Positions 1 through 64,000 of a DNA stretch of 64,000 nt are shown here, one piece after another. The stretch comes from a virus, in the IMG/VR virus record IMGVR_UViG_3300017528_000567, positions 124,001-188,000 of that record; one strand, 5' to 3'. Position 1 is the first letter of the stretch. Each line of letters opens with the position of its first letter. The notes beneath the pieces were generated by a model. It was not told the origin of the DNA, ran no database searches, and saw nothing but the letters and a program-made list of their open reading frames with translations. Position numbers and translations under genes: made by a program.

Positions 1-3000
1 ACGCAACGGAGTTAGCTTTAAGTGCTGTTGACGGATCATCTAGGAAAGTGGTGACCCAGGTGGTTCCCCCGTCGAATGAAACCTCCGGCAGTATCGTTCC
101 AATCAAGGTACCAGCGGCCAGCTGAAAACCTACAGACCCGATGCCACTGGTCGCGATTTGAACTGCTGCATTCAGCGCACCTAGAGCTCCCGTTGCCGTT
201 ACATCTGGAGTGACAGTAGCGCTTGTGCTATTGGGCGAGACGGCCACTACCAACGCGGTGTCAGTCGCAAGTGCCGGGCTGCTGGCAGGCTTCACGGTGC
301 CAAAATTGGTGCCGTCCGTGATTCGGGCATTTGTATTTATTCGCCCGTTGACGTCGCCCGAAACACTCTGAATGTTGGTGCCATCATCGACCATTGAAAG
401 GGTGCCAGTAGCGGTCCCCCGAGCGGCGCCGTCAGCGTACTGAGACCCACCCCCAAACGTTGTGACTTGGTTGCCGGCGGCGTCGTAGATCGCGACATCC
501 AAGGGCTGGTGGTTCGCCCCCGAGGCGGTGCTCGTGAGATCTGCCGCCGCCGTGCTGCCCTTCGCGCCACCCCTGATGATGGCCTTGGCTGTACCGCCTG
601 TGAGGGTTGCATCCAAAGCCAGGCCGTTGGTGGTCCCGATGTTCGACGTTACTGTGCCGCTGACCGGAAGCGCGCTCTGGTCACTCGCCAAGACAACCGG
701 AGTAGAGGCCGCCGAAGTCTTTTGCCCGAGCGTGTTGATCCGACCCGTGAACGTTGCATCGGCTAGGCGGGTCGCAAGCGTCGCCTCGGTAGCAGCTCCT
801 GCGGGCAACGGAAGAGAGCCAGCACTGACCGAGACCGTATTGTTGGGTGAGACCGCGACAACAAGGGCTGTATCCGTGGCGACGGCAGCTGCACTCGCGG
901 GCTTGACGGTGCCAAAGTTAGTGCCATCCGTCACGCGTGCGTTCGTATTGAGACGGCCCGTAGTGTCACCAGAGACGCTCTGGATGTTGGTCCCGTCATC
1001 CACCATCAGGAGATTGCCGGTAGCCGTACCCCTGGCTACCCCATCAGCATACTGAGTGCCACCACCGCCAAACGACGTGACCTGATTGCCCGCTGCATCA
1101 TAGATGGCAACGTCCAACGCCTGATGGTTAGCGCCGGACGCACTGCTCGTGACATCTGCCGCCGTTGTGCTGCCCTTAGCACCACCTCGTGCAATGGCCT
1201 TCGCCGTGCCGCCCGTGAGGGTTGCATTCAAGGCAAGAGTACCTGCGGTGCCGATGTTCGCGGTCACCGTGCCGCTGACTGGGACCGCAGTTTGATCGGA
1301 TGCCAGAACCACAGGGGTCGAGCTCGCCGAAGTCTTCTGACCCAACGTGTTGACACGGGACGTGAACGTCGAATCCGCTAAGCGTGTTGCGAGCGTGACT
1401 TCCGTGGCTGCGCCGGTAGGCAAAGGAAGCGAAGTCGCGCTGATTGGCAGTGTGCTATTCGGAGAGATCGCGACCACGAGTGCCGGATCCGTGACCACGG
1501 CTGCTGTGCTCGCAGCCTTGACCGCAGCGACATTCGTGCCGTCGGTAATCTTGGTCTGTTGACTGCCACTTGTCTGATTGGTCTTGATAACCGACAAGTT
1601 GTCGTCGTCTGCGGCGATCGCTACCCTGAGAGTCGCAGTTGATGAATTGCCCTTGTCAACGTCGGTGTTCCGCCCGGCAACCTTAGCCAGGTCGATCTTC
1701 GAGGTCGACACAACACTGCTGATCTCGCTGTTGACATCACTGCCATGGACCTGGCCGCCGATCGCCCACAACGAATCCACCACCACTCCAGCAAGGGTGG
1801 AGTTCACGTTAGTAAACTCAAGGCCGACCGCGTAGTATGTGATCGCCGACAGGTCCCATCCGTTACCTACGCTGGCATTGGAAGTACCAAGCGGTGCGCG
1901 AAAGCTCTGCCAGACGCCTCCAACGGCACTACTATTCGCGACAGAAACACTCCACGAGTTATAGTTACTGTCATCGGTACCCAACCGGATGACTACGTTG
2001 TTTACGTTTGAGATGTTGGGTATGAACACAAGCAGCTGAACAAACGTGATGCCCGTCGCAAGATTCACAAGGTTTACAGCGGGGATGGTCTTCTGGATCA
2101 ACGCAAACGCACTGTTGGCAGCGCTGTTGACGACGTCGAACGATATGGCGCCTGTGCCTCGCACGTGATTGGTCGAGACAGCGATGTTTGTCACATCAGT
2201 GTTGACCGCGGTAATTCCAGTGGCAGAATCGAAGGTGTCTATTATGACGACCCCGCCAGGCGAAACCCTGAGCCGGCCCTTGTCATCGATGTTGAGCGTT
2301 GCATAGTCGCCTATGCTGCTCGAGCTGACCCCCACGGTATCCGGCTGATACACGCCGAGCATCGCAATCCCAGTGTCTCCTGAGGCCGCAGCGGCATCTT
2401 CCGCTTTACCGAGACTGGTCGACCCGACCCCCGGGATAACCGAGGTGATCGCCACGGAACCGTCAACCGTGAGCGACCCGCCGTTGTCGGTGACAGGCAG
2501 GGGCGCCTGATCGCTCGCCAGCACAACCGGCGTCGAGCTCGCCGAAGTCTTCGACCCGAGCGTGTTGATCCGCCCCGTGAAGGTAGCTTCTGCCAATCGG
2601 GTCGCGAGCGTCGCTTCTGTGGCGGCGCCAGTGGGCAGTGGCAGTGAAGCGGCCGAGATGGGTTGCGTGGTTGTCCCCGTGGGGTCGACGCGCAAAGGGT
2701 CCGAAAGGGTGCCCGTCTCAACCGAACCGCCTGCCGCGGACTTTCTGAGCACCGCGCCCAGCACATACTGGGACCCCGCGCCACTGTCGGCGTCAAAGAC
2801 CCGGACCGATTGCAGATTGGTACCGTCGGAGCCACCCATCTGCGAAGAAGAAGCCGGAGCCGCGGCGTTGTTGGGGCCGATGGACGCATCGGAGACAATA
2901 ACCGCCCCCGCCGGTGTGGAGGCTGTGCCGACCTTCGAAGAGGCCGTAGCGTAGACACCCGTGAAGGATGCGCCCGCCCCCGTGACTACCCAGCTGATCT

Positions 3001-3304
3001 TGACCGCCCCGCCGACGGTCGAGCCCAGCGCCGCCGTATAGACCCCTATGGCTGAGATCGAAGGCGTAGACGATATCGGGCCAAAGACGGCTGTCTGATC
3101 CCCCGGGTCAACCTCCTGAAGCGAGTAGGTCAGCGTCGGGGTCGTGCCTGTCGGGGCCGCCGTGACATTGACAACCAGTGTGACCTCTTTGGAGCCAACC
3201 CCGGTCATCACGATGGAGCCAGAAGCCGTGATGGTAGAGTTGCTATGTACGTATGTACTGCCGGAGTCAGGCTCGGTCGGAATGATCTGTTGTGGATATG
3301 TCAT
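1..3304 (-). CDS. Tail-fibre/adhesin-like repeat protein (3' end cut by window edge)
   Basis: An open frame starts at the ATG at 3304-3302 and stays open to base 2 with no stop, so at least 1101 residues are present and the C-terminus lies outside the window. The protein is low in Cys and Trp and rich in Ala, Thr, Ser and Val. It carries at least three copies of a module containing ATEATLATRL and STPVVLASDQ, around 740-820, 1355-1430 and 2490-2640. One module with GSDGTNLQSVRVFDADSGAG and VLGAVLRK lies near 2700-2860. The same modules occur in the next gene upstream (3307-6522), so the two are paralogous mosaics. Modular repeats at the end of a structural operon suggest a fibre or surface-exposed virion protein; this is inferred from architecture, and no enzymatic motif was seen. 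The N-terminal 110 residues look like beta-sandwich repeats. Confidence 0.8.
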   Translation of the reverse strand, partial: MTYPQQIIPTEPDSGSTYVHSNSTITASGSIVMTGVGSKEVTLVVNVTAAPTGTTPTLTYSLQEVDPGDQTAVFGPISSTPSISAIGVYTAALGSTVGGAVKISWVVTGAGASFTGVYATASSKVGTASTPAGAVIVSDASIGPNNAAAPASSSQMGGSDGTNLQSVRVFDADSGAGSQYVLGAVLRKSAAGGSVETGTLSDPLRVDPTGTTTQPISAASLPLPTGAATEATLATRLAEATFTGRINTLGSKTSASSTPVVLASDQAPLPVTDNGGSLTVDGSVAITSVIPGVGSTSLGKAEDAAAASGDTGIAMLGVYQPDTVGVSSSSIGDYATLNIDDKGRLRVSPGGVVIIDTFDSATGITAVNTDVTNIAVSTNHVRGTGAISFDVVNSAANSAFALIQKTIPAVNLVNLATGITFVQLLVFIPNISNVNNVVIRLGTDDSNYNSWSVSVANSSAVGGVWQSFRAPLGTSNASVGNGWDLSAITYYAVGLEFTNVNSTLAGVVVDSLWAIGGQVHGSDVNSEISSVVSTSKIDLAKVAGRNTDVDKGNSSTATLRVAIAADDDNLSVIKTNQTSGSQQTKITDGTNVAAVKAASTAAVVTDPALVVAISPNSTLPISATSLPLPTGAATEVTLATRLADSTFTSRVNTLGQKTSASSTPVVLASDQTAVPVSGTVTANIGTAGTLALNATLTGGTAKAIARGGAKGSTTAADVTSSASGANHQALDVAIYDAAGNQVTSFGGGGTQYADGVARGTATGNLLMVDDGTNIQSVSGDTTGRLNTNARVTDGTNFGTVKPASAAAVATDTALVVAVSPNNTVSVSAGSLPLPAGAATEATLATRLADATFTGRINTLGQKTSAASTPVVLASDQSALPVSGTVTSNIGTTNGLALDATLTGGTAKAIIRGGAKGSTAAADLTSTASGANHQPLDVAIYDAAGNQVTTFGGGSQYADGAARGTATGTLSMVDDGTNIQSVSGDVNGRINTNARITDGTNFGTVKPASSPALATDTALVVAVSPNSTSATVTPDVTATGALGALNAAVQIATSGIGSVGFQLAAGTLIGTILPEVSFDGGTTWVTTFLDDPSTALKANSVA

Positions 3305-5560
3305 ATCTAAGCCTTGCCTGCGATCGTTGCCGTAGCGGTTCTGCTGGTGCCGCTCTGCAACCTCACGTATCTCGCCCCAATCATATAGTTCCCACCAAAG
3401 TCACCGCCGCCTAAGCTCGATATCGTGATGGAGTCGACCGTGTAGAAGTTCGTGTTGTTCTGAGACACCTGGATCGAGATAGTCGTTGTTCCGTTAACAG
3501 TCCCAAACACGCTGACGTAGGGCGTGTACTGACAATCAATGGCTGTCGAGTTTCCGTTAGTTCCGGTAGAAACTGCATTCCACGCATTGGCATGCGTCCC
3601 TACCACAGCGGTCGGCGAAGGGGTCTGGTCGCTCGCGATAACGATCGGAACGCTGTTGGCCATGGTCTTCTGACCAACAGTTGGAGCTGTCGACCCGAGC
3701 CAAGCCCCGTTATTCGTGTCGAGTCTGCCGCCCACCAACGCTGCAGGGAGTTGCGGAGTGTCGACCGTGATCGAACCACCGTTATCAGTGATCGCGAGGG
3801 GGCTCTGGTCCGACGCCAAGACGACAGGGGTCGAGCTCGCCGCCGTTTTTTGCCCTAACGTGTTGATGCGAGCCGTGAAGGTCGCATCGGCTAGACGCGT
3901 GGCCAGCGTCGCTTCCGTCGCCGCGCCCGCGGGGAGAGGCAACGAAACTGCCGAAATAGGTTGTGTGGTTGTCCCCGTGGGATCGACCCGAAGAGGATCG
4001 GTCGCCGTACCCGCTTCTACAGAGCCGCCCGAGGCGGTCTTGCGGAGGGTCGCCCCAAGAACATACTGGGTGCCGGCGCCGCTATCCGCATCGAAGACAC
4101 GGATTGCCTGTAGGTTCGTGCCGTCAGAGCCGCCGATTTCAGTCGACGAAGTCGGCAACGCGGCGTTGTTGAGGCCGACCGAAAGGTTCGAAGTGGCGAC
4201 AGGGTTGTTCGGACTGATCGCGACCACCAGCGCCGGGTCCGTGGCAAGAGCAGCCGTTGAAGCAGGCTTCACGGCGGCATTGCTCGTGCCGTCAGTGATC
4301 CGCGTGCGCTGCGTACCGCCCGTCAACGTCGCGTCGAGAGCCAGACCATTCGTAGTCCCGATGTTGGCGGTAACCGTACCATCGATGGTCAGCGAGCCGC
4401 CCCCGTCAGAGATGGGTATCGAGGTCTGATCACTCGCCAACACAACCGGCGTGGAATCTGCCATCGCCTTCTGACCCAGCGTGTTTACCCGGGCCGTGAA
4501 GGTCGCATCCGCTAGCCTTGTTGCGAGTGTGGCTTCCGTGGCCGCGCCCGTCGGTAAAGGCAAGGACGTTGCTGAGATGGGCTGACTGGTCGTGCCCGTC
4601 GGATCAACTCGCAGGGGATCTGTGGCAGTGCCTGCCTCAACGGTGCCGCCCGCCGCACCCTTGCGAAGGATCGCGCCGAGCACAAATTGCGTACCGGCCC
4701 CGGTGTCCCCGTCGAAAACCCGGATTCCCCGCAAGGTGCTTCCATCAGTGCCACCTATGTGCGTGGAGAAACTGGGGACCGCTCCATTGTTGGTGGCCAC
4801 TGAAGCGTTTGAAGTTACGACGGTATTATTGGGGCTGAACGCTACGACAAGCGCTGGGTCTGCAGCGACTGCAGGTGTGCTCGCCGCTTTGACGGCGGCG
4901 TTGCTGGTGCCGTCAGTGATGCGAGTTCGAGCTGCTCCGCCCGTCAAAGTCGCATCAAGGGCAAGGCCGTTCGTAGTCCCGATGTTCGCGGTGATCGCCC
5001 CATCGATGGTCAACGACCCGCCCCCGTCGGAGATTGGCAGCGAGCTCTGGTCACTCGCCAGTACCACGGGCGTAGAGTCCGCCATGGCCTTTTGACCCAG
5101 CGTGTTGACCCGAGATGTGAACGTCGCTTCAGCTAATCTGGTGGCAAGGGTCGCTTCAGTGGCAGCCCCTGTCGGCAAAGGCAGAGATGCAGCCGTGATC
5201 GGGAGGGCTGTTTGGTCGCTCGAGACGACGACCGGCAGCGATGCTGCCATCGTCTTCTGGCCAACCGTGGGAGCCGTCGAGCCTAGCCACGCACCGCTGT
5301 TGACATCTAGACGGCTGCCAACCAGCGCGGCGGGAAGCTGCGGCGTATCGACGGTAATGGAGCCGCCGCCGTCCGCGATAGAGACAGGCGTCTGATCGCT
5401 CGCCAACACGACAGGGGTCGAGCCCGCCATGGCCTTCTGGCCTTGCGTGTTGATGCGAGCCGCGAAGGTGGCCTCAGCCACACGAGTGGCGAGCGTGGCC
5501 TCTGTGGCTGCACCCGCTGGCAAAGGCAGCGAGGTCGCTGAGATGGGCTGACTGGTTGTA
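480..5560 (-). repeat. Dispersed protein-coding repeat shared by two adjacent fibre-like genes
   Basis: A coding module of about 45-50 residues (LPLPxGAATEATLATRLADA, then TFTxRINTLGQK and STPVVLASDQ) occurs seven times across two neighbouring genes: near 740-820, 1355-1430, 2575-2650, 3880-3945, 4490-4560, 5130-5190 and 5440-5530. Copies are recognisable at DNA level as well as in protein. This is what unequal recombination or module shuffling would produce. Confidence 0.8.
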
Positions 5561-6522
5561 CCCGTCGGATCGGTGCGGAGAGGGTTTGAAGCAGTGCCTG
5601 CCTCAACGGTGCCACCAGACGCACTCTTGCGAAGGATCGCGCCTAGTACGTATTGGGTACCAGCGCCCGCATCCCCATCGAATACATGAGCGGCTTGAAG
5701 ATTACCGCTCTCATCTGGACCGCCAATCTGCGTAGACGATCCGGGAGCACCATCATTGTTATTTCCATCTGCGCCTGAGCTGACATTGCCGAAGACATAT
5801 AGAGCGCCATTTTGTGTCACACTGACATTACGATACCGAAGACTACCATCCTCAACAGAAATACCGGCAAGAACGGATTTGACCAGCGTGGCACTGGAGT
5901 CTACGCTACCATCCTCTGCAATCCGAACGGTATCAGCTCGCACGTCTTTATAGTGCAGAGTCGTGTGAATCCGGACGAATGATCCACTACCCGCACCGTT
6001 CAGATAAGAGACCCGAAAATAGTCGCCTCTGGGACCGGCTACATATGTTTTGCCTGGCCCAAGGTGATGTGTAAACCTCAGCGCCTCATCAGACTCATCG
6101 ACAGCAAAACTCCACCACAAGACAAGACCATCCGTCGCGCTGTCCAGCAACGAATAGACACTAACACTAACCGCCGCGACATCTGGTGCGTACACCCATT
6201 CGCCGACGAACGACTCATTGGGCGCAAACTCCCTAAACTCAACACTATTGGTCGCGTCGCGAACTGAAGGCGCGGAGACCCGCACCGGCTCGCCCGCGGC
6301 GTCTCCCTGGACAGTAAGAACACCGCCTGCCGGAGTCCCCGCTGTTCCCGCGCCAACGATGCTAAGCCGACCAGCAGCGTCCACCGCTATGATATGGGCG
6401 TCAGTCCCATCAGTGCCGGCCGCCAATAGAGCTTGGGTCCCCACCGGGATCGCAAGGCCATCCTCCACGGCCATCGCCACGCCGTTAGAGTCGAATAGGA
6501 TAACTGCGGGGGACTTAGCCAT
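3307..6522 (-). CDS. Tail-fibre/adhesin-like repeat protein
   Basis: A 1071-residue protein starting at an ATG preceded by a full AGGAGGT. The N-terminal 200 residues form a distinct domain. The rest is built from alternating modules: four copies with GAATEATLATRL...INTLGQK and STPVVLASDQ, two shorter variants with GAWLGSTAPTVGQK, and three copies with VFDxDxGAGTQYVLGAxLRK followed by DPLRVDPTGTT. A C-terminal domain of about 90 residues (TTISIQVSQNNTNFYTVDSI, YVRLQSGT) resembles a beta-sandwich that could bind a ligand or trimerise. The stop sits 2 nt before the ATG of the partial gene at 1-3304, which shares its modules. The likely role is a virion surface or tail-fibre component; the repeats are seen directly, the role is inferred. 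Confidence 0.8.
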   Translation of the reverse strand: MAKSPAVILFDSNGVAMAVEDGLAIPVGTQALLAAGTDGTDAHIIAVDAAGRLSIVGAGTAGTPAGGVLTVQGDAAGEPVRVSAPSVRDATNSVEFREFAPNESFVGEWVYAPDVAAVSVSVYSLLDSATDGLVLWWSFAVDESDEALRFTHHLGPGKTYVAGPRGDYFRVSYLNGAGSGSFVRIHTTLHYKDVRADTVRIAEDGSVDSSATLVKSVLAGISVEDGSLRYRNVSVTQNGALYVFGNVSSGADGNNNDGAPGSSTQIGGPDESGNLQAAHVFDGDAGAGTQYVLGAILRKSASGGTVEAGTASNPLRTDPTGTTSQPISATSLPLPAGAATEATLATRVAEATFAARINTQGQKAMAGSTPVVLASDQTPVSIADGGGSITVDTPQLPAALVGSRLDVNSGAWLGSTAPTVGQKTMAASLPVVVSSDQTALPITAASLPLPTGAATEATLATRLAEATFTSRVNTLGQKAMADSTPVVLASDQSSLPISDGGGSLTIDGAITANIGTTNGLALDATLTGGAARTRITDGTSNAAVKAASTPAVAADPALVVAFSPNNTVVTSNASVATNNGAVPSFSTHIGGTDGSTLRGIRVFDGDTGAGTQFVLGAILRKGAAGGTVEAGTATDPLRVDPTGTTSQPISATSLPLPTGAATEATLATRLADATFTARVNTLGQKAMADSTPVVLASDQTSIPISDGGGSLTIDGTVTANIGTTNGLALDATLTGGTQRTRITDGTSNAAVKPASTAALATDPALVVAISPNNPVATSNLSVGLNNAALPTSSTEIGGSDGTNLQAIRVFDADSGAGTQYVLGATLRKTASGGSVEAGTATDPLRVDPTGTTTQPISAVSLPLPAGAATEATLATRLADATFTARINTLGQKTAASSTPVVLASDQSPLAITDNGGSITVDTPQLPAALVGGRLDTNNGAWLGSTAPTVGQKTMANSVPIVIASDQTPSPTAVVGTHANAWNAVSTGTNGNSTAIDCQYTPYVSVFGTVNGTTTISIQVSQNNTNFYTVDSITISSLGGGDFGGNYMIGARYVRLQSGTSRTATATIAGKA

Positions 6523-6529
6523 CTAGGGT

Positions 6530-6536
6530 ACCTCCT
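6530..6536 (-). promoter_or_regulatory. Consensus Shine-Dalgarno (AGGAGGT) for the 1071-residue gene
   Basis: On the minus strand AGGAGGT lies 7 nt before the ATG at 6522. It is the most complete SD I noticed in the window, which fixes this start and suggests high translation of the fibre-like protein. Confidence 0.7.
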
Positions 6537-6558
6537 ACCGCTTTAAACAAAAGCAGGT

Positions 6559-7686
6559 TCATGTGATGGTCCTCACTCGGCTAAGCTCGAACACGCCGGA
6601 ATAGGTCATCGTGTCTGTGACCGTGGCCAAGACCGTGACCCCGTCAGTGGAATAGACTTTCCACTGATCGGTAGCGACGGTGCTGTTCAAGTTATAGGTG
6701 ACCGTCTCCTCGACGATCTTTGAGACCTTGGCGGCATTGGTCCACCAGATCACTGAGCTCGGAAACGGGGTGGCCGCGGGCAACGTCTCTTGGTATGCCC
6801 CCGAGGCAAACCCCTCGTACGGCCCGCCCTCTTCCGCCAAATGGATAAGCTGGCGCAAGGTTTTGTGGCTGTCGATCGTGACCGTCGCCGAAGCACCCGC
6901 AAAGTGGTCAATAATCGTGCGGACTCGACTCAGCTCGAACACACCAGAGTACGAAATCGTGTCCGTGATCTCTGCCATCAGAGTCACGCCATCTGTGTCA
7001 TACACAACCCAGCTGTCACTCGCGATCGTGCTGTTCGGATTGTACGTGACCGTTTCTTCAAGAATCTTTGCGGTCTTGCTTGAGTCAGTCCACCAAGTCA
7101 CCAAGACAGGAAATGGGGTCGCCGATGGCAACGTTTCCTGAAAAGCGCCAGTGGTGAAACCCTCAAACGGTCCGCCTTCATCGGCCAAGTGGATCAGCTG
7201 CCGTAGCGCTTTATGCTCGGCCTCACTTAGACCCTCACTGCCACCAGTACCAACCGCCGCATCGAGCTCTTCAATCGCGCCTTGGACGTTGTTGGACGTC
7301 ACGTGAGTCAGACCGGTCGCGTCCAACCCAATCCGCTCCGCGCCGGATCGGTAATGAAAACTAATCGAGCCCCCGGTGGACGTCCCGATGCCCCCTAGAA
7401 CCGAAAACGAGGTGTCACTGAGCACCACGTCGACCGTGAACTTGCCGTTGCCCAGCCCGCCACTTGTCCCCGTGATGACCACGAAGTCTCCCGACTCAGC
7501 CGGATGATCCCTACCAAGCAGGATCCCTTCCCCATCCGCTGGAAGGTTGATCACGACCACCTTCGTGCCCGAGGTCGTGGATACTACCGTACTAGTCAGG
7601 TAGACGAATGTGCCGTCGCTTTCGAGCTCCTCTTGGTCGAGGAACTCGCTATCGACCACATCCGTCTTGCTGATCTGATTGACCAC
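6559..7686 (-). CDS. Putative virion protein with two tandem C-terminal domains
   Basis: A 375-residue protein, not recognised as a named family. Residues about 1-165 form a variable N-terminal domain. The rest is two tandem copies of a domain of about 95 residues, each with the order LRQLIHLA(D/E)EGGP, QETLP(S/A)ATPFP, a WWT motif, EETVTYN, V(V/Y)xTDGVT and YSGVFELSRVRTI. The duplication is clear at protein level. It lies between fibre-like genes and small structural-region unknowns, with only 3 nt to its upstream neighbour, so a baseplate or fibre-associated role is plausible. There is no signal peptide, membrane segment or enzymatic motif. Confidence 0.7.
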   Translation of the reverse strand: MVNQISKTDVVDSEFLDQEELESDGTFVYLTSTVVSTTSGTKVVVINLPADGEGILLGRDHPAESGDFVVITGTSGGLGNGKFTVDVVLSDTSFSVLGGIGTSTGGSISFHYRSGAERIGLDATGLTHVTSNNVQGAIEELDAAVGTGGSEGLSEAEHKALRQLIHLADEGGPFEGFTTGAFQETLPSATPFPVLVTWWTDSSKTAKILEETVTYNPNSTIASDSWVVYDTDGVTLMAEITDTISYSGVFELSRVRTIIDHFAGASATVTIDSHKTLRQLIHLAEEGGPYEGFASGAYQETLPAATPFPSSVIWWTNAAKVSKIVEETVTYNLNSTVATDQWKVYSTDGVTVLATVTDTMTYSGVFELSRVRTIT

Positions 7687-7689
7687 TCT

Positions 7690-8070
7690 CTAGCTCTTTT
7701 TGGCGCGTGCTCGCTTGATGGGCGTAACTGCCGCTTGAGGTTCCGGAGCGTTCTCGGCTGCCTCGCGCTTACGCTCGGCCTCCTCTTGCGACCGTTTCTG
7801 GCCAGCCTCCACAAAGCCGTTGACGATGCTGAACAGAATGGATGCCATCGTGGCGAAAGCGCCGGCTTGAGCGTCGGCTGCTGCGGCTTGGCGGCGAAGT
7901 GTCTCCGCCTGACTCAAAAGGCTCTGTCGCCGCCGATCAGCTTCCTGCCATGTCTGCAAAATAGTCTGCTCGTACATCCCCGCGGACTCCGGCGTCATGT
8001 AGCCTAGAGCCTGAAGATCGTTGACTCGCTTCCGAAGTTTCAACAAGTCAATCTGAAAACTGTTGTCCAT
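7690..8070 (-). CDS. Small coiled-coil protein with a hydrophobic segment
   Basis: 126 residues. Residues 5-70 are helical and heptad-like (LLKLRKRVNDLQ, EADRRRQSLLSQAETLRRQ). A short apolar stretch follows (FATMASILFSIVNGFVEA, about residues 76-93), and then a charged tail rich in E, R, K and A ending KRARAKKS. One hydrophobic segment plus a basic tail could fit a small membrane-active or virion-associated protein, but I cannot place it in a holin or spanin family. It is flanked by structural genes and spaced 3 nt from both neighbours. Confidence 0.65.
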   Translation of the reverse strand: MDNSFQIDLLKLRKRVNDLQALGYMTPESAGMYEQTILQTWQEADRRRQSLLSQAETLRRQAAAADAQAGAFATMASILFSIVNGFVEAGQKRSQEEAERKREAAENAPEPQAAVTPIKRARAKKS

Positions 8071-8073
8071 ATT

Positions 8074-8304
8074 TCATCTCTTCTTTTGTCGTGCCATCGC
8101 GTTGGCGACCATCAAGCACGGCTCACAGTAAGTGCCGCTAACATTGTGATCGCCCGCGCTCGTAACTTGAAAAAACGCGGTGGGCAGGGGCGGTGTCCCC
8201 CGCCCCTCTCTCGACCAACTCTCCGGCGCTGTGTGCCCAGACGAGCACCACCTGCCGTGAGTCGCCGGCACCTGTTTGACCTGAAGATCAACCTTCGGTT
8301 GCAT
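8074..8304 (-). CDS. Small putative zinc-ribbon protein
   Basis: 76 residues. The cysteines and histidine that could bind zinc are C20 and H24 (WCSSGH) and C60-x2-C63 (YCEPC). The tail is basic (ARQKKR). The ATG overlaps the stop of the upstream structural gene (TGATG at 8304), so it is probably translationally coupled to it. No family was recognised, and the zinc-site reading is inference from residue spacing. Confidence 0.6.
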   Translation of the reverse strand: MQPKVDLQVKQVPATHGRWCSSGHTAPESWSREGRGTPPLPTAFFQVTSAGDHNVSGTYCEPCLMVANAMARQKKR

Positions 8305-9800
8305 CAGCCGTAAACGTAGTAGTTGATGTGATCGCCAAGCTTCTGCTTGGCGTAGAACGTCACCGTGGTGACGCTAGACTCAGCATAATCATCGCCATTG
8401 ATTACTGTGCCAGGGTCTCTCAGAATGCCGCGTGTATAGACACTGAGCCCCTTGCCGTTGTTGGTGCCATCCACCACATAGGTCGCGGCTCCCGGCAGCG
8501 TGTGCGCCGTGTTAGCAGGCAAATCGGCACCCAGGCGTTCGATGTAACGCACGACGTTCGCTCCGGCTATCGAGTCAGACAGCGCTTGCAGAGACGCAGC
8601 AATGGTCTGCCCATCGGTCAAAATCGGGCTGCTATAGTCGCGGTTTCCGATCTGTGCATTCAGCGTGTTGAGCGCCTCGGTCACAGATGGGTTTGCATCA
8701 GGTAGGGCAACAAACGGGAAGAACGCAGATGTATCGGTGAGCCCGTGGAGATACGTCTCACCGTCAGCGACGCCGATAACTTGCTGCAAGTCGGTAATGT
8801 CTTGGCGCAGAGTGCCAGACTCCTCCACCCCCAAGGTCTGGAGCGAGCGGAGGATGTAGTCACTAGCTTCATCTAGCTGCTCAAAGTACCCGTAGATGAG
8901 GTCGATCGTCGTCGGCTGTCCAGCTTCCCATGTGTATGGGTTTGACTGAGTCGAGAGATTGCCACCAAGCGGAACTGAAAAAAACCTAACCTCTACGGAG
9001 TTCGGACTTGTCGATGCCCCGGCGTAAGTCAGGCCGTAGATCTTCTTGCCGATATGGGTGCCACCTAGAACTTTGAGGTCGGTGCCGTCTGCAGTATTCG
9101 TAATGCGGACGTAACAAGCTAGGTAGTCATTTAGGTAGAGCGCTGTTGCGTCGTCGAAGCACGGAACACCAGTTTTGTCAGTGGTACCAGAATGCTTTAG
9201 GTTGCCAACGCTCGCGAGCGTGATCTGAGTGTTGGTAGCCGCAACGGTCGCTCCGACAAACTGGCGATTGAAGATAAAGCCGCGAGCATCCGTGGTCTTG
9301 CCAGCAATGTTGTTGAGATTCGCCGGGACATCGGTGCCAACCGCCGTCGGCCTCTCGTATGTCGGGATCGGATCACTATACAGAACACCCTTGATGGCCG
9401 CACGATCCGTCCGCTCGAAGTCGAGGTCGTCGTTCAAGCAATATGCGCGCCGCTCGGTCCACGTGAGACCTGTCTCGGGAGAAACGCCAGCAGCGTTGGA
9501 AATGACGACACTGTTCGCCGTGACGTATGCAACGATCAGGAACGTACCGTTGTTGCCCGGATTGGTGGCGCCGGAAACGGTCAAGAAGTTGCCAACCGAG
9601 CTGGCCGTCATTCCCGTCAAACCAGCGACGGTCGACTGACTAGCGTTGAACGCGGTGATGGTGCCAGCCACACCCGTCTGCCCGGTGGAGGCACCTAAGC
9701 CTGCAGGTTCGTCAGTCAGCACCCTCGTAGGGTCCTGTGAGAACGATCCCTGAATGTCTAGGATCTGGTCCAGTGCATTGAAGCGTGAAAATTGAGCCAC
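8304..9800 (-). CDS. Putative tail/baseplate structural protein
   Basis: 498 residues starting at GTG, with GGAG 9 nt upstream. The composition is typical of a beta-rich virion protein (Ala, Thr, Ser, Gly, Asn). The N-terminal half has an Ig-like flavour (GTITAFNASQSTVAGLTGMT, FLTVSGATNPGNNGTFLIVA). The middle (ILRSLQTLGVEESGTLRQDI) is helical. The C-terminus ends in another beta-rich block (VVDGTNNGKGLSVYTRGILR). It sits in the same transcription run as the fibre-like genes. I recognise no named family, and the structural role is inferred from context and composition. Confidence 0.65.
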   Translation of the reverse strand: MAQFSRFNALDQILDIQGSFSQDPTRVLTDEPAGLGASTGQTGVAGTITAFNASQSTVAGLTGMTASSVGNFLTVSGATNPGNNGTFLIVAYVTANSVVISNAAGVSPETGLTWTERRAYCLNDDLDFERTDRAAIKGVLYSDPIPTYERPTAVGTDVPANLNNIAGKTTDARGFIFNRQFVGATVAATNTQITLASVGNLKHSGTTDKTGVPCFDDATALYLNDYLACYVRITNTADGTDLKVLGGTHIGKKIYGLTYAGASTSPNSVEVRFFSVPLGGNLSTQSNPYTWEAGQPTTIDLIYGYFEQLDEASDYILRSLQTLGVEESGTLRQDITDLQQVIGVADGETYLHGLTDTSAFFPFVALPDANPSVTEALNTLNAQIGNRDYSSPILTDGQTIAASLQALSDSIAGANVVRYIERLGADLPANTAHTLPGAATYVVDGTNNGKGLSVYTRGILRDPGTVINGDDYAESSVTTVTFYAKQKLGDHINYYVYG

Positions 9801-9811
9801 GGTTTATTCTC

Positions 9812-10348
9812 CTAAGAAGCCTTGTGGTAGCTCGCCAATAGACTGGACCTACCTACTGGAGAAAAAGTCAAAAGGTTTACCGTGTCGAACCCCGTCCCTA
9901 CCCCACCGCTCTCCTCGACGGTGAAGTCTCCTAGACTGGGATCCGACACCGGGGTCTGAACCAGGCGCCGGCCATTGTGCCAGAGCTCGATGGTCTTCCC
10001 GGTCCCGCCCAAGTCATGAACGAAGTGCTCCGGCGTTGTCCGAAACACGCGATTCATGCCGTTCATGGGACCGACCAGGCTCACCCCGATCCGGACAACG
10101 GCCGCCGAGCTCGAGCCCGACAGCTCCTTGAGCGACAAGATCCCGTCACTGAACAGGTCGTCGTACCAGTGCTCTGGAGCTGTCTCGCCAAAAATGATCT
10201 GGCGCAACCGGCTCAAGATGAAGACCTGGAGCTGCTCCTGCGTCTCGGAGGCGACCAAGGCCCCCGAGATGGCAGCGGACCCCTGCTGATCGTCTACGTC
10301 ATCCGTACGCCGAATGCTGTTGAAGCGTTTGAGCGTGTTTCCCATCAA
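9812..10348 (-). CDS. Putative virion protein, paralogue of the next gene upstream
   Basis: 178 residues. Residues about 80-178 contain G(P)MNGxNRVFRTTPEHF, a WHNGRRL segment, FTVEESGGVGTGFDTVNLL and a C-terminal LLASYHKAS. The upstream gene (10345-10671) has the same order: GLNVMFTTPGLEKF, FNGSRLALLEDYLVMESGGP, GTGFDTVMLL, LLADYI. The gene therefore looks like a duplication with an added N-terminal segment of about 75 residues. The two overlap by 4 nt (ATGA). The function is unknown; the context suggests a baseplate or tail-fibre attachment protein. Confidence 0.65.
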   Translation of the reverse strand: MMGNTLKRFNSIRRTDDVDDQQGSAAISGALVASETQEQLQVFILSRLRQIIFGETAPEHWYDDLFSDGILSLKELSGSSSAAVVRIGVSLVGPMNGMNRVFRTTPEHFVHDLGGTGKTIELWHNGRRLVQTPVSDPSLGDFTVEESGGVGTGFDTVNLLTFSPVGRSSLLASYHKAS

Positions 10349-10671
10349 ATGGCCCGCAATATATAGTCGGCCAAGAGATGATCATCAGGCCGGGGCGCGG
10401 GAACCAAGAGCATGACTGTGTCAAACCCAGTCCCGGGGCCTCCGGACTCCATAACGAGATAGTCTTCCAGCAGCGCCAAGCGACTACCGTTGAAGAAGAT
10501 CGAGATGTCTAGGAACGGCAAATTATGCGAGAATTTCTCAAGCCCCGGTGTCGTAAACATCACGTTGAGCCCGTCCCGAGCTCCGACCAGATTCTGGCCG
10601 ACCCTATACCGGTCGACAGCTATGAATAGCTGCTGCGCAACCTGTAACGATAGCGGGTTGAGAAGATACAC
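10345..10671 (-). CDS. Small putative virion protein, paralogue of its downstream neighbour
   Basis: 108 residues. It consists almost entirely of the domain shared with 9812-10348: MFTTPGLEKF, IFFNGSRL, VMESGGPGTGFDTVMLL and LLADYILRAI. The stop overlaps the next ATG as ATGA. The tandem duplication is seen in the sequence; the function is unknown and a tail or baseplate role is inferred from neighbours. Confidence 0.65.
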   Translation of the reverse strand: MYLLNPLSLQVAQQLFIAVDRYRVGQNLVGARDGLNVMFTTPGLEKFSHNLPFLDISIFFNGSRLALLEDYLVMESGGPGTGFDTVMLLVPAPRPDDHLLADYILRAI

Positions 10672-10699
10672 ACGACCAGTCCTTTAGAATCAGAGTGCT

Positions 10700-12610
10700 T
10701 CAGCCAAGAGCCGCGATCGCAGCCGCGATCGCCGCATCAACGTAGGCTCGGGTCGCGACGTCCTGTGGCCCGACAGGGTCGAGCGCGTTACTAATCACCT
10801 TATCCCCAACGTCAAACTCAGTGGCAGGGTCATCGCGGATCGTCGCGCTCACGCTGGCCCAGCTCGCCGCTGCAGGGCCACTCGCAACAAGTGCCTGCCC
10901 AGCGCTCGGAGCCACAGCGGCCGACACCACAACCACGCTTGACGCCGTACGTACCCCCGAAGCCGTACGATCATTCGACAATCTCGGGTCCACGCCTTCC
11001 ACAAGATTTCCAGCGGATGAGCCAAACGGCGGCAAGCCATGCAAATGGTCGCTCCGAGCAAGCGTCGCAGCTGAACCAACTGCGCTCGCTCCGCCTACGG
11101 TGAGCGCAAGAGCAGCGGCCGTCGCTGGTAGTGCATGCACATGGTCACTCCGAGCAAGCGTCGCAGCTGAACCAGCCGCACTCGCGCCGGCCAAGGTAAG
11201 CGCCACGGGTGTTCCAGCCCCTGGCATTGCATGCACATGATCGCTCCGAGAAAGCGAAGCCGCCGTCCCAGCTACCACTGTCGAAGCAATCAAAAGAGCT
11301 GCTGGCGCCGCAGTCACAACATCGTGTAGATGGTCAAGCCGAGATGCACTCGGCGAAGCTCCAGCGCTCGCCGTTTGAGGCTTAACGGCAGCCGGCGCGA
11401 CGTTGCTGAGGGCAAGCGGCATCTTCCATGTCGCTGTATTTGACGACGTCGCAGTAAGCACGGCGTTCGTTGCGGGCGTGTCAGCCGCAACAGTCGACAC
11501 TATTGTCTGCTGCGCCGTGCGCAGACCGGTACTCGTGCGGTCATCAAACAATCTGGGATCGTTACCTTCCGCGAACGCCCCCGCAGTCGAACCAAAAATT
11601 GGAATTTCATGTGCGTGGTCTGCGCGTGACGCTTCATCCGATGTGCCGATCGCACTGGGCTGACCTGGGATCGACCCGAGCGGATCAATTGTCGACGTGA
11701 CCCCGCCACCGCCCGCTACTGTGGTCCAGCTCGCCGCCGTAGGCCCTTGTGCCGTGAGCACCTGCCCTGCACTCGGAGCCGCCGCAGTCGACACCGAGAC
11801 GACGCCTGCCGCGGTGCGTAGCCCCGAGGCTACCCTGTCATCAGACAGTCTTTCATCATCGCCTTCCGCGAACGTCCCAGAAATTTCACCAAAAGGCGGA
11901 AGACCATGGCGGTGATCCGCATGCGGAACTTCCGTCGAGGTACCCATCACGCTCGGCTGACCTGGCACCGATGGGGTGGGGACAATCGACGTTCCGTCCT
12001 GAGTCGATGGCTGAAGGTCGACCCCCAAAGCCAATCTCGCGGACATCGAGAAAGCTCCCCCACTCACATAGATGGTAGCGAGAGACCCCAAGAAGCTGAG
12101 CGAATGAGTCTCCGTTGTGCTTCCTGGGACATTGAAGGTTGCGCCGCCGTCTTCAGTTCCGATCTCGATGTCAGCATCGCACTGAAAGTTGAAATCGCGC
12201 ATCAACGGCAAGTCGAGCTGCTGCGTCCCGATAGGTGTGCCGGCTATGAGGATAAGCCCCGTGCTAGAAATGAAGCTAGCAGGCAAAACTAGAGTCATTG
12301 CCCCAGGCGTGCCCTCTACCCCGTTGGTCACAGTCACAAACTGCATCCAGAAGGCTATCCCATCCGGGATGCCATACGACGCCGGGTCAAAAACAATGCG
12401 AATCTGATCTTCCAGCGGCTGAACACTCAACTTTTGGCGATCGACATTCGGATCGAGAAACCCAATATTCGTCGACGTAAGGAGGAGCTGAGGGGACTGG
12501 TCAAAATTCTCAGCCCACTTCAAGCGATACCCTTCAACCCCCGGGACCCTCGGGGTCATGATGTTGACCACGTTGGGAAGTCGAGGGAAGATACTAAATA
12601 GTCGTTTCAT
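10700..12610 (-). CDS. Tail-fibre-like protein with repeated RSDHxH motifs
   Basis: 636 residues. The N-terminal 215 residues form a separate domain. The rest has repeated segments combining PGQPSxxGTS, xRADHxHxxPxFG and FAEGxDxRLxDDRxxxGLRTA (three full rounds), plus short Ala-rich rounds with LARSDHVHALP. Asp-His-x-His motifs of this type are common in fibrous phage tail proteins, where histidines can coordinate metal along a trimeric shaft. The C-terminus is a short Ala-rich helix (DAAIAAAIAALG). I infer a tail fibre or fibre-shaft protein. The gene overlaps the upstream FmdB-like gene by ATGA. Confidence 0.8.
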   Translation of the reverse strand: MKRLFSIFPRLPNVVNIMTPRVPGVEGYRLKWAENFDQSPQLLLTSTNIGFLDPNVDRQKLSVQPLEDQIRIVFDPASYGIPDGIAFWMQFVTVTNGVEGTPGAMTLVLPASFISSTGLILIAGTPIGTQQLDLPLMRDFNFQCDADIEIGTEDGGATFNVPGSTTETHSLSFLGSLATIYVSGGAFSMSARLALGVDLQPSTQDGTSIVPTPSVPGQPSVMGTSTEVPHADHRHGLPPFGEISGTFAEGDDERLSDDRVASGLRTAAGVVSVSTAAAPSAGQVLTAQGPTAASWTTVAGGGGVTSTIDPLGSIPGQPSAIGTSDEASRADHAHEIPIFGSTAGAFAEGNDPRLFDDRTSTGLRTAQQTIVSTVAADTPATNAVLTATSSNTATWKMPLALSNVAPAAVKPQTASAGASPSASRLDHLHDVVTAAPAALLIASTVVAGTAASLSRSDHVHAMPGAGTPVALTLAGASAAGSAATLARSDHVHALPATAAALALTVGGASAVGSAATLARSDHLHGLPPFGSSAGNLVEGVDPRLSNDRTASGVRTASSVVVVSAAVAPSAGQALVASGPAAASWASVSATIRDDPATEFDVGDKVISNALDPVGPQDVATRAYVDAAIAAAIAALG

Positions 12611-13062
12611 GAGGCAGCCTCTCGCTTGATGTGGGGATCGAAAGTCTTGGCGCTCGCCGCGGCTGCGCGAGCCGCATCCCGAGCTCCGTGCTCTCTATTC
12701 ACGCGCGCATAGGTAGACTGGTATGCCGCGTCCTTGGCCTCCGACCACGAACCAGTCACCTGCCCATTGTGGTTCGGAACCAGTCGCTTAGGCGTCACAT
12801 GGTCGCGCTCGCGGCGACCCATGATCTGCCGGCGAGCAGCTCTATACTTGTTCTCTTTGGTGGCCTTTGAAATCCAACCGCCAGCCTCACCGTCCTTCAA
12901 CACGAAGCTGACAGCCGACGGTTCGAACACGAGGTCCGGCTTTCCACCGCACGCACAGGCCAGCACGACAGTCCCCGAGCTCACCCCCTCATACTGCTCG
13001 AAGGAAAGCTTGCGTATCTCTTGCTTCTGACAAGTCGAACATTGCGTGTCGTATAGTGGCAT
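12607..13062 (-). CDS. FmdB-like zinc-ribbon protein
   Basis: 151 residues from the ATG at 13062. The opening MPLYDTQCSTC is typical of FmdB-type zinc ribbons, with C8-x2-C11 followed by CACGG. This start follows GCGAAAG and comes 2 nt after the upstream stop, so a 10-residue longer version from 13092 is less likely. After the ribbon there is a charged, helical tail (KENKYRAARRQIMGRRERDH, then AARAAAASAKTF). Such ribbons occur in many phages; the role here is unknown, possibly nucleic-acid or protein binding. Confidence 0.75.
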   Translation of the reverse strand: MPLYDTQCSTCQKQEIRKLSFEQYEGVSSGTVVLACACGGKPDLVFEPSAVSFVLKDGEAGGWISKATKENKYRAARRQIMGRRERDHVTPKRLVPNHNGQVTGSWSEAKDAAYQSTYARVNREHGARDAARAAAASAKTFDPHIKREAAS

Positions 13063-13064
13063 AT

Positions 13065-13973
13065 CTAAATCTTTCGCTTTGCTACAGTCCAATCTTTCAC
13101 GTGAGCGAGTACAGCAGCCACGTGCTTACAGACTCGGTTGACCATCGTCGGGTCGCGAATCACCGGCACCGAGGCAGTCCCCCTGGGCTTGCCATCCAAG
13201 TAATCCTCCCGCTTCGAATGGTGCTCCGGCCCCTGCCAACGCCACGCCGGGCACGAGCAAGTAAGGTCCAGGTCCATCTTGGTTAGCTTCGTGATGCGCG
13301 CATTCCTGACCCCCTTGATCTTGACGACCCGGTCCACGTTCCCGCAGTTCACAGCCAAGAGCCATCGCAGGTTCTTTGTGTCAGCTCGCTTGAGCTTCAC
13401 ACCACAGCGTCGCGAGCGCCATTTCACCCTAGGATTCAACCCGCTTACGATCGAGTCTAAGCGCAGAGCGATCTTGGTCCGCTTGGCCGCTTCGATCCGC
13501 CTGACAGGAGCGTGCTCCGCATCCCATCTGGCAAGCACGAACTCGGCTGACGCATTCACCGTATTCGGGATGTCGTCACGGTACGGGTATTTGGTCTTAG
13601 GGCCTTCCCATTCACCCTTACCCCACGCTCCAATCCCATCGTGCTTGTTCGCGTTCTCGTCTTTGAATTCGATCCGCTCGCGATGCGTCAGCTGATCATC
13701 AGCGTTATCCGTGCGATAGATGCTCTCATCATCGCCCTTGTCGAAGTCACGAATGTCCTTCTCATCTTTGTCATGGACAGACGTTCCGGGGATCTTGTTG
13801 TCGAGCGACAACCCCTTGCTCGCGGGCTCATCATCACCCGGCAACTTCGCGCCATTGGACGGCCCGCCGCCTGGCAATCCCGACTCACCAAGGCGCTCGC
13901 CTCCCTTGGGCAGAGCTGGATCGCCCTCACCATAAGCAGGCCTGGTCATCAACGGTTGCTTCAGATCGGGCAC
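13065..13973 (-). CDS. Protein with a C-terminal SWIM-type zinc finger
   Basis: 302 residues starting at GTG. The N-terminal 110 residues are disordered, charged and rich in Gly, Pro and Asp. The middle contains basic stretches (KWRSRRCGVKLKRADTKNLR). The C-terminus has C239-x-C241 in LTCSCPAWRWQ and C282-x-H284 in NRVCKHVAAVL, the CxC...CxH arrangement of a SWIM finger, known in other proteins to bind DNA or proteins. It sits among virion genes rather than with replication genes. A virion-packaged nucleic-acid-binding protein is one reading; the function is not established. Its stop is 2 nt before the FmdB-like start. Confidence 0.65.
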   Translation of the reverse strand: MPDLKQPLMTRPAYGEGDPALPKGGERLGESGLPGGGPSNGAKLPGDDEPASKGLSLDNKIPGTSVHDKDEKDIRDFDKGDDESIYRTDNADDQLTHRERIEFKDENANKHDGIGAWGKGEWEGPKTKYPYRDDIPNTVNASAEFVLARWDAEHAPVRRIEAAKRTKIALRLDSIVSGLNPRVKWRSRRCGVKLKRADTKNLRWLLAVNCGNVDRVVKIKGVRNARITKLTKMDLDLTCSCPAWRWQGPEHHSKREDYLDGKPRGTASVPVIRDPTMVNRVCKHVAAVLAHVKDWTVAKRKI

Positions 13974-13978
13974 TCACT

Positions 13979-15376
13979 CTAGACCTTCCAGGGATCCGAG
14001 CCCCCGCTAGCCTTCTTGAACTTGTCCTTGTACTTATCGGTGTTAGATTCCCACTCCTTCGCCTCCTCATCGGACATGTTGTCTGTAGGATCAGCCGGTT
14101 TGCCTTCTTCGAACCGTGACTCCTTCTCATCCGACGCGGATTTGAATTTGTCCTCGTACTTATCGGTATTGGCTTTCCATGCTTTGGCATCCTCTTCGGA
14201 CATGTCTTTCGTAGGATCCGCGGGCTTGCCCTCTTCGAATCTTGACTCCTTCTCATCCGACGCGGACTTGAACTTGTCCTCGTACTTATCGGTGTTGGCT
14301 TTCCATGCTTTGGCATCCTCTTCGGACATGTCTTTCGTAGGATCCGCGGGCTTACCCTCTTCGAACCGTGACTCCTTCTCATCCGACGCCAGCACCATCG
14401 AATCCATCACATCGGGCTTCAGGTAACGCCGCGCGAGCCGGACGGCCTTGCTCATACGAATGGCTAGACCTGCCACATCGCTCGCGCCGATGCTGTCACA
14501 CATGAGTCCGATCTCCGAGACGATGCTTGCCAGCTGGTCGAATGCCTGACGCATCTGGCTCCCCGAGGTGCCTCGAATATAGGCAATACGAGCAGCATCG
14601 CGGATATAATCAAAGCCAAGGGACATGTTGTATGGTCCATCAACCCCGAGGTCCCCAGCGTCGGCGGTCTTGACCCCTGCCGCCGCCTTGACCTCAAGAC
14701 TGTCTCCCAACACACGCCGGAGAATGGCCGCGAGCATTAGACGGCTCGGACGCTTCTTTTCATTGCCGAGCCCATGAGCCAGCCGACGCAGCGTTACCGC
14801 CACTTCTTGATTGGATGACGCAGTACGAACCGCGTCCCCCTCAAGGGAAGCGATCAGCCGAGTCAAAGACTCCGTATCGACATGTCCCGTCTCTTCGATC
14901 TGAGCGGCGACCCGCTTCAACTGTACTGCAGCATCTTGAACTCTCATGCGTGACTCCGGTTGTGATGACTTTCGCTTGACACGACGCACTCGGACGTCTT
15001 TCAGAGCGTCCTCCAGCTGTTCGACTTTCTCAGGTCTGAGGTCGTCTTTGATCTCTTCGTAATCCCATCGCGCTACGGCCATCGCTGCCGCATCCAATGA
15101 CTTGGTCACGCGCATCAAGGTGTCTGGGATGGCATGCAACAGATGGCCCGCGACCTCGAAAAAGTGGTCGCGGTGCTCCGACTTCTCGATCAGTTCGTTA
15201 GCCTCATCGATGTAGTTCTTGAGCTGATTAGTTCTAAGCCGAGCATCGCCAAGTTCCTCAAGGAGGAAGACAGAGATCCCCGAGGCTGTCTTGGCTTGCT
15301 TCAAGCACCGATCGTCCAATGGAACACGCTCCCAGGTCGCAAATGGGTCACGTGAGCGTTCCCACAAAGAAAACAT
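13979..15376 (-). CDS. Putative virion protein with a 42-residue tandem repeat
   Basis: 465 residues from the ATG at 15376; a GTG one codon upstream is also possible. Residues 1-330 are mostly helical (RKSSQPESRMRVQDAAVQLK, TLRRLAHGLG) and contain two [KR]TAS tetrapeptides. The C-terminal 140 residues are three tandem 42-residue units beginning SDEKESRFEEGKPADPT and ending DKFKxA, then SGGSDPWKV. The repeats are highly charged and probably helical or disordered. I found no known family. Its place downstream of the capsid genes suggests an internal head or connector-associated protein. Confidence 0.65.
   Translation of the reverse strand: MFSLWERSRDPFATWERVPLDDRCLKQAKTASGISVFLLEELGDARLRTNQLKNYIDEANELIEKSEHRDHFFEVAGHLLHAIPDTLMRVTKSLDAAAMAVARWDYEEIKDDLRPEKVEQLEDALKDVRVRRVKRKSSQPESRMRVQDAAVQLKRVAAQIEETGHVDTESLTRLIASLEGDAVRTASSNQEVAVTLRRLAHGLGNEKKRPSRLMLAAILRRVLGDSLEVKAAAGVKTADAGDLGVDGPYNMSLGFDYIRDAARIAYIRGTSGSQMRQAFDQLASIVSEIGLMCDSIGASDVAGLAIRMSKAVRLARRYLKPDVMDSMVLASDEKESRFEEGKPADPTKDMSEEDAKAWKANTDKYEDKFKSASDEKESRFEEGKPADPTKDMSEEDAKAWKANTDKYEDKFKSASDEKESRFEEGKPADPTDNMSDEEAKEWESNTDKYKDKFKKASGGSDPWKV
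14000..14388 (-). repeat. Three tandem 126-bp repeats inside a CDS
   Basis: The block cggacatg recurs at 14071, 14197 and 14323, an exact 126-bp period that keeps the reading frame (42 codons). The two upstream units are nearly identical in DNA. The third, at the C-terminal end of the protein, has diverged. Confidence 0.9.
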
Positions 15377-15403
15377 CACACTTCAGGGCGCCGAGCCCGA
15401 CCT

Positions 15404-16477
15404 TCAGGCGAAGGCCTGAGGGAACAGCGCGAGGATCTGCGATTTGATGACTTCTTCTTCCGCAGCAAACACGGCACGCAGAATGTCTAGCCGGTCCTCA
15501 AAATCAGCCTGCAGCCGCGCCAGCTTCTTCTTTGTCGGGGCCGCGAAGTCGTAGGACTCCGGGAAGTCCGGGCAAAGGGCCTTGGCGATCCTCAGACGCA
15601 CCGCCGCACTCATCGGCGGTATGGCCGCCTTGACGGTAGGCTTTTTCACGGCTTTTGCGGTCGGGACGTTCGTATTCGAGAACGTGATGCCATCCTCGAC
15701 GGTCTTTGAGGTGACCTCCCCCACACTGGCCACAACCTCCGCGTCGCCGCCATCCCAGGTCTCGATCCCGCCGCCCGTGGACCCCGTGACGGTCATGCCC
15801 TCGGACGTCGTCTTGGACCCCGACGCTGTCTTTATCTTGCCAACGGTCTTACCGGACCCCGAGCTCGCCACCGCCTGCACATAGCTGGCTTTGACGGCCT
15901 CCTTCTTGAGCAAGTAGGCCTCCCGCTCCACATCGCTCATGCGCTCCAGCATCTCCTCTACGGAGATGCCCTGGCCAGGAGTGATGCTCACGTGGTCGAG
16001 CGCGTTCAGGACCTCCCGGGCCTCAGCTATGTTCGTGGTCGAGACCGCTGGGGTCTTGAGCTTACGCACCGGGACGCCATCCGATCCGGCTTCAGAGGCC
16101 GTGCGGCGATTGGCTGCCTTCGTGTTGGAGGCGTGCTCGCTGTAGTTCATCACGATGCGCTCATCCTGCTCGACAGTGGCGATCATCGTTTTGGGCTGGT
16201 CTCGCTCTGTCGCAGAACGCACCTGGATCTTAGCTGCGAGCGGCCGTCCGTATGCCGGGTCGGTTGAGTCGTAGCTCTCAGTCAGCACAATCCACGCCGC
16301 AGAGAGAGCCCCGCGGAGCTGGGGAAAAGCATATTCCGCACCAGCGTACTTCACCGTAGAGCCGTCGAACTCGAGCTCCGTGCCGTTCTCGACCCGCACA
16401 TTGAAGTTCCCAAGTGCGAAGCTACGAGTGGCCGTGAAGGCCTGGAACTCCCCTGTCTTAAATCTGATTTGGTCCAT
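15404..16477 (-). CDS. Putative virion protein
   Basis: 357 residues from the ATG at 16477, which follows GGAG by 7 nt; a longer frame to 16528 lacks better support. Residues 1-110 look like a beta-rich domain (FKTGEFQAFTATRSFALGNF, then ELEFDGSTVKY). Residues 150-250 are helical with a Ser/Thr/Gly-rich linker (GSGKTVGKIKTASGSK; the GSGKT here lacks a beta-strand context and is not a convincing P-loop). The C-terminus is helical (AAVRLRIAKALCPDFPESYD, then KKKLARLQADFEDRL). Function unknown; the context is head/connector. Confidence 0.65.
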   Translation of the reverse strand: MDQIRFKTGEFQAFTATRSFALGNFNVRVENGTELEFDGSTVKYAGAEYAFPQLRGALSAAWIVLTESYDSTDPAYGRPLAAKIQVRSATERDQPKTMIATVEQDERIVMNYSEHASNTKAANRRTASEAGSDGVPVRKLKTPAVSTTNIAEAREVLNALDHVSITPGQGISVEEMLERMSDVEREAYLLKKEAVKASYVQAVASSGSGKTVGKIKTASGSKTTSEGMTVTGSTGGGIETWDGGDAEVVASVGEVTSKTVEDGITFSNTNVPTAKAVKKPTVKAAIPPMSAAVRLRIAKALCPDFPESYDFAAPTKKKLARLQADFEDRLDILRAVFAAEEEVIKSQILALFPQAFA

Positions 16478-16565
16478 TATGATCTCCATCGAAGGGCGTG
16501 AACGATGCCCTCCCAATAGGAAAACCATAGGTAGACTATTTATGCGGCAGCTTCTGATCTGGCCA

Positions 16566-16814
16566 TTAGACGTGGCCGGCGGTCTCGTTGTACCGTTTTG
16601 CCAACTGGTTGCGCTCGCGGATCGCGGCGTTGATAGCGTTGATAAGCGCGTTTCGCCGCCCGATGCTCGTAGCGTGACCCTTTTGAAAGGTCAGCGTCTT
16701 GAGCTTACTATCAAGCGCCGCGATCTCAGCCTTCATTTCCAGGGTAGTCATCAAGGGCGGACGCTGCGCGTGTGCCCAACGCTGAAGAACCCTGCTCGCC
16801 AATGCCTCGCTCAT
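16566..16814 (-). CDS. Small helical protein
   Basis: 82 residues. The N-terminal ASRVLQRWAHA resembles short segments in other virion genes of this window (VAARVLRRWAAA at 24172-27516, KRVAARFKQAA at 34389-34802). The rest is a coiled-coil-like helix (MKAEIAALDSKLKTLTFQK, ALINAINAAIRERNQLAKRY). No known family; possibly a minor virion component. Confidence 0.6.
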   Translation of the reverse strand: MSEALASRVLQRWAHAQRPPLMTTLEMKAEIAALDSKLKTLTFQKGHATSIGRRNALINAINAAIRERNQLAKRYNETAGHV

Positions 16815-16850
16815 GTATGAGCCAGCAAAGGCACAGATTATTGCGACCGC

Positions 16851-17183
16851 TTACTTGACCAAGACCCCAGTGTTTTCCTTGACCTGCCGGGCCAAGTCAT
16901 CCCAGAGCTGCACCATCCTGAAATCCTTCTCGGCGGTCACCTCCAGCCGAACACCGAAGTGTTTCTCGGTCCAATCCTGGATGGCCTCGATGGCGAGCTC
17001 ACGCTCCGTGTACGTGGAGGCTGCGCGGGCAGTGAAGATCTTCACCGTCTTACCGTCTGCGAGCCAAGTCTCGACCCGAGCCGCCATCAATGGAATGGGC
17101 TCGCCGATGTGCTTGGGGCCGCGCCACTCATCGTAGTACGCAAGGGTCCCGTCCAAGTCTACTGCATACCAACCGTTTGCCAT
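16851..17183 (-). CDS. HAD-superfamily phosphatase-like protein
   Basis: 110 residues. HAD motif I is present as VDLDGT (D9 nucleophile, D11 general acid), followed by a small cap-like region. Motif II is KIFTAR (T51, R53). A lysine (ADGKTVK or AEKDFR) and the acidic pair in LWDD could supply motifs III/IV. The length matches the small HAD proteins common in phages, sometimes annotated as polynucleotide 3'-phosphatase-like or 5'-nucleotidase-like. The substrate cannot be read from the sequence. It lies among structural unknowns. Confidence 0.75.
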   Translation of the reverse strand: MANGWYAVDLDGTLAYYDEWRGPKHIGEPIPLMAARVETWLADGKTVKIFTARAASTYTERELAIEAIQDWTEKHFGVRLEVTAEKDFRMVQLWDDLARQVKENTGVLVK

Positions 17184-17206
17184 ACAGCGGCGCTACACCA
17201 GAGCAC

Positions 17207-17578
17207 TCAGCCGCCAACGCTGAACTGGCAGAACCACTCGTTGCCGCGCTGTTGCACCCTCTTGCACGTGACATTGGTTGCGTCGAAGATCGCATCCTTG
17301 AGGAACTTCTCGTCGAACTTGCCCGTAGGGTCAATAATCGTCAAAGACCCGTCGATCATTGCTGAATCGCTACCCACGCGAAACTTCGAGATCTGCGACT
17401 TGTCGAGGTCCAACTCCAACCCAAAGTTGCTAAGTTGCTCCGCAGCAATGCTAAGCGTCACGCGTGCGGCCTTCCTAGCAGCCTTCTTGGCTGTCTCCTC
17501 CACCTTTTGAATGTATGACTCAAAGGTATCGATCAAGTCACGTTGACCGGCCTGGCGGCGCCGAAAGTCGTATTGCAT
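17207..17578 (-). CDS. Unknown protein with YDFRxRxAG N-terminus
   Basis: 123 residues from the ATG at 17578; a GTG two codons earlier is an alternative. It begins MQYDFRRRQAGQ, closely matching MTYDFRGRLAGD at the start of the next upstream gene (17603-18376). The following 40 residues form a basic amphipathic helix (EETAKKAARKAARVTLSIAA). The C-terminal half is predicted beta-rich (MIDGSLTIIDPTGKFDEKFL) and ends FCQFSVGG. No family was recognised; a head-completion or connector role is possible from its position two genes after the capsid gene. Confidence 0.6.
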   Translation of the reverse strand: MQYDFRRRQAGQRDLIDTFESYIQKVEETAKKAARKAARVTLSIAAEQLSNFGLELDLDKSQISKFRVGSDSAMIDGSLTIIDPTGKFDEKFLKDAIFDATNVTCKRVQQRGNEWFCQFSVGG

Positions 17579-17602
17579 ACCCACGCCAAGCGATAAAAGC
17601 TT

Positions 17603-18376
17603 TCAGGCGCGGTCCGGCAAGTACTCGCGGTACACAGCGTCATGAACGTCCCCAACAGCCCACTGCACGGCCTGATTGTCTGCGTTAGGAGCGTCCAGGT
17701 CGACGCCCTGATCACGAACGTACTGCTCGACAAGCTTCTCTGAAAACTTCCGCGCCATCACATCCGAGATGACCTTGGTCGTCATCTGGCGCTCGCGATC
17801 CTCGGGATTCCCGAATGGCTTGAAACCCAACGGTACAGCCCCGGATTGGACCGCCGAGATTGCCCGCTCAACATCTGGGCGAACGTACCGGTCGAAGTAC
17901 TGCTGAGTCAGCTCATTCACCGACTTCTGAAAATCAGACTCGATCTCCGAGATGTATTGCCTCAGAGCATCCTCGTTCTCGCGTGCCGCTTCAGCCATTG
18001 CACGCTCGATGACCACGAAGGTCCCATGATCCACCCGGTTGAGCTGGCTCTTCTTGCCCAGCTGTACCAGCTTATGCGTCATGCCGCTCGCGCGGTCCGA
18101 CAACTTCTCGTTGCCGTCGTGAGCTCGCCACATCACCACAAGCTGGCGGTCGGTGTCGTGCACCCACAGGTATTTGAACTTGCCGGCACCAGGCCCCATG
18201 ATGATCCGAGCATCACCCGCCCACTCTGCCTGCTCCTCTGCAGTACCTAGCGGGCCACCATCATCCGACAGGAAATACTTCTCGCCGTGAATCTTGATCA
18301 CGTGCGGATTCTTGACGTGCTTACCCCCGAACGGGATCACGTCGCCAGCAAGCCTGCCTCGGAAATCGTAGGTCAT
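17603..18376 (-). CDS. Unknown head-region protein with YDFRxRxAG N-terminus
   Basis: 257 residues. Residues 1-95 look beta-rich and contain the YDFRGRLAG start plus HGEKYFLSDDGGPLGTAEEQ and KYLWVHDTDRQLVVMWRAHD. Residues 120-220 are helical and acidic/basic mixed (AMAEAARENEDALRQYISEI). The helical part could sit inside a connector. No named family was recognised. It is 9 nt downstream of the 105-residue gene and in the same run as the capsid gene, though a terminator-like hairpin at 18751-18780 separates them. Confidence 0.6.
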   Translation of the reverse strand: MTYDFRGRLAGDVIPFGGKHVKNPHVIKIHGEKYFLSDDGGPLGTAEEQAEWAGDARIIMGPGAGKFKYLWVHDTDRQLVVMWRAHDGNEKLSDRASGMTHKLVQLGKKSQLNRVDHGTFVVIERAMAEAARENEDALRQYISEIESDFQKSVNELTQQYFDRYVRPDVERAISAVQSGAVPLGFKPFGNPEDRERQMTTKVISDVMARKFSEKLVEQYVRDQGVDLDAPNADNQAVQWAVGDVHDAVYREYLPDRA

Positions 18377-18385
18377 ATCAGCGGG

Positions 18386-18703
18386 CTATATGCCGTACCG
18401 ATCGAGAACCTTCGCCAACTCCTCCAACGCCTTAGCTGCCTGGTCGGCGCTCGCCTTGATTCGTGGAAACTGGTCGATTGTAACAACAACGGCCGCATCA
18501 CTACCGGAAGTATGCCAACGAATCATGCCGAGCTGCCCAGCGCGAGCCTCACCCTTTCCGGTTTTTTCGTCGTACTTGACGTGGTTCCAGTGGTCGTTCA
18601 TGAGCTCGTAGAACTCATCGCCGTCATGACCAGCAACCTTACTGCGAGCCGCTACCCGTTCAGCCCTAAGCGCCGCTTCAAATTCATCGCGTACATTCGC
18701 CAT
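18386..18703 (-). CDS. Small unknown head-region protein
   Basis: 105 residues. The first half is helical (VRDEFEAALRAERVAARSKV). The second half contains GMIRWHTSGSDAAVVVTIDQ and a terminal helix (AAKALEELAKVLDRYGI). No cysteine and no known motif. It is the first gene after the putative capsid-unit terminator, which suggests that its transcription depends on read-through or on a promoter in the 110-base gap. Confidence 0.6.
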   Translation of the reverse strand: MANVRDEFEAALRAERVAARSKVAGHDGDEFYELMNDHWNHVKYDEKTGKGEARAGQLGMIRWHTSGSDAAVVVTIDQFPRIKASADQAAKALEELAKVLDRYGI

Positions 18704-18740
18704 ACTTCACCCCAAGATAAGAAGTTCTGCATCCGCAGCC

Positions 18741-18780
18741 CCAAAGAACAAGAGGCCAATCCATCTCTGGATCGGCCTCT
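18741..18780 (-). terminator. Putative intrinsic terminator after the major capsid gene
   Basis: AGAGGCC (18751-18757) pairs with GGCCTCT (18774-18780), and the inner ATCCA/TGGAT arms extend the stem with one mismatch around a TCTC loop. On the minus strand the stem is followed by TGTTCTTTGG, a modest T-rich tract. It sits 34 nt downstream of the capsid stop. The weak T tract makes this a probable rather than certain terminator; it may be partial or serve as a 3'-end stabiliser. Confidence 0.6.
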
Positions 18781-18813
18781 CAGGTTACGTCAAGTCATTT
18801 CAAGCTACTTAGA

Positions 18814-19695
18814 TCAGACGCGGGTGATGACCACGCGGGTCAGACCACGCGGGTTGAACGCACCGATGCCCAAGTTCTCAAAACATGAGAAACCAATCGT
18901 ACGAGCCTTCGGATCGTCTGCCGAAAGGACGGTGATCTCGGTACGAACCGGGATACGACCGAACTGCTCGGGCTCGCAGCACACGTATGTGAAGCCAGCG
19001 GGCACGAGACGTGACGTGATGATCTGAGCTCCCCAGAGAACGGCCTGGAGACCTGTCTTGAGCAACGTGGCCTGGCTCTCAATGTCCAGGATGTCGCGAC
19101 CGAACTTACGAATGTCGGCATAGTCGACCGCGTTCATGTAGATGCGGGCGACACGTAGGTCGTGACGCTCAATCTCAGCAAACGCATCAGCCAAAACAGA
19201 CGGGCTGATCGGGGCGACAACCGGAACGTCCGGGTTCGTCTGGCCGGGCAGCGTGTCGAAACCAGAGACAGCGATGCTGTCCATGATCGCAAACGTACGC
19301 TCGTCTTCCGCGGCCTGAATCTGTGCCTTCGCAAGATCCTGAGCACGCTCGATCAGATCGAAGCGACGCTCCTTGATTTGCGTGAGCGGGATCTCCGGGT
19401 TCGAGGCAATCTCGAACAGCGGGAAGATCACGCGCCGTGGCTTCTGAATCGCAAGGATGTTCTCGCCCTCTTCGCCGACAACGAACGCCGTAACATCCGG
19501 GTCCTTGTCGTAGATTGGGAGAGCGCCATCAGGCAGCTGCTCGACCAGGAAGGTCTTACGACCTACAGCCGAATAGTCGCGACGCAGACGCAGGGGCTGC
19601 ACCATCGAAGCGGCGAGCTTCTGGCGGCCTGCAGCGGTCTTAATGTACTCACTAATGACCTGCTGCTTGAGTTGATTAGAAACTTGGTGTGCCAT
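18814..19695 (-). CDS. Major capsid protein
   Basis: 293 residues. The pattern fits a HK97-fold capsid protein: an N-terminal arm (residues 1-35, containing EYIKTAAGRQKLAAS), an E-loop/beta region (FLVEQLPDGALPIYDKDPDV), a long alpha segment (RFDLIERAQDLAKAQIQAAE), and a P/A domain with LFEIASNPEIPL, ILDIESQATLLKTGL and PEQFGRIPVRTEIT near the end. It ends FENLGIGAFNPRG. The position after scaffold and decoration candidates and before connector-type small genes is canonical. I recognise it as the capsid-type protein of large tailed phages; the fold assignment is from memory of the family, not a search. Confidence 0.85.
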   Translation of the reverse strand: MAHQVSNQLKQQVISEYIKTAAGRQKLAASMVQPLRLRRDYSAVGRKTFLVEQLPDGALPIYDKDPDVTAFVVGEEGENILAIQKPRRVIFPLFEIASNPEIPLTQIKERRFDLIERAQDLAKAQIQAAEDERTFAIMDSIAVSGFDTLPGQTNPDVPVVAPISPSVLADAFAEIERHDLRVARIYMNAVDYADIRKFGRDILDIESQATLLKTGLQAVLWGAQIITSRLVPAGFTYVCCEPEQFGRIPVRTEITVLSADDPKARTIGFSCFENLGIGAFNPRGLTRVVITRV

Positions 19696-19733
19696 GGTTT
19701 TTCCTGGGCTCCTATTCTTCTTTGCCTAATGAC

Positions 19734-20360
19734 TCAGACCCGGAGGTCCAGGACTAGGAGTGAGGAGTTGGCGTCCGGAGCGACCTTGACGATACCAATC
19801 ACCGTGGCAACGCCAGGGGTGATGCTGTCCAGAGAGTCAGCGATGGTGTTCGTCAGCAGACCGTTGATCGAAGCATAGAGCTTGTCACCAACGGCATATG
19901 TGAGAGCAGCAAAACCGCCCGATTGCACCTTAGTCTCATAGATCGAAACGCCAACGCATGAGCCACTGCCGGTCACGTAAGGCGCACGACCTGATGCAAC
20001 ACCCGGCGTGTTCTCGAATGCGTTACCAAGCGCATCGTTCAAGAAGATCCCGAGAGGCAGGATGCCCGCAGCCACGCCACTGGCAGCCGCAGAGGCAGCC
20101 TTGGGGCCGCCGATATAGTTATTCCCGATGTCGCGGCGCGTGAAAGCCACCGATCCACCAAGAACGCCAACCTTAGTGATGCTGGCTAGAGTTGTAGACG
20201 TGGCGCCAATCGCGAGACCCCCGGGAGGATTAGCCTGTGTGAAACCATCCGGCGATAGCAGACCGACGCTGTTGCGGGTCACTACGTGGAACAGTTGAAC
20301 ACGACCAGACGTCTCACGGAAATCACCCGAGCTTTGGCCGCCGATTGCGAAAGTAGTCAT
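19734..20360 (-). CDS. Putative capsid decoration/cement protein
   Basis: 208 residues, rich in Gly, Ala, Ser, Val and Thr, with a predominantly beta pattern. It contains GDKLYASINGLLTN and SLDSITPGVATVIGIVKVAP near the C-terminus, the kind of short beta-barrel segment seen in phage decoration and capsid-stabilising proteins. It lies directly upstream of the major capsid gene with a 38-nt gap, and the pair is bracketed by hairpins at 20419-20439 and 18751-18780. The decoration role is inferred from position and composition. Confidence 0.65.
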   Translation of the reverse strand: MTTFAIGGQSSGDFRETSGRVQLFHVVTRNSVGLLSPDGFTQANPPGGLAIGATSTTLASITKVGVLGGSVAFTRRDIGNNYIGGPKAASAAASGVAAGILPLGIFLNDALGNAFENTPGVASGRAPYVTGSGSCVGVSIYETKVQSGGFAALTYAVGDKLYASINGLLTNTIADSLDSITPGVATVIGIVKVAPDANSSLLVLDLRV

Positions 20361-20418
20361 TATTGACTTTTCTCCTTAGGGCGTGAAAACAGGGTGCTTT
20401 ACATTCGATCTAAATCTG

Positions 20419-20439
20419 AGGGGGAGCCGAGCTCCCCCT
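20419..20439 (-). terminator. Strong hairpin between scaffold and decoration genes
   Basis: AGGGGGAGC (20419-20427) and GCTCCCCCT (20431-20439) form a perfect 9-bp GC-rich stem with a 3-nt loop. It starts 8 nt after the stop of the scaffold candidate. No T run follows on the minus strand (CAGATTTAGATC), so it is either an imperfect terminator or an RNA-processing/stability element ahead of the decoration and capsid genes. Confidence 0.55.
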
Positions 20440-20446
20440 AAACACT

Positions 20447-21769
20447 TCACTTCAGGCCGAAGGCGTCACGGACATCCGGAGCCGACTGCCAGAGACTCGA
20501 CAACTTATCGACTACGGCGTTGTTACTAGCCGTCTTCGAAGTGCCGCCGCCTAGCTTGGACACGCCATCGCGGGGGCGGGTGCCAACGGTGCGAGTGCTC
20601 GCGGTACGACGCGAACCCTGCTTCTGTTGCGCCTGACCCTGGCCTTGACCCTGGTCCGACTCTTCTTCGTCGGCCTGCTCGTCCTGTGCGAACAGGGTGC
20701 GGAGGATCTCATCCTCGCCGGCAAGAACCACTTGATCCACGTCCATCGGCGCGGGCTCCATCTCGATATCGCCCTCTGCCATCGGGCCGCAAGACTCGTC
20801 CGCAAGCAGCTGCTCGAGCTCGTCATCATTGCCCACGGGGGCCTGTTGCTGTCCGAGGCCCTGCTGCTGGCCAAGACCTTGCTGCTGTCCGAGGCCCTGC
20901 TGCTGACCTACAGACTGTTGCTGTTGGCCCTGTTGCTGGCCTTGAGCCTGCTGAATCATCTGTTGCAGCTGCGACATCATCTGTTGCATCTGCGCTACCT
21001 GCTGCTGGTTCGCAGACTTGCTCGTGGGCCAGTTCTCATTGGACTTAGCGTTCTGATCGCCGCCATCGTCCTTCGACTGCTCCGAGCGCTTCTTCTTCGC
21101 CAAGAGTTTCCGAGCGGCAGCCTGCTTCTGCTGGCCGTCATCATCATCGTCGTCGTCGTCGTCGTCCTCGCCGCCCTGAGACTTCGCCTTCATCTTCTCG
21201 ATGTTCTCTTTGAACTGAGGGGGCACCTCACCGGCCTGCTTCTCCTGACCTTCGTCAGCATCGTCATCATCTTCGGCGAAGCCGTCATCATCATCGGCCT
21301 CCTCCTCGTCATCCGCCTCGGTCTGCTCAGCAGCCAACCGCTTGTGCGTATTGATGAGCTCCTGGTCCGGCACATACATGAGAGCGAACGCCTGGTCCTC
21401 GATTGCATCGATTCCCGCGACCTTGCCGCCCTTCAACATAAGCTTCGCAACCGCGACACAGAGCTCAGCCTTCTTCAGGCGAACTCGGTCAGAGGCAGTC
21501 TTCTCAGCGTGGTTAAACGTGTCTTTACGCATCTCCGGTAGTCCGATCTCATCGCGTGCAGTCTGGCCATCCGAGTACTCGGCTTCCCAAGTGTTGGGTG
21601 AATGAACATCTTCGGCGAAGTCAGACGGGTCGCCGATCACGTACTCGTCCATTCCAGGTTGAGGGTGATCTTGGTTCATCGAATAGATATCGCCCGCGAC
21701 TTCAGCTGCCTGCTTCTTGGCAGCCTGCCTCGCGATCTCTTGAAGATTCCAGGTTGAGCGTTCACGCAT
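20447..21769 (-). CDS. Putative scaffolding protein, acidic and Gln-rich
   Basis: 440 residues. The order is: an N-terminal helical segment (LQEIARQAAKKQAAEVAGDI), a long acidic stretch (residues about 150-175 and a run of ten Asp near 205), basic spacer, and a Gln-rich region with three GLGQQQ repeats (residues about 290-320). An acidic patch and a basic Ser/Thr tail carrying RRTAS and SKTAS follow. Strongly acidic, low-complexity, helical proteins between prohead protease and capsid genes are typically scaffolds or assembly chaperones. The protein has one Trp-rich C-terminal helix (SSLWQSAPDVRDAFGLK) that could contact capsid. Role inferred. Confidence 0.65.
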   Translation of the reverse strand: MRERSTWNLQEIARQAAKKQAAEVAGDIYSMNQDHPQPGMDEYVIGDPSDFAEDVHSPNTWEAEYSDGQTARDEIGLPEMRKDTFNHAEKTASDRVRLKKAELCVAVAKLMLKGGKVAGIDAIEDQAFALMYVPDQELINTHKRLAAEQTEADDEEEADDDDGFAEDDDDADEGQEKQAGEVPPQFKENIEKMKAKSQGGEDDDDDDDDDDGQQKQAAARKLLAKKKRSEQSKDDGGDQNAKSNENWPTSKSANQQQVAQMQQMMSQLQQMIQQAQGQQQGQQQQSVGQQQGLGQQQGLGQQQGLGQQQAPVGNDDELEQLLADESCGPMAEGDIEMEPAPMDVDQVVLAGEDEILRTLFAQDEQADEEESDQGQGQGQAQQKQGSRRTASTRTVGTRPRDGVSKLGGGTSKTASNNAVVDKLSSLWQSAPDVRDAFGLK

Positions 21770-21817
21770 GGCAGGGTTTCCTTTTTTCCTCGTAGGCTTG
21801 CAGTTGTATAGAAAGAA

Positions 21818-23383
21818 TCACGACCGACCTAAGGCGTAGAGTCTGCCCTTCTCAAGAAGCTTACTCGCCTCAGAGCCGGTCACTACCCGGCCAATTACCT
21901 GACGGCACGCCGCCAAGTAGGTCTCATCATCTTCATATGGAGCGGTACCGCCCACACTTAGTACCGTCCTATAAACTCTTGTTTCACCAGCCATTGACGA
22001 TTTCTTCGTCAAAACATCCAGCATGCGAGAAACCGCGAGGATCTCTCGGCCTGTTAGACCGGCTTGCCTCACTCGACGCCATCCACCATTCTTCTGGAGG
22101 ATCAGCCCTTGTAAGACCCGCTTGGCTTGAGCTTTTCCAACAAACGAAAGAACGATCCTAGCAATGCGGCGCCACTGAGGGTGCACTAGAGCCGAGCGGA
22201 TCAAGCTCTCATTCTGTTTGTTGTTGTCGACGACTTCACGAACCTCGTTCGGTCCGCCCTTGCTGATCTCTTCGCGAACATGCTCGATGGCCTTGTCCCG
22301 CAACGCAGTAGAGAGATCCTTGACCGCCTTGTTGATGGGGTCTTCATCTTCACCTCCGGGGGGAGCTGGCGCCGGTGCACCCTCCGCGGGAGCTTCCGCA
22401 GGAGCTTGACCCTGCTCGGGAGCGGCCTGCTCTGCGGGCGCTTGCTCTGCCGGTGCTTGTTGCTGTGCAGGGGCCTCTGTCTGCTGCTGTTGCCCTTGGC
22501 CAAACAGTGAGCGAGCGGCTTTCGCGACCCCTCCTGGGATCGGCGCCGGGGCGGCTTTCGAGAAAGCCATGTGGAGCTTGTTTTCAACCTGCGCGACTTC
22601 TTTGGCAGACAGCACCCCACGCAACACCGCACCCTTGAAGGCCGGGTTAGCTACCCACGAGGCCTCGATAAACCTAACCGACGTAGGGTCCGTGTGGTGC
22701 CCGCAGAGCTCGGCCACTTTTCGTGGGGTCGCCGATTCGTCCACGAACTGCTGACCCTTGAAATAGCGGATGCACGCACACAACTGCGTTTCGTCTTTGG
22801 CGACGTTGCCGCACTTCGTGCAGGTCGTTGAGCTCGTGGAGCAACCCATGGAGAGCGTCCCGAGCTGGCCAGACTTGATCGAGCGGATGAGCGCCGCGTG
22901 CTTCAAGTCGTTGGCGATCAGAATGTCGACGTAGACCGAATCCCCGATGTCACGAGCCGCCGCATCAATGATGCGTCCCTGAGAGAGCTCGGGGATCTGG
23001 ACGTGCTCGATGTACGACTGCGCCCCAACAAACGACTTGAACGATGACATGAGCAGCTTGCGCTCGAACGCATCGTTGTTGTTGTTGATAAACCGCTGCG
23101 TTGCGGGCGTGACGTAGTAGTCCTGAAAGGGCCGGTTAACCTCGAAGCCCTCGACAAAGTGACGTCCAACAGGGGCGCTCGCGTTGTCAACGTCAACGGA
23201 TGCGACGATCGTCGCGTGACTCAACATGTACCTGCTGGGGTCGTACTCCTGTAGGATGACCCGAGCGGTCCGCTTCTGAAAATCGAGCTCCGGCAAGATC
23301 GCTGTACGACGCAAAGCATCCCACTCGGCGAACTTGATTCCCGGCTTCTGGAGTTTTGCTTTAGCGAACTTGAGAAACGCCAA
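21818..23383 (-). CDS. Prohead protease (capsid maturation), with long C-terminal extension
   Basis: 521 residues. The first 260 fit the U9/T4-gp21-type prohead protease (herpesvirus-protease fold) as found in large phages. H127 in YIEHVQIPELSQGRIIDA and S178 in GTLSMGC are the likely catalytic His and Ser. A cysteine cluster follows (C181, C188-x2-C191, C202-x-C204) and may bind zinc. Residues about 290-350 are Gln/Ala/Pro-rich. The last 170 residues are a helical and beta mix (RIVLSFVGKAQAKRVLQGLI) not part of the core enzyme, perhaps a scaffold-like delivery domain removed on activation. It lies upstream of the scaffold and capsid genes, as expected. Confidence 0.8.
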   Translation of the reverse strand: MAFLKFAKAKLQKPGIKFAEWDALRRTAILPELDFQKRTARVILQEYDPSRYMLSHATIVASVDVDNASAPVGRHFVEGFEVNRPFQDYYVTPATQRFINNNNDAFERKLLMSSFKSFVGAQSYIEHVQIPELSQGRIIDAAARDIGDSVYVDILIANDLKHAALIRSIKSGQLGTLSMGCSTSSTTCTKCGNVAKDETQLCACIRYFKGQQFVDESATPRKVAELCGHHTDPTSVRFIEASWVANPAFKGAVLRGVLSAKEVAQVENKLHMAFSKAAPAPIPGGVAKAARSLFGQGQQQQTEAPAQQQAPAEQAPAEQAAPEQGQAPAEAPAEGAPAPAPPGGEDEDPINKAVKDLSTALRDKAIEHVREEISKGGPNEVREVVDNNKQNESLIRSALVHPQWRRIARIVLSFVGKAQAKRVLQGLILQKNGGWRRVRQAGLTGREILAVSRMLDVLTKKSSMAGETRVYRTVLSVGGTAPYEDDETYLAACRQVIGRVVTGSEASKLLEKGRLYALGRS

Positions 23384-23389
23384 GACTAC

Positions 23390-24109
23390 TCACCATCCAA
23401 TCGGTTCACCCAGTGGCCCAACGAGTGCGTCGGACTTGAGCAAAAAGAGGTCTTTCGGGCACGCGAACAAACGGACGCGGGCGCCCTTGTCCATCTTGTA
23501 GGTTGTGCGACGCATCTCGGTCGCACACTTTGGGCAACGAGGCTTGCCGACCTCGACTTCACCTGTGGTGAGCCGATACTGGCGGTTCTGTGCAACCCAG
23601 TATGCTGCCGTCTTTGCAATGTGCTGCTTGATCCGCAGGTCCCGCAGCCGCTCCCCCAGTCGATAGAACTTCTGAACTTCGGCCCGTAGCCCGTCATCAT
23701 CCACGCCTTGAGCGGCGTATCGATGCCACGCGTCATCGTAAGCGGCCACCTCAGAAGAGCCCGACGCCCAGCTCTTAGCTAGGCTTGTGTAGAACCCACG
23801 CGGGAGCTTAGAGCCGGCCCATGGGCTCGTAGTCGCCCACTTCTTACGGGCCTTCTCGATATCGTAACTGCTGTAAGACTGGTCGAACTCAGGGGGCAAG
23901 AATTGCGCGACCGCTGGGTTGACCTTGACAACATCATCCGCGCTCACTCGTTCGTTGCCGTGAGGCCATTGAACGTCTAAGTAGCCAAGGCCGCGGTGGA
24001 CCGCCGTCACCCTACCAACGAAAGGCGACAATGCGATGGACGTCGGCACAAACCTATGCACGATGTCCCCTCGCTTGAAACCAGCCGCAAGTTTCCAGAG
24101 GTCTATCAT
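23390..24109 (-). CDS. Virion-module protein with SH3/KOW-like N-terminus and zinc ribbon
   Basis: 239 residues. Residues 12-65 resemble a small beta-barrel (FKRGDIVHRFVPTSIALSPF then GRVTAVHRGLGYLDVQWPHG). The middle is helical (IEKARKKWATTSPWAGSKLP). The C-terminus has CPKCATEM, and then, 20 residues on, FACPKD, giving a possible three-Cys zinc site. The only other motif is HIAKTAAYW. No family was recognised. It sits between the protease and the 1114-residue protein, in the head-assembly block, with 6 nt to the protease gene. Confidence 0.65.
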   Translation of the reverse strand: MIDLWKLAAGFKRGDIVHRFVPTSIALSPFVGRVTAVHRGLGYLDVQWPHGNERVSADDVVKVNPAVAQFLPPEFDQSYSSYDIEKARKKWATTSPWAGSKLPRGFYTSLAKSWASGSSEVAAYDDAWHRYAAQGVDDDGLRAEVQKFYRLGERLRDLRIKQHIAKTAAYWVAQNRQYRLTTGEVEVGKPRCPKCATEMRRTTYKMDKGARVRLFACPKDLFLLKSDALVGPLGEPIGW

Positions 24110-24171
24110 CGACTTTCCTCGTACTTCTTCAGATGTCCCCTTGGAACGATTGCAGGCATGGATCTTTCAGT

Positions 24172-27100
24172 TCACTTAGCTAGCGGGCGACCGGAAGTAG
24201 ACTTTCCAGTGTGGACCGCCGATGACTGGTCATCCTTGTAGGCCTTCATGTACGGCTCGTCAGCCTCGGTCTGAATCGGCTGCATTGGATTCTTGAACGC
24301 GTCCATGTACTTCTCATCGGAGTCACGCTGGAGCACCTGAGCCAGCTTCCCCCGACCGATCTCGCTCGCCTGGCGATTCAGCAGCGAATCAGTCCCGTAG
24401 GTAGCGGTTTCGAGGTCATCAGCGATCTTATCGATCGCGTTCACCAGATTCTTAGCCGCCGTGAAGTCCATCCCCCACTTGCTGTGGTTAGACTGGACAA
24501 CAGAGGCCACGCGGTCCAAGCGGGCCAACAGCTTGTCGGCTTGGGCGGTCTCGAGTTGAAGTTTGTTGTTCGGCATGGTGTTCCTCGCAGTTCGTGATCT
24601 AACCGTCAGTAAGGTCTCGTCCTCAGACACGCCCGCTAGGCGCGCCAAAAGCTTGTTGTAAACAGTCGGATGGATTGCGTGGTCGTAGTTCTCAGCGCGC
24701 AATGCGAGGTCCAGTGCGGCACGCAACTGGGTGTCGCGAACAACGCCATCGATCTTCGTCGACAACGCGGGCGTGGAGAGCCACTCGCGAGCTGCCTTTA
24801 GCAGTCGGGTATAGTCCGACGCAGCCAGGTCTCTAGCCTGTGGCTGCTCCCACCCGCGGTAAGGCTCAAACCCCTCGTGGCCTTTCGGATAGGGGGCAAC
24901 ACCCCAATAGACAGCTGATCGATCCATCGGACTAGTAGCGGAATAAAAGGAAAAGGTGTGCCCCGAGCTCCTGGCCGCTACGCGCAGAGCGATGCTCTGG
25001 TCCGAGGCGAACCGAGACATGAAGCTGTCCCAAACGGCTGATGAGGCGTCCGCCAACCACTTCGGGACCTTGGCCTTCCCGGTATACCTAGGCGGCTTGA
25101 TCGGTATCTGCGGGGCTATGATGTTCGACTGGAGTAGACGATCTTCGACCTTGAGAGGTCGCTTCCCAGGTTTGCCACCAGCCTTCTTCTTCGCTTTGTA
25201 TTCCTTGAGCTCGGCGTCGTATTCCTGGGTCGCCCGTTCCTTGTGCTTTTCGTAGCCCTTGGCGGCCTTCTCATACTGTTTCAGGTCTTTGTCGTACCGC
25301 CGACTGTCATCGTGATCGAACAACTCCTGCACGGCACTCAGCTTCTCCGGCCGGAGGCCTGCGAGCTGTTTCATCACACGGTCGCGAAATGTCCGGTGCG
25401 TATCCTGGACCGTTGTGCCCTGGGGATAGCGCTTGTCCTTTTCCTCCAGATAGGCGCTGGCCTCACGGATACCTTCCGCGATTTCTTTGGGGGACTGATG
25501 CTCGGAAATGTTCTTTCCGTCCGCCGAAGTCAGAAACAGCTTCCGGGCCTGACGATAGTCATTGGCCTGGCAATAACCGACGATCAGCTTCTGCATCGCC
25601 GGATCCTTGGTCGAGCTCAAGAGCTTCTGAACCTCCTGATCTGACACTGGCGGCACAGGCGTTCTTTTATCCAAGCCTGCCTTGAACAGGTCGGAGGCCT
25701 CTTGCGTCGCCCGCTGGAAACGATCAGTGGGCATCTCTGAAAAGCTAGACAGCGCGAAGTTAGACATCACGCTTGCGAGCTCCTTGGGAGTTCCGCGCTG
25801 CTGAAAGCTACCAGCCAGCGCGTCTTGAGCCGCCAGGCTCATCGCAACGCCTTGGACTTGATGCTTACGGTTAGCTCGCGCCTTCTCGACTGGGTCCGTA
25901 ATACTATCGAAGGGGACGGTGCTCCCATCGGCCAATTCGACCGTTGTGGGAGACGCCACCGCATTCGGATCAGTGGTGTAGAATGGCGCCGCCTGTTTCA
26001 GTAGAGATTGGATATCCTTGGGGGCCGGCGTCGCCCTCGCCACATTGTAGTCTTTGATGATCTGCTGTATCTCATCCGGGTGATAGCTCGGCTTGGAGAA
26101 CATCAGCTTTTTGGCGATGTCCATCGGAAACGTCTGCATTAGAAGGCGGTCTGCCGCCGCGACTTCAGAGTGTCGGACGGGGCGCTGCGGTTGTGATGGG
26201 TCAAACTTAGGCGGGGGTTCCTCCTCGCTCTGGCTCTTGCCCTTGCCTTTACCCTTGCCTTTACCCTTGCCTGCAGGTGGCTGACCCGCGGCGGGTGCAG
26301 CGGCGCCAGGTGCTGGCGGAGCTCCGGTTGCGGGTGGGGTCGGTTGAGCCGGTGCAGCAGGAGCTCCGGGGGCTGCTCCTGGTTGCGCTGGCGCTGCACC
26401 TGGGGCTGGCGCTGCACCCGGTTGTGCAGGGGCCGCTCCTGGTTGTGCTGGGGCTGCTCCTGGAGCGGGCGCCGCGCCTGGTTCTGCGGGCGGGGTACCT
26501 TCGGCGGCAGGGGCTGGCGGGGCTCCGGGGGCCGGGCCTTTAGGCTTTTTCTGTTTCGGCTTTTTCTGCGCAGCAGCTTCTGCTTGCTCTTTTGCGGCGA
26601 GAGCGGCTTTTGTCTCTGCCAGCTCCTTGGCGATCTGGTCATATTCCGCGAGCGCCTTGAGAGCCTCCTTGATGGCAGCTCTGTCCGCCTTTGCGCCCTC
26701 CGACTTCGGATCCTCTTTCAGCTCCTCCTTAATGCCTTTCAAACGCTCTTGGAGCTGAGCACGATCTCGGCTCGTATCAACCGGCTTGGCCTCCTGCTCT
26801 GGTTCCTTAGCACCAGGTTTCTTTGGGCCTTTCTTGGGCTTCGGTGCTTCGCCTTGAACGGCAAGAACCCGCGCGAGGTCCCCCATCGTCTTGACACCCT
26901 CGGGCGGGGTCTTGCCCTGCATGAACGCCTTAGCGCTATACCCGGGGTTATTCTTAGCGAACTGGGAACTGTCCGACTCGGGCTTCCGGAATGACTTTAG
27001 GAAGCTGTCGAACTTGGGATCGTCCTTCGCCAACTCTCGCAGCGCATCACGCGCCGCCATGTCCTTCTCGACATTCCCAGGGGCCGGCGCGTCGGACTGC

Positions 27101-27516
27101 GGGGCCTTCTTCTCTTCTGGCTTAGGCTTGCCCTTTGACTTGAACGTCTCCTCTGCGGAATCGTCCGCGAGCTCATATTTACCAGGCAGCTCCTTAAGTT
27201 TGTCTTCACTGATCTGACCAACCCAGCCAGTGGCTTTGGATCGGACTTTGACCTTCTTGGCTTCGGGCTTAGTAGCCTTGGTCCCCGGAGCCGCGGCCCA
27301 CCGGCGCAAAACCCTCGCCGCGACCGACCCCCCGATGTCTTTGAAGTTCTTAGAGAGGTCCTTATCCCTACCGGCTAGGTCAGGATCGTCGTCGACTTCC
27401 ACCCGCTCCCTACGTAGGTCATGCCGTGCCGGCTTAACCTTGGGGCTCGGGCGAACAAGCCTCTCGACTTCTTCATCCTCCCGCTCTCCGCGGCTTTTCG
27501 TAGCTTCGCGATCCAT
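24172..27516 (-). CDS. Large unknown virion-module protein with Ala/Pro/Gly-rich linker
   Basis: 1114 residues. The N-terminal 330 residues are charged and include AARVLRRWAAA near residue 70. Residues about 340-440 are a low-complexity PGAAPAQPGAAPAPG linker followed by GKGKGKGKGK. Residues 460-800 are mostly helical and include a block near 735-775 (LKQYEKAAKGYEKHKERATQ, AELKEYKAKKK). Residues 820-1010 look globular and contain several WGV/Trp motifs (SAVYWGVAPYPKGHEGF, GWEQPQARDLAASDY). The C-terminus ends MKAYKDDQSSAVHTG. It lies next to the portal. A head-internal or ejected protein is plausible but not shown; no catalytic motif was recognised. Confidence 0.65.
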   Translation of the reverse strand: MDREATKSRGEREDEEVERLVRPSPKVKPARHDLRRERVEVDDDPDLAGRDKDLSKNFKDIGGSVAARVLRRWAAAPGTKATKPEAKKVKVRSKATGWVGQISEDKLKELPGKYELADDSAEETFKSKGKPKPEEKKAPQSDAPAPGNVEKDMAARDALRELAKDDPKFDSFLKSFRKPESDSSQFAKNNPGYSAKAFMQGKTPPEGVKTMGDLARVLAVQGEAPKPKKGPKKPGAKEPEQEAKPVDTSRDRAQLQERLKGIKEELKEDPKSEGAKADRAAIKEALKALAEYDQIAKELAETKAALAAKEQAEAAAQKKPKQKKPKGPAPGAPPAPAAEGTPPAEPGAAPAPGAAPAQPGAAPAQPGAAPAPGAAPAQPGAAPGAPAAPAQPTPPATGAPPAPGAAAPAAGQPPAGKGKGKGKGKGKSQSEEEPPPKFDPSQPQRPVRHSEVAAADRLLMQTFPMDIAKKLMFSKPSYHPDEIQQIIKDYNVARATPAPKDIQSLLKQAAPFYTTDPNAVASPTTVELADGSTVPFDSITDPVEKARANRKHQVQGVAMSLAAQDALAGSFQQRGTPKELASVMSNFALSSFSEMPTDRFQRATQEASDLFKAGLDKRTPVPPVSDQEVQKLLSSTKDPAMQKLIVGYCQANDYRQARKLFLTSADGKNISEHQSPKEIAEGIREASAYLEEKDKRYPQGTTVQDTHRTFRDRVMKQLAGLRPEKLSAVQELFDHDDSRRYDKDLKQYEKAAKGYEKHKERATQEYDAELKEYKAKKKAGGKPGKRPLKVEDRLLQSNIIAPQIPIKPPRYTGKAKVPKWLADASSAVWDSFMSRFASDQSIALRVAARSSGHTFSFYSATSPMDRSAVYWGVAPYPKGHEGFEPYRGWEQPQARDLAASDYTRLLKAAREWLSTPALSTKIDGVVRDTQLRAALDLALRAENYDHAIHPTVYNKLLARLAGVSEDETLLTVRSRTARNTMPNNKLQLETAQADKLLARLDRVASVVQSNHSKWGMDFTAAKNLVNAIDKIADDLETATYGTDSLLNRQASEIGRGKLAQVLQRDSDEKYMDAFKNPMQPIQTEADEPYMKAYKDDQSSAVHTGKSTSGRPLAK

Positions 27517-27542
27517 TCGATAGGAACGGATTCATCGAAAGA

Positions 27543-29315
27543 TCACCCAAAGCGGTCATCGGGGGGCGCCTCTTGCTCCACCTTCTTGAGGCCAAGAGTC
27601 TTGATCAGGCGATCCGTCACGTCAGTCTTGCCGATCAGTTCAGTCGATACCGCGCCGTAGATACCGCGCATCAGCTCGTTGAACAGAGCGTCGTTGACCG
27701 TGAACAGGTCGCGCTCCAACTTCACTCTGGTGTCATCGGGGTCGATGTTGAACATCTCCAGGATGAGCGAGATATCGATCGAGCCCTTGTTGTAGAGATT
27801 GAACAGGGCGTCGTACGTGTCCTGCGAATCGCGCAAAGGCAACCGGGTGAACGAGAGGCGCGGAAACAACACAACCTCCCCGCCCCACTGGTTCTTCTCA
27901 ACGAAACCCTTACGGCGAGCCACGGGCTTGAAAATGTGCTTCTCGACATATTCCTGCAGCATCTCGCGCAGGAACATGTACCGGGTGTTGATCACCTCCA
28001 GCTTGAGGCGATCTCCCGAGTACAGTTGCTCGCCGGAGAGCAAGCTCTCTGTAACGCCAAGCCCAGCGAACAGCTGCTTATCTGTGATCTCGTACTCGCT
28101 CGAGAGGTCCAGCAGCCGGTCCTTGGACCCCATTTCCTCCCAATGGACCTCGTAGTTCGCGACGATCGAGTAGTCCGGATCCACCAGCGACAGGTCGACC
28201 TGCTCGCGTAGATCCATCACGTCGAGCTCGGAGATTTTGTCACCCCAAACGATGCGCTTCGGTGTCATGGCGCGGGATGCGATCTGCGTCTGCGCTTGCC
28301 GCAACTTCTCGCGGTACATCAAAGTGCGCAGTACGCGATCGAGAATGCTCTGACCAAGGTCCTCACCCGCACCGCGGCGACCCGCCAAGTAATAGACGAA
28401 TGAGCCCTCATCCGCGTCGGTCCCCAGTGGGATGAGCTTGCCCTGCTCTAGGTGGTTGCGCACCTCTTCCGGGATCTCGCGAACCATCTCCTCCGCGAAG
28501 TCATCGCCGGCCTTGGCTTGCTCGATGAGCGCGCGGTCGCGGTCTGCCGGGATCAACTCGACCTTCATCTTGTCGGTGAACGAATAGGTGGTGACCTTCA
28601 CCTGGTCGATCGGCAAGACGATGATCCGGTCCCATCCTCGGTAGTATTTCTGATAGTACGCGAGCTCCTGGTCCTCTCGGTCGGGCCGCTCAACCCGAGT
28701 GACGTCATCTTCTTCGACCGCTTCGCCGTCCTCGGTGACCTTCGATTTTGTCCCAACCGACTTCGAGTCAAACCCGACGTCATCGGGAACATCCACGGTC
28801 GAGTCCTCTGCGAACGAGAACACCGACCCATCCAGCCAGTAGTGGTGAACCATCGTCACCAACCGCTGAAACAGCTTGATTCGGTCGCACATCTCTTGAA
28901 AGAACCAAAGGATGTAGTTGCCGTAGTCGTGCGCGTCCTTGAATCCTTCCGGAAAGGACGTTGGCTTGGGCGTAGCAAGTCGCACCTTGGACAGCGGGAG
29001 CTCGGTATGCAGGTCGATCGATTGCCCAACGATCGGGTCCGTGTTGTAAAAGTGCCGGTAGAGCTCGCGCTTCTCGCGCAGAGACTGCGGCAACTCCAGG
29101 AAGTCGGTTGAGAGCTGCGGCGAGAAGAACTGGCCAGCTGTGGCCAGCGACGTGTTCATCGAACCGCCATCATTGGCCTTCTTCAGTCGCCGGGCCTCTC
29201 GCTCCTTCTCAGTAAGCCCGTTGACCGGGCTCTTGGCCACGTACGGGCGGCTCTGAAGCTTCGTGGTCTGGGGTAGCTGTACCCCGCGTCTAACGTTGGT
29301 GAAATCTTTTGCCAT
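27543..29315 (-). CDS. Portal protein
   Basis: 590 residues from the ATG at 29315, which overlaps the upstream stop as TGATG; the frame also opens at a GTG one codon earlier. The protein fits large-phage portals: FFSPQLSTDFLELPQ and LYRHFYNTDPIVGQSIDLHT near the N-terminus, WDRIIVLPIDQVKV in the middle, a clip/stem region with LREQVDLSLVDPDY, and GVTESLLSGEQLYSGDRLKL ahead of a long C-terminal crown helix (EYVEKHIFKPVARRKGF, then LFNLYNKGSIDISLILEMFN). It is two genes from TerL-linked paralogues and upstream of the protease, the standard head order. Function: dodecameric channel for DNA entry and exit. Confidence 0.9.
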   Translation of the reverse strand: MAKDFTNVRRGVQLPQTTKLQSRPYVAKSPVNGLTEKEREARRLKKANDGGSMNTSLATAGQFFSPQLSTDFLELPQSLREKRELYRHFYNTDPIVGQSIDLHTELPLSKVRLATPKPTSFPEGFKDAHDYGNYILWFFQEMCDRIKLFQRLVTMVHHYWLDGSVFSFAEDSTVDVPDDVGFDSKSVGTKSKVTEDGEAVEEDDVTRVERPDREDQELAYYQKYYRGWDRIIVLPIDQVKVTTYSFTDKMKVELIPADRDRALIEQAKAGDDFAEEMVREIPEEVRNHLEQGKLIPLGTDADEGSFVYYLAGRRGAGEDLGQSILDRVLRTLMYREKLRQAQTQIASRAMTPKRIVWGDKISELDVMDLREQVDLSLVDPDYSIVANYEVHWEEMGSKDRLLDLSSEYEITDKQLFAGLGVTESLLSGEQLYSGDRLKLEVINTRYMFLREMLQEYVEKHIFKPVARRKGFVEKNQWGGEVVLFPRLSFTRLPLRDSQDTYDALFNLYNKGSIDISLILEMFNIDPDDTRVKLERDLFTVNDALFNELMRGIYGAVSTELIGKTDVTDRLIKTLGLKKVEQEAPPDDRFG

Positions 29316-29740
29316 CACTCAGCACCACTTGCGTCCCCGTCCACCACTGCTTGGATGACGCCATCCGTGAGGTCTGAGTCTTCTCCATACATATTGAGCA
29401 GAGACTCCACTGGAGTGGAGGCCACGGGGGCCTGCTTGAGAGGTGGTTTGACAATAGATTCTGCAGCTGCGGGTTCAGGAGTTAGGCCCTTGAGAATCCT
29501 GGCCCCCACCGACGCTCGTTTAATCCCTTGCCCCGCCATGCCCGCAAACCGAGACCATGTCGTCGCGAACCGCATGTAAATAGCCGTGTTGTCGTTGGCC
29601 GGAGCTCGGCGCACCCGCTGGTAAAGGCTCTGAGAGAGGCCGTGGATACGTGCCACGCGAGACTGCAGCTCCTGATGGAGGGTATTGATCTCCGCGACAA
29701 TGGCAGCGGGCTCCATGCGATCGGGCGGAGTCAGATTCAT
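29315..29740 (-). CDS. Small helical protein preceding the portal
   Basis: 141 residues from the ATG at 29740, which overlaps the stop of the upstream gene as ATGA; a longer frame to 29815 would overlap that gene by 79 nt and is rejected. The helix-rich first half (EINTLHQELQSRVARIHGLS) is followed by RFAGMAGQGIKRASVGARIL and an acidic C-terminus (MYGEDSDLTDGVIQAVVDGD). No known family; it is translationally coupled to the portal gene (TGATG), which suggests a partner of the portal or head. Confidence 0.65.
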   Translation of the reverse strand: MNLTPPDRMEPAAIVAEINTLHQELQSRVARIHGLSQSLYQRVRRAPANDNTAIYMRFATTWSRFAGMAGQGIKRASVGARILKGLTPEPAAAESIVKPPLKQAPVASTPVESLLNMYGEDSDLTDGVIQAVVDGDASGAE

Positions 29741-30306
29741 AGACTGGTCTGAATCCCTAGGAAGAATTGATTGATCGGAGCGGGCCGCTGGATCACAAAA
29801 CCGGTGAAGAAACACGGGGCAAATGGTAGTGCCGGAGCCATCGAAGCTTCATCCTCATTGGTCCAAAGTCCACGCCGCGAGAAAAAGAGCGGGTCCTTAG
29901 GGGTATACACCAATGGAACGTAGGGGCCGCCCGCAACCCTAGACGCGTATGTGTAGCGCTCGTAGCTCGAGGTTGACATGATGGCGTTGCCGGCCATCAT
30001 CACAGCGCTGCTGGGGTGCACAAGCTGAGACCTGGTGCTGCTTACGAATTGGTCTGCCGATTCATCGCTCCCCCACAGCATGAAGCCGCCGTAGAGCCCG
30101 GTCGAATAGCTCACCACAACGTCCTGCAGCGGTGAGTCGACCCACGTAACCCCCTGACCGCCGGCCCAACCGCCCTGCAGCATGGCTTCATCAACCGTGA
30201 CAACGTGAGAGTCCCCCTTGCCAAAGATGACGCAATCCCGCGAGCGGACAATGTCTAGCCCACGGAAGTCAATTTCGAATGATCCGACTGGAGGTGGAAA
30301 GGACAT
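29737..30306 (-). CDS. Unknown structural-type protein, copy 1 of three tandem paralogues
   Basis: 189 residues. The shared domain contains VDEAMLQGGWAGGQG, GLYGGFMLWGSDESADQF, SYERYTYASRVAGGPYVPL, and RRGLWTNEDE near the C-terminus. Identical landmarks are present in the next two genes upstream. This copy has an extra N-terminal stretch and a divergent end (QFFLGIQTSL). The gene starts with TAATG overlapping the upstream stop. The beta-rich pattern with Trp/Gly/Tyr conservation suggests a beta-sandwich or jelly-roll. Function unknown; the position between terminase and portal suggests a virion protein. Confidence 0.7.
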   Translation of the reverse strand: MSFPPPVGSFEIDFRGLDIVRSRDCVIFGKGDSHVVTVDEAMLQGGWAGGQGVTWVDSPLQDVVVSYSTGLYGGFMLWGSDESADQFVSSTRSQLVHPSSAVMMAGNAIMSTSSYERYTYASRVAGGPYVPLVYTPKDPLFFSRRGLWTNEDEASMAPALPFAPCFFTGFVIQRPAPINQFFLGIQTSL

Positions 30307-30821
30307 TAGAGGGCCGTCTGAACCATGAGTTGAAAGTTATTCTGACTTGAAGGGGCTTGAATGACCGAGCCGATTAGGAAGCCGTTTGAGCCTCGGGGAT
30401 CGCCAGAAACGCTCCACTCGTCCTCGGGTGTCCAAAGCCCCCGTAGGCTGAATCTGAGCCGAAGCCCTACAGGGTAGTCGTTTAGAACAAGGGGGCCGGT
30501 CAGCCTCGACTGCAGCGTGTACTTCTCATAGGAGACCGTCGAGATCACCCAAGTCCCAAAGCAACACACGCCAAATGTGTACTTGATCTGGTTCCCGGTA
30601 TAGGCGATGAACTGGTCTGCGGGCTCATCTGATCCCCACAGCAGAAAGCCGCCGTATGTCCCATCAGAGTAGGTGACGAGGAAGGTGTCGGAGCTCGACG
30701 CGGTCCACGTTGCACCCGAGCCCCCGGTCCAGCCATTGGTGACCATCGCTTGGTCGACCATCACCGGCACCGACAAATCTGTGACGAGCGCAATGCACTC
30801 TCGAGTGCGTGGCAAATCCAT
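30306..30821 (-). CDS. Unknown structural-type protein, copy 2 of three tandem paralogues
   Basis: 171 residues. Shared landmarks: VDQAMVTNGWTGGSG, GTYGGFLLWGSDEPADQF, SYEKYTLQSRL, RGLWTPEDEWSVSGDPRG and QAPSSQNNFQLMVQTAL. It keeps the DPRGxNxFLI motif found in copy 3, which copy 1 has lost. Its TAA overlaps the ATG of copy 1. Function unknown. Confidence 0.7.
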   Translation of the reverse strand: MDLPRTRECIALVTDLSVPVMVDQAMVTNGWTGGSGATWTASSSDTFLVTYSDGTYGGFLLWGSDEPADQFIAYTGNQIKYTFGVCCFGTWVISTVSYEKYTLQSRLTGPLVLNDYPVGLRLRFSLRGLWTPEDEWSVSGDPRGSNGFLIGSVIQAPSSQNNFQLMVQTAL

Positions 30822-30849
30822 CAGCCAGTCCTTTCCCCGGTGTCCATCA

Positions 30850-31368
30850 TCAGATGCTCACCTGTATTCCGAGGTGCCAATTGCGCTCTTCAATGGGTCT
30901 CTGTGTGACGAATGCAATGAAATAGCTATTAGGTCCCCTCGGGTCGCCCGAGAGGGTCCACTCGTCTTCCGTGGTAAAAAGGCCGGCCAAGCTAAAGACC
31001 AGCCGGTCACTTGCGTGATAGTCGATCGGCACAAGTGGCCCGCCGCCCGTGCGCGAGGCATAGGTGTACTTTTCGTAGTTCGCCGTGGAGATCGTCCAAC
31101 CGCCAGCACCAAGGACCACGAACTTGTAGGCCGGCTGGTTCCGGGTCATGGCCGTAAAATCGTCTGAAACCTCATCGGAGCCCCAGAGTGCGAAGCCCGC
31201 ATAGAGCCCGTCTGACTTCGTGACGATAAGCCGGTCTTCAGTAGTGTTAGCCCATTGGAAGCCTTGGCCGCCTTTCCACCCACTCACAGCGTCAGCCTCG
31301 GTCACGTCAACCGTTATGGTTGCCCCCTTGAAGAACGTGATCACGTCTCGAGTGCGAGGTATTTCCAT
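30850..31368 (-). CDS. Unknown structural-type protein, copy 3 of three tandem paralogues
   Basis: 172 residues. Shared landmarks: VTEADAVSGWKGGQG, GLYAGFALWGSDEVSDDF, NYEKYTYASRTGGGPLVPID, LAGLFTTEDEWTLSGDPRGP and ERNWHLGIQVSI. It is the copy nearest the terminase and starts with TAATG overlapping the 83-residue gene upstream. Function unknown. Confidence 0.7.
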   Translation of the reverse strand: MEIPRTRDVITFFKGATITVDVTEADAVSGWKGGQGFQWANTTEDRLIVTKSDGLYAGFALWGSDEVSDDFTAMTRNQPAYKFVVLGAGGWTISTANYEKYTYASRTGGGPLVPIDYHASDRLVFSLAGLFTTEDEWTLSGDPRGPNSYFIAFVTQRPIEERNWHLGIQVSI

Positions 31369-31619
31369 TAGACAACCCTCTTGAGCTCAATTTTGCGCAT
31401 CGGCATTTTCCCCCAGGCCGTCACGACATTGCGGAGCAGCTCCAGTTGCGAATGGTCACCGTCCAACAGGGCGATCCAGGAGCCCCCAATTTGCCGAAAC
31501 ACCAGCCGAATCGACGTAAAGTCTTCCCAGCTAGGGGCCAGCTCCTCCGACACGCCGTGTTGGATCAGCTGCAAGATAACCTTGTTCGCCAGAACTGTTG
31601 GTTTCTGCTCTTGATCCAT
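31368..31619 (-). CDS. Small unknown protein
   Basis: 83 residues, one domain. Residues 8-25 are helical (TVLANKVILQLIQHG) and the rest alternates beta and helix (IRLVFRQIGGSWIALLDGDH, then LLRNVVTAWGKMPMRKIELK). No known motif. It is coupled by TAATG to the first of the three paralogues and lies 27 nt after the terminase stop, so it belongs to the terminase-portal cassette. Confidence 0.6.
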   Translation of the reverse strand: MDQEQKPTVLANKVILQLIQHGVSEELAPSWEDFTSIRLVFRQIGGSWIALLDGDHSQLELLRNVVTAWGKMPMRKIELKRVV

Positions 31620-31646
31620 CGTAGTAGGAGCTACCCAAAAAGATTC

Positions 31647-33734
31647 TCACCGGACGCCGCGGGGCGTGCGAGGTCGGACCATCCGATGCCTGGCTGCCGG
31701 GTTCCTGTCCGAGTGCAGCCCGTGGTTGCGAGCTCGCATCATCTGGTAGCGCTGCGCCGTCATCGCCCCAGTATCGGCGAGACGCATACCGGGCAAGGCC
31801 CCATAGACATACTTCTGGTTGCGCATGCGCTCCGCAGTCAGCCAGACGGCGCGAGTGAAGGCGTCACTCATATCATCGTGGTAGTCGACCCCCTGTGGGG
31901 CCGCGACCTCAACGATATTTTTGCTCTTGATCTTGGCTTCAAGCATCAGCAGCTCCTGAATGAAGGCGGAGTGCTTCTTCCCGGAGATCTCACCCATGAT
32001 GAATTTCGGGTAGTCGTACAGTAAGAGGCGCCTATCGAACATGAGCATCTTCGCGTTCTGGTAGATGCGCGATCGAAGGTCGGGGGTGAAGAACTCGCAC
32101 TTGAACTGTGTCAGCCCCTTCTTGAGCAGGGCCTGCTCAAGCGGTATCCCGTTCCAACGGTCGAAGATGCCCTCCGTGACGTAAAAACGCTTCGTGAGCT
32201 TGTAGATCCACTCCCCGATCTCATCGAACTCGAGCCGCGGGGCATCCCCCAACAGCCGGCAATAGTCGGTTGAATACTCGTTGCCAAGGTGCGGATTCGA
32301 CTTCTTCCATTCGACGCCCGCCTGCCAGACCTCGTGATAGATCAGAGTAACCTTGCCGCCAATCTCGGCCGTGATGAAGATAGCCGTGCCGTCACGCATG
32401 AGCCCGATGTCGATCCCCATCTGGTGCGGATACCGCGGAATGCCGAGATTCTGCGGGCGGTGCTCCTCCTCCACGCACGCCATGAGGTCTTCTTCCCGCT
32501 CGATCCAGCCGCGAACACGGCTGCTGAACTGAGCGCCGTGCTCGGTGAGGAACACCGCGGGGTCTTCGTGGTACTTCTGCTTGTAGTAGTCCGGCGAAAC
32601 CGTGGGGTTGATCTCCCAGGTCGGCGCCTGGATGGCGAGCATGTTCTCCGAGCCGGGGCCAGCGGACATCGCAAGGTGATACAGGTCGTAGAACTTGCCG
32701 CTCTTGTTCAAGGGCGACGAAATGGCGATGACCCTCGACTCGACGGGATAGGAGGTCCCGTCAGGCTTGAGCATCGTCATGCCCGTCTTCGGGTCTTTCG
32801 GAGAGTACGTCGCGGTCGACGGCGTCACCGAATCATAGATATCCTTGGCGCTCGACTGGCCACTATCCTGGTAGTGCGCCATCTCGTCCATGATAACCAC
32901 GGCATTGGAGTGACCGCGGAGACCCTTCGCGATGCACGATTTGAACGTGACTCGCAGCGTGGCCTTACCATTGAAGCTGACGAACTTGCCGTTTTGGTGT
33001 CGGGACGTTGGCCCGTAGCGCTCGATATCGTACGGCGTCCTAAACTTGATCTGCGACTGAGTGTTGTTGGCGATGTACGGCTTGAAGTAGTCGCACTTCG
33101 CGAGGTGAGTGGTCACCTCATTGAACAAGATACCCGCTTGGTCCTTGTCTGTTGCGACCGAGATGATCTGAATCAGGTTGCCGTTCGGAAAGCCGTAGTA
33201 GGCTTGCGGGTTGCCGAAGTTCAGCAGGCGGTAGATCTCATAGCTGGCGAAGATCGAGCTCAGGGTCGTCTTGCCACCACGGCGGCCGATCGAAAGCACC
33301 AGCTGCCGACGCTCGCGATCCTGCTCACCGATATTGCAGCGGCCCTCGTTGTGCAAGAAGGTCAGGTACTCACGCTCAGTGAAGCGGTACAGGACCTTCG
33401 TGCCGAGCATGTCTTTGATCTCAATGCTCTTCTCCGTTTCGTCCAACGGCATGAAATAGTAGAGCTTGACCAGGAAGCGCTGCACCGGGTAGAGCCGCAT
33501 CCCGAGGCCCCAACTAGACTCGATGTAGTCCAGGATGTTGAAGATCTTGGGCCGGAACGGCTTGACCTCGTCAATGACGAACTCCGCCTCTATCCCAGAC
33601 TCATCCTGTTCAGCCTGTGCTGCCGCCGCGGTCGCCGCTGCCGACTTCTGCTCGGACTCTAGTTTAGCCTGGGACGCGGCCTCTCGAATGAATCGAGCGA
33701 CGCCCTCCCCGGTTCGTTTCTTCTGCCCTGCCAC
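31647..33734 (-). CDS. terL: Terminase large subunit
   Basis: 695 residues starting at GTG. ATPase domain: Walker A GRRGGKTT at residues 150-157, and Walker B VVIMDEMAH with DE at 283-284. C-terminal RNase H-like nuclease: D442 in MGIDIGLMRDGTAIF, and the acidic cluster DYHDDMSDAF near residues 645-655. The N-terminal 60 residues are an Ala/Gln-rich acidic extension, so the protein is longer than the usual 450-600. It pumps DNA into the prohead through the portal and cuts concatemers. It is followed by the paralogue cassette and portal and preceded by a small-terminase candidate 24 nt upstream. Confidence 0.95.
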   Translation of the reverse strand: MAGQKKRTGEGVARFIREAASQAKLESEQKSAAATAAAAQAEQDESGIEAEFVIDEVKPFRPKIFNILDYIESSWGLGMRLYPVQRFLVKLYYFMPLDETEKSIEIKDMLGTKVLYRFTEREYLTFLHNEGRCNIGEQDRERRQLVLSIGRRGGKTTLSSIFASYEIYRLLNFGNPQAYYGFPNGNLIQIISVATDKDQAGILFNEVTTHLAKCDYFKPYIANNTQSQIKFRTPYDIERYGPTSRHQNGKFVSFNGKATLRVTFKSCIAKGLRGHSNAVVIMDEMAHYQDSGQSSAKDIYDSVTPSTATYSPKDPKTGMTMLKPDGTSYPVESRVIAISSPLNKSGKFYDLYHLAMSAGPGSENMLAIQAPTWEINPTVSPDYYKQKYHEDPAVFLTEHGAQFSSRVRGWIEREEDLMACVEEEHRPQNLGIPRYPHQMGIDIGLMRDGTAIFITAEIGGKVTLIYHEVWQAGVEWKKSNPHLGNEYSTDYCRLLGDAPRLEFDEIGEWIYKLTKRFYVTEGIFDRWNGIPLEQALLKKGLTQFKCEFFTPDLRSRIYQNAKMLMFDRRLLLYDYPKFIMGEISGKKHSAFIQELLMLEAKIKSKNIVEVAAPQGVDYHDDMSDAFTRAVWLTAERMRNQKYVYGALPGMRLADTGAMTAQRYQMMRARNHGLHSDRNPAARHRMVRPRTPRGVR

Positions 33735-33758
33735 ATATCACCAGGAACGCAGCTAGAC

Positions 33759-34385
33759 CTATCTAACGAGGTCCGCCGCTCTCTCTTCCCAGCCATCCAT
33801 CGCCGTAGTCAAACGATTGAAAAACAGGTCGAGTTGCTCGGCTCCGAGGGTTGCGACTGCCGCATCCTTGACTATCTCGATCCAGAGCTGGAAAACACGC
33901 TGCAGCTTCTCGCCATGCAAGTCGATCTGGTCAAAGCCGATCTTGTGCATCTCGAGTTCAATGTCTGCAATCTTCTTCAGTGCATCGATACGGCGACCAG
34001 AGATCGAGCTCGAGTCTCGACCCATGCGCTCGTTGATTATGCGCTGGTATGCGAGGCTGGCCGTCTCCCTCGCGACCTCCTTCTTCAGGGCTGAAAGCAG
34101 CTGCAGAGGGTCCCGACCGGCTGCATTCTGAACTACAGGGTCCCCGGCTACGAACTGCTCGCGTTCTTCCTGCAGAGCCTCGTAGTATTCGAGGTCCTCC
34201 TGTGATGGACGATTGCGCACCATTGAGCGTGGCCTAGTGCCAAGAGCCTTACCCCCGGTCGGATTCTTCGGCGGGACAAACAGCACTTGTATCGTTGGTT
34301 GAGCTGGCTGTCTTTTTTCCTCTGGGCCGGTGATCTCCGCTAGGAGCTCATCGGCATCCTTGTCATCCAATATATCGCTGCTCAT
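33759..34385 (-). CDS. Putative terminase small subunit
   Basis: 208 residues. The N-terminal 75 are disordered and acidic then Pro/Lys-rich. Residues 75-208 are helical, with ERMGRDSSSISGRRIDALKK and IADIELEMHKIGFDQIDLHG forming probable oligomerisation helices and a C-terminal helix (FFNRLTTAMDGWEERAADLV). Small size, helical character and a position immediately upstream of terL fit TerS, but no clear N-terminal HTH is visible, so this stays an inference from context. Confidence 0.45.
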   Translation of the reverse strand: MSSDILDDKDADELLAEITGPEEKRQPAQPTIQVLFVPPKNPTGGKALGTRPRSMVRNRPSQEDLEYYEALQEEREQFVAGDPVVQNAAGRDPLQLLSALKKEVARETASLAYQRIINERMGRDSSSISGRRIDALKKIADIELEMHKIGFDQIDLHGEKLQRVFQLWIEIVKDAAVATLGAEQLDLFFNRLTTAMDGWEERAADLVR

Positions 34386-34388
34386 ATC

Positions 34389-34802
34389 TCATTTTCCGAC
34401 GGCCCTACTGCCGCCCCCACCATCGGTCTCCACCAAATACTGACTGAGGTTGCTGACCGTGGCGTAACCCTTGTCTTTGGGGATCTGCTTTCGGAGCGCC
34501 GTCTCCATGTCCCGGTAGTCATCGCTTACACCTGGCCAACCCTTGTTCACCAGGTCGACGACATTCATATTCCTCGGCTTTGGCTGAAACACATCCTGGG
34601 GGCGCAAGTCTCGGCTGCTTGGGTCCACAGTATCAGGGCGTCTAAGGTCGGTCTTGACATAGTCCTTGATTGTGGTGCTAGACATGCCTTTGGCCTTGTT
34701 GATCGGCTTGACCAGGTCCTTGACCTCTTTCCGTATATTTGACTGTTGCGCTGCTTGCTTGAAGCGGGCCGCAACGCGCTTGGCTATGTGACGGGAGGTC
34801 AA
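34389..34802 (-). CDS. Small unknown protein of the head-packaging region
   Basis: 137 residues, basic. It opens with TSRHIAKRVAARFKQAAQQS, an amphipathic helix like those in several other virion genes here, then has a Lys-rich middle and TAGs such as LRPQDVFQPKPRNMNVVDLV. The C-terminus is YLVETDGGGGSRAVGK. It overlaps the 665-residue gene upstream by 4 nt. No family was recognised. Confidence 0.6.
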   Translation of the reverse strand: MTSRHIAKRVAARFKQAAQQSNIRKEVKDLVKPINKAKGMSSTTIKDYVKTDLRRPDTVDPSSRDLRPQDVFQPKPRNMNVVDLVNKGWPGVSDDYRDMETALRKQIPKDKGYATVSNLSQYLVETDGGGGSRAVGK

Positions 34803-36796
34803 AGCTTCACCTCGCCTTGGCCAAACATGATCGTGACGTCCCGGGGAGTTTCAGTAGCTTTGACATCGATCACGATGTCGTTCTGCATCTGGAACTCATC
34901 CACCATCGAAGCCCCGTTGTTCACGAGCTCCGCGTAGGCGATTGACGTCGAGCTACCAGACGCCAGGACGGCGCGCTGCTGCGCCGTCTTGTCCATGTAG
35001 GGCGGCTCGCTGACCAGCGGCTTGTTGATTTTCGAGCAATGCCCAGTCTTCACCTGGTGCACACAGCTCATGCACTTCGAGCCGTACTTGAGGTAGGGCA
35101 CCCCGCGCGAGCCATGAAGGCGGCTCGCCTCATCGCAGCCCTTGCCGTAATCGTCATACACAGACGGGTCGACGTAGTAGATGCCCTGCAGCCCCTGCTC
35201 GGCGAAGACCTTCCGGAGCTCGGCCTTGGACGCCTTGATATCGCGAGGGTCGAATCGAGCCTTGAGAGCAGTGGCAAGGTCACTGCCGTACAGGCCCTCG
35301 TTCATGTACCGGGAGGCCTGCTTGATGATCTCCTTGCGCGCCACACCGCTTGTCGCGTACTCGGGGGTCCCGCCATAGAAGCCGGTCATCGCTCCGAGAC
35401 GCACGGGGGCACTTGCCGCCCACCCAGCGGAGACTCGAACAACTTGATGAATTGCCTTCAGCGCCTGACTTGGGGTGCTCCCCCAGCTCGCCGCAGTCCT
35501 TGTGCTCACATTCGGCAACCGACCAGCCGTGCGATGCTCCAGCAGGACGGCGTCGACCGTTTCCTGGGTGAGAATATCCGCGGCTTGTTTCACCAGCGGC
35601 TTGCCGTAGAGCAGGCAGCGGGTCTTGTTGTAGATGCACGACCCACACTTCGCGCCGGCCACGATTGCCCGGACCGTCGGGTTGTGCTTCGCCAGGAAAT
35701 CAGCGCCCTCGTGACAATCTTGGAAGCTGGCCTGCTTCGAGTAGATCACGCCGTAGAGGCCCGATTCTTTGAGAACGGGCGCCCAATGAGGGCTCGTGCG
35801 AACCAGCAGACTTTCGTCGAATGCCAGCCTGAGAGAAGAAGCGAGCTCAGCGTGCGAGAGGCCCTTCACCATCTCACGGTGGAGAAAATCGAGCACGGGC
35901 TTGGCTTCAACTGCCAACTGCTCCTGAGCCCGCTTGCCCTTCAAGAGCGACGTGGCCTCGATCAACTGCTCACGCGCTTGCACCGGGGTTGGCAGCGCCG
36001 GCTTGTGCTGGCTGATGCCCTGTCCGGCGTATGCCCCGGATCGTTCGGGCCGCGGGGCCAGGTAAGCCGCCCTGATGCGCTCTTTGGCAGAGACCGCACC
36101 CGAGGCCTGGATGATGCGACCACGGGCCGCCTGAGACTGCTCAACGGCGCTCGCGAGCTTGTCCGTGTACGGCACCTCAGTGACGAGCTCGCGCCCGAAC
36201 TGGCTGCAATGCCCAGCGCCACCTGGCTGCGCCGTGTGGCAATGTGGGCATCCGCCGCACGCGGTCTTCGAGAGAACGTACCGAGCGGTGGGGGCGTGCT
36301 TGTTGATGAACGAGCTGGCCTTTGCCGGGTCGAGCCCGGCGAAGTCTTCCGCCACAACGTAGTAGCGGCCCACAAGCCCGCGCTCCTGCAGCACCGAGGC
36401 CAACACCGTACGGTGCTCCTGCAGGGTCTCCGCTGGGTAGCGGCGTCGGAGCTCGCTGCGCATCCGCCCGAGGTCATCTGACTGCAGCAGAGCCAGGCGC
36501 GCGATCTTGGCAATCTCTTCGGCCCTCGAGCGAAGCTTGCCGTGCGCCTGAGACATATCACCCATCGTATGGGGATCGTTGATCCCAACATTGGGCACCG
36601 GCACCACGTTCGGGACCAAGAATGCCGTGGCCGACTCACCCTGACGGTCCCACAGAGCTTCCAGGTCCGGTCCGATGTTGAGGTTCTGCTTAGGCAACAC
36701 CGCTTCCGCGCGATACTTCTCTTCATCAACGTCAAGCCAGTCGAGATCGGCAACCGACGCATCTTTCAGAAAATCACTTAGGTCTAGTTCAGCCAT
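34799..36796 (-). CDS. Protein with three cysteine-rich repeat modules
   Basis: 665 residues. Three homologous units each contain a helical lead-in (L..RF/RRY ... GLxGxYYV) and then a cysteine module: C180-x2-C183-x2-C186-x10-C197; C361-x22-C384-x2-C387-x6-C394; C554-x20-C575-x2-C578-x8-C587. Each ends with a (K/R)(P/E)LV motif (YGKPLVK, NKPLVSEP, GRELVTEV). Four cysteines per unit could hold zinc or a [4Fe-4S] cluster. The first unit replaces the distal Cys with an extra CPHC. Other features are a short acidic N-terminus and a Ser/Val-rich end. It lies upstream of the small terminase candidate, so it is likely packaged; function unknown. Confidence 0.65.
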   Translation of the reverse strand: MAELDLSDFLKDASVADLDWLDVDEEKYRAEAVLPKQNLNIGPDLEALWDRQGESATAFLVPNVVPVPNVGINDPHTMGDMSQAHGKLRSRAEEIAKIARLALLQSDDLGRMRSELRRRYPAETLQEHRTVLASVLQERGLVGRYYVVAEDFAGLDPAKASSFINKHAPTARYVLSKTACGGCPHCHTAQPGGAGHCSQFGRELVTEVPYTDKLASAVEQSQAARGRIIQASGAVSAKERIRAAYLAPRPERSGAYAGQGISQHKPALPTPVQAREQLIEATSLLKGKRAQEQLAVEAKPVLDFLHREMVKGLSHAELASSLRLAFDESLLVRTSPHWAPVLKESGLYGVIYSKQASFQDCHEGADFLAKHNPTVRAIVAGAKCGSCIYNKTRCLLYGKPLVKQAADILTQETVDAVLLEHRTAGRLPNVSTRTAASWGSTPSQALKAIHQVVRVSAGWAASAPVRLGAMTGFYGGTPEYATSGVARKEIIKQASRYMNEGLYGSDLATALKARFDPRDIKASKAELRKVFAEQGLQGIYYVDPSVYDDYGKGCDEASRLHGSRGVPYLKYGSKCMSCVHQVKTGHCSKINKPLVSEPPYMDKTAQQRAVLASGSSTSIAYAELVNNGASMVDEFQMQNDIVIDVKATETPRDVTIMFGQGEVKL

Positions 36797-38709
36797 TACC
36801 GCTCTCCGTCCTTCTGATTGATGTATGGCCCCTCATCGTCCCGTTGGTACAAGGGATCCGGACGCATATTGCGGGTTGAATGGTCCCACTTCACGTAAGG
36901 TTGATTCTGCTCGTGCCGGTAACCAAGGCCAGGTTGAACATCCATTGAATGGTCGTACGAGGCATCAGCCTCCGAAGGCAGCTCAGAGTCTGCAAACATG
37001 TGCTCGCGATAATGCGCGGGCCGCGGTGTTACAGGTCTAGGTTGACCTGGAAAAGCCTGGTCCGGCATCTTGGAGGAACCGACGTTGCTCGGTCCCACAT
37101 TCACCGGATTCGAGCCCTTGTCGCCGCTCCGGTAATAGTCAGATCTGGCAACAGGAGGCTGACCATCGTTAGGCAAATGCGACTGGCCTCTATGCGCTTG
37201 CCGGTTGCTCCGGCCCATCTCCATCTCGATAGACGGCGTTGTGTCGCTTTCATCATCGTGCAGCTTGCCGCCCGGATCGCTCGGCAACTTGGACGATGGT
37301 CCAAAGACGCCCTTTCCATCAGGGTCCTTTTCACCGTAGCCGCCCGCCCCTTGGCCATGAGCATCATCGCCGTCGCCGTACCCGATACCAAAATCCCAAC
37401 CTTCTGTTGGCGTGTTGTCGGTATAACGGCCTGGCATCCTGGAGTCGGCGCTCTTCAACAGGCCCCGCTGATCCATCAGCATGAAACCGTCGAGGTCCTT
37501 TTTCGTAAGCTTGTACTTCCGCGCACCGTGGGTGTTCAGGATCTGAGCTGGCGGTCGCCCCTTCTTGAGCAAATCCACGATGCCCCGAATCGTGTTCATG
37601 TCCGGGGCATCCACGTTCATTCGCGGGTCGTAGTCGTAGTCAGTAAGCGATGGCCAGGCCGCTGACTTGTCTGGCAGCGCATTCTCCCACTCAGACTCGT
37701 AAAGGTAGTCCTTCCCAGCCCCGTCCTCCCTGCTCCACTCATCCTTCATGGACGGCGGTTCATCCTGGTTGTAGGAGCCGAATGGACCCGTTTGGTCGGT
37801 ATCTGCGCGGTCCATGTGCTGGACTCGAGGCCCGCCCGACATGGTTTCCACAGGGATCGAGGAATTCGCGAACCGCTTCGCGATACGTGCGATCATGGGG
37901 TCAACCCAGGATGCGGTCTTTACCTTGGCAGACTCGCTGTCAGGCATGTCCCGCGCGTCGGGGACCCCAGCCCCTTCTTCATCCTCGTCTTCTTCATCCT
38001 CGTCTTCATCATCCTCATCGTCATCCTTCTTTTTCATGGAGGGTGGCGGAGGTGGAGGGTGAAAGCGCTGGTCGGACTCGGGGTTATTGACTTCACCCTC
38101 TTCTAGCTCGGCTTGCTCGCCCGATTCCTCCGCCTTGTTCAAACCATCCTCTACGAAGGATTCATCTTCGGGGTTCTCTAAGACGCGCTCGGCGTCCCCA
38201 ACCAAGCGCTCGACACCCTCGACGTCTTGGCTTTCGAGCTCGCCCAACTTTGGGCGCCAGTGCGGTGCGTGGAGCTCATCGTGGATCGTGTCCGAAACAG
38301 ATGAGATGGCCTCGCACGCATCGTGCAGCGCGCCACGAACATCCTTGACTGACATCACATAGCCCCGCCCGCCAATGAGCCCATCGGGAGAGATGGTCGC
38401 CGACTTCAACTTCGTAAACTCTCGGTGCGCCGACATCGCATGCCCGAGCGAGATACTCAGCGTCCATAGCATCCGAGCCAGTGGCTTCAGGGCTTGGGGG
38501 TCGTAGTCGAAATCTTTCGGGATGGCCCGCCGCATCGTGGTCGAGGGACCGCTCGACGCCCTATCCGGACGCTCCGGTTGCGCTGCCACACCTGCGGGCT
38601 CAACGTCATCCTCCAGCCCAGCCAGTCGCATCTGGTGCTTGAGGTTCATTCGTTCGGACGCACGCACGTGGCGCCGTAGAGCCGCTATGGTCTTCTTGCG
38701 AGATTCCAC
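36796..38709 (-). CDS. Acidic unknown virion-module protein
   Basis: 637 residues. It opens with a basic helical stretch (KKTIAALRRHVRASERMNLK). Residues 60-160 look globular (PLARMLWTLSISLGHAMSAH). Residues about 185-250 are extremely acidic with PPPPPP and a run of DDEDE repeats. Residues 270-640 are Gly/Pro/Asp-rich and largely disordered, with repeated GDGDDAHGQGAGGYG-like segments and a KTASW motif near 270. The length and composition suggest an internal or packaged head protein; no known family. It overlaps the next gene by one base (TAATG-like). Confidence 0.6.
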   Translation of the reverse strand: MESRKKTIAALRRHVRASERMNLKHQMRLAGLEDDVEPAGVAAQPERPDRASSGPSTTMRRAIPKDFDYDPQALKPLARMLWTLSISLGHAMSAHREFTKLKSATISPDGLIGGRGYVMSVKDVRGALHDACEAISSVSDTIHDELHAPHWRPKLGELESQDVEGVERLVGDAERVLENPEDESFVEDGLNKAEESGEQAELEEGEVNNPESDQRFHPPPPPPSMKKKDDDEDDEDEDEEDEDEEGAGVPDARDMPDSESAKVKTASWVDPMIARIAKRFANSSIPVETMSGGPRVQHMDRADTDQTGPFGSYNQDEPPSMKDEWSREDGAGKDYLYESEWENALPDKSAAWPSLTDYDYDPRMNVDAPDMNTIRGIVDLLKKGRPPAQILNTHGARKYKLTKKDLDGFMLMDQRGLLKSADSRMPGRYTDNTPTEGWDFGIGYGDGDDAHGQGAGGYGEKDPDGKGVFGPSSKLPSDPGGKLHDDESDTTPSIEMEMGRSNRQAHRGQSHLPNDGQPPVARSDYYRSGDKGSNPVNVGPSNVGSSKMPDQAFPGQPRPVTPRPAHYREHMFADSELPSEADASYDHSMDVQPGLGYRHEQNQPYVKWDHSTRNMRPDPLYQRDDEGPYINQKDGER

Positions 38710-38710
38710 G

Positions 38711-38980
38711 TTAGCCCTTCAGAGCCTCTCCGTTGTCGTCAAACAGGCGCTCGATAAAATATTGCCCATCCGCCTCCTTCTTGAGCGCCCAAAGGTCGCG
38801 CTCACTCCGGTGAATCAGCGTCTCAGCTGATAGGCGAATGAACGACTGGAGGTCCCCCATCGAGGCCACCTTCTTGCGCCCCGATCCATGCGGCTTCAGA
38901 ATGTGGTCCTCGCGCTGAAGCATGGCATCCAAGCCAACTGCACCGGACATCATCATATTGCCTAGATCAAAATCGGCCAT
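38711..38980 (-). CDS. Small unknown protein
   Basis: 89 residues from the ATG at 38980, preceded by GAGGGG with 3 nt spacing; the longer frame (to 39013) overlaps the upstream stop region and is rejected. It contains LGNMMMSGAVGLDAMLQRED and a terminal helix rich in charged residues (AETLIHRSERDLWALKKEAD). No known family. It sits between the adhesin-like gene and the acidic protein gene. Confidence 0.65.
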   Translation of the reverse strand: MADFDLGNMMMSGAVGLDAMLQREDHILKPHGSGRKKVASMGDLQSFIRLSAETLIHRSERDLWALKKEADGQYFIERLFDDNGEALKG

Positions 38981-38983
38981 CTT

Positions 38984-38989
38984 CCCCTC
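38984..38989 (-). promoter_or_regulatory. Shine-Dalgarno that decides the start of the 89-residue gene
   Basis: GAGGGG on the minus strand lies 3 nt before the ATG at 38980, making the internal Met the real start rather than the upstream one at 39013. Confidence 0.55.
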
Positions 38990-39896
38990 ACGCAATGTTG
39001 AGTGTGACAACAACGTCCACGCTCATGTTAGTGCTATACCCGGTGATCCTCAGCGTCTCCATATAGACGCCCGACATCATCCCGGTCGGCGGCGCCACCG
39101 CGACGATAACAGGCTGCATGCCCCCGCTATTGATCGAACCATAGACGGGCGAGACACTCGCAAGCCAAGGTACACCCACCAGGCTGCGAATCTGATAGTC
39201 GAGTACGCTAGTAGACGGCCCGGTGTTGAATAGCGAAATCTGCTGAGACGGGATTGGCGGAAAGACTCCAGTCAACGGCAACCCCACGTAGAACGACAGG
39301 GCCGTGGGCGCCGGGGCGATCGTCGCCTTCGGTCTGACCGTCACCGCGACAGGTATTAACTGCGGACTGTTAGAAGCCGCGCTACTCTGCACAGTCAGCC
39401 CCGCAGTGTATGGGCTCCCGCTTGCAAGCAGGTACGTGCTGTCAACGGACACGTCAAAGCTGCCCGATGCGTTGGCAACCAGCCCGCTCACGTTGGCCGG
39501 CATCGCAATCACGTAAGGAGCCGACGACGTGACCTGGATACTCAGCAGTGACCCCAAGATGCCGTTGTTCGTAACCCGGATCGGCACCGAGGCCGACACC
39601 CCACGGCCCTCATCAACCACAAAGACCAGCGAAGCCGGGTCGAGCAGGATCGACGGTGGGTACGCCAGGAGAACCTGCTGGATCGAATCCGCCATCTCCT
39701 GCACGACTTCGCCGGGGATCGGGATCGAATCCCGCAGCAAGCCGTACGGCGTGATCACGTCCCGGATCTCTGTCTGGACTTGCGCCTTCGAGACATCCAC
39801 ACGCGTAGTCCACCGCCAAGTCCCGCTCGCAAGCGACACCTCGAACTGATAGTCCTGGAACCGGAGTAGGGATTGGATCGCCAAGGAAGCCCTCAA
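38988..39896 (-). CDS. Structural protein with BACON/Ig-like domains
   Basis: 302 residues, starting at TTG at 39896; an internal TTG at 39884 preceded by GAGGG is an alternative. Residues 1-80 are a helix/beta domain (SLLRFQDYQFEVSLASGTWR, then EIRDVITPYGLLRDSIPIPG). Residues 85-195 and 195-302 are two beta-sandwich repeats. The second reads like a BACON domain: PTALSFYVG, QQISLFNTG, VPWLASVSPVYGSINSGG and GVYMETLRITG. Such domains bind surfaces or sugars in other phage and bacterial proteins. It starts the late structural run just after the sigma-like gene. Role: virion surface or tail protein, inferred. Confidence 0.65.
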   Translation of the reverse strand: MRASLAIQSLLRFQDYQFEVSLASGTWRWTTRVDVSKAQVQTEIRDVITPYGLLRDSIPIPGEVVQEMADSIQQVLLAYPPSILLDPASLVFVVDEGRGVSASVPIRVTNNGILGSLLSIQVTSSAPYVIAMPANVSGLVANASGSFDVSVDSTYLLASGSPYTAGLTVQSSAASNSPQLIPVAVTVRPKATIAPAPTALSFYVGLPLTGVFPPIPSQQISLFNTGPSTSVLDYQIRSLVGVPWLASVSPVYGSINSGGMQPVIVAVAPPTGMMSGVYMETLRITGYSTNMSVDVVVTLNIA

Positions 39897-39954
39897 CTAC
39901 CCCCAGGATACAAAAGGAATCAGGGACCGAGCGGCGCTTCGCTCCACCCCACGT

Positions 39955-40581
39955 CTACAGACAGCGGTCGAGGCCGCGATTGCTCCACTGCGGAAGACTC
40001 ACGGCGCGTAGGATGTTGAACTTCTTTGATGAGATCGAGGTGAAGATCTTTTCGTACGGCCGAAAGAGCTCGTTGTGCGCCGCCGCGATCTTGAGCTTAC
40101 TGACCGCCTTGAAGAAGCGGTGCCGGACGCGCCCCTGGGTTAGCTGGAGGCTGTTGGCAACCTCCGACTGACAGGTGGTCTGCCACATGCCGACCAGGAT
40201 ATCGACGTCGATCTGCTCGAACAGCTCGCAGAGGTCTTCGCGCAGCTCCTCTTCCGTGACAGCGGGGATGGCCAGCAAGAACTTCAGCCGCTGGATCCCC
40301 CTGTCTAGGCGGTAGCTAATCGCCGCTTGCGTCACATCAAAGATCTCAGCGATGTCCGCTTGCCGCTTCTTGCACACATAGTACAGGTAGATCAAATCGG
40401 CTTCGCGCTCAGGGATCCGGTCCAACAGCGGAGCGATCCTTGTCTCATAGTCGCCGCTAGAGAACAACGCGGAGACATCCTCCGACTCGGGCGGCGCCTC
40501 GTCATCTAAGAGCACCGCGGGAGCCGCGAAGCGATTGGCCAACTCGGCGGGGTCGACAGGGATCACATAACCGTTGGACAT
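39955..40581 (-). CDS. Sigma-factor-like protein with region-4-type HTH
   Basis: 208 residues. Residues 55-110 fit sigma-70 region 4: PEREADLIYLYYVCKKRQAD and IAEIFDVTQAAISYRLDRGI, then QRLKFLL. Residues 125-175 look like a second HTH (ANSLQLTQGRVRHRFFKAVS). No clear region 2 is present, so it may be a region-4-only or minimal phage sigma, of the kind that directs late transcription. It lies exactly at the boundary between the replication run and the structural genes, 21 nt after the NusG/FEN fusion. A role as late-gene activator is inferred. Confidence 0.65.
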   Translation of the reverse strand: MSNGYVIPVDPAELANRFAAPAVLLDDEAPPESEDVSALFSSGDYETRIAPLLDRIPEREADLIYLYYVCKKRQADIAEIFDVTQAAISYRLDRGIQRLKFLLAIPAVTEEELREDLCELFEQIDVDILVGMWQTTCQSEVANSLQLTQGRVRHRFFKAVSKLKIAAAHNELFRPYEKIFTSISSKKFNILRAVSLPQWSNRGLDRCL

Positions 40582-40602
40582 GGTGCCTCCTCAAAACGGT
40601 AA

Positions 40603-42309
40603 TCACATGCCCACGTCGGACACGGCTTCGGTGCGTCGTGACGCCTCGAAAAATGCCGTCAAGATTGGGTCCGGACGAATGTTCAGCGCCTTGATCCGTG
40701 CGCGGGCGGCCTCTTGATCTTTGTTTGGTTTGATTTGGCTGAATGGGACGTCGCATAGAGACATGAGCTCTACGTTCAGCAACACCTGCTTCTCACTAGC
40801 CCGAAGGCTCACGGCTTGCGTCTTGCTCAAGCCGGCGAGATTTGACTTGAAGAGACTGCTAACCGTTCCGTACGGCTTCAACGCCTTCGCGGCCGTCTTC
40901 AAGCCAAAGCCCGGCGCACCAGGGATATGGTCAGAAGTGTCCCCACTGATCGCGCGTAGCTGCACCATCGAGCGCGGCGGGACCCCATACTCAGCCTCGA
41001 CGGCAGCGGGATCGTACAACTTCTCTTTGCCGCCGCCCATGGCCGGGCACAGCTGATGCGTGAAGTCGTTGACCACCTGAAGTAGGTCTCGATCAGAGGT
41101 GATGATCAAGTTAGTCGCACCACTAAGCGGGCCTCGCACAAGAGCGGCCATCACGTCGTCAGCCTCCTCTTCAGCATTGAAGGCTTGATGCACACCCAGC
41201 ATTGGCAGAACCTCGCGTAACCAAGCCCAGCCAAAGGAGGGCGTCTCGGACCGTGGGATCCGGTTACCCTTGTACCCCACAAATATCGCTTTTCGACGTT
41301 GAGAGCTACCATCCCAACAAATATAGATAGAACACCGAGGAAATCGCTTGCGGTACGCAGCCACACTGCGCAGAAACCCGACGACCCCTCCAGTGCGTTG
41401 CCCCTGACTATCAGTCAGACCCGAGAGCCCCGGCGCCTCGGAGCACCGGATAAACAGTTGGGTCCCGTCAATGACCACATTTAATCCCGAGCTTTGTTGT
41501 TCCATAGGTGTAACCGGTTCCGAGTTCAGCCGATGTGACAGCGCCTCCAGGGTCCCAAGGGCGCGCGACTTTTCCACAAGGAGCGAGAGGTCTAGTACCG
41601 AGTAGAAAGCGTTGAACCAGCGGTACAGAGACACGCTCCGGTCAACCCAGCCATCTAGGCGGTAGACGGTCTCCGCCCGCTCCTTCAGCCCGTCCAGCTT
41701 ATTAGCCGGCCACTGGGAAACCTTGCGAACCGACTCAACCCAAGCCCCTATGCGCCGGACCCGTTCCCGATACGCCGTATCCGGCGACTTACACTCCAGC
41801 CGAAGGAAAGCTCTTGGCAACGTAACTAGTCGATCGGTCGACCTCAGGTGGATGTGCACCACAACCGAGTCTTGCTCCAGGATCTCCTCACGAACGGTCG
41901 CCTTGATATTCTTGTAGGGGCCGGAGATGATCGTCACCGCATCCCCGACCTCGATGCCTTGGTCCACCTCGACCGTGATCTGAGCTCGCAGAGTCTCGAT
42001 CTGGCCGTTGGTGACGGTCGCCAGCTTCTTCTCTCGCCGATTGCCCGTCACATGATAGAGCGGCGCCTGAACGTACTTCGTTTCTTCTAGCCGCAGATAG
42101 CAGTGGTCCGGATGTCTATGGCGAACGAACGCGTAGCCGTCTACCAGATACTTAAACTCCCGGATGGGTCCGCGTTCGACCACCGAGGCGGGTATGAAAA
42201 CCTCAGCATCCCTGATGTGGTGTCGAATCGAGGCTGCGATTGCAGCCGGGTCCGCACCCTCTGCCTTGGAGGTAAGTTCAAGGACCACCCATTGAATGTC
42301 ACAACTCAT
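40603..42309 (-). CDS. NusG-like (NGN-KOW) domain fused to a 5'-3' FEN/PIN nuclease
   Basis: 568 residues in one unbroken frame. Residues 1-110 read like a NGN domain (QWVVLELTS, AEVFIPASVVERGPIREFKY, VDGYAFVRHRH), then a KOW-type segment at 118-172 (GIEVGDAVTIISGPYKNIKA, TLPRAFLRLE). A helical linker follows. Residues 277-540 fit a FEN-family nuclease: VVIDGTQLFI (D281), EEADDVMAAL (E380-D385), ITSDRDLLQVV (D406, D408), ISGDTSDHIPGAPGFGLKTA (D457, D460, helix-hairpin-helix). No SD precedes the internal Met269, so separate expression of the nuclease is unlikely. The nuclease could remove Okazaki primers next to the ligase gene; the NGN part may couple it to transcribing RNA polymerase. Confidence 0.8.
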   Translation of the reverse strand: MSCDIQWVVLELTSKAEGADPAAIAASIRHHIRDAEVFIPASVVERGPIREFKYLVDGYAFVRHRHPDHCYLRLEETKYVQAPLYHVTGNRREKKLATVTNGQIETLRAQITVEVDQGIEVGDAVTIISGPYKNIKATVREEILEQDSVVVHIHLRSTDRLVTLPRAFLRLECKSPDTAYRERVRRIGAWVESVRKVSQWPANKLDGLKERAETVYRLDGWVDRSVSLYRWFNAFYSVLDLSLLVEKSRALGTLEALSHRLNSEPVTPMEQQSSGLNVVIDGTQLFIRCSEAPGLSGLTDSQGQRTGGVVGFLRSVAAYRKRFPRCSIYICWDGSSQRRKAIFVGYKGNRIPRSETPSFGWAWLREVLPMLGVHQAFNAEEEADDVMAALVRGPLSGATNLIITSDRDLLQVVNDFTHQLCPAMGGGKEKLYDPAAVEAEYGVPPRSMVQLRAISGDTSDHIPGAPGFGLKTAAKALKPYGTVSSLFKSNLAGLSKTQAVSLRASEKQVLLNVELMSLCDVPFSQIKPNKDQEAARARIKALNIRPDPILTAFFEASRRTEAVSDVGM

Positions 42310-42336
42310 TCTTAGTGATCGGCTCTACACCTGAAC

Positions 42337-43773
42337 CTAAGAATCTGGATTCCAAACTGTTCTTTTTCGATATAGCCGCATTAACTCTCCTCGCCACTCG
42401 GCTGGCTCCAGGAGCTGGTGATTACCCCGTGGCTTGGACTGAGCCGGCGCTGGCGCCTGATTGGCGCGTGAACGGGGCGCCTGTTGCTCAGATACCGTCT
42501 TCTCCATGGCCGAATTGGGCGTCGGGTCTGGAAAGCCAAGCCCAAACTCTGCGCCTACAGGTGCAATCGGCATTGCTCCAGAACCAGTACTTTTACGGGG
42601 CGAGCTCGGCGCGACCGGGGGCAAAGACTCGACAGGAGCTCGCTCTGGAACGGTCTCTTGCGACGGCGGCGGCGCCACTGCAATTTGAGGTGCCTGACTA
42701 GCGAACACCACTGGCGGCGGTGCCATCTCCGGGGGCAAGTTCCTAGCGTTCTGAGAGAAAGCCAGAACGTCTAGCTCTAGAGCTAGACGGGTAACACTGC
42801 GATGCCCCAAAAACCACTTGGCGAATCTGACCACATGGTCCTGATACTTATCGTAGACCTGCTCGGCTAAGGTCTTGTCGACGTAGGCGAGATCGGCATA
42901 CCAGCCATGAGCCATCCGATAGGTGTTCATGGCTGCTTCAGCCAGACCGGCTGCAACCTCATCTGCGGGCGTCGCCTCGCACGCTTGACGAACCAAATCG
43001 ATGGCCTTGAGCGGGTTGTCGAGGCTCAGGAGGATCTGATAGTACAGGGTTACCACAGAGAGATTCAGATACTCTCTGACACTTGCTACGGTGATCGGCC
43101 CGAGCTGCGCCATCATCTCGAGATTGTTGAGCACGTTGCGGACGTGCCCCCCGGCCCGATCGATGATGATCAAGACAGCGTCATCCTCGTGCTGGACCCC
43201 CTGCTCGTTGAGCACCATCTTCATGCGGGGCAACACGTCGTCCCGCGTCACCTTCTTGATCGTGTACTCCTCACACCTTGAGCGTATCGCACCACGGATC
43301 TTTTCCGCCTCCGTGGTGCAGAGCATTGCGACCATCTTCTTTTCTTCGATGGGCTTCAACAGCACATCTTGAGCCGCGTGGTGCATACGCTGGCACTCGT
43401 CGATCAGATAGATCCGCTTCGGGGCGTTTGGGAGCATGTACGGGAGCTCCTCGACCAAGCTCCGCATGCTGTCCGTTGATCCGCTGCTTGCGGCGTCGCG
43501 CTCAGTGAACGCCTCAGACTGCTCTTGCAGGATAGCTTTGCAGCTGTCGCATGCCCCGCACGGCTCGGGGTCGGCCTTGTCCAAATCCTGGCAAAGCATC
43601 GCCATCGCGTGGATACGGCTCAGGGTCGTTTTTCCCTGGCCGTACCCACCCGCGAAGATGTAGCTAGTCTCAAACGCCGTACCCCTACTGATCCGAGTTT
43701 TGAGAAGCCGCACACTGCCGGCCTGACCCAGAACGTCCGAATACTTGCGTGGCCGATACAAAATATCCCACAC
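42337..43773 (-). CDS. DnaX-like clamp-loader ATPase (gamma/tau-type)
   Basis: 478 residues. Opens with YRPRKYSDVLGQ, typical of DnaX. Walker A GGYGQGKT at 42-49. A four-cysteine zinc module C61-x10-C72-x2-C75-x2-C78. Walker B region YLIDECQRMH, where the usual DEVH is DECQ. SRC motif RSRCEEY, then lid and collar helices (GGHVRNVLNNLEMMAQLG). The C-terminal 150 residues are a Pro/Ala-rich tail (APPPVVFASQAPQIAVAPPP) ending KRTVWNPDS, possibly tau-like. It would open and load the beta clamp (46662-47942) together with the delta and delta-prime candidates at the right edge. Confidence 0.85.
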   Translation of the reverse strand: MWDILYRPRKYSDVLGQAGSVRLLKTRISRGTAFETSYIFAGGYGQGKTTLSRIHAMAMLCQDLDKADPEPCGACDSCKAILQEQSEAFTERDAASSGSTDSMRSLVEELPYMLPNAPKRIYLIDECQRMHHAAQDVLLKPIEEKKMVAMLCTTEAEKIRGAIRSRCEEYTIKKVTRDDVLPRMKMVLNEQGVQHEDDAVLIIIDRAGGHVRNVLNNLEMMAQLGPITVASVREYLNLSVVTLYYQILLSLDNPLKAIDLVRQACEATPADEVAAGLAEAAMNTYRMAHGWYADLAYVDKTLAEQVYDKYQDHVVRFAKWFLGHRSVTRLALELDVLAFSQNARNLPPEMAPPPVVFASQAPQIAVAPPPSQETVPERAPVESLPPVAPSSPRKSTGSGAMPIAPVGAEFGLGFPDPTPNSAMEKTVSEQQAPRSRANQAPAPAQSKPRGNHQLLEPAEWRGELMRLYRKRTVWNPDS

Positions 43774-43790
43774 GGTTCAATCGGCCCTTT

Positions 43791-44276
43791 CTAGGCTTGG
43801 ATCTGTGTCTGCGCAATCGTCTCCACTACCTCCTGTGCGCGAGCCTCAAGGTTCAAGCGCTGCGCGACTTCCACCATGCCGGAAAGCTCGTCCGTCCATG
43901 CGCCATGCCGGTTGAGGATCGACGTGAATTCCTTGACGTCTGCCTCACGCATCACCCACTTCATTGCGCCACTCTTCTCATCCTCGACGCCGGTGCACGA
44001 TTCGAGTAGGTGGTCTACGAGCGCATTACGCTGCCGCTCGGAGAGCTCGTTCCAGCCATCCAGCGCAACCTCCAGCAAGAAGTCCCGCTCCAATAGGAAC
44101 TCGAGTGCCCCTGATATCTTGCGGGCCTTACCGAGCACCGCCCGCCCCGCCTTCTTACCGGCCTTGTCCACGAAGATGTAGACAATGCGCGCTGTCGCGA
44201 GCTCAGGGTGATAGGTTGGGATCAAACGAAGCGCAATCTCTTCTACCGTTTCTGCTGGGCCGTATTCTCTAGCCAT
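43791..44276 (-). CDS. Degenerate phage metallopeptidase-like protein
   Basis: 161 residues. The fold follows the putative phage metallopeptidase family: TYHPELATARIVYIFVDKAG, LDGWNELSERQRNALVDH, KWVMREADVKEFTSILNRHG. In active members the segment after the WxxL...qR..LvDH region is HELxH. Here it is H89-L90-L91-E92-S93, so the catalytic Glu and second metal His are absent. The protein probably lacks protease activity. It lies between the primase and DnaX-like genes, 17 nt from each side. The family assignment is from recollection and would need a profile search. Confidence 0.6.
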   Translation of the reverse strand: MAREYGPAETVEEIALRLIPTYHPELATARIVYIFVDKAGKKAGRAVLGKARKISGALEFLLERDFLLEVALDGWNELSERQRNALVDHLLESCTGVEDEKSGAMKWVMREADVKEFTSILNRHGAWTDELSGMVEVAQRLNLEARAQEVVETIAQTQIQA

Positions 44277-44292
44277 CTGAAGTCTCCTATTT

Positions 44293-44982
44293 TCACCCGA
44301 GGGGGTCTTTAGCTCTGGTCAGCTCTTGGATGAACGGGATGAATCGCGAGTCGCCCCATGCTTCCCACAAGTCTCCCGGGTCCTTGACGCTGCCGGGTGT
44401 TGGATACGACACGATATACACCTCGAGCTCACCACCGTGATCTCGCGCGAAGCCCGCACAACCACGGCGACCCGCCGCATCCATGTCATACCCAACCCAA
44501 ACGCGGTCAACGACTCGTTTGAGCAGCCTCGCGAACCTGGGGTTGGCCCGAGCTGTCAGCGTGGCCACCACAGGGGCAAAGGCCCGTTGGATCGGAAATA
44601 GATCGAAGGCGCCTTCAACGATGAACGCTGAACGCGTCTCGCTCATGGGTTTGGCCGCCTGACCAAGCCCAAATAGACAAGCCTCATGCAGATCAGGCAG
44701 ATAGTCCGAATACCCAGACTTCCCCCGCTCGACATTGCGAACCTGGAACCCTTTGACCTCGCCGTGTGCATTGGTCAGCGGAAACAGCAGGACGTCCTTG
44801 GTCTTACCCGCCGCCCAGGCACGGAACTCGTCCGGCACCCCCTCGGGCAACTCGTTGTCCAGATAGCCAATCCCGTATTGGGCCATCTGGGAGTCAGAAA
44901 CTCCGCGGTCAAGCAGTGCGTCTCGGACCCGGTCGTCAACCCGAGTGACCGCATAGCCGACCAAATCATCCATCCAGCTCAT
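44293..44982 (-). CDS. DnaG-type primase catalytic core (TOPRIM)
   Basis: 229 residues from the ATG at 44982, which overlaps the upstream stop as ATGA; a longer frame to 45003 is not needed. Residues 15-110 resemble the N-terminal part of the DnaG core (ALLDRGVSDSQMAQYGIGYL, LFPLTNAHGEVKGFQVRNV). Residues 125-200 are TOPRIM: FIVEGAFDLFPIQ (EGxxD) and VWVGYDMDAAGRRG (DxD), with PGSVKDPGDLWEAWG at the end. No N-terminal CHC2 zinc-binding domain is present. It would synthesise RNA primers for lagging-strand replication, with the DnaX-like and clamp genes nearby. Confidence 0.8.
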   Translation of the reverse strand: MSWMDDLVGYAVTRVDDRVRDALLDRGVSDSQMAQYGIGYLDNELPEGVPDEFRAWAAGKTKDVLLFPLTNAHGEVKGFQVRNVERGKSGYSDYLPDLHEACLFGLGQAAKPMSETRSAFIVEGAFDLFPIQRAFAPVVATLTARANPRFARLLKRVVDRVWVGYDMDAAGRRGCAGFARDHGGELEVYIVSYPTPGSVKDPGDLWEAWGDSRFIPFIQELTRAKDPLG

Positions 44983-45512
44983 GGGGCCACTGCCACAAAG
45001 CAACGGTCCACACGATAGGCAAGCACGCCCACATAGTCCCCAACCCTGGTATGGAGCCCAGCCGCGGAGGGCTCAGCCACCAAGAGCGCGAGCCCATCGG
45101 AGAAGCCCCCGTCCAACACCCTCACGTCACCCGGGCCGCCCCCCAGCCACGGCCCGCCCACCAGGTGATAGGGCTTGACCCCGTGGTCCGACATCACGCG
45201 CAATGCCTCGCCCACGGTAGAGGCTGCAGAGCGCCAGCCGTTCACGTTTGTCCTGTCGAGCAGCACCCGATGGAACTCCTGCAAAAGCGTGCCTTCCTGT
45301 TTCACGGAACACTCCGAAAAGCCGTACCTTGCGTAGCCCGCGCTCGACACCCTGCTCTGTAAGAAGGTCCCGCGAGTCGTTGTAATCAGGAGAGGCTCAA
45401 TCGAGCGGTCCTGAACATCAACCTCGGAAGCGAGAGGCATCGAGTACCCAACTTGGCCGGCGCGCAGCCGATGCCTCTCTGTAATGAAGATCTCAGACAA
45501 TAGGGTGAGCAT
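44979..45512 (-). CDS. Unknown protein of the primase cluster
   Basis: 177 residues from the ATG at 45512, which follows GAGGGG; the longer frame to 45605 overlaps the upstream gene by over 90 nt and is rejected. Mixed alpha/beta with LTLLSEIFITERHRLRAGQV, a LLQEFHRVLLDRTNVNG block, VMSDHGVKPYHLVGG and GGGPGDVRVLDGGFSDGLAL. Cys at positions near 90 and 172. It overlaps the primase start by 4 nt, so a primase partner is possible. No family was recognised. Confidence 0.6.
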   Translation of the reverse strand: MLTLLSEIFITERHRLRAGQVGYSMPLASEVDVQDRSIEPLLITTTRGTFLQSRVSSAGYARYGFSECSVKQEGTLLQEFHRVLLDRTNVNGWRSAASTVGEALRVMSDHGVKPYHLVGGPWLGGGPGDVRVLDGGFSDGLALLVAEPSAAGLHTRVGDYVGVLAYRVDRCFVAVAP

Positions 45513-45514
45513 CT

Positions 45515-46033
45515 TCACCCCTCGGGGGGTAATAGGGCCGGGGCGGCGCGAACAAGGGGCTCTGGTCGGATTTGCAGTAGGCGAAAAAGAAGCGCCTTCC
45601 ACCATGGCAGCCTAGGGACCATCTCCGACCCAAGAGCCCACAGGAGACCGTAGACCTCTGGCAGGTTCGCGCTGACCCACTCAAGATCGCGGAGCTCCCC
45701 CTTGAACTGTTCCTCTAGCAGCGCCTTGTTAAGGACGGAGGAAAAATATGGACAACGCTTCGCATCGATCGGGTCCTCACAAATAGTCCCCGGCCACGAA
45801 GTAGGGTCCTCCGCACCCAACATACACAACCCGATCACCGGCAAGCTTTTGCCCGCGATACGGTTGTACTGCTCATTTTCCTCGCCAGCGACTTCTTTGC
45901 GGACATCCAGGGGGTGCCGGCGATTATGACGACAGAGGTGCGGGAGTCGAGCGCTAGCCTCCGCAACCCTCCGGTCAACTTCTAGAGTCAACAGGTAGCG
46001 TATTCGGTCTTGGACTTCCAGCTCGGTTCTCAT
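45515..46033 (-). CDS. Unknown protein with four conserved-looking cysteines
   Basis: 172 residues. Cysteines at 34 (PHLCRHNRRHPLD), 70 (IGLCMLG), 85 (GTICEDPID) and 94 (AKRCPYF), with two His after C34. The spacing C-x35-C-x14-C-x8-C fits a metal or Fe-S site more than a simple zinc finger. The C-terminal half is hydrophobic and helical with several Trp (LEWVSANLPEVYGLLWALGS, PRLPWWKALLFRLLQI). It lies one gene from the primase core, which lacks a zinc-binding domain, and overlaps the Rad50-C start by 4 nt. Function unknown. Confidence 0.6.
   Translation of the reverse strand: MRTELEVQDRIRYLLTLEVDRRVAEASARLPHLCRHNRRHPLDVRKEVAGEENEQYNRIAGKSLPVIGLCMLGAEDPTSWPGTICEDPIDAKRCPYFSSVLNKALLEEQFKGELRDLEWVSANLPEVYGLLWALGSEMVPRLPWWKALLFRLLQIRPEPLVRAAPALLPPEG
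45518..45523 (-). promoter_or_regulatory. Shine-Dalgarno for the unknown primase-cluster gene
   Basis: GAGGGG lies 5 nt before the ATG at 45512, with the TGA stop of the upstream gene (45517-45515) between them. It fixes the start and makes the two genes translationally coupled. Confidence 0.55.
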
Positions 46034-46698
46034 GACTTGCCCAACCTCTGCAGATCCACATGGGGGAGGCCCTCGGAACCGACACGCTCGGTAGCCCGAT
46101 ATGCAACGTTGGCGTGCTCCAAGAACGCAGGCTTGTGCGTGACCAAGAGAATAGAGAAGCCTGTCTTCTCGGCCAGCCCTTTCAGGAATGCCCCGGTCTG
46201 GTCAATGTAATCATCCGAGACGGCCGCCAAAGTCTCATCGAGCACGAGTAGCGGCCATTTTCCTAGGCGGGTCATGGTTAGGACTTTCAGAATCAGTGAG
46301 GCCACACTGCTCGGCCCACCCCCAAAAGCCTCCAGGGGGTGAGCTCTGATCGACACGCGCTTGTGGTCCTGCCGAAGGTAGAAATCGATGGCCACCTTGT
46401 TGTAGCGCTGCTGGACCTCTGCCTCGAACACCATCGTCTGATCGTCAAAGACTGCTCTCAGGCCCTCCGTGACCACCATTTCAATCGACCTGACATGTGC
46501 CATGACGAGCATGTCCATCAAGGACCGGAACAGCTCGCTCACCTTGGCAAGGACATCGAGCCTACGCGTGAGCTCGCCAACGTCCTTGCTCTTGGCCTCT
46601 CTGTCCTGCAGCAGTCTCCGGCGAAGCGTCTGGTGAGCGACAGCCGCTTGCCGCACTTCGATCAATCGATCCCGGGTGCGAACCTGGTCACTCGACAT
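46030..46698 (-). CDS. Rad50/SbcC-type ATPase, C-terminal half
   Basis: 222 residues. A short coiled coil (about residues 15-60) leads into the signature-like AFGGGPSSVASLILKVLTMT, Walker B WPLLVLDETLAAVSDDY (D-E at the usual positions), and an H-loop segment FSILLVTHKPAFLEHA. No Walker A is present. The complementary half with Walker A is encoded 3.4 kb away at 50107-51345, so the two would have to associate to form an ATP site. It overlaps the clamp gene upstream by 37 nt, ending KSDQVRTRDRLIEVR on its own frame. Confidence 0.75.
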   Translation of the reverse strand: MSSDQVRTRDRLIEVRQAAVAHQTLRRRLLQDREAKSKDVGELTRRLDVLAKVSELFRSLMDMLVMAHVRSIEMVVTEGLRAVFDDQTMVFEAEVQQRYNKVAIDFYLRQDHKRVSIRAHPLEAFGGGPSSVASLILKVLTMTRLGKWPLLVLDETLAAVSDDYIDQTGAFLKGLAEKTGFSILLVTHKPAFLEHANVAYRATERVGSEGLPHVDLQRLGKS

Positions 46699-47942
46699 TC
46701 ATACGCCCCCTTAGGTGGGTACTCCGTGTCTGCTGGCGGGTTATCGCTTAGGCCTCCGACGACCACGCCATCCTCACTCAGCAGGAAGCCATCGATCGTT
46801 CTGAACATGAAACGGTCCTTGGGCCGGCGCTCGTCAGCAGGGATCACCTTGATCCTGAACTCCACCTTGTCGCCGCGAATCCCCTCAAAAAGATGCAGCA
46901 TCTGGTTCACGTTTACGTTCATCGCCAGAGGCTCGGAGACCTTGACCTCGATCTTCTCCGTGGGCACCGGGTCAGAGGACAGCGTGTTGCTCTCCTCCGC
47001 ACTCGATAACCTGATGACCCCCGTAGCTGGATCAAAATGCATGCGGATCTTCGTCTTGGTCTTGTCCTTGTCCTTCGCCAAGCTGTCTCGCATGTACTTG
47101 AGCTGCGACCCGATCTGGTCACGGGCAACCCGGACGACCACCTCATCGGTCTTGGCGTAGTAGCTGAATTTCTTGTACTCGATCGTGTGCCGTGGCCAAC
47201 CGAGCACGTCGCCCCGCCCATTGATCATGTAGACCTTGGTGTCGGTCTGGTACGTCGAGACGTTCCCCGTGGAGCGGCCCAAGAAGGACTCGATCAAGCC
47301 CAGGTGCTGGGCTGGCAAGGACAGGTCCTTGTCCATGAAGGCCGGGCACTGCACGTAACAGATCTCTTTGCTGTTGGACGCGAGCATGTAGCCGTTCGCC
47401 CGTGCGAGCTCGGGGTCAGCGTTGCCAAAGATTCGAATCGTTTTGAAAACGTCCTGGTCAAGCACGTCCCCTGACTTAGGCAAAAAAGACTTTGCCAACC
47501 CGAGCCCGAACTGAAGGATCTTGATCGAGAACTCCTTCGGAGGCACCGACTCCTGCGCAGCGGCGATATCCCTCTCGAACATGTGGGTGCTTCGTGGGTC
47601 AAACGAGACCCGCTCATTAGAGCCCGACTCGCCGAACGTGTACTTGACCTTGCAAGCACCGTTCTCTTCAGTGGCCTTGAAGTTGATCGACCCAGAGATA
47701 TGACCCAACCCCTTGATGGCCTCAGAGGGTAGGATGAAGGCACCTTCGCCAGTTACATCAAAGATCGGGAATGACGAGCGCGCCTCGTGCTTGCCATCTC
47801 GCGAGTACACATCGCAGGTGTCCCGACGAACCATCATGAGATACCCGCCGCCCGTCTGCGGGGTGACTTGGGGGGCAACGATTGAGGCGATCCCGATCGC
47901 CCGGTTCAGAGCCGATGCGTCAACTGTGAATGTGATTTCCAT
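46662..47942 (-). CDS. Beta-sliding-clamp-like protein (DnaN-type)
   Basis: 426 residues, longer than the about 370 of bacterial DnaN. It starts with MEITFTVDASALNRAIGIAS, a typical clamp N-terminus, and contains GEGAFILPSEAIKGLGHISG and a conserved-looking third-domain region (VNVNQMLHLFEGIRGDKVEF, FMFRTIDGFLLSEDGV). The C-terminus TRFAPGID lacks the classic MPMRL end. It would tether the phage DNA polymerase. The presence of gamma, delta and delta-prime-like subunits nearby supports the call. The assignment is by pattern, not search. Confidence 0.7.
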   Translation of the reverse strand: MEITFTVDASALNRAIGIASIVAPQVTPQTGGGYLMMVRRDTCDVYSRDGKHEARSSFPIFDVTGEGAFILPSEAIKGLGHISGSINFKATEENGACKVKYTFGESGSNERVSFDPRSTHMFERDIAAAQESVPPKEFSIKILQFGLGLAKSFLPKSGDVLDQDVFKTIRIFGNADPELARANGYMLASNSKEICYVQCPAFMDKDLSLPAQHLGLIESFLGRSTGNVSTYQTDTKVYMINGRGDVLGWPRHTIEYKKFSYYAKTDEVVVRVARDQIGSQLKYMRDSLAKDKDKTKTKIRMHFDPATGVIRLSSAEESNTLSSDPVPTEKIEVKVSEPLAMNVNVNQMLHLFEGIRGDKVEFRIKVIPADERRPKDRFMFRTIDGFLLSEDGVVVGGLSDNPPADTEYPPKGAYECRVTRFAPGID

Positions 47943-47956
47943 CTGGGTCTCTCTCG

Positions 47957-48226
47957 TTACTTGATAGATGGGAAGCCTTGCAGAGCGTTCTCAACTTCTG
48001 CCAACTCTGCCTCATGCTTGGCGATCTCTTTCACCAACTCGGCCCGCGCTTGATCGCGAATCTGTGTGATCTGCTTTGGGTCAAACCCGGAGTCACGAAT
48101 CTCCTGTACGATCGCAGAAAGCTCATCCTTGCGCGCCTGTAATTGCCCAGCGGCGGTCGCCTTGCGCTGCATGACTTCGGCGTGGCGGCGCTGCAGAGCC
48201 TCAATACGCTTCTGAATCTCATCCAA
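47957..48226 (-). CDS. Small coiled-coil protein
   Basis: 89 residues, starting at TTG with AGGTGAG upstream. It is one long heptad-patterned helix (RIEALQRRHAEVMQRKATAA, ELSAIVQEIRDSGF, ELVKEIAKHEAELAEVENAL). It sits 14 nt upstream of the clamp-like gene. It could be a partner of the split Rad50 or the clamp, but no family is recognised. Confidence 0.6.
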   Translation of the reverse strand: MDEIQKRIEALQRRHAEVMQRKATAAGQLQARKDELSAIVQEIRDSGFDPKQITQIRDQARAELVKEIAKHEAELAEVENALQGFPSIK

Positions 48227-48243
48227 AACTCACCTCACCTAAA

Positions 48244-49140
48244 TCAAAAGCTGACGTCGCCCTCCTCTACACCGCGCTTTCGATCCGCTGTTCGCTGGGC
48301 CTTGAACTCATCCGACTGCACCTTCTTGCCCTCTTTGCACTGAGACAAAAACTTGCAAAACTTGCACATAAAGCCCGGCGTAGGAGGGAACAGCTGGAAG
48401 GGGTCAGCGCCTTGCTCGATCCGCTTGATAGCCACCCCCACCTCTTCCAGCGCCCCCACAACCGCGCCCCGCAGGTCTCTTAAGTCTTGAGTAGTCGGGG
48501 TGCTCCAATCCATGCTCTCAGCCGGTTCGGACCGCCAATAGAGAAACCCGACCTTGTCTGGGATGACTCCGTGCTTCATCTCGTAAAGCATCGAGTACCA
48601 TCGAAGCTGCCGATGATTCGTATAGGTGTCGCGGTACCTCGACCCCTTGCCGTCGACCAACACCAGGTCTTTGGTCTGAACCCGAGTCATCACAAAGTCG
48701 GCACGACCGCCGATACGATGCCCACCAAAGTCAACGTCCAGATTCAACTCTGCCTTGGCATCTAGGCCAATCAGACCATGCTGCCGTATGCTGCTCAACC
48801 CCCGAGGGATCGTAGTACGGACCTCGGAGATCACCTCATCTAGAGACTTGGTCCCCTCCTTCAGCGATGGGTCCTTCCAATTGAAGACCCCGCCCTTTTC
48901 GGTCTCCTTGGTAAGGATGCGCTCGATGGTCGGCGTAACCAACGCTTGAAGCCTCGCGGTAGTGTTCGACCGCCAGATCTCATCCCTATAGAAGGCCTCG
49001 AAGATCTTGCCTACAGCATCGCCGTAGAGCATGTTGACCCGGTTCTCTGGTTCCTCGAGCCGGACCTTGGCGATGTAGCCCAGGTAGTATGATTTGCGGC
49101 ACGACGCCAAAATGTCGTAGCCAGAATATGAAATATACAT
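48244..49140 (-). CDS. PD-(D/E)XK nuclease, Cas4/RecB-like, probable Fe-S
   Basis: 298 residues. Nuclease motifs: GGRADFV (D148), LVDGKG (D163-x-K165) and a Q-containing helix (NHRQLRWYSMLY, Q178). Fe-S ligands: C14 (ILASCRKSYY) with C259-x2-C262-x5-C268 (FMCKFCKFLSQC) at the C-terminus, the four-Cys arrangement of Cas4 and AddB-type nucleases. It probably degrades or nicks ssDNA ends and lies between the clamp-like gene and Mre11, with which it overlaps by one base. Position suggests a role in DNA end processing or recombination. Confidence 0.8.
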   Translation of the reverse strand: MYISYSGYDILASCRKSYYLGYIAKVRLEEPENRVNMLYGDAVGKIFEAFYRDEIWRSNTTARLQALVTPTIERILTKETEKGGVFNWKDPSLKEGTKSLDEVISEVRTTIPRGLSSIRQHGLIGLDAKAELNLDVDFGGHRIGGRADFVMTRVQTKDLVLVDGKGSRYRDTYTNHRQLRWYSMLYEMKHGVIPDKVGFLYWRSEPAESMDWSTPTTQDLRDLRGAVVGALEEVGVAIKRIEQGADPFQLFPPTPGFMCKFCKFLSQCKEGKKVQSDEFKAQRTADRKRGVEEGDVSF

Positions 49141-50114
49141 CAGCCGCCCCTCGGTTGAGCCAGGTACTTGAGCGCGAGCTCACGGACATCGGCCGCGAAG
49201 TCCATGGCCTCGATGTTCGATTCAATAGTCTTCGTGGGGTCGAAACTGGCGTCTGCCTGCAACAGTTGAACGAACGCGTCGATACTGCGGGCTTCAGCCT
49301 CACCCCGCTCTTTACGCTCCATGTCAAACACATCGGCAGCCGGAGCCACCACCAGCGGGTGTTCGGTCGTCTGAATCAGTGACGGCGAGAACTCCACCAA
49401 CGAAACCTTGGGAGCTCGCTCAGTGTTCTCTCTAGTGAGAGCGCCGCGCGACACGGCCCCCTGGTTCACGAAGCGTTTGCCGGCGAGCTCAACGATCCCT
49501 TGATCTCGGTGCCAGTGACCGAACATCCAAACATCCGGCCCGTCCGGCGTCGCCAGGTCGGCATATCGAAACACCGGCTCCCCGAAAAAGTCCTCTACTT
49601 TAGAGGGTGGGTTCTCACTTGCCAGGGCGTGCACTACGGCCACTAGGAAGTCGTCACCGGGTTTCTTCTGAATCGCGAGCAGATCAGCGAGTGACCTCCG
49701 CGGGTCATAGGGCACCCCGACCACCCGAACACGCAAGCCGCCATCCTCGAACACGGCCTCCCGCAAGTGGCGGAACACGCCGCAGCTGTACAGGACCCCG
49801 AGGGGCTGATGCTCGATGCTGGCCAGATTGTTGTACTCGAGATCGTGGTTGCCCTCGACACAGAACACGGGGCAGGGGTAGCCCTTGTGGAGCTCCGCCG
49901 TTTGGCGGATGGCCCCGTGGCTCGTTCGTCGCGCCGTCTTGATGTGAAAATAGTCGCCCCCATCAAGGACGGCAGTTGCGTCTCGCGCCTTGGCGAGCTG
50001 CCCGATCTGTTCAAGGTTGGACCAAATCTCAGCCGGGTAGTCGCCCTTCCACGATGCCGGGCTCTTGTCCGCGACGTGAGTATCAGTGCGGAAAACCAGA
50101 GCTACTCTAGGCAT
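49140..50114 (-). CDS. Mre11/SbcD-like nuclease subunit
   Basis: 324 residues. Metallophosphoesterase motifs in order: D11 and H13 (RTDTHVADKS), LDGGDYFHIK (Asp), VEGNHDLEY (Asn-His-Asp), VAVVHALA (His) and FGHWHRDQG (His-x-His). The C-terminal 100 residues are helical and less conserved. With the Rad50-type halves it would form a complex that opens and trims DNA ends, as gp47 does in T4. It overlaps the upstream gene by 8 nt and the nuclease gene downstream by one base. Confidence 0.85.
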   Translation of the reverse strand: MPRVALVFRTDTHVADKSPASWKGDYPAEIWSNLEQIGQLAKARDATAVLDGGDYFHIKTARRTSHGAIRQTAELHKGYPCPVFCVEGNHDLEYNNLASIEHQPLGVLYSCGVFRHLREAVFEDGGLRVRVVGVPYDPRRSLADLLAIQKKPGDDFLVAVVHALASENPPSKVEDFFGEPVFRYADLATPDGPDVWMFGHWHRDQGIVELAGKRFVNQGAVSRGALTRENTERAPKVSLVEFSPSLIQTTEHPLVVAPAADVFDMERKERGEAEARSIDAFVQLLQADASFDPTKTIESNIEAMDFAADVRELALKYLAQPRGG

Positions 50115-51345
50115 GGGCAGTCCCCCCGTGTAGATGCTCAGAGATCTGGATCGGTTGCCTGCAGGTTGGGCACACCGCCAGCGCTTTGAACTCTGCTAGT
50201 ACCGCTGCCACTTCTGCTTCAGCCGAATCCGTGGCCTTCTGCAGTTGAATCGCGGCAGTTTCTACACCGGACATTTTCGCCGCCCACCCGGACATTGTCC
50301 GGTAGGTCTCGTGCAGCGATACGAGCCGTGAGTTATCGGGCACGGTTGCGGCCTCAGCCGCTTTGAACTTCGCAAAGAAAGCCTTCATCGCAACAAGCTG
50401 GGACGTCCAGCTCTCAAGCCTGGAGCGGGTCGCCGCTTGAGCTGTGATGCGCGAAAGATCGGGGATCGATACGTCGGCAACACCTTTGAGCGCTGCCACT
50501 GATGCAGATTTGACCTGGATGAAATCAAGCCACCTAGTCAACGCCTTCAGCTTCGCCGATTGCTCCGTGACCTGTGCCAACGAACTGAGCTCGAGCTCCC
50601 CGATAGGCGCCAAAGCACTGATCGCACTGGTCACAGCTTCCGATGCTGCAGTGAGTCGATCGAGGGTCTTTAGCTTGGATTCGAGACTCGCGACCGCCTC
50701 GCCTCCCGCTTCAACAGCTTTGACCCGTGCGAGCACTGCATCCAGGTCGGCGTACAGCGCGAGCGTGTCGTCGAGCTCCTTGAGGTCCTTCTCCCGCACC
50801 CTGCGTGTGGCCGCAGATTCTCGCCGGTCCCGCTCAACCGCACGGGACGCATCGTTGATTTGGTCGAGCTTCGCAACATCCGACAGCACGTCTGCGACAG
50901 CTGTTCCCGAGCGATCCAATATGAACAACGGTCGAAACTGATCAGCCACCTGCAAGAGAGTCGCGGTCGTGTCGCCGCCGATGTGTATGGGCGCGAACCC
51001 GGGGCCGAGAAACTCAGGCGTACCTTTACCCACCACGGTGTGCTCAGTGCCGTTGTGGACGTAGCGATTGACCGAATCGCCCTTCTCCCAGAGCAGGTCC
51101 AGCCCGGGGCCTTGAAGCCGCACCGAGCAGAAGCATTTGCAGCTCTTGGAGCCCTTCAGGAGGCGCTGGCAGTCGGGACCGTGGCGAACGTACGTATCCG
51201 CGGGCGCGCCGGTCAGGGACGCCTTGATGGCCCTGACCAGCGCGCTCTTGCCGATGTTGCTCCGCCCAACCACCACAGAGAAGCCGTCGATATCGACGAC
51301 CCCGTCCTGGATGGATTGGAAGTCATGCACCTCGACACGAACCAT
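50107..51345 (-). CDS. Rad50/SbcC-type ATPase, N-terminal half with hook-like CxxC
   Basis: 412 residues. Walker A at 27-34 (GRSNIGKS) in a SMC/Rad50-like N-lobe (VHDFQSIQDGVVDIDGFSVV). A cysteine cluster follows (C59 and then CKCFC in GSKSCKCFC), unusual for this lobe. Residues about 145-385 are coiled coil (RDRRESAATRRVREKDLKEL, and others). The end has CPTCRQPI, a zinc-hook-like CxxC. There is no Walker B or signature motif, which are in the separate 46030-46698 gene. It overlaps Mre11 by 8 nt. Confidence 0.8.
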   Translation of the reverse strand: MVRVEVHDFQSIQDGVVDIDGFSVVVGRSNIGKSALVRAIKASLTGAPADTYVRHGPDCQRLLKGSKSCKCFCSVRLQGPGLDLLWEKGDSVNRYVHNGTEHTVVGKGTPEFLGPGFAPIHIGGDTTATLLQVADQFRPLFILDRSGTAVADVLSDVAKLDQINDASRAVERDRRESAATRRVREKDLKELDDTLALYADLDAVLARVKAVEAGGEAVASLESKLKTLDRLTAASEAVTSAISALAPIGELELSSLAQVTEQSAKLKALTRWLDFIQVKSASVAALKGVADVSIPDLSRITAQAATRSRLESWTSQLVAMKAFFAKFKAAEAATVPDNSRLVSLHETYRTMSGWAAKMSGVETAAIQLQKATDSAEAEVAAVLAEFKALAVCPTCRQPIQISEHLHGGTAHA

Positions 51346-51347
51346 TG

Positions 51348-52616
51348 TTACTCCGCGGCGTCCTCTGCGATGATCTCTTCGGCAACCGCTTCAACAGCAG
51401 CCGACACATCGTCATCGTCCGACTCGTCAACATCACCCAACGCTGTGATGAACTCGTCCTCCTCGGGATCTTCCTCTGCAGCCACTGCACCCGAGTTGAC
51501 CACCTGGGCCAGCTTGAGCCGCAGCGCGTCATACACCGTGGGGTTGTCCATCAGATACTTGCGGAAGGCATCACGCCCCTTGAAGCGTTCGGTTCCAAGC
51601 GTATAGAACCCGCCGCCCTCCTTCCGGACCAACTTGTAGGCCACGCCCGTCTCGATGACCGAGAAGTAGTCGTCGATGCCACTACCGAATCGAATGAAGA
51701 TCTGAGTCGAGTGCCCCTGCTTCGCGTCGATCTTTGACTTCACCACTTTGACGTCAGTGACGTTGCCGTACGGGTAGCGCTTCTTTCTCCCGGTCATAGG
51801 ATCGATTCGCTCAATGACCTCCGCTTTGATCTTCGCCAGCCGCAACCGCTCGTAGGCGAAGAACTTGAGTGCTTTACCGCCGCTCGTGTTCTCCTGCTCC
51901 CCGCCGCCACCTCCGTAGCCGCCCGTATTGATCAGAGCTCGCACCTGGTTGATGAACACCAAGGCAGTTCCCGGATGATTCGGGTCCCGAACCTTCTTCT
52001 CTTTGTCTCCAGGGAGGACCGGATACCGGTTTAGCCAAGACACAAACTTTGGGAGCTCGCGCGAGAACTTCGCCGCCACGGCACCGATCTTTGCCGCATC
52101 GTCAAACCCCTTCTCGAGCTCCGCCTTGGGCACCATCGCGGCGACCGAGTCTACGCCGATGATATCGTACCCGGCCATGATACCGAGGTACATCACGTTG
52201 AACCCGGCCTCCATATTGTCAGGCTGGTAGACGAGGATCTTATCCTCGTCCATCGACAGACCGAGCTTCTGCGCGTAGCTCAGGTCAAGGCTGTGCTCGA
52301 AGTCGATCAGGAGCGCCTTGCCTCCCGCTTTCTGTGCCTGGACCATCGCCGAGATGAGCAGCGTGGTCTTGCCGCTAGACTCCGCACCATAAACTTCCGT
52401 GATCCGACGACGCGGGAAGCCGGGGCAAATGACGCCCTTACCATCCAGCGTCTTGGTCCCTCCGATCAACATGTCCACCGAAAACGATCCGGTAGAGACA
52501 TAGCCGTACGAGTGGGAGCCTGGCTGTAGAGGCTTCATGCCCGTAGCTTTCAGAATGGCAGCACGTGCCCGCGCCGCAACTGATGAGTTTGCAGATGGAG
52601 TCTTCTTCTCTGGCAT
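51348..52616 (-). CDS. recA: RecA recombinase
   Basis: 422 residues. Walker A GAESSGKTT at 77-85, and the DNA-binding loops and other RecA landmarks: GGKALLIDFEHSLD (MAW-like Walker B region near), NTGGYGGGGGEQENTSGGKA (L2-type Gly-rich loop), then an extended KSKIDAKQGHSTQIFIRFGS. The C-terminal 50 residues are strongly acidic (EEDPEEDEFITALGDVDESD). Bacterial RecA is about 350 residues. It catalyses strand exchange and lies between the resolvase and the Rad50/Mre11 genes. Confidence 0.95.
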   Translation of the reverse strand: MPEKKTPSANSSVAARARAAILKATGMKPLQPGSHSYGYVSTGSFSVDMLIGGTKTLDGKGVICPGFPRRRITEVYGAESSGKTTLLISAMVQAQKAGGKALLIDFEHSLDLSYAQKLGLSMDEDKILVYQPDNMEAGFNVMYLGIMAGYDIIGVDSVAAMVPKAELEKGFDDAAKIGAVAAKFSRELPKFVSWLNRYPVLPGDKEKKVRDPNHPGTALVFINQVRALINTGGYGGGGGEQENTSGGKALKFFAYERLRLAKIKAEVIERIDPMTGRKKRYPYGNVTDVKVVKSKIDAKQGHSTQIFIRFGSGIDDYFSVIETGVAYKLVRKEGGGFYTLGTERFKGRDAFRKYLMDNPTVYDALRLKLAQVVNSGAVAAEEDPEEDEFITALGDVDESDDDDVSAAVEAVAEEIIAEDAAE

Positions 52617-52630
52617 TGGCTTCTATTTCC

Positions 52631-53272
52631 TCATGGTAGTGAACTGAATCGGAAGTACCGTTGGTTCTCTTTGAAGACAGCCCCCGTGTAGACTGTTTGA
52701 CCGGCCCGCTTGCCGCGTACAAACGTGTGCTCCCTGGAGAAGGCTTGATATTCAGAGGGTGTGAGATCGTCGATCGTGATCTCACCGCGTAGGAGCGACC
52801 AGAACCGGGCCGCGAAACGAGCGATGTGATAGGCGTCTGCTTCGTCGGCATTCCAGCGACTAACATCAGTGTCCAGCTTCGCCGCGTCGATCATGTCTGA
52901 CTTGAACATCTTGCCCTTGCGTTGCTTCGGGTCCTGCTTGGCAAGCATCTTCACTGTGCCGGGATCAAAATGAACAACGTCGCGACGCCTGGACCACACT
53001 GCCTCATTGACCATCACGAACAGGGCGTACAGGCCCTCGCTGAACTGCTCTCCAAACGGAGGCGACTCTACGCCGACAGCTTCGATCACCAGGTAGCGGT
53101 CTAAGAGAGATTTGACTTGCTCTCTGAGCTCAACATATCGAGAGACCCAGATCTCCTTGGGAGACGTGGACCACCGCCCCTTCGCCATCACGCGCTCCTT
53201 GCCAGAGGCAAGCGAGTTGTGGACGCACCAACCAAACCCCGTGAGGGACGGATCTAGACCGAGGGTTATCAT
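52631..53272 (-). CDS. RuvC-like Holliday-junction resolvase
   Basis: 213 residues from the ATG at 53272; the frame opens further upstream (53323), but that stretch covers a hairpin and reads MKGGVRVEGCG..., unlike a protein start. RNase H-fold landmarks: LGLDPSLTGFGWCVHN (D7), GVESPPFGEQ (Glu), and the C-terminal NADEADAYHIARFAARF (Asp pair). It would resolve branched recombination intermediates before packaging. It lies 14 nt upstream of RecA. Confidence 0.8.
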   Translation of the reverse strand: MITLGLDPSLTGFGWCVHNSLASGKERVMAKGRWSTSPKEIWVSRYVELREQVKSLLDRYLVIEAVGVESPPFGEQFSEGLYALFVMVNEAVWSRRRDVVHFDPGTVKMLAKQDPKQRKGKMFKSDMIDAAKLDTDVSRWNADEADAYHIARFAARFWSLLRGEITIDDLTPSEYQAFSREHTFVRGKRAGQTVYTGAVFKENQRYFRFSSLP

Positions 53273-53279
53273 GATGAAT

Positions 53280-53309
53280 GCGGGTCGAGAGCCGCAGCCC
53301 TCGACCCGC
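53280..53309 (-). other. Perfect 10-bp hairpin in the leader of the resolvase gene
   Basis: GCGGGTCGAG (53280-53289) and CTCGACCCGC (53300-53309) pair perfectly around a 10-nt loop. It lies 10 nt after the stop of the 303-residue gene and 7 nt before the resolvase ATG. No T tract follows in the minus direction, so a classic terminator is unlikely; a translation-regulating or RNA-processing hairpin is more probable. Confidence 0.65.
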
Positions 53310-53319
53310 ACCCCTCCCT

Positions 53320-54231
53320 TCAAACGCCTGACAGCATATCGTTGAAGTTGTCGGCAGAGGCATCAACACCGCCGCTGCCTTCATCACTCGAGCTACTACC
53401 GCCACCAATACCCAGCTTCTCTCGGAGCTGGTCTGTCGTCATCTCGCGAAACGGATTCAGCTTGTCGTACAGATTCAGAGCACCAGTCAAAACGGCAGCC
53501 TTCATCTTCTCGTTGCGCTGCCATGTCGCCGGACCAGCGGCTACCACTTTGACCCCCTGGAACTTCGGGTTGTCACAGGTGATCTTAACGTCCTGAGAGG
53601 CAAGGCTCAGTCCGTTGTCCCGCAGCCCTTCGTTGCACCCGTAAATCTCATCGTACGTCTTCCCACTGAAACGCCACGGCACAAGCTTCAACTTGGCAGT
53701 GTGGACTTGATTCGCGAGCGCCTCCTTGTTGATCGAGCCCTCGCTGTCCGTGGGATAGATGAGAAGCAGCGTCGTGAAGTATGACTTCACCGGGCCGATC
53801 TTTTTCCAGACCAGATCCGCGTCTGGTCCATCCTTGCCATACCGTGAAATCACGTAGCCCACGTCATCGTGAAAATGAGCCTTGAGCGACTTGAAGTGCG
53901 CGACCGTTGTGTCCAGCCGCTCGATAGCAGACAACTGATCTACCGACTTGCCCAAGTCCTGTGCACGCTTGGTTAGAGCCGCTTTTGCAACTGCGACGGT
54001 CTCCTCACGCGACAAGCGCTTACCGGCCTTACCGGCGTCCTTCATGGCCTTCTGAACCGCGTTGGCGTCGAGCGTGTACAGGTACACGAACGCCGCGCGA
54101 ATCATCTGCCCCTTGTTGCCGAACTTGAACCACTCTTGCCGGTCACGCCCGGCGTTCTTTTGATCGGGCTCAAGAGAGGCGTCGTCGTCGAAAGAGTAAT
54201 CTGTATCCAATTCCAGATCGTCGTCAGACAT
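53320..54231 (-). CDS. Candidate single-stranded-DNA-binding protein
   Basis: 303 residues. The N-terminus is acidic, then EWFKFGNKGQMIRAAFVYLY, a middle helix-rich stretch and VPWRFSGKTYDEIYGCNEGL with one Cys. The C-terminal 35 residues are Gly/Ser/Asp-rich and end DNFNDMLSGV, an acidic tail reminiscent of SSB/gp32-type tails. No OB-fold signature is obvious by eye. Position between RuvC/RecA and the helical gene supports a recombination role. The SSB reading is inference. Confidence 0.5.
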   Translation of the reverse strand: MSDDDLELDTDYSFDDDASLEPDQKNAGRDRQEWFKFGNKGQMIRAAFVYLYTLDANAVQKAMKDAGKAGKRLSREETVAVAKAALTKRAQDLGKSVDQLSAIERLDTTVAHFKSLKAHFHDDVGYVISRYGKDGPDADLVWKKIGPVKSYFTTLLLIYPTDSEGSINKEALANQVHTAKLKLVPWRFSGKTYDEIYGCNEGLRDNGLSLASQDVKITCDNPKFQGVKVVAAGPATWQRNEKMKAAVLTGALNLYDKLNPFREMTTDQLREKLGIGGGSSSSDEGSGGVDASADNFNDMLSGV

Positions 54232-54395
54232 ACTTCAGCTTCCTTATTGTTTCAGGCCGCCCCGACCACAAATGCCAGCTAGGCGGGAAGTCGGGAATCG
54301 GCAGGCTTTGGAGTTGTCAGTCCGGAAGATCCCAGTGAGGTCCCGGGAGCGTTAGTTGACTGCCAAGTGTCCTATGGAGAAATCACACAAGGCGA
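54232..54395. other. Intergenic gap of 164 bases ahead of the SSB candidate
   Basis: No ORF or strong hairpin was found. It contains a good SD (AAGGA) shortly before the ATG at 54231. A minus-strand TTG...ATAG pairing near 54340-54380 is too weak to call a promoter, but it is the largest gene-free stretch in the right half and a reasonable place for one. Confidence 0.4.
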
Positions 54396-55148
54396 TTACA
54401 CATCCTTGAGTAGGTCCTCCCAATCCGCGTTCTCGACTGCCGTTGCCGTTCCAACCAACCGCCGCGGTACACCCTCACTGAGGAATCTTAGTGCGTCAGA
54501 TTCAGCTCCCTCTACACTGAGCTCAGCGGGCTGCGACGTGTTCTCAGAAGAAAGTTGATCTGAATTCTCGGCGGTGGGCGGGGGCTCCGACAACATCTGA
54601 GCGAGCTCCTCAGTGGTCATACCGCCGCCGTCATCTTCCCCGGGCCGCAGCGATGTAGTCCTCTCATCGCCGTAGAACGATCCGCTGCGTATCTCGGCGG
54701 TCATGAGCCGCTTCTGATCTCGAATCGCTGTCATCGTGGCGTGCAGTTCCTTGTTCCGGTAAGCAACCACTTTGTGCACAGCCTTCAGACTGTGCAGACG
54801 ACCACGAGCCTCAGTGAGCGCCGCACGTTGTTCTCGTAGACGCCAACCAACCGCCGCTTTACGATCCTCGATGGATGACCCGAGGTCCTTCACACTCTGG
54901 TCGTTGGCGAGAATGTCATCGTGCTCGAGCTCATAGGCAGCCTCCAAGCGCCTGACTTCCGAGCTCACAGTCAGGTGCTCGCGATCCAACTCATTGAGCA
55001 CCAGCCCCACACGATTCAGATAGTTCCGACAGGTGGCGATCAAGTCCTGGAAATATTGCGGACCCAACGAGCTCGGGTCCGACGCCAATTCAATCACGAG
55101 CCCATCCATCTCTTTGAAGATGGCGTCTATACGCTGATCGTTGAGCAT
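54396..55148 (-). CDS. Coiled-coil protein upstream of the SSB candidate
   Basis: 250 residues. Residues 1-155 are heptad-rich helices (LVLNELDREHLTVSSEVRRL, AAVGWRLREQRAALTEARGR, SLKAVHKVVAYRNKELHAT). The C-terminal 90 residues are acidic and Ser-rich and end VENADWEDLLKDV, an acidic tip resembling those of SSB-interacting proteins. No known family was recognised. It is divergent from the plus-strand gene and the first gene of its transcription run. Confidence 0.65.
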   Translation of the reverse strand: MLNDQRIDAIFKEMDGLVIELASDPSSLGPQYFQDLIATCRNYLNRVGLVLNELDREHLTVSSEVRRLEAAYELEHDDILANDQSVKDLGSSIEDRKAAVGWRLREQRAALTEARGRLHSLKAVHKVVAYRNKELHATMTAIRDQKRLMTAEIRSGSFYGDERTTSLRPGEDDGGGMTTEELAQMLSEPPPTAENSDQLSSENTSQPAELSVEGAESDALRFLSEGVPRRLVGTATAVENADWEDLLKDV

Positions 55149-55203
55149 GCCCGGCCCTACACCGCGAGGGGCACCGATAGTCCTTCAATATGCACGGGTG
55201 AGT
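55149..55203. promoter_or_regulatory. Divergent intergenic region
   Basis: 55 bases separate the minus-strand ATG at 55148 from the probable plus-strand start at 55204. Because genes point away from each other, promoters for both should lie here or overlap the coding ends. An AT-rich TTCAATAT (55185-55192) is the only candidate -10-like patch; no matched -35 was seen. Confidence 0.4.
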
Positions 55204-55842
55204 ATGGAGTCTGAGAGTCGCGTGCTACGGCGGTTTAAGCGTGCCCAAGAGGAAGCGCTGGAAGAACTCGCCGACCACGTAGCAGACGAATTTCTGCAGG
55301 AGCTGAGTGGCTTGGGCATCTTCAGTGAGGACCGGGTTTCCACGGCACTCACTGTGAAGGGGCTCACCGCCGACAGCCTCAACTCCATCTCCGAGGGAAA
55401 GACCGCTGGCCCCGTGATCAAAGCTCTAGGAGGGCTCGTTCTACGCGGGGTCTGGTACGCCCTAAGCCACCCGTTCGTCATTCTCGGAAAGCTCATCAGC
55501 TCCGGGAAGTTCCGTGCAGAGATCAAGGGGGCCTTCAAGAAGGCACTCCACAGAGACCTCCGAGCAACGCGCCATCTTGGAAGCGTGGCCAGCCGCTGGG
55601 CGAACGGCGAAGCGATTCACCCCGAAGAGTTCAAGGCTGCCAAGCAACACCTGCTACGCATCCTCATCAAGATTGTGTTGATCTATTTTGCCGGCCCGGG
55701 GGTCGCCGGGGTCTTCTCGGGCGGAATTTGGAAAGCGGTCAGTGCCATAGGGTTCTCCGCTGAAGAAATCATCCTATTGCTGCTCGAGCGCCCTCTAAGT
55801 GCCGCCATGAAAAAGCTCATGAGCGGTCCCACTGCCGCCTAG
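55204..55842 (+). CDS. Lone plus-strand gene, hydrophobic helical protein
   Basis: 212 residues from the ATG at 55204; a TTG at 55141 or GTG at 55198 are alternatives, and no SD is clear. The N-terminus is charged (RVLRRFKRAQEEALEELADH). Two apolar segments follow: ALGGLVLRGVWYALSHPFVI (about residues 75-94) and LLRILIKIVLIYFAGPGVAG with VSAIGFSAEEIILLLLERPL near the end. The pattern suggests a membrane-associated or membrane-penetrating helical protein. No known family; holin-like functions cannot be ruled out. It is the only gene on this strand, and its TAG overlaps the stop of the convergent helicase gene through a shared CTAG. Confidence 0.65.
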   Translation: MESESRVLRRFKRAQEEALEELADHVADEFLQELSGLGIFSEDRVSTALTVKGLTADSLNSISEGKTAGPVIKALGGLVLRGVWYALSHPFVILGKLISSGKFRAEIKGAFKKALHRDLRATRHLGSVASRWANGEAIHPEEFKAAKQHLLRILIKIVLIYFAGPGVAGVFSGGIWKAVSAIGFSAEEIILLLLERPLSAAMKKLMSGPTAA

Positions 55843-58016
55843 CCGGCTAAGCACGCCCCGAAGACCGTGTTGCGCTGTTGAACCTTCGCGTTCGCCACGG
55901 CCTTCAAGACAGCGTCGACCTCTCCCAATAGCCAGACCTTCTTTCGAGCACGGGTGATCGCGGTATAGAAAAGGTTGCGCTGGAGCATGCGTCCATGGCC
56001 TCGAACGAGGGGTAGAATCACGGTCTCGAACTCTTCACCCTGGCTCTTGTGCACGGTGACCGCATACGCAAGCTTGAGCATCGTCGGGGCGATGTCTCTA
56101 GGGATGTCAACCACAGTGTCAGGGTGACGGCCGATCCCGTGGATACGGATGCTAAGGCGATCCCGGTGAACCTCTAAGAGCTTGCCGATGTCGCCGTTAT
56201 ACACGTTGAGCTTGTAGTCATTCTTAATGACCATCAAGCGATCGCCAACGCGGACATTGAAGCTCAGGAAGTCACATGATGATTGCCCAACATCAGGGTT
56301 GAGAGCATCGCGGAGCCTCGCATTGAGGTTGTCGACGCCGACGGCGCCCTCGTACTTCGGTGACAAAACCTGAAAGTTCGCATCGCGCTCTTTGAGCTTG
56401 CGCGCCATTCTCACGATGAGCTCGGCGATCGTCTCCTCGTTGGAGACTTCAACGAATTGAAACTCCGTGGCTTCCTTTGGCGGCAAGCCCAGCGGCGATT
56501 CCCCTCGACGGATCTTGTGCGCCGCCAAAACGATATCGCTGCTCTCTGCTTGTCGAAACACATGCTCCAAGCGGATGGTCGGGATCCGGGGACAGGCGAT
56601 CAGCTCCCGCAGAACATTGCCAGCGCCAACCGATGGAAGCTGCGCGTCATCCCCCACCAGCACGAGCATCGTGGTCGGCTCGAGCGCGTCAAGGAGCCGG
56701 TAGAAGAGCTCCTGATCGACCATGGACAGCTCGTCCACGATCACGGCCTGAGTGTCGAGCTTCTGGGTGCCGTCAAAGCCCCACCTAAAGCCGTCGTACT
56801 TCAACGCTCGGTGAATCGTGGATGCCAGCGCCCCAGTGACATGCGACAAACGCTTGGACGCGATCCCGGTGGGCGCCATCAGCGCGTGGGAGATACCAAG
56901 AGAGCTGAACAGGTGAACGAAGGTTTTGATCAGCGTGGTCTTGCCGGTGCCGGGAGCGCCAGTCACCACCAACACGCGATTCGAGATGAGCCGCACCACC
57001 GCTTCACGCTGGAGGTTTGATAGCTCGATACCGTTCGTGGCCTCGTACTCCGGCAGGAACTGCTCCGAGTCCAAGGTGAGCTCCACGGGGGTCAGAAACC
57101 CGGCCAGCATGGCAGCACCGCTGCGCTCGTACATGTAGAGCTCCGGGAGATACACGCCGACATCCGGGTCAACCTTCACCGCGTCGTGCTGCTCAAGCCC
57201 CACCAAGGCGTCGGAGACCGCTTGCGTGAGGTCCGGCACAGGGAACGGGGCCACGGCCGACCGTGTCACGAGCTCGGACAGCAACGGGACGATCTCGCCG
57301 CGCCGCAAGTACAGGTGGCCGTACTGTCGTGTCTGGTCTCGAATTGTCCACAGGACCGCGGCGGCTAGGCGGCGTGGGTCGCCGGGGTCAACGCCCCGCT
57401 TCTCGGCGATATGATCGGCCCGCTGAAACGAGATGCCGTCGATCTCCACCAACCGATACGGGTTCGCGGCCAACACCTCGACCGAGTCAAAGCCAAACTT
57501 CTGGAACACCGCGGCGATCAGGCTGGCCCCGAGCTCGTACTCCTGCAGGAAGTCGGCGAGTGCAGCAAGCCCTCGGATCACACGCCATCGAGCACACGCT
57601 TGGTCCAGTGCGACCTCTGCAATCTCATTGTCTGCCGCGAACATGTGGACACTATCGCCCATCAAGACATGGTATGAGTCGTTGCCGAAACATTCTACGA
57701 AGCGATCCATCAGGTCGTTGTCCTCGAACACCGTGACCGCAAACCTAAAGAATGCTTTGACGTCCAGCGAGTGCCTAGACCACGGCCGCCAGCTGCGGAT
57801 CTTGAACTGGCGGCCATACTTGATGTGCGTAATCCACTCCCCGTCGAGCTCAAACACCAAGCCCCGGAAGACCTGAGTTAGCCCAAACAAGTGTCCTGTG
57901 GCTTTCGTGGACTTGCCTGACACATAGCCGGAGCCCTCAAGGACGCTGAACGCGAGCACGTAAAAGGTGCCGCTCGCGTGAACGACCCTCTCTACTTGAC
58001 CTCGAATATAGCTCAC
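55839..58016 (-). CDS. RecD2-type helicase
   Basis: 725 residues. An N-terminal SH3/OB-like region and helix-hairpin-helix region (130-210) precede a SF1B helicase core. Motifs: Walker A GAPGTGKT at 353-360, VIVDELSMVD (D428-E429), LVGDDAQLPSVGAGNVL, LEHVFRQA, and the C-terminal TVHKSQGEEFETVILPL and TAITRARKKVWLLG. Bacterial RecD2 is about 740 residues. It would unwind DNA during replication or recombination. Start and ligase stop overlap by 4 nt (ATGA). Confidence 0.9.
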   Translation of the reverse strand: MSYIRGQVERVVHASGTFYVLAFSVLEGSGYVSGKSTKATGHLFGLTQVFRGLVFELDGEWITHIKYGRQFKIRSWRPWSRHSLDVKAFFRFAVTVFEDNDLMDRFVECFGNDSYHVLMGDSVHMFAADNEIAEVALDQACARWRVIRGLAALADFLQEYELGASLIAAVFQKFGFDSVEVLAANPYRLVEIDGISFQRADHIAEKRGVDPGDPRRLAAAVLWTIRDQTRQYGHLYLRRGEIVPLLSELVTRSAVAPFPVPDLTQAVSDALVGLEQHDAVKVDPDVGVYLPELYMYERSGAAMLAGFLTPVELTLDSEQFLPEYEATNGIELSNLQREAVVRLISNRVLVVTGAPGTGKTTLIKTFVHLFSSLGISHALMAPTGIASKRLSHVTGALASTIHRALKYDGFRWGFDGTQKLDTQAVIVDELSMVDQELFYRLLDALEPTTMLVLVGDDAQLPSVGAGNVLRELIACPRIPTIRLEHVFRQAESSDIVLAAHKIRRGESPLGLPPKEATEFQFVEVSNEETIAELIVRMARKLKERDANFQVLSPKYEGAVGVDNLNARLRDALNPDVGQSSCDFLSFNVRVGDRLMVIKNDYKLNVYNGDIGKLLEVHRDRLSIRIHGIGRHPDTVVDIPRDIAPTMLKLAYAVTVHKSQGEEFETVILPLVRGHGRMLQRNLFYTAITRARKKVWLLGEVDAVLKAVANAKVQQRNTVFGACLAG

Positions 58017-59935
58017 GAGACCCCGATGACTTTGAGCAGCTCATCCTCAGACACGCAGTTCGTGCCGTTCTTCCTAGCCGCTTGAGCCTTCGAGCTGGTT
58101 GAGCTCGGATCAGCCATCACGAGGTACGTGAGTTTCTTCCCAACCGATGTCTTGACCTCACCGCCAGCCTGCTTGACCAGGTTCTCGAGCTCCGCGCGAG
58201 GCCTCGCCAAGCTGCCGGTGAAGCACACGCTCATGCCGGACAGCGTGCCGTGCCGCTTGCCTTCAATCTCCACACCGAGGAGCAGGAGCTTGTCGATCAG
58301 CCAGGCATGATTGGCCAACCAGCCGTGAATGTTGCGTGCCCGCACCGGGCCTAACCCCTCCACAGACATGAGCTGCTCGACCGTGATGGACTTGAAGCGC
58401 GCCAAGGTGTCGAAGCCGGCGTCCATGGCCAGCTTGATGCAGCTCGGGCCGCAGAGCGGGATAGAGAGCGAGCCCAGCAGTGTATCGAGCGGCACCTTGC
58501 GCTTGGCCCAGAGGGTCTTGATGACCTTCGCCGCAGATTTCGGCCCCATCCTATCCACGTCGGCAAGCTGCGCCTCCGACAGCTTGTAGAGGTCACCGAC
58601 GTCAGCTACGAGCTCCATCTCCACAAGCTTCTCGATCAGCGTCTCGCCCCACTCCTTGATGTCGAGCACCGAGACGTAACGCTTGATGCGCCCGACCGCC
58701 TGAGCAGAGCACTCCATCGAGTTCGTGCAGATCAGGTATTCGCCGTCCATCTGCGTTGCGCCCTCGCAGCACGGACAGGTCAGCGGAGGAGCGGCCACGG
58801 TGCCAGTCGGCTTGCGTACAGCGGCGACCCTCGGGATCACATCCTGTGCACGAGCGATCAGGATCGTGGCCCCGATGTCTATCCCGAGGGTGTTGATGTA
58901 CGCGACGTTGTACAGCGAAGCGTTCGTGATCTCCGTGCCCAGCACACGCACGGGATCGAATATAGCAACGGGCGTGATGCGACCAGACCCACCAACCTGC
59001 CAATCGATGCGCCGCAACGTTGACTCGCGAGTCATGGGGGCAAACTTGAAAGCGACCGCGCCTTTCGGTCGATTGTCCACCTCACCCAGAGCGAGCTGAT
59101 TCGCCAAGTCGTTGACGCGCACCACAAGGCCGTCGATCTCGTAGTTCAGCTCGGCGCGCTTGAACTGCTGATATTCCAACCACAGATCGTGAGGCGTTCG
59201 GATCCCCGGCGTCATGGCCGTGACATACCAGTTCGGCACCTTGAGCCCCTGCTGCACAAGCCACGTGAACTGGTCGCCCTCCGACTCGAAGTCTTCCCCA
59301 TCGGCGACCTGGTAGAACATGATCGTCAGGTGCTCGCACCCGTGGCCATCGTAACGCTTGGCGATACCACTCGCGGCGTTACGAGGGTTTGCGTATTGCG
59401 GAAAATGCGCGGCGTGATCGCTCTTCGTGAGCACGATCTCGCCGCGAAGCGTGCCGGTGAATGCCTTGGGCAAGCGACCAGGAACGCCTTGCATCCTGGC
59501 AACATTCGCAGATATGTCTTCGCCAGTAACGCCATCACCTCGAGTGGCGGCGCGGGAAAATGTCCCCTTCACGTAGTCGACAGCGATCGAGATGCCGTCG
59601 AGTTTCTCAGTCACCAGAAGCGCCGCGAATTTCGAGCTACCCGTGGACATCACCCACGAAGTCAGCTCTTCCAAGGTGTTGATCTTGCTCAACGAGCCCA
59701 TGGCGATCGTGTGCGAGACCTTGGTCCACTCGGAAACTGGCGCTGCACCGACCTGAGTGACCGCGGCGCTATCGTGCTTCAGAGCTGAGAGCTCATCCAC
59801 CCACGCGTCGTAGGCCTCGTCGACGATCGTCGGCGTGCTGTTGTAGTACGCGTGTCGAGCTTGCTGGATGAGCCCCTCCAGTTCGATGATTCGATTTGAA
59901 GTGGCCTCATCCAACAGTTCCGGGAAATCTTCCAT
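58013..59935 (-). CDS. ligA: NAD+-dependent DNA ligase
   Basis: 640 residues against about 670 for bacterial LigA, with every domain recognisable. Ia (NAD binding): HAYYNSTPTIVDEAYDAWVD. Adenylation: K111-L-D113-G114 in VTEKLDGISI, and RGDGVTGEDIS. OB-fold region GSGRITPVAIFDPVRVLGTE. Zinc finger CPCCEGATQMDGEYLICTNS. Helix-hairpin-helix repeats, and a C-terminal BRCT (GMSVCFTGSLARPRAELENL). It seals nicks after primer removal. NAD-dependent ligase is less common in phages than the ATP-dependent type. Confidence 0.95.
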   Translation of the reverse strand: MEDFPELLDEATSNRIIELEGLIQQARHAYYNSTPTIVDEAYDAWVDELSALKHDSAAVTQVGAAPVSEWTKVSHTIAMGSLSKINTLEELTSWVMSTGSSKFAALLVTEKLDGISIAVDYVKGTFSRAATRGDGVTGEDISANVARMQGVPGRLPKAFTGTLRGEIVLTKSDHAAHFPQYANPRNAASGIAKRYDGHGCEHLTIMFYQVADGEDFESEGDQFTWLVQQGLKVPNWYVTAMTPGIRTPHDLWLEYQQFKRAELNYEIDGLVVRVNDLANQLALGEVDNRPKGAVAFKFAPMTRESTLRRIDWQVGGSGRITPVAIFDPVRVLGTEITNASLYNVAYINTLGIDIGATILIARAQDVIPRVAAVRKPTGTVAAPPLTCPCCEGATQMDGEYLICTNSMECSAQAVGRIKRYVSVLDIKEWGETLIEKLVEMELVADVGDLYKLSEAQLADVDRMGPKSAAKVIKTLWAKRKVPLDTLLGSLSIPLCGPSCIKLAMDAGFDTLARFKSITVEQLMSVEGLGPVRARNIHGWLANHAWLIDKLLLLGVEIEGKRHGTLSGMSVCFTGSLARPRAELENLVKQAGGEVKTSVGKKLTYLVMADPSSTSSKAQAARKNGTNCVSEDELLKVIGVS

Positions 59936-59955
59936 CCCGGGAGCTACACCAAACG

Positions 59956-60174
59956 CTAGACGTCAACCTCCCCCAGTTCGATCATCTCCGCCAGCGTGGC
60001 GATCACGTCTAAAGGAGTGATAATCAAGCGAACTTCTTTGCCTTGGTGCAGACCAAGCACCTCCTGCATATCGAGGTACTCATTGGTCCCATTCGCTTGC
60101 GGGATACGTAGCACCCACTGTCCGCTCATGGGGTCCAGCTCCACGAAGCCCTCAGTCATCAAACCTAGATCCAT
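59956..60174 (-). CDS. Small acidic unknown protein
   Basis: 72 residues from the ATG at 60174, preceded by GAAGGGGG; the longer frame to 60216 overlaps the reductase by 31 nt and is rejected. It starts MDLGLMTEGFVELDP, has a beta-rich middle (QWVLRIPQANGTNEYLDMQE) and ends in an acidic helix (TLAEMIELGEVDV). No known family. It sits between the ligase and the ribonucleotide reductase genes. Confidence 0.6.
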   Translation of the reverse strand: MDLGLMTEGFVELDPMSGQWVLRIPQANGTNEYLDMQEVLGLHQGKEVRLIITPLDVIATLAEMIELGEVDV

Positions 60175-60185
60175 TGGAACCCCCT

Positions 60186-62489
60186 TCACACGATCTGGCA
60201 GAACCCGCCCGCACAAGCGGCCTCAGCGGAAAGCACGGTCCCATCTTCAGTCTCGAGTATCGCTGTGTAATCGATGGGCTTGTAGCAAGAGACGAGCTCG
60301 AGCCACCGCCGCTCGTCAGCCTCCGTTGTCACGGCTTCCAGTGGAGCGAACGCGTAATCTTTGTCTGCCGACGCCGGCAGCAACGAGATGCCCGTGAAGT
60401 CATCGCGGTGCGCCCAAATGTAGCTCGCCACGGCCTCCCACTCGTCGGGCTGAACCGTGACGGTATTCGACACATTGTGATGCCCGCCGTTGTATCCGGG
60501 GTGCATGCGGTCGGTCCCCGGGACAACCCAGTTGACTTGCGTGGACCGCACAGCATCCAAGAACTGCATCGCCGTCTGATCACCCTTGAGGATCGCCCCG
60601 TCCGGCGCCTGCACGGGGAACTCAACGACCCATTTGCCGTCTGGCTTTCGCTGGCACATTTTCGGATTCGCCGCCATGAACGCCTGAAAGACCGGCTCCA
60701 GCTCATCCGCTGTGACGCGGCGAATGTACCGGCGTGCATGGTGCGGGTGGATCCCGGAGCCAATGCACCCGAGGGCCAGTGACGTAGTTCCCGACGGTTT
60801 CACGCACGTCGTACGCGCCGCCGAGTTGATGCCCAGGCGAGCCGCATACTCCCGGTTCCACTCCTTCACCTTCACGGCGACCTGGCGCTGGTACTCTGCG
60901 TTGAGAGCAATCTGCGGGGCGTCCATGATGCCAGTCATGCCGATGCCCAGCAGGGCGTCGCGTTTGGCGATCTCCGACGACGCCCAGCCCAAGTACGGCA
61001 TATCCGTGTAGGCGGCCTGCACGGTCCCGATGAGCGTCGCGGCTTTGGCAGCCTCGACGAAGTCCTCGTAGCTGGTGAGCTTGGATGCATTGATCTCGCA
61101 CAGATTGCAGAACGCCCAGCCCGTGTGACGGCTGTCCGCCTCGACCGAGATGCCACGGGTAGCGAGTCGCGCCTGAATCTCCGGGGTCACCGTTACAACG
61201 GGGTACAGGTTGATCTCGCAGCACGGATTAGTCGCGTGATCGTAGTCGCTGACGAAAAAGAATCCCGGCTCACCCCACTCGCGCGTCATCTGAAAAATGC
61301 GCTTGAATTGCTTCTTCTTTACCTCATCGCGCTTCAGCACGACGGAATTGTTCGAATTGGCGAACCAAGGATCGGTCTGCCACCAGTTGCCCGTTTTGGC
61401 GAACATCATCTCGCTGTCTTCAAGCGAGAAAAGGCAGATCATCGCGCTTCTCCGGATGCCGCCAGACAGCACAGCATCAGCAGCGAAGCACATGATGCGA
61501 TACGCCTCAATCGGACGGAGCTTGCGACCCTGCGCAGCCAAGAGGGTGGCGCGCACCCGCTCCAACGACTCTTTCAGCTTCAAATGACCCGGAGCTCGAC
61601 CGCCGGAAGTCTTCAGCGGAGAACCAGCGGGCCGGACCTTGTGATAGCTCAGCTCGAGATTGGTCCCTTTTTGAAAGCTGTTGATCAGCGCCTTGAGCGC
61701 GTCAGCCCAGCCTTCAATCGTATCCTGCACCACGTGATGCTGGACCCTCTTCGGATCGATATGCGCCACCGGGGAGAGCCGCTCCACGTGATCGAACTGC
61801 ACGGAGAATCCAACGCCGCAACCTGACAGCAGCAGATACAGCGACTCACTGAATGCTTCCCAACGATCGACATGAGTCGCAGAGCAATTGTAGAGTCGAT
61901 TGTGATTCGCGAGGATCGCCGGACCGCCGAACTGCATCGAGCGCATCGAAGGCAAGACACGCTTGCTGTAGACGAGCTTGAACGCTTCACGGATCTCATC
62001 CGCCATGCCGGGGAACCGACCCAAGTGCATCCCCTCTACGCGGGCGACGGTCTCTTCATACACTTCACGGCGCAGCAACTCAGGCAGATAGCGTGCGTAC
62101 TTGCTCGCGTGGATGTAATCAGAGAGCCCCTTCGGATCGATCGCTTTCTCATGCAGCTGCCGCATCTCCTGACGGTGATGCCGATACAAGATGTAAGCTT
62201 TGGCGACCTTGTACTGATGGAGCCGCATCAACGCGATCTCCACAGCATTCTGAATCAGCTCAACGTCAACCACGTCACCCGGCAGCGAGAGCACCACTGT
62301 GGTGACCACCTCGTTGATGGCCTTATCGTCGGCAGCTCCTACGCTATCTACCCACGCGGCGTAGATAGCATTGCGCAGCTTCAAAGGATCGAAGGGCTGG
62401 ACAGTGACACCATCTCGCTTGCGGATCGAGCTCGGCTGGTGACTGTAGCTGACATGAGAGCCGTTGTGGACTTGAGGTTGGGCCTGCAT
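60186..62489 (-). CDS. nrdJ: Class II ribonucleotide reductase (adenosylcobalamin-dependent)
   Basis: 767 residues. An ATP-cone-like N-terminus (RKRDGVTVQPFDPLKLRNAI) precedes the catalytic barrel: NCSATHVDRW (catalytic-pair Cys), SGCGVGFSVQFDHV, NPCCEINL (thiyl Cys and Glu), WAFCNLCEIN, and a final CAGGFCQIV with the redox Cys pair. The size and motifs match the monomeric triphosphate reductase (RTPR, Lactobacillus-type) more than class I NrdA, and no NrdB gene is seen. It makes dNTPs and depends on host cobalamin. It is 24 nt upstream of the delta-like gene. Confidence 0.85.
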   Translation of the reverse strand: MQAQPQVHNGSHVSYSHQPSSIRKRDGVTVQPFDPLKLRNAIYAAWVDSVGAADDKAINEVVTTVVLSLPGDVVDVELIQNAVEIALMRLHQYKVAKAYILYRHHRQEMRQLHEKAIDPKGLSDYIHASKYARYLPELLRREVYEETVARVEGMHLGRFPGMADEIREAFKLVYSKRVLPSMRSMQFGGPAILANHNRLYNCSATHVDRWEAFSESLYLLLSGCGVGFSVQFDHVERLSPVAHIDPKRVQHHVVQDTIEGWADALKALINSFQKGTNLELSYHKVRPAGSPLKTSGGRAPGHLKLKESLERVRATLLAAQGRKLRPIEAYRIMCFAADAVLSGGIRRSAMICLFSLEDSEMMFAKTGNWWQTDPWFANSNNSVVLKRDEVKKKQFKRIFQMTREWGEPGFFFVSDYDHATNPCCEINLYPVVTVTPEIQARLATRGISVEADSRHTGWAFCNLCEINASKLTSYEDFVEAAKAATLIGTVQAAYTDMPYLGWASSEIAKRDALLGIGMTGIMDAPQIALNAEYQRQVAVKVKEWNREYAARLGINSAARTTCVKPSGTTSLALGCIGSGIHPHHARRYIRRVTADELEPVFQAFMAANPKMCQRKPDGKWVVEFPVQAPDGAILKGDQTAMQFLDAVRSTQVNWVVPGTDRMHPGYNGGHHNVSNTVTVQPDEWEAVASYIWAHRDDFTGISLLPASADKDYAFAPLEAVTTEADERRWLELVSCYKPIDYTAILETEDGTVLSAEAACAGGFCQIV

Positions 62490-62512
62490 GATTACCTAAG
62501 ATCTCCTTGTTT

Positions 62513-63475
62513 TCATTGTGCCATCGATAGGATGACCATCTCGATCATCGTTCGCTTGAATGGGGAAGACGACTTCACATCAACATCTAATTTGCTGAGC
62601 TGTCCCATGTAGCGAACGAGTGACCGCAGCTCATGTTTGCGGGCCGTAGGCGCTACGGCATTATTGAAGCGCCAGAGATTCTGGCCGAGAAGTCCCGCCA
62701 CATCCGCCGCTGACATCCCTTTGTCAAACATGCTGCGGACCACGGTTGTGTTTTCGACGTGCTTCATCAGCTGATAGACCACGGCGCCGTACTGGGTTTC
62801 GCCCGACTTGGCGCAGACTGCTCCAAACAGCTGCAAAGCGCGTTTGACGTCCTTTGCCATCACCGCCTCAGCCACGAGGCTGGGCTCCGCCTCGGGGGCC
62901 TGCGTAGCAATCTGAGCTACATGTGCTTCTGTGATCTCGCCGACACTCCCGGCATAGATCGCAAGCTTTTTGATCTCATTGGCGAGCCGATACAGGTCAG
63001 GGCCTGTTGATTGGTACAGCAACTCCACCGCTCGCTTTCGAATCGCGACGCCATTACGTGTCGCCTCCTTGCTGATGAAGTCGGTGTGATATGCCTCCTT
63101 GTCCCAAGGCTTGCACTTTTTCCATTCCAGAGACTTGCCCTTGCTGGCAACAAACGACCACAGCTCCGACAAGCTCTCAGACCTAACGATGGCCGCCAGT
63201 ATCACCGATTGATCAACAGGGTTGCGCCTCTCGACATAGCGCCGCAGTTCCTTGTTCCCCTTCAGCTCTTGAGCATTGTCTAACACAATGGTCCTGGGGT
63301 CCTCCGAGCTAGCTTCGCAGAGCTCAACGAGCTCAATGTCAGTGAGCCCGTCGCCGTCCAACAAGAGCACGCGGCGACGACTCTGCCTGGTCTGTTCAAT
63401 GTAACGGTCGAGGTAAAAAGGCTCACCGCCATATGCGACGTAGAACGCGTTGAATGTGGATCCCTTGCCAGCCAC
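62513..63475 (-). CDS. Clamp-loader delta-subunit-like protein (HolA-type)
   Basis: 320 residues. It begins with FNAFYVAYGGEPFYLDRYIE, as HolA subunits do at the P-loop-like site (degenerate, not ATP-binding), followed by RTIVLDNAQELKGNKELRRY and a beta-clamp interaction region. A C-terminal collar has LYRLANEIKKLAIYAGSVGE with TEAHVAQIATQAPEA and LMKHVENTTVV. It would bind the clamp as part of the loader with the DnaX-like subunit (42337-43773). It is followed by the ribonucleotide reductase gene. Confidence 0.75.
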   Translation of the reverse strand: MAGKGSTFNAFYVAYGGEPFYLDRYIEQTRQSRRRVLLLDGDGLTDIELVELCEASSEDPRTIVLDNAQELKGNKELRRYVERRNPVDQSVILAAIVRSESLSELWSFVASKGKSLEWKKCKPWDKEAYHTDFISKEATRNGVAIRKRAVELLYQSTGPDLYRLANEIKKLAIYAGSVGEITEAHVAQIATQAPEAEPSLVAEAVMAKDVKRALQLFGAVCAKSGETQYGAVVYQLMKHVENTTVVRSMFDKGMSAADVAGLLGQNLWRFNNAVAPTARKHELRSLVRYMGQLSKLDVDVKSSSPFKRTMIEMVILSMAQ

Positions 63476-63488
63476 ACATCACCCCGCC

Positions 63489-64000
63489 TTAGACGAACGA
63501 TTCTGCGAGCACGGTCTTGAACTGGAAGGACAGATTGACGCTGACCTTGTTGGCGGTGTCTCGCAATGCCCCGACCTTCCGAGCAAGTTTGACCCACGCC
63601 GCCATTGGCACTTTCGCGCCCAGGGCAACGAGTGTATCGGTCACATCCACGTTGGTAGCCCGCAGAGGGTCGAGCCCGCAGATGAGCACGTCGTGAATGA
63701 CCTGCTCCATGAACTGCGCGGCTAATTCCAGGTCCTTCTTCATGGCATCTACCAAAGAAAACACTGCCCAGAGGTCTTTCTCCACGCTCGCGTGGAGGGC
63801 CTTCACGACCTGGTCTCGTAGGACTAACCTACTAGCGTTACAGTAGTCGATCGCTCTACCGGCCGATCCGTCACCCATTCGGCTATAGACAAGTGCTTTA
63901 GTAGGGTCCTCTTCGGACCGCTGAACTATCGATAGGATGAAGTCATCCGGCAAGCGGCGGTATGTGACTACCCCACAACGCGAACGAATCGTCAGCGGCA
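63489..64000 (-). CDS. Clamp-loader delta-prime-like subunit (5' end cut by window edge)
   Basis: Frame open through the right edge; at least 170 residues are present, and a TTG at 63953 is internal rather than the start. Immediately at the edge it reads IRSRCGVVTYRRLPDDFILS, the SRC motif of clamp-loader subunits. The remainder fits the lid and collar: RMGDGSAGRAIDYC, then LWAVFSLVDAMKKDLELAAQ and the terminal NKVSVNLSFQFKTVLAESF. It is the first gene of the run, upstream of the delta-like gene by 13 nt. Being truncated, it cannot be distinguished for certain from a second gamma-type subunit. Confidence 0.7.
   Translation of the reverse strand, partial: PLTIRSRCGVVTYRRLPDDFILSIVQRSEEDPTKALVYSRMGDGSAGRAIDYCNASRLVLRDQVVKALHASVEKDLWAVFSLVDAMKKDLELAAQFMEQVIHDVLICGLDPLRATNVDVTDTLVALGAKVPMAAWVKLARKVGALRDTANKVSVNLSFQFKTVLAESFV

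Follow-up and report, generated by a model that had tools for sequence, protein, structure and literature searches.

The window analysed here is a stretch of 64,000 nucleotides that covers bases 124001-188000 of a virus record of 255,478 bases (G000). On its minus strand, at positions 40603-42309, lies a gene for a protein of 568 amino acids with an ATG start at 42309. A sequence-only reading of this DNA had claimed that a NusG-like domain and a FEN-type nuclease are joined here in one unbroken frame. It did not state the strand, but in all else this claim is borne out: the frame runs without interruption from 42309 to 40603, and profile matches, structure prediction and several dozen relatives all place both domains in a single gene. 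The domain limits hold as well, with NGN and KOW together at residues ∼5-173 and the FEN domains at ∼278-442 and 443-523. On the minus strand the NGN-like domain (residues ∼5-116) occupies positions 41962-42297 and is recognized by profile, Foldseek and NCBIfam matches. It is followed by a KOW beta-barrel (residues ∼119-173; 41791-41955), which is supported by Pfam and structure superposition and carries an LRS loop at 155-157, by a helical linker (residues ∼174-268; 41506-41790), delimited by AlphaFold helices and column identity, and by a PolI-type 5'-nuclease or flap endonuclease module (residues 269-568; 40606-41505), identified by Pfam, Foldseek and its acidic residues. The full-length AlphaFold model has a mean pLDDT of 84 and a pTM of 0.53, and the relative orientation of NGN/KOW and FEN is not fixed in it. 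Linker helices are predicted with low confidence at residues 176-198, 202-233 and 242-262, and in the alignment of relatives the linker evolves fast (mean column identity 21%).

The gene belongs to a cluster on the minus strand that consists mainly of replisome genes. Next upstream is a DnaX-like clamp loader (42337-43773; Pfam PF13177, 1.8e-25; phrog_5846, 1.9e-47), and further upstream are a primase TOPRIM protein (44293-45003; phrog_47, 6.9e-19), a sliding-clamp-like protein (46662-47942), whose homologue in L004 matches phrog_947 with an E-value of 2.9e-7, and an ATPase gene. The next gene downstream encodes a sigma-70 region-4-type protein (39955-40581; Pfam Sigma70_r4, PF04545, E = 3.4e-15); it begins 21 nt after the fusion gene and has a good Shine-Dalgarno (SD) sequence. 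The sigma-like neighbour had been taken as a sign that the link to transcription is not random. The neighbour is real (Pfam E = 3e-15), but it belongs to a long-conserved operon and is by itself no proof that the nuclease acts in transcription. Between the primase and clamp loader genes, a conserved protein at 43791-44276 (minus strand) matches PhageMetallopep (PF18894, E = 2e-26). By eye, the region at 48244-50114 (minus strand), just upstream of the clamp-like gene, encodes a Mre11-type phosphoesterase and a Cas4-like nuclease; this putative pair lies near a Rad50/SMC-like ATPase (46030-46698), a set that resembles T4 gp46/47.

Taken alone, the window protein gives weak matches in its N-terminal half (Pfam KOW, E = 0.004; phrog_6386, transcription antiterminator, 3.8e-6; the PDB NusG entry 2lq8, E = 0.001). 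A profile of 43 relatives aligns residues 4-167 with residues 3-170 of Thermotoga maritima NusG (2lq8) at E = 3.3e-11, and nearly all its remaining matches are NusG or Spt5 chains. Structure predictions for the full chain and for the N-terminal half alone agree with this: in a Foldseek search the full AlphaFold model matches NusG of the lambda-N antitermination complex (E = 1.2e-8), and all 30 significant matches (E<=1e-3) of a model of residues 1-180 (pLDDT 88) are NusG, Spt5 or RfaH chains, with E ~2e-8 against NusG 6gov_G/9a56_B. These matches rule out that residues 1-172 resemble NusG by chance. Two-domain TM-scores of the 1-180 model against NusG-type chains are low (about 0.4), probably owing to a different placement of NGN and KOW, and KOW alone superposes on the C-terminal domain of M. 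tuberculosis NusG (2mi6; TMt 0.81, rmsd 2.0, 60 columns). The match to the bacterial NusG equivalog TIGR00922 in NCBIfam (E = 4.7e-7) reaches 29.8 bits, below the curated cut-off of 135.7. Pfam NusG matches occur at the fusion gene of G002, G005 and G006, over the cut-off in G006, and also at the separate NusG gene of G008. With NGN followed by KOW, the order that defines the NusG/Spt5 superfamily, the N-terminal half is, by profile and model, a NusG-superfamily protein far from the housekeeping equivalog.

The KOW loop sets it further apart from housekeeping NusG. At the IFGR position, which we take to be the S10 and Rho contact of NusG, the fusion proteins read LRS, and this replacement is near-invariant (L155 in 41/43 relatives, R156 in 42/43, S157 in 43/43). 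RfaH, which does not bind Rho, lacks the Rho-binding residues (PMC7819879). Since LRS replaces the IFGR loop, recruitment of Rho by the window protein appears doubtful. In summary, the fusion has in common with bacterial NusG, RfaH, LoaP and UpxY (TIGR00922, NF033641, NF033644) the NGN and KOW order, the fold and a core with invariant Trp7 and Tyr59/Phe61, while it differs from them by scores far under the equivalog cut-offs, the LRS loop and the nuclease added at its C-terminus.

In its C-terminal half the window protein matches Pfam 5_3_exonuc_N (PF02739; E = 8.2e-23, 81.4 bits versus a cut-off of 34.3) and 5_3_exonuc (PF01367; E = 6.2e-14, 52.7 bits versus a cut-off of 40). The best Foldseek matches are FenA of M. 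smegmatis (6c35, E = 4.5e-18) and the Taq 5'-nuclease. The full set of metal-binding acidic residues typical of 5'-3' exonucleases and FENs, seen already in the sequence-only reading, is present: D281, D333, E382, D384, D385, D406, D408, D457 and D460 occur without exception in the fused relatives (40/40), and they align with acidic positions of Taq and FenA. Profile searches detect no polymerase domain on the chain, and only the 5'-nuclease part of DNA polymerase I is matched. By domain identity this half is thus a PolI-type 5'-nuclease, presumably an active one, that shares Pfam domains, nine acidic residues and fold with FenA, the Taq polymerase 5'-nuclease, ExoIX/Xni and T5 D15. Known FENs, however, normally stand alone or precede a polymerase, whereas here the FEN is carried by a NusG module.

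What these halves may serve was assessed in eleven records (255-529 kb) of this group of uncultivated giant phages, which are metagenomic and possibly fragments, and in which a missing gene may not be truly absent. None of the eleven has a match to the RNA polymerase beta domain (PF00562), which speaks against a phage-encoded multisubunit RNA polymerase as the partner; the polymerase on which NusG and the sigma protein act is therefore most likely that of the host. Family C DNA polymerase is likewise not found in the 11 records; a family-A DNA polymerase is present in all of them, elsewhere in the genome. In the window phage its gene stands apart from the fusion gene, at a distance of about 128 kb, and the enzyme has no 5'-nuclease domain. 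Exactly one 5'-nuclease, at the fusion locus, is found in 9/11 records, and never more than one per genome; a second FEN or second NusG was looked for and none was found. As the sole 5'-nuclease detected, encoded in a replisome-type cluster beside a polymerase that has none of its own, the FEN most likely serves phage replication. In G006 (C1 296443-298908, 1422 aa) and in LR745208.1 (285077-288784, 1763 aa) the match to family-A polymerase is broken into two or three segments within a single long open frame, a pattern that suggests inteins or insertions.

Relatives were gathered with the protein, its alignment and the N-terminal half, then with the sigma gene as an anchor, and the resulting >80 loci were scored with NusG, FEN and sigma profiles. 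Three arrangements were found: NusG-FEN fused and followed by sigma; NusG, FEN and sigma as separate genes in this order; and NusG followed by sigma without FEN. The same domain order in one uninterrupted gene recurs in 42 distinct relatives, which come from many different assemblies, and persists down to about 35-40% identity. In a 64-row tree built from the sigma proteins, in which neither the root nor the long branches are certain, the 42 fused rows form one group with two split rows (support 93/87), 18 other split rows form another (100/100), and NusG-only rows fall outside both. The two split lineages within the fused clade (L076, L100) break exactly at the FEN start, leaving the linker with NusG. 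The sister clade (L111, L114, L116-L131, L133, L134) has homologous domains in the same order NusG-FEN-sigma, but NusG and FEN are two adjacent genes, several of which overlap by 4 bases, and there is no long helical linker. The simplest history of these loci is one fusion and two later splits, a direction that we infer from the sigma tree; the genes may also have fused early and come apart again in the split clade.

In LR745208.1, an uncultured phage of 485 kb, a NusG protein with 28.5% identity also lies between the clamp loader and the sigma gene, but no FEN was found elsewhere in the record; its clamp loader gene bears an intein-like HINT insertion (L041 7167-9053; Pfam Intein_splicing, E = 2e-5; PT-HINT, 1e-5). 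Nor was a FEN detected in the record of 358 kb to which L113 belongs. In L109, L112 and L113, the NusG-only gene is followed by two tandem sigma region-4 genes (about 4152-4916 and 4977-5600). Among 50,697 deposited phage records searched the fusion was not found: the FEN half alone is matched in 196 records, and the NusG half matches LR745208.1 only. The best 50 BFVD matches include no viral structure that aligns end to end, only separate FEN and NusG/RfaH models. A bacterial source was considered and rejected, as 13 FEN matches on genome contigs have no NusG nearby.

The sequence-only reading had also pointed to the lack of an SD sequence at the internal Met269 (codon 41503-41505, minus strand). 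This is true for the window gene and its close subclade, in which Met269 is invariant, and an SD-driven start there is not supported; it is no argument against internal initiation, however, because the main start, too, lacks an SD. Met269 corresponds to an internal FEN start of other fused relatives. Of the fused genes outside the window subclade, 27 were left after thinning, and 23 of these have ATG, GTG or TTG three codons ahead of the Asn with which the FEN core begins; most valines and leucines in this column are encoded by GTG or TTG. The mean anti-SD pairing energy at this codon is -5.6 kcal/mol, against a flat level of about -2.8 along the linker. By a Wilcoxon test this difference has p = 2e-5, or 2e-4 when the rows are thinned to 60% identity. 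Shuffling of synonymous codons with residues kept explains much of this excess and leaves a remainder with p = 0.025 for rows related by descent, so we regard the peak as good but not final evidence. Judging from these codons and the SD peak, most fused relatives probably also make a free FEN from the nested start. The window subclade keeps a Met a few residues upstream of the nested-start column without an SD, and the fusion is probably its main product. In all nine lineages of this subclade a GTGTAR motif precedes the SD-less main start by 13-29 nt, a position at which no other clade has it: GTGTAG at 42325-42330 (minus strand) in the window, with copies at 5980-5986 in L005, 5979-5985 in L006, 3229-3235 in L007 and 5981-5987 in L009. 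It may be a promoter or an unusual translation signal; CAGTGTA is not enriched across the window as a general element.

The reading we favour, if not with great assurance, is a bifunctional protein that couples a NusG/RfaH-type factor for the host polymerase to the only FEN detected in the phage, arisen, in the simplest case, by a single joining, with a probable nested free FEN in most relatives. Its N-terminal half would be an elongation factor that binds host RNA polymerase, a contact we infer because no beta-subunit gene is detectable in related phages, and keeps the enzyme processive on phage DNA without the usual recruitment of Rho or S10. Its C-terminal half would be the flap endonuclease that provides the separate family-A DNA polymerase with the 5'-nuclease it lacks, removing primers or flaps, and could also clear RNA:DNA flaps where replication meets transcription. 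Two neighbouring genes of one replication/transcription operon would have become one through an in-frame linker, most simply in a single event, and in most fused relatives the nested start would place free FEN beside the polymerase-tethered form. A coupling of replication to transcription by such a protein is plausible, and the covalent tie may bring some benefit. The earlier proposal that the gene ties primer removal or the processing of R-loops or RNA flaps to elongation thus stands as far as the covalent fusion goes; the functional tie is hinted at rather faintly.

It is quite possible, though we think it the lesser prospect, that the fusion is functionally neutral, i.e. that coupled genes of an operon were joined, the halves work independently and the link serves co-expression or fixed stoichiometry only. 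Separate sister-clade genes with their short overlaps, the two lineages split at the FEN start, the nested signal in 23/27 genes and the hardly conserved linker all speak for it. Because the neighbours are separate in the sister clade, have been re-split twice and have an internal FEN start in most relatives, the covalent tie is not strictly required, which suggests that NusG and FEN functions can work apart. On the other hand, 42 distinct relatives have kept the fusion down to about 35-40% identity with two splits only, and the window subclade retains it with no internal SD. We would entertain, tentatively, a further idea: one gene with nested starts may yield both a polymerase-riding fusion and a free FEN to settle encounters of replication and transcription (RNA flaps, R-loops, primers), the window subclade having given up the free form.

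It seems rather unlikely that the NusG half carries the FEN to transcription complexes mainly against R-loops or RNA flaps. The nuclease is physically tied to a module expected to reside on RNA polymerase, and enzymes of the FEN family are able to cleave flaps that contain RNA. For NusG/Spt5 and antitermination complexes, the limiting of R-loops has been discussed (PMC6391919, PMC7819879). However, this is the only FEN found in a genome whose family-A polymerase has none, and among mainly replisome genes a replication role is the simpler need. Still less probable is a bridge between the replisome and the host polymerase that couples late transcription to replication, by analogy with T4, where the replisome clamp activates late transcription and gp45, gp33 and gp55 bring replication and transcription parts together on host RNA polymerase (PMC2988020). 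The gene does lie between a clamp loader and a sigma-like gene, and the cluster also encodes a clamp-like protein, but the likeness is one of gene content alone, and the T4 system has neither NusG nor a nuclease fusion. That a frame error or misassembly joined two genes, which do occupy the same place in the sister clade, is ruled out for practical purposes by the 42 distinct relatives, assembled in many separate data sets, that carry the fusion unbroken.

Phage NusG and phage FEN are each already known, since there are viral models annotated as RfaH and NusG and many exonucleases, and what is described here combines known families in a new domain architecture. The literature searched, whose coverage was incomplete, yielded no paper that mentions NusG for huge or jumbo phages, and the NusG-FEN fusion is apparently an unreported, real link between transcription and replication parts; the covalent tie itself is real and long-lived. 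NusG-family factors are universal, and the processes to which they link transcription are set by their partners, such as Rho, the ribosome or antitermination complexes. A replication nuclease, attached covalently, would add a new kind of partner. With this one protein, the coupling between replication and transcription in giant phages would become directly testable, and the clade supplies natural controls, in which NusG stands by itself, has a separate FEN beside it, is fused to FEN or has been split from it again.
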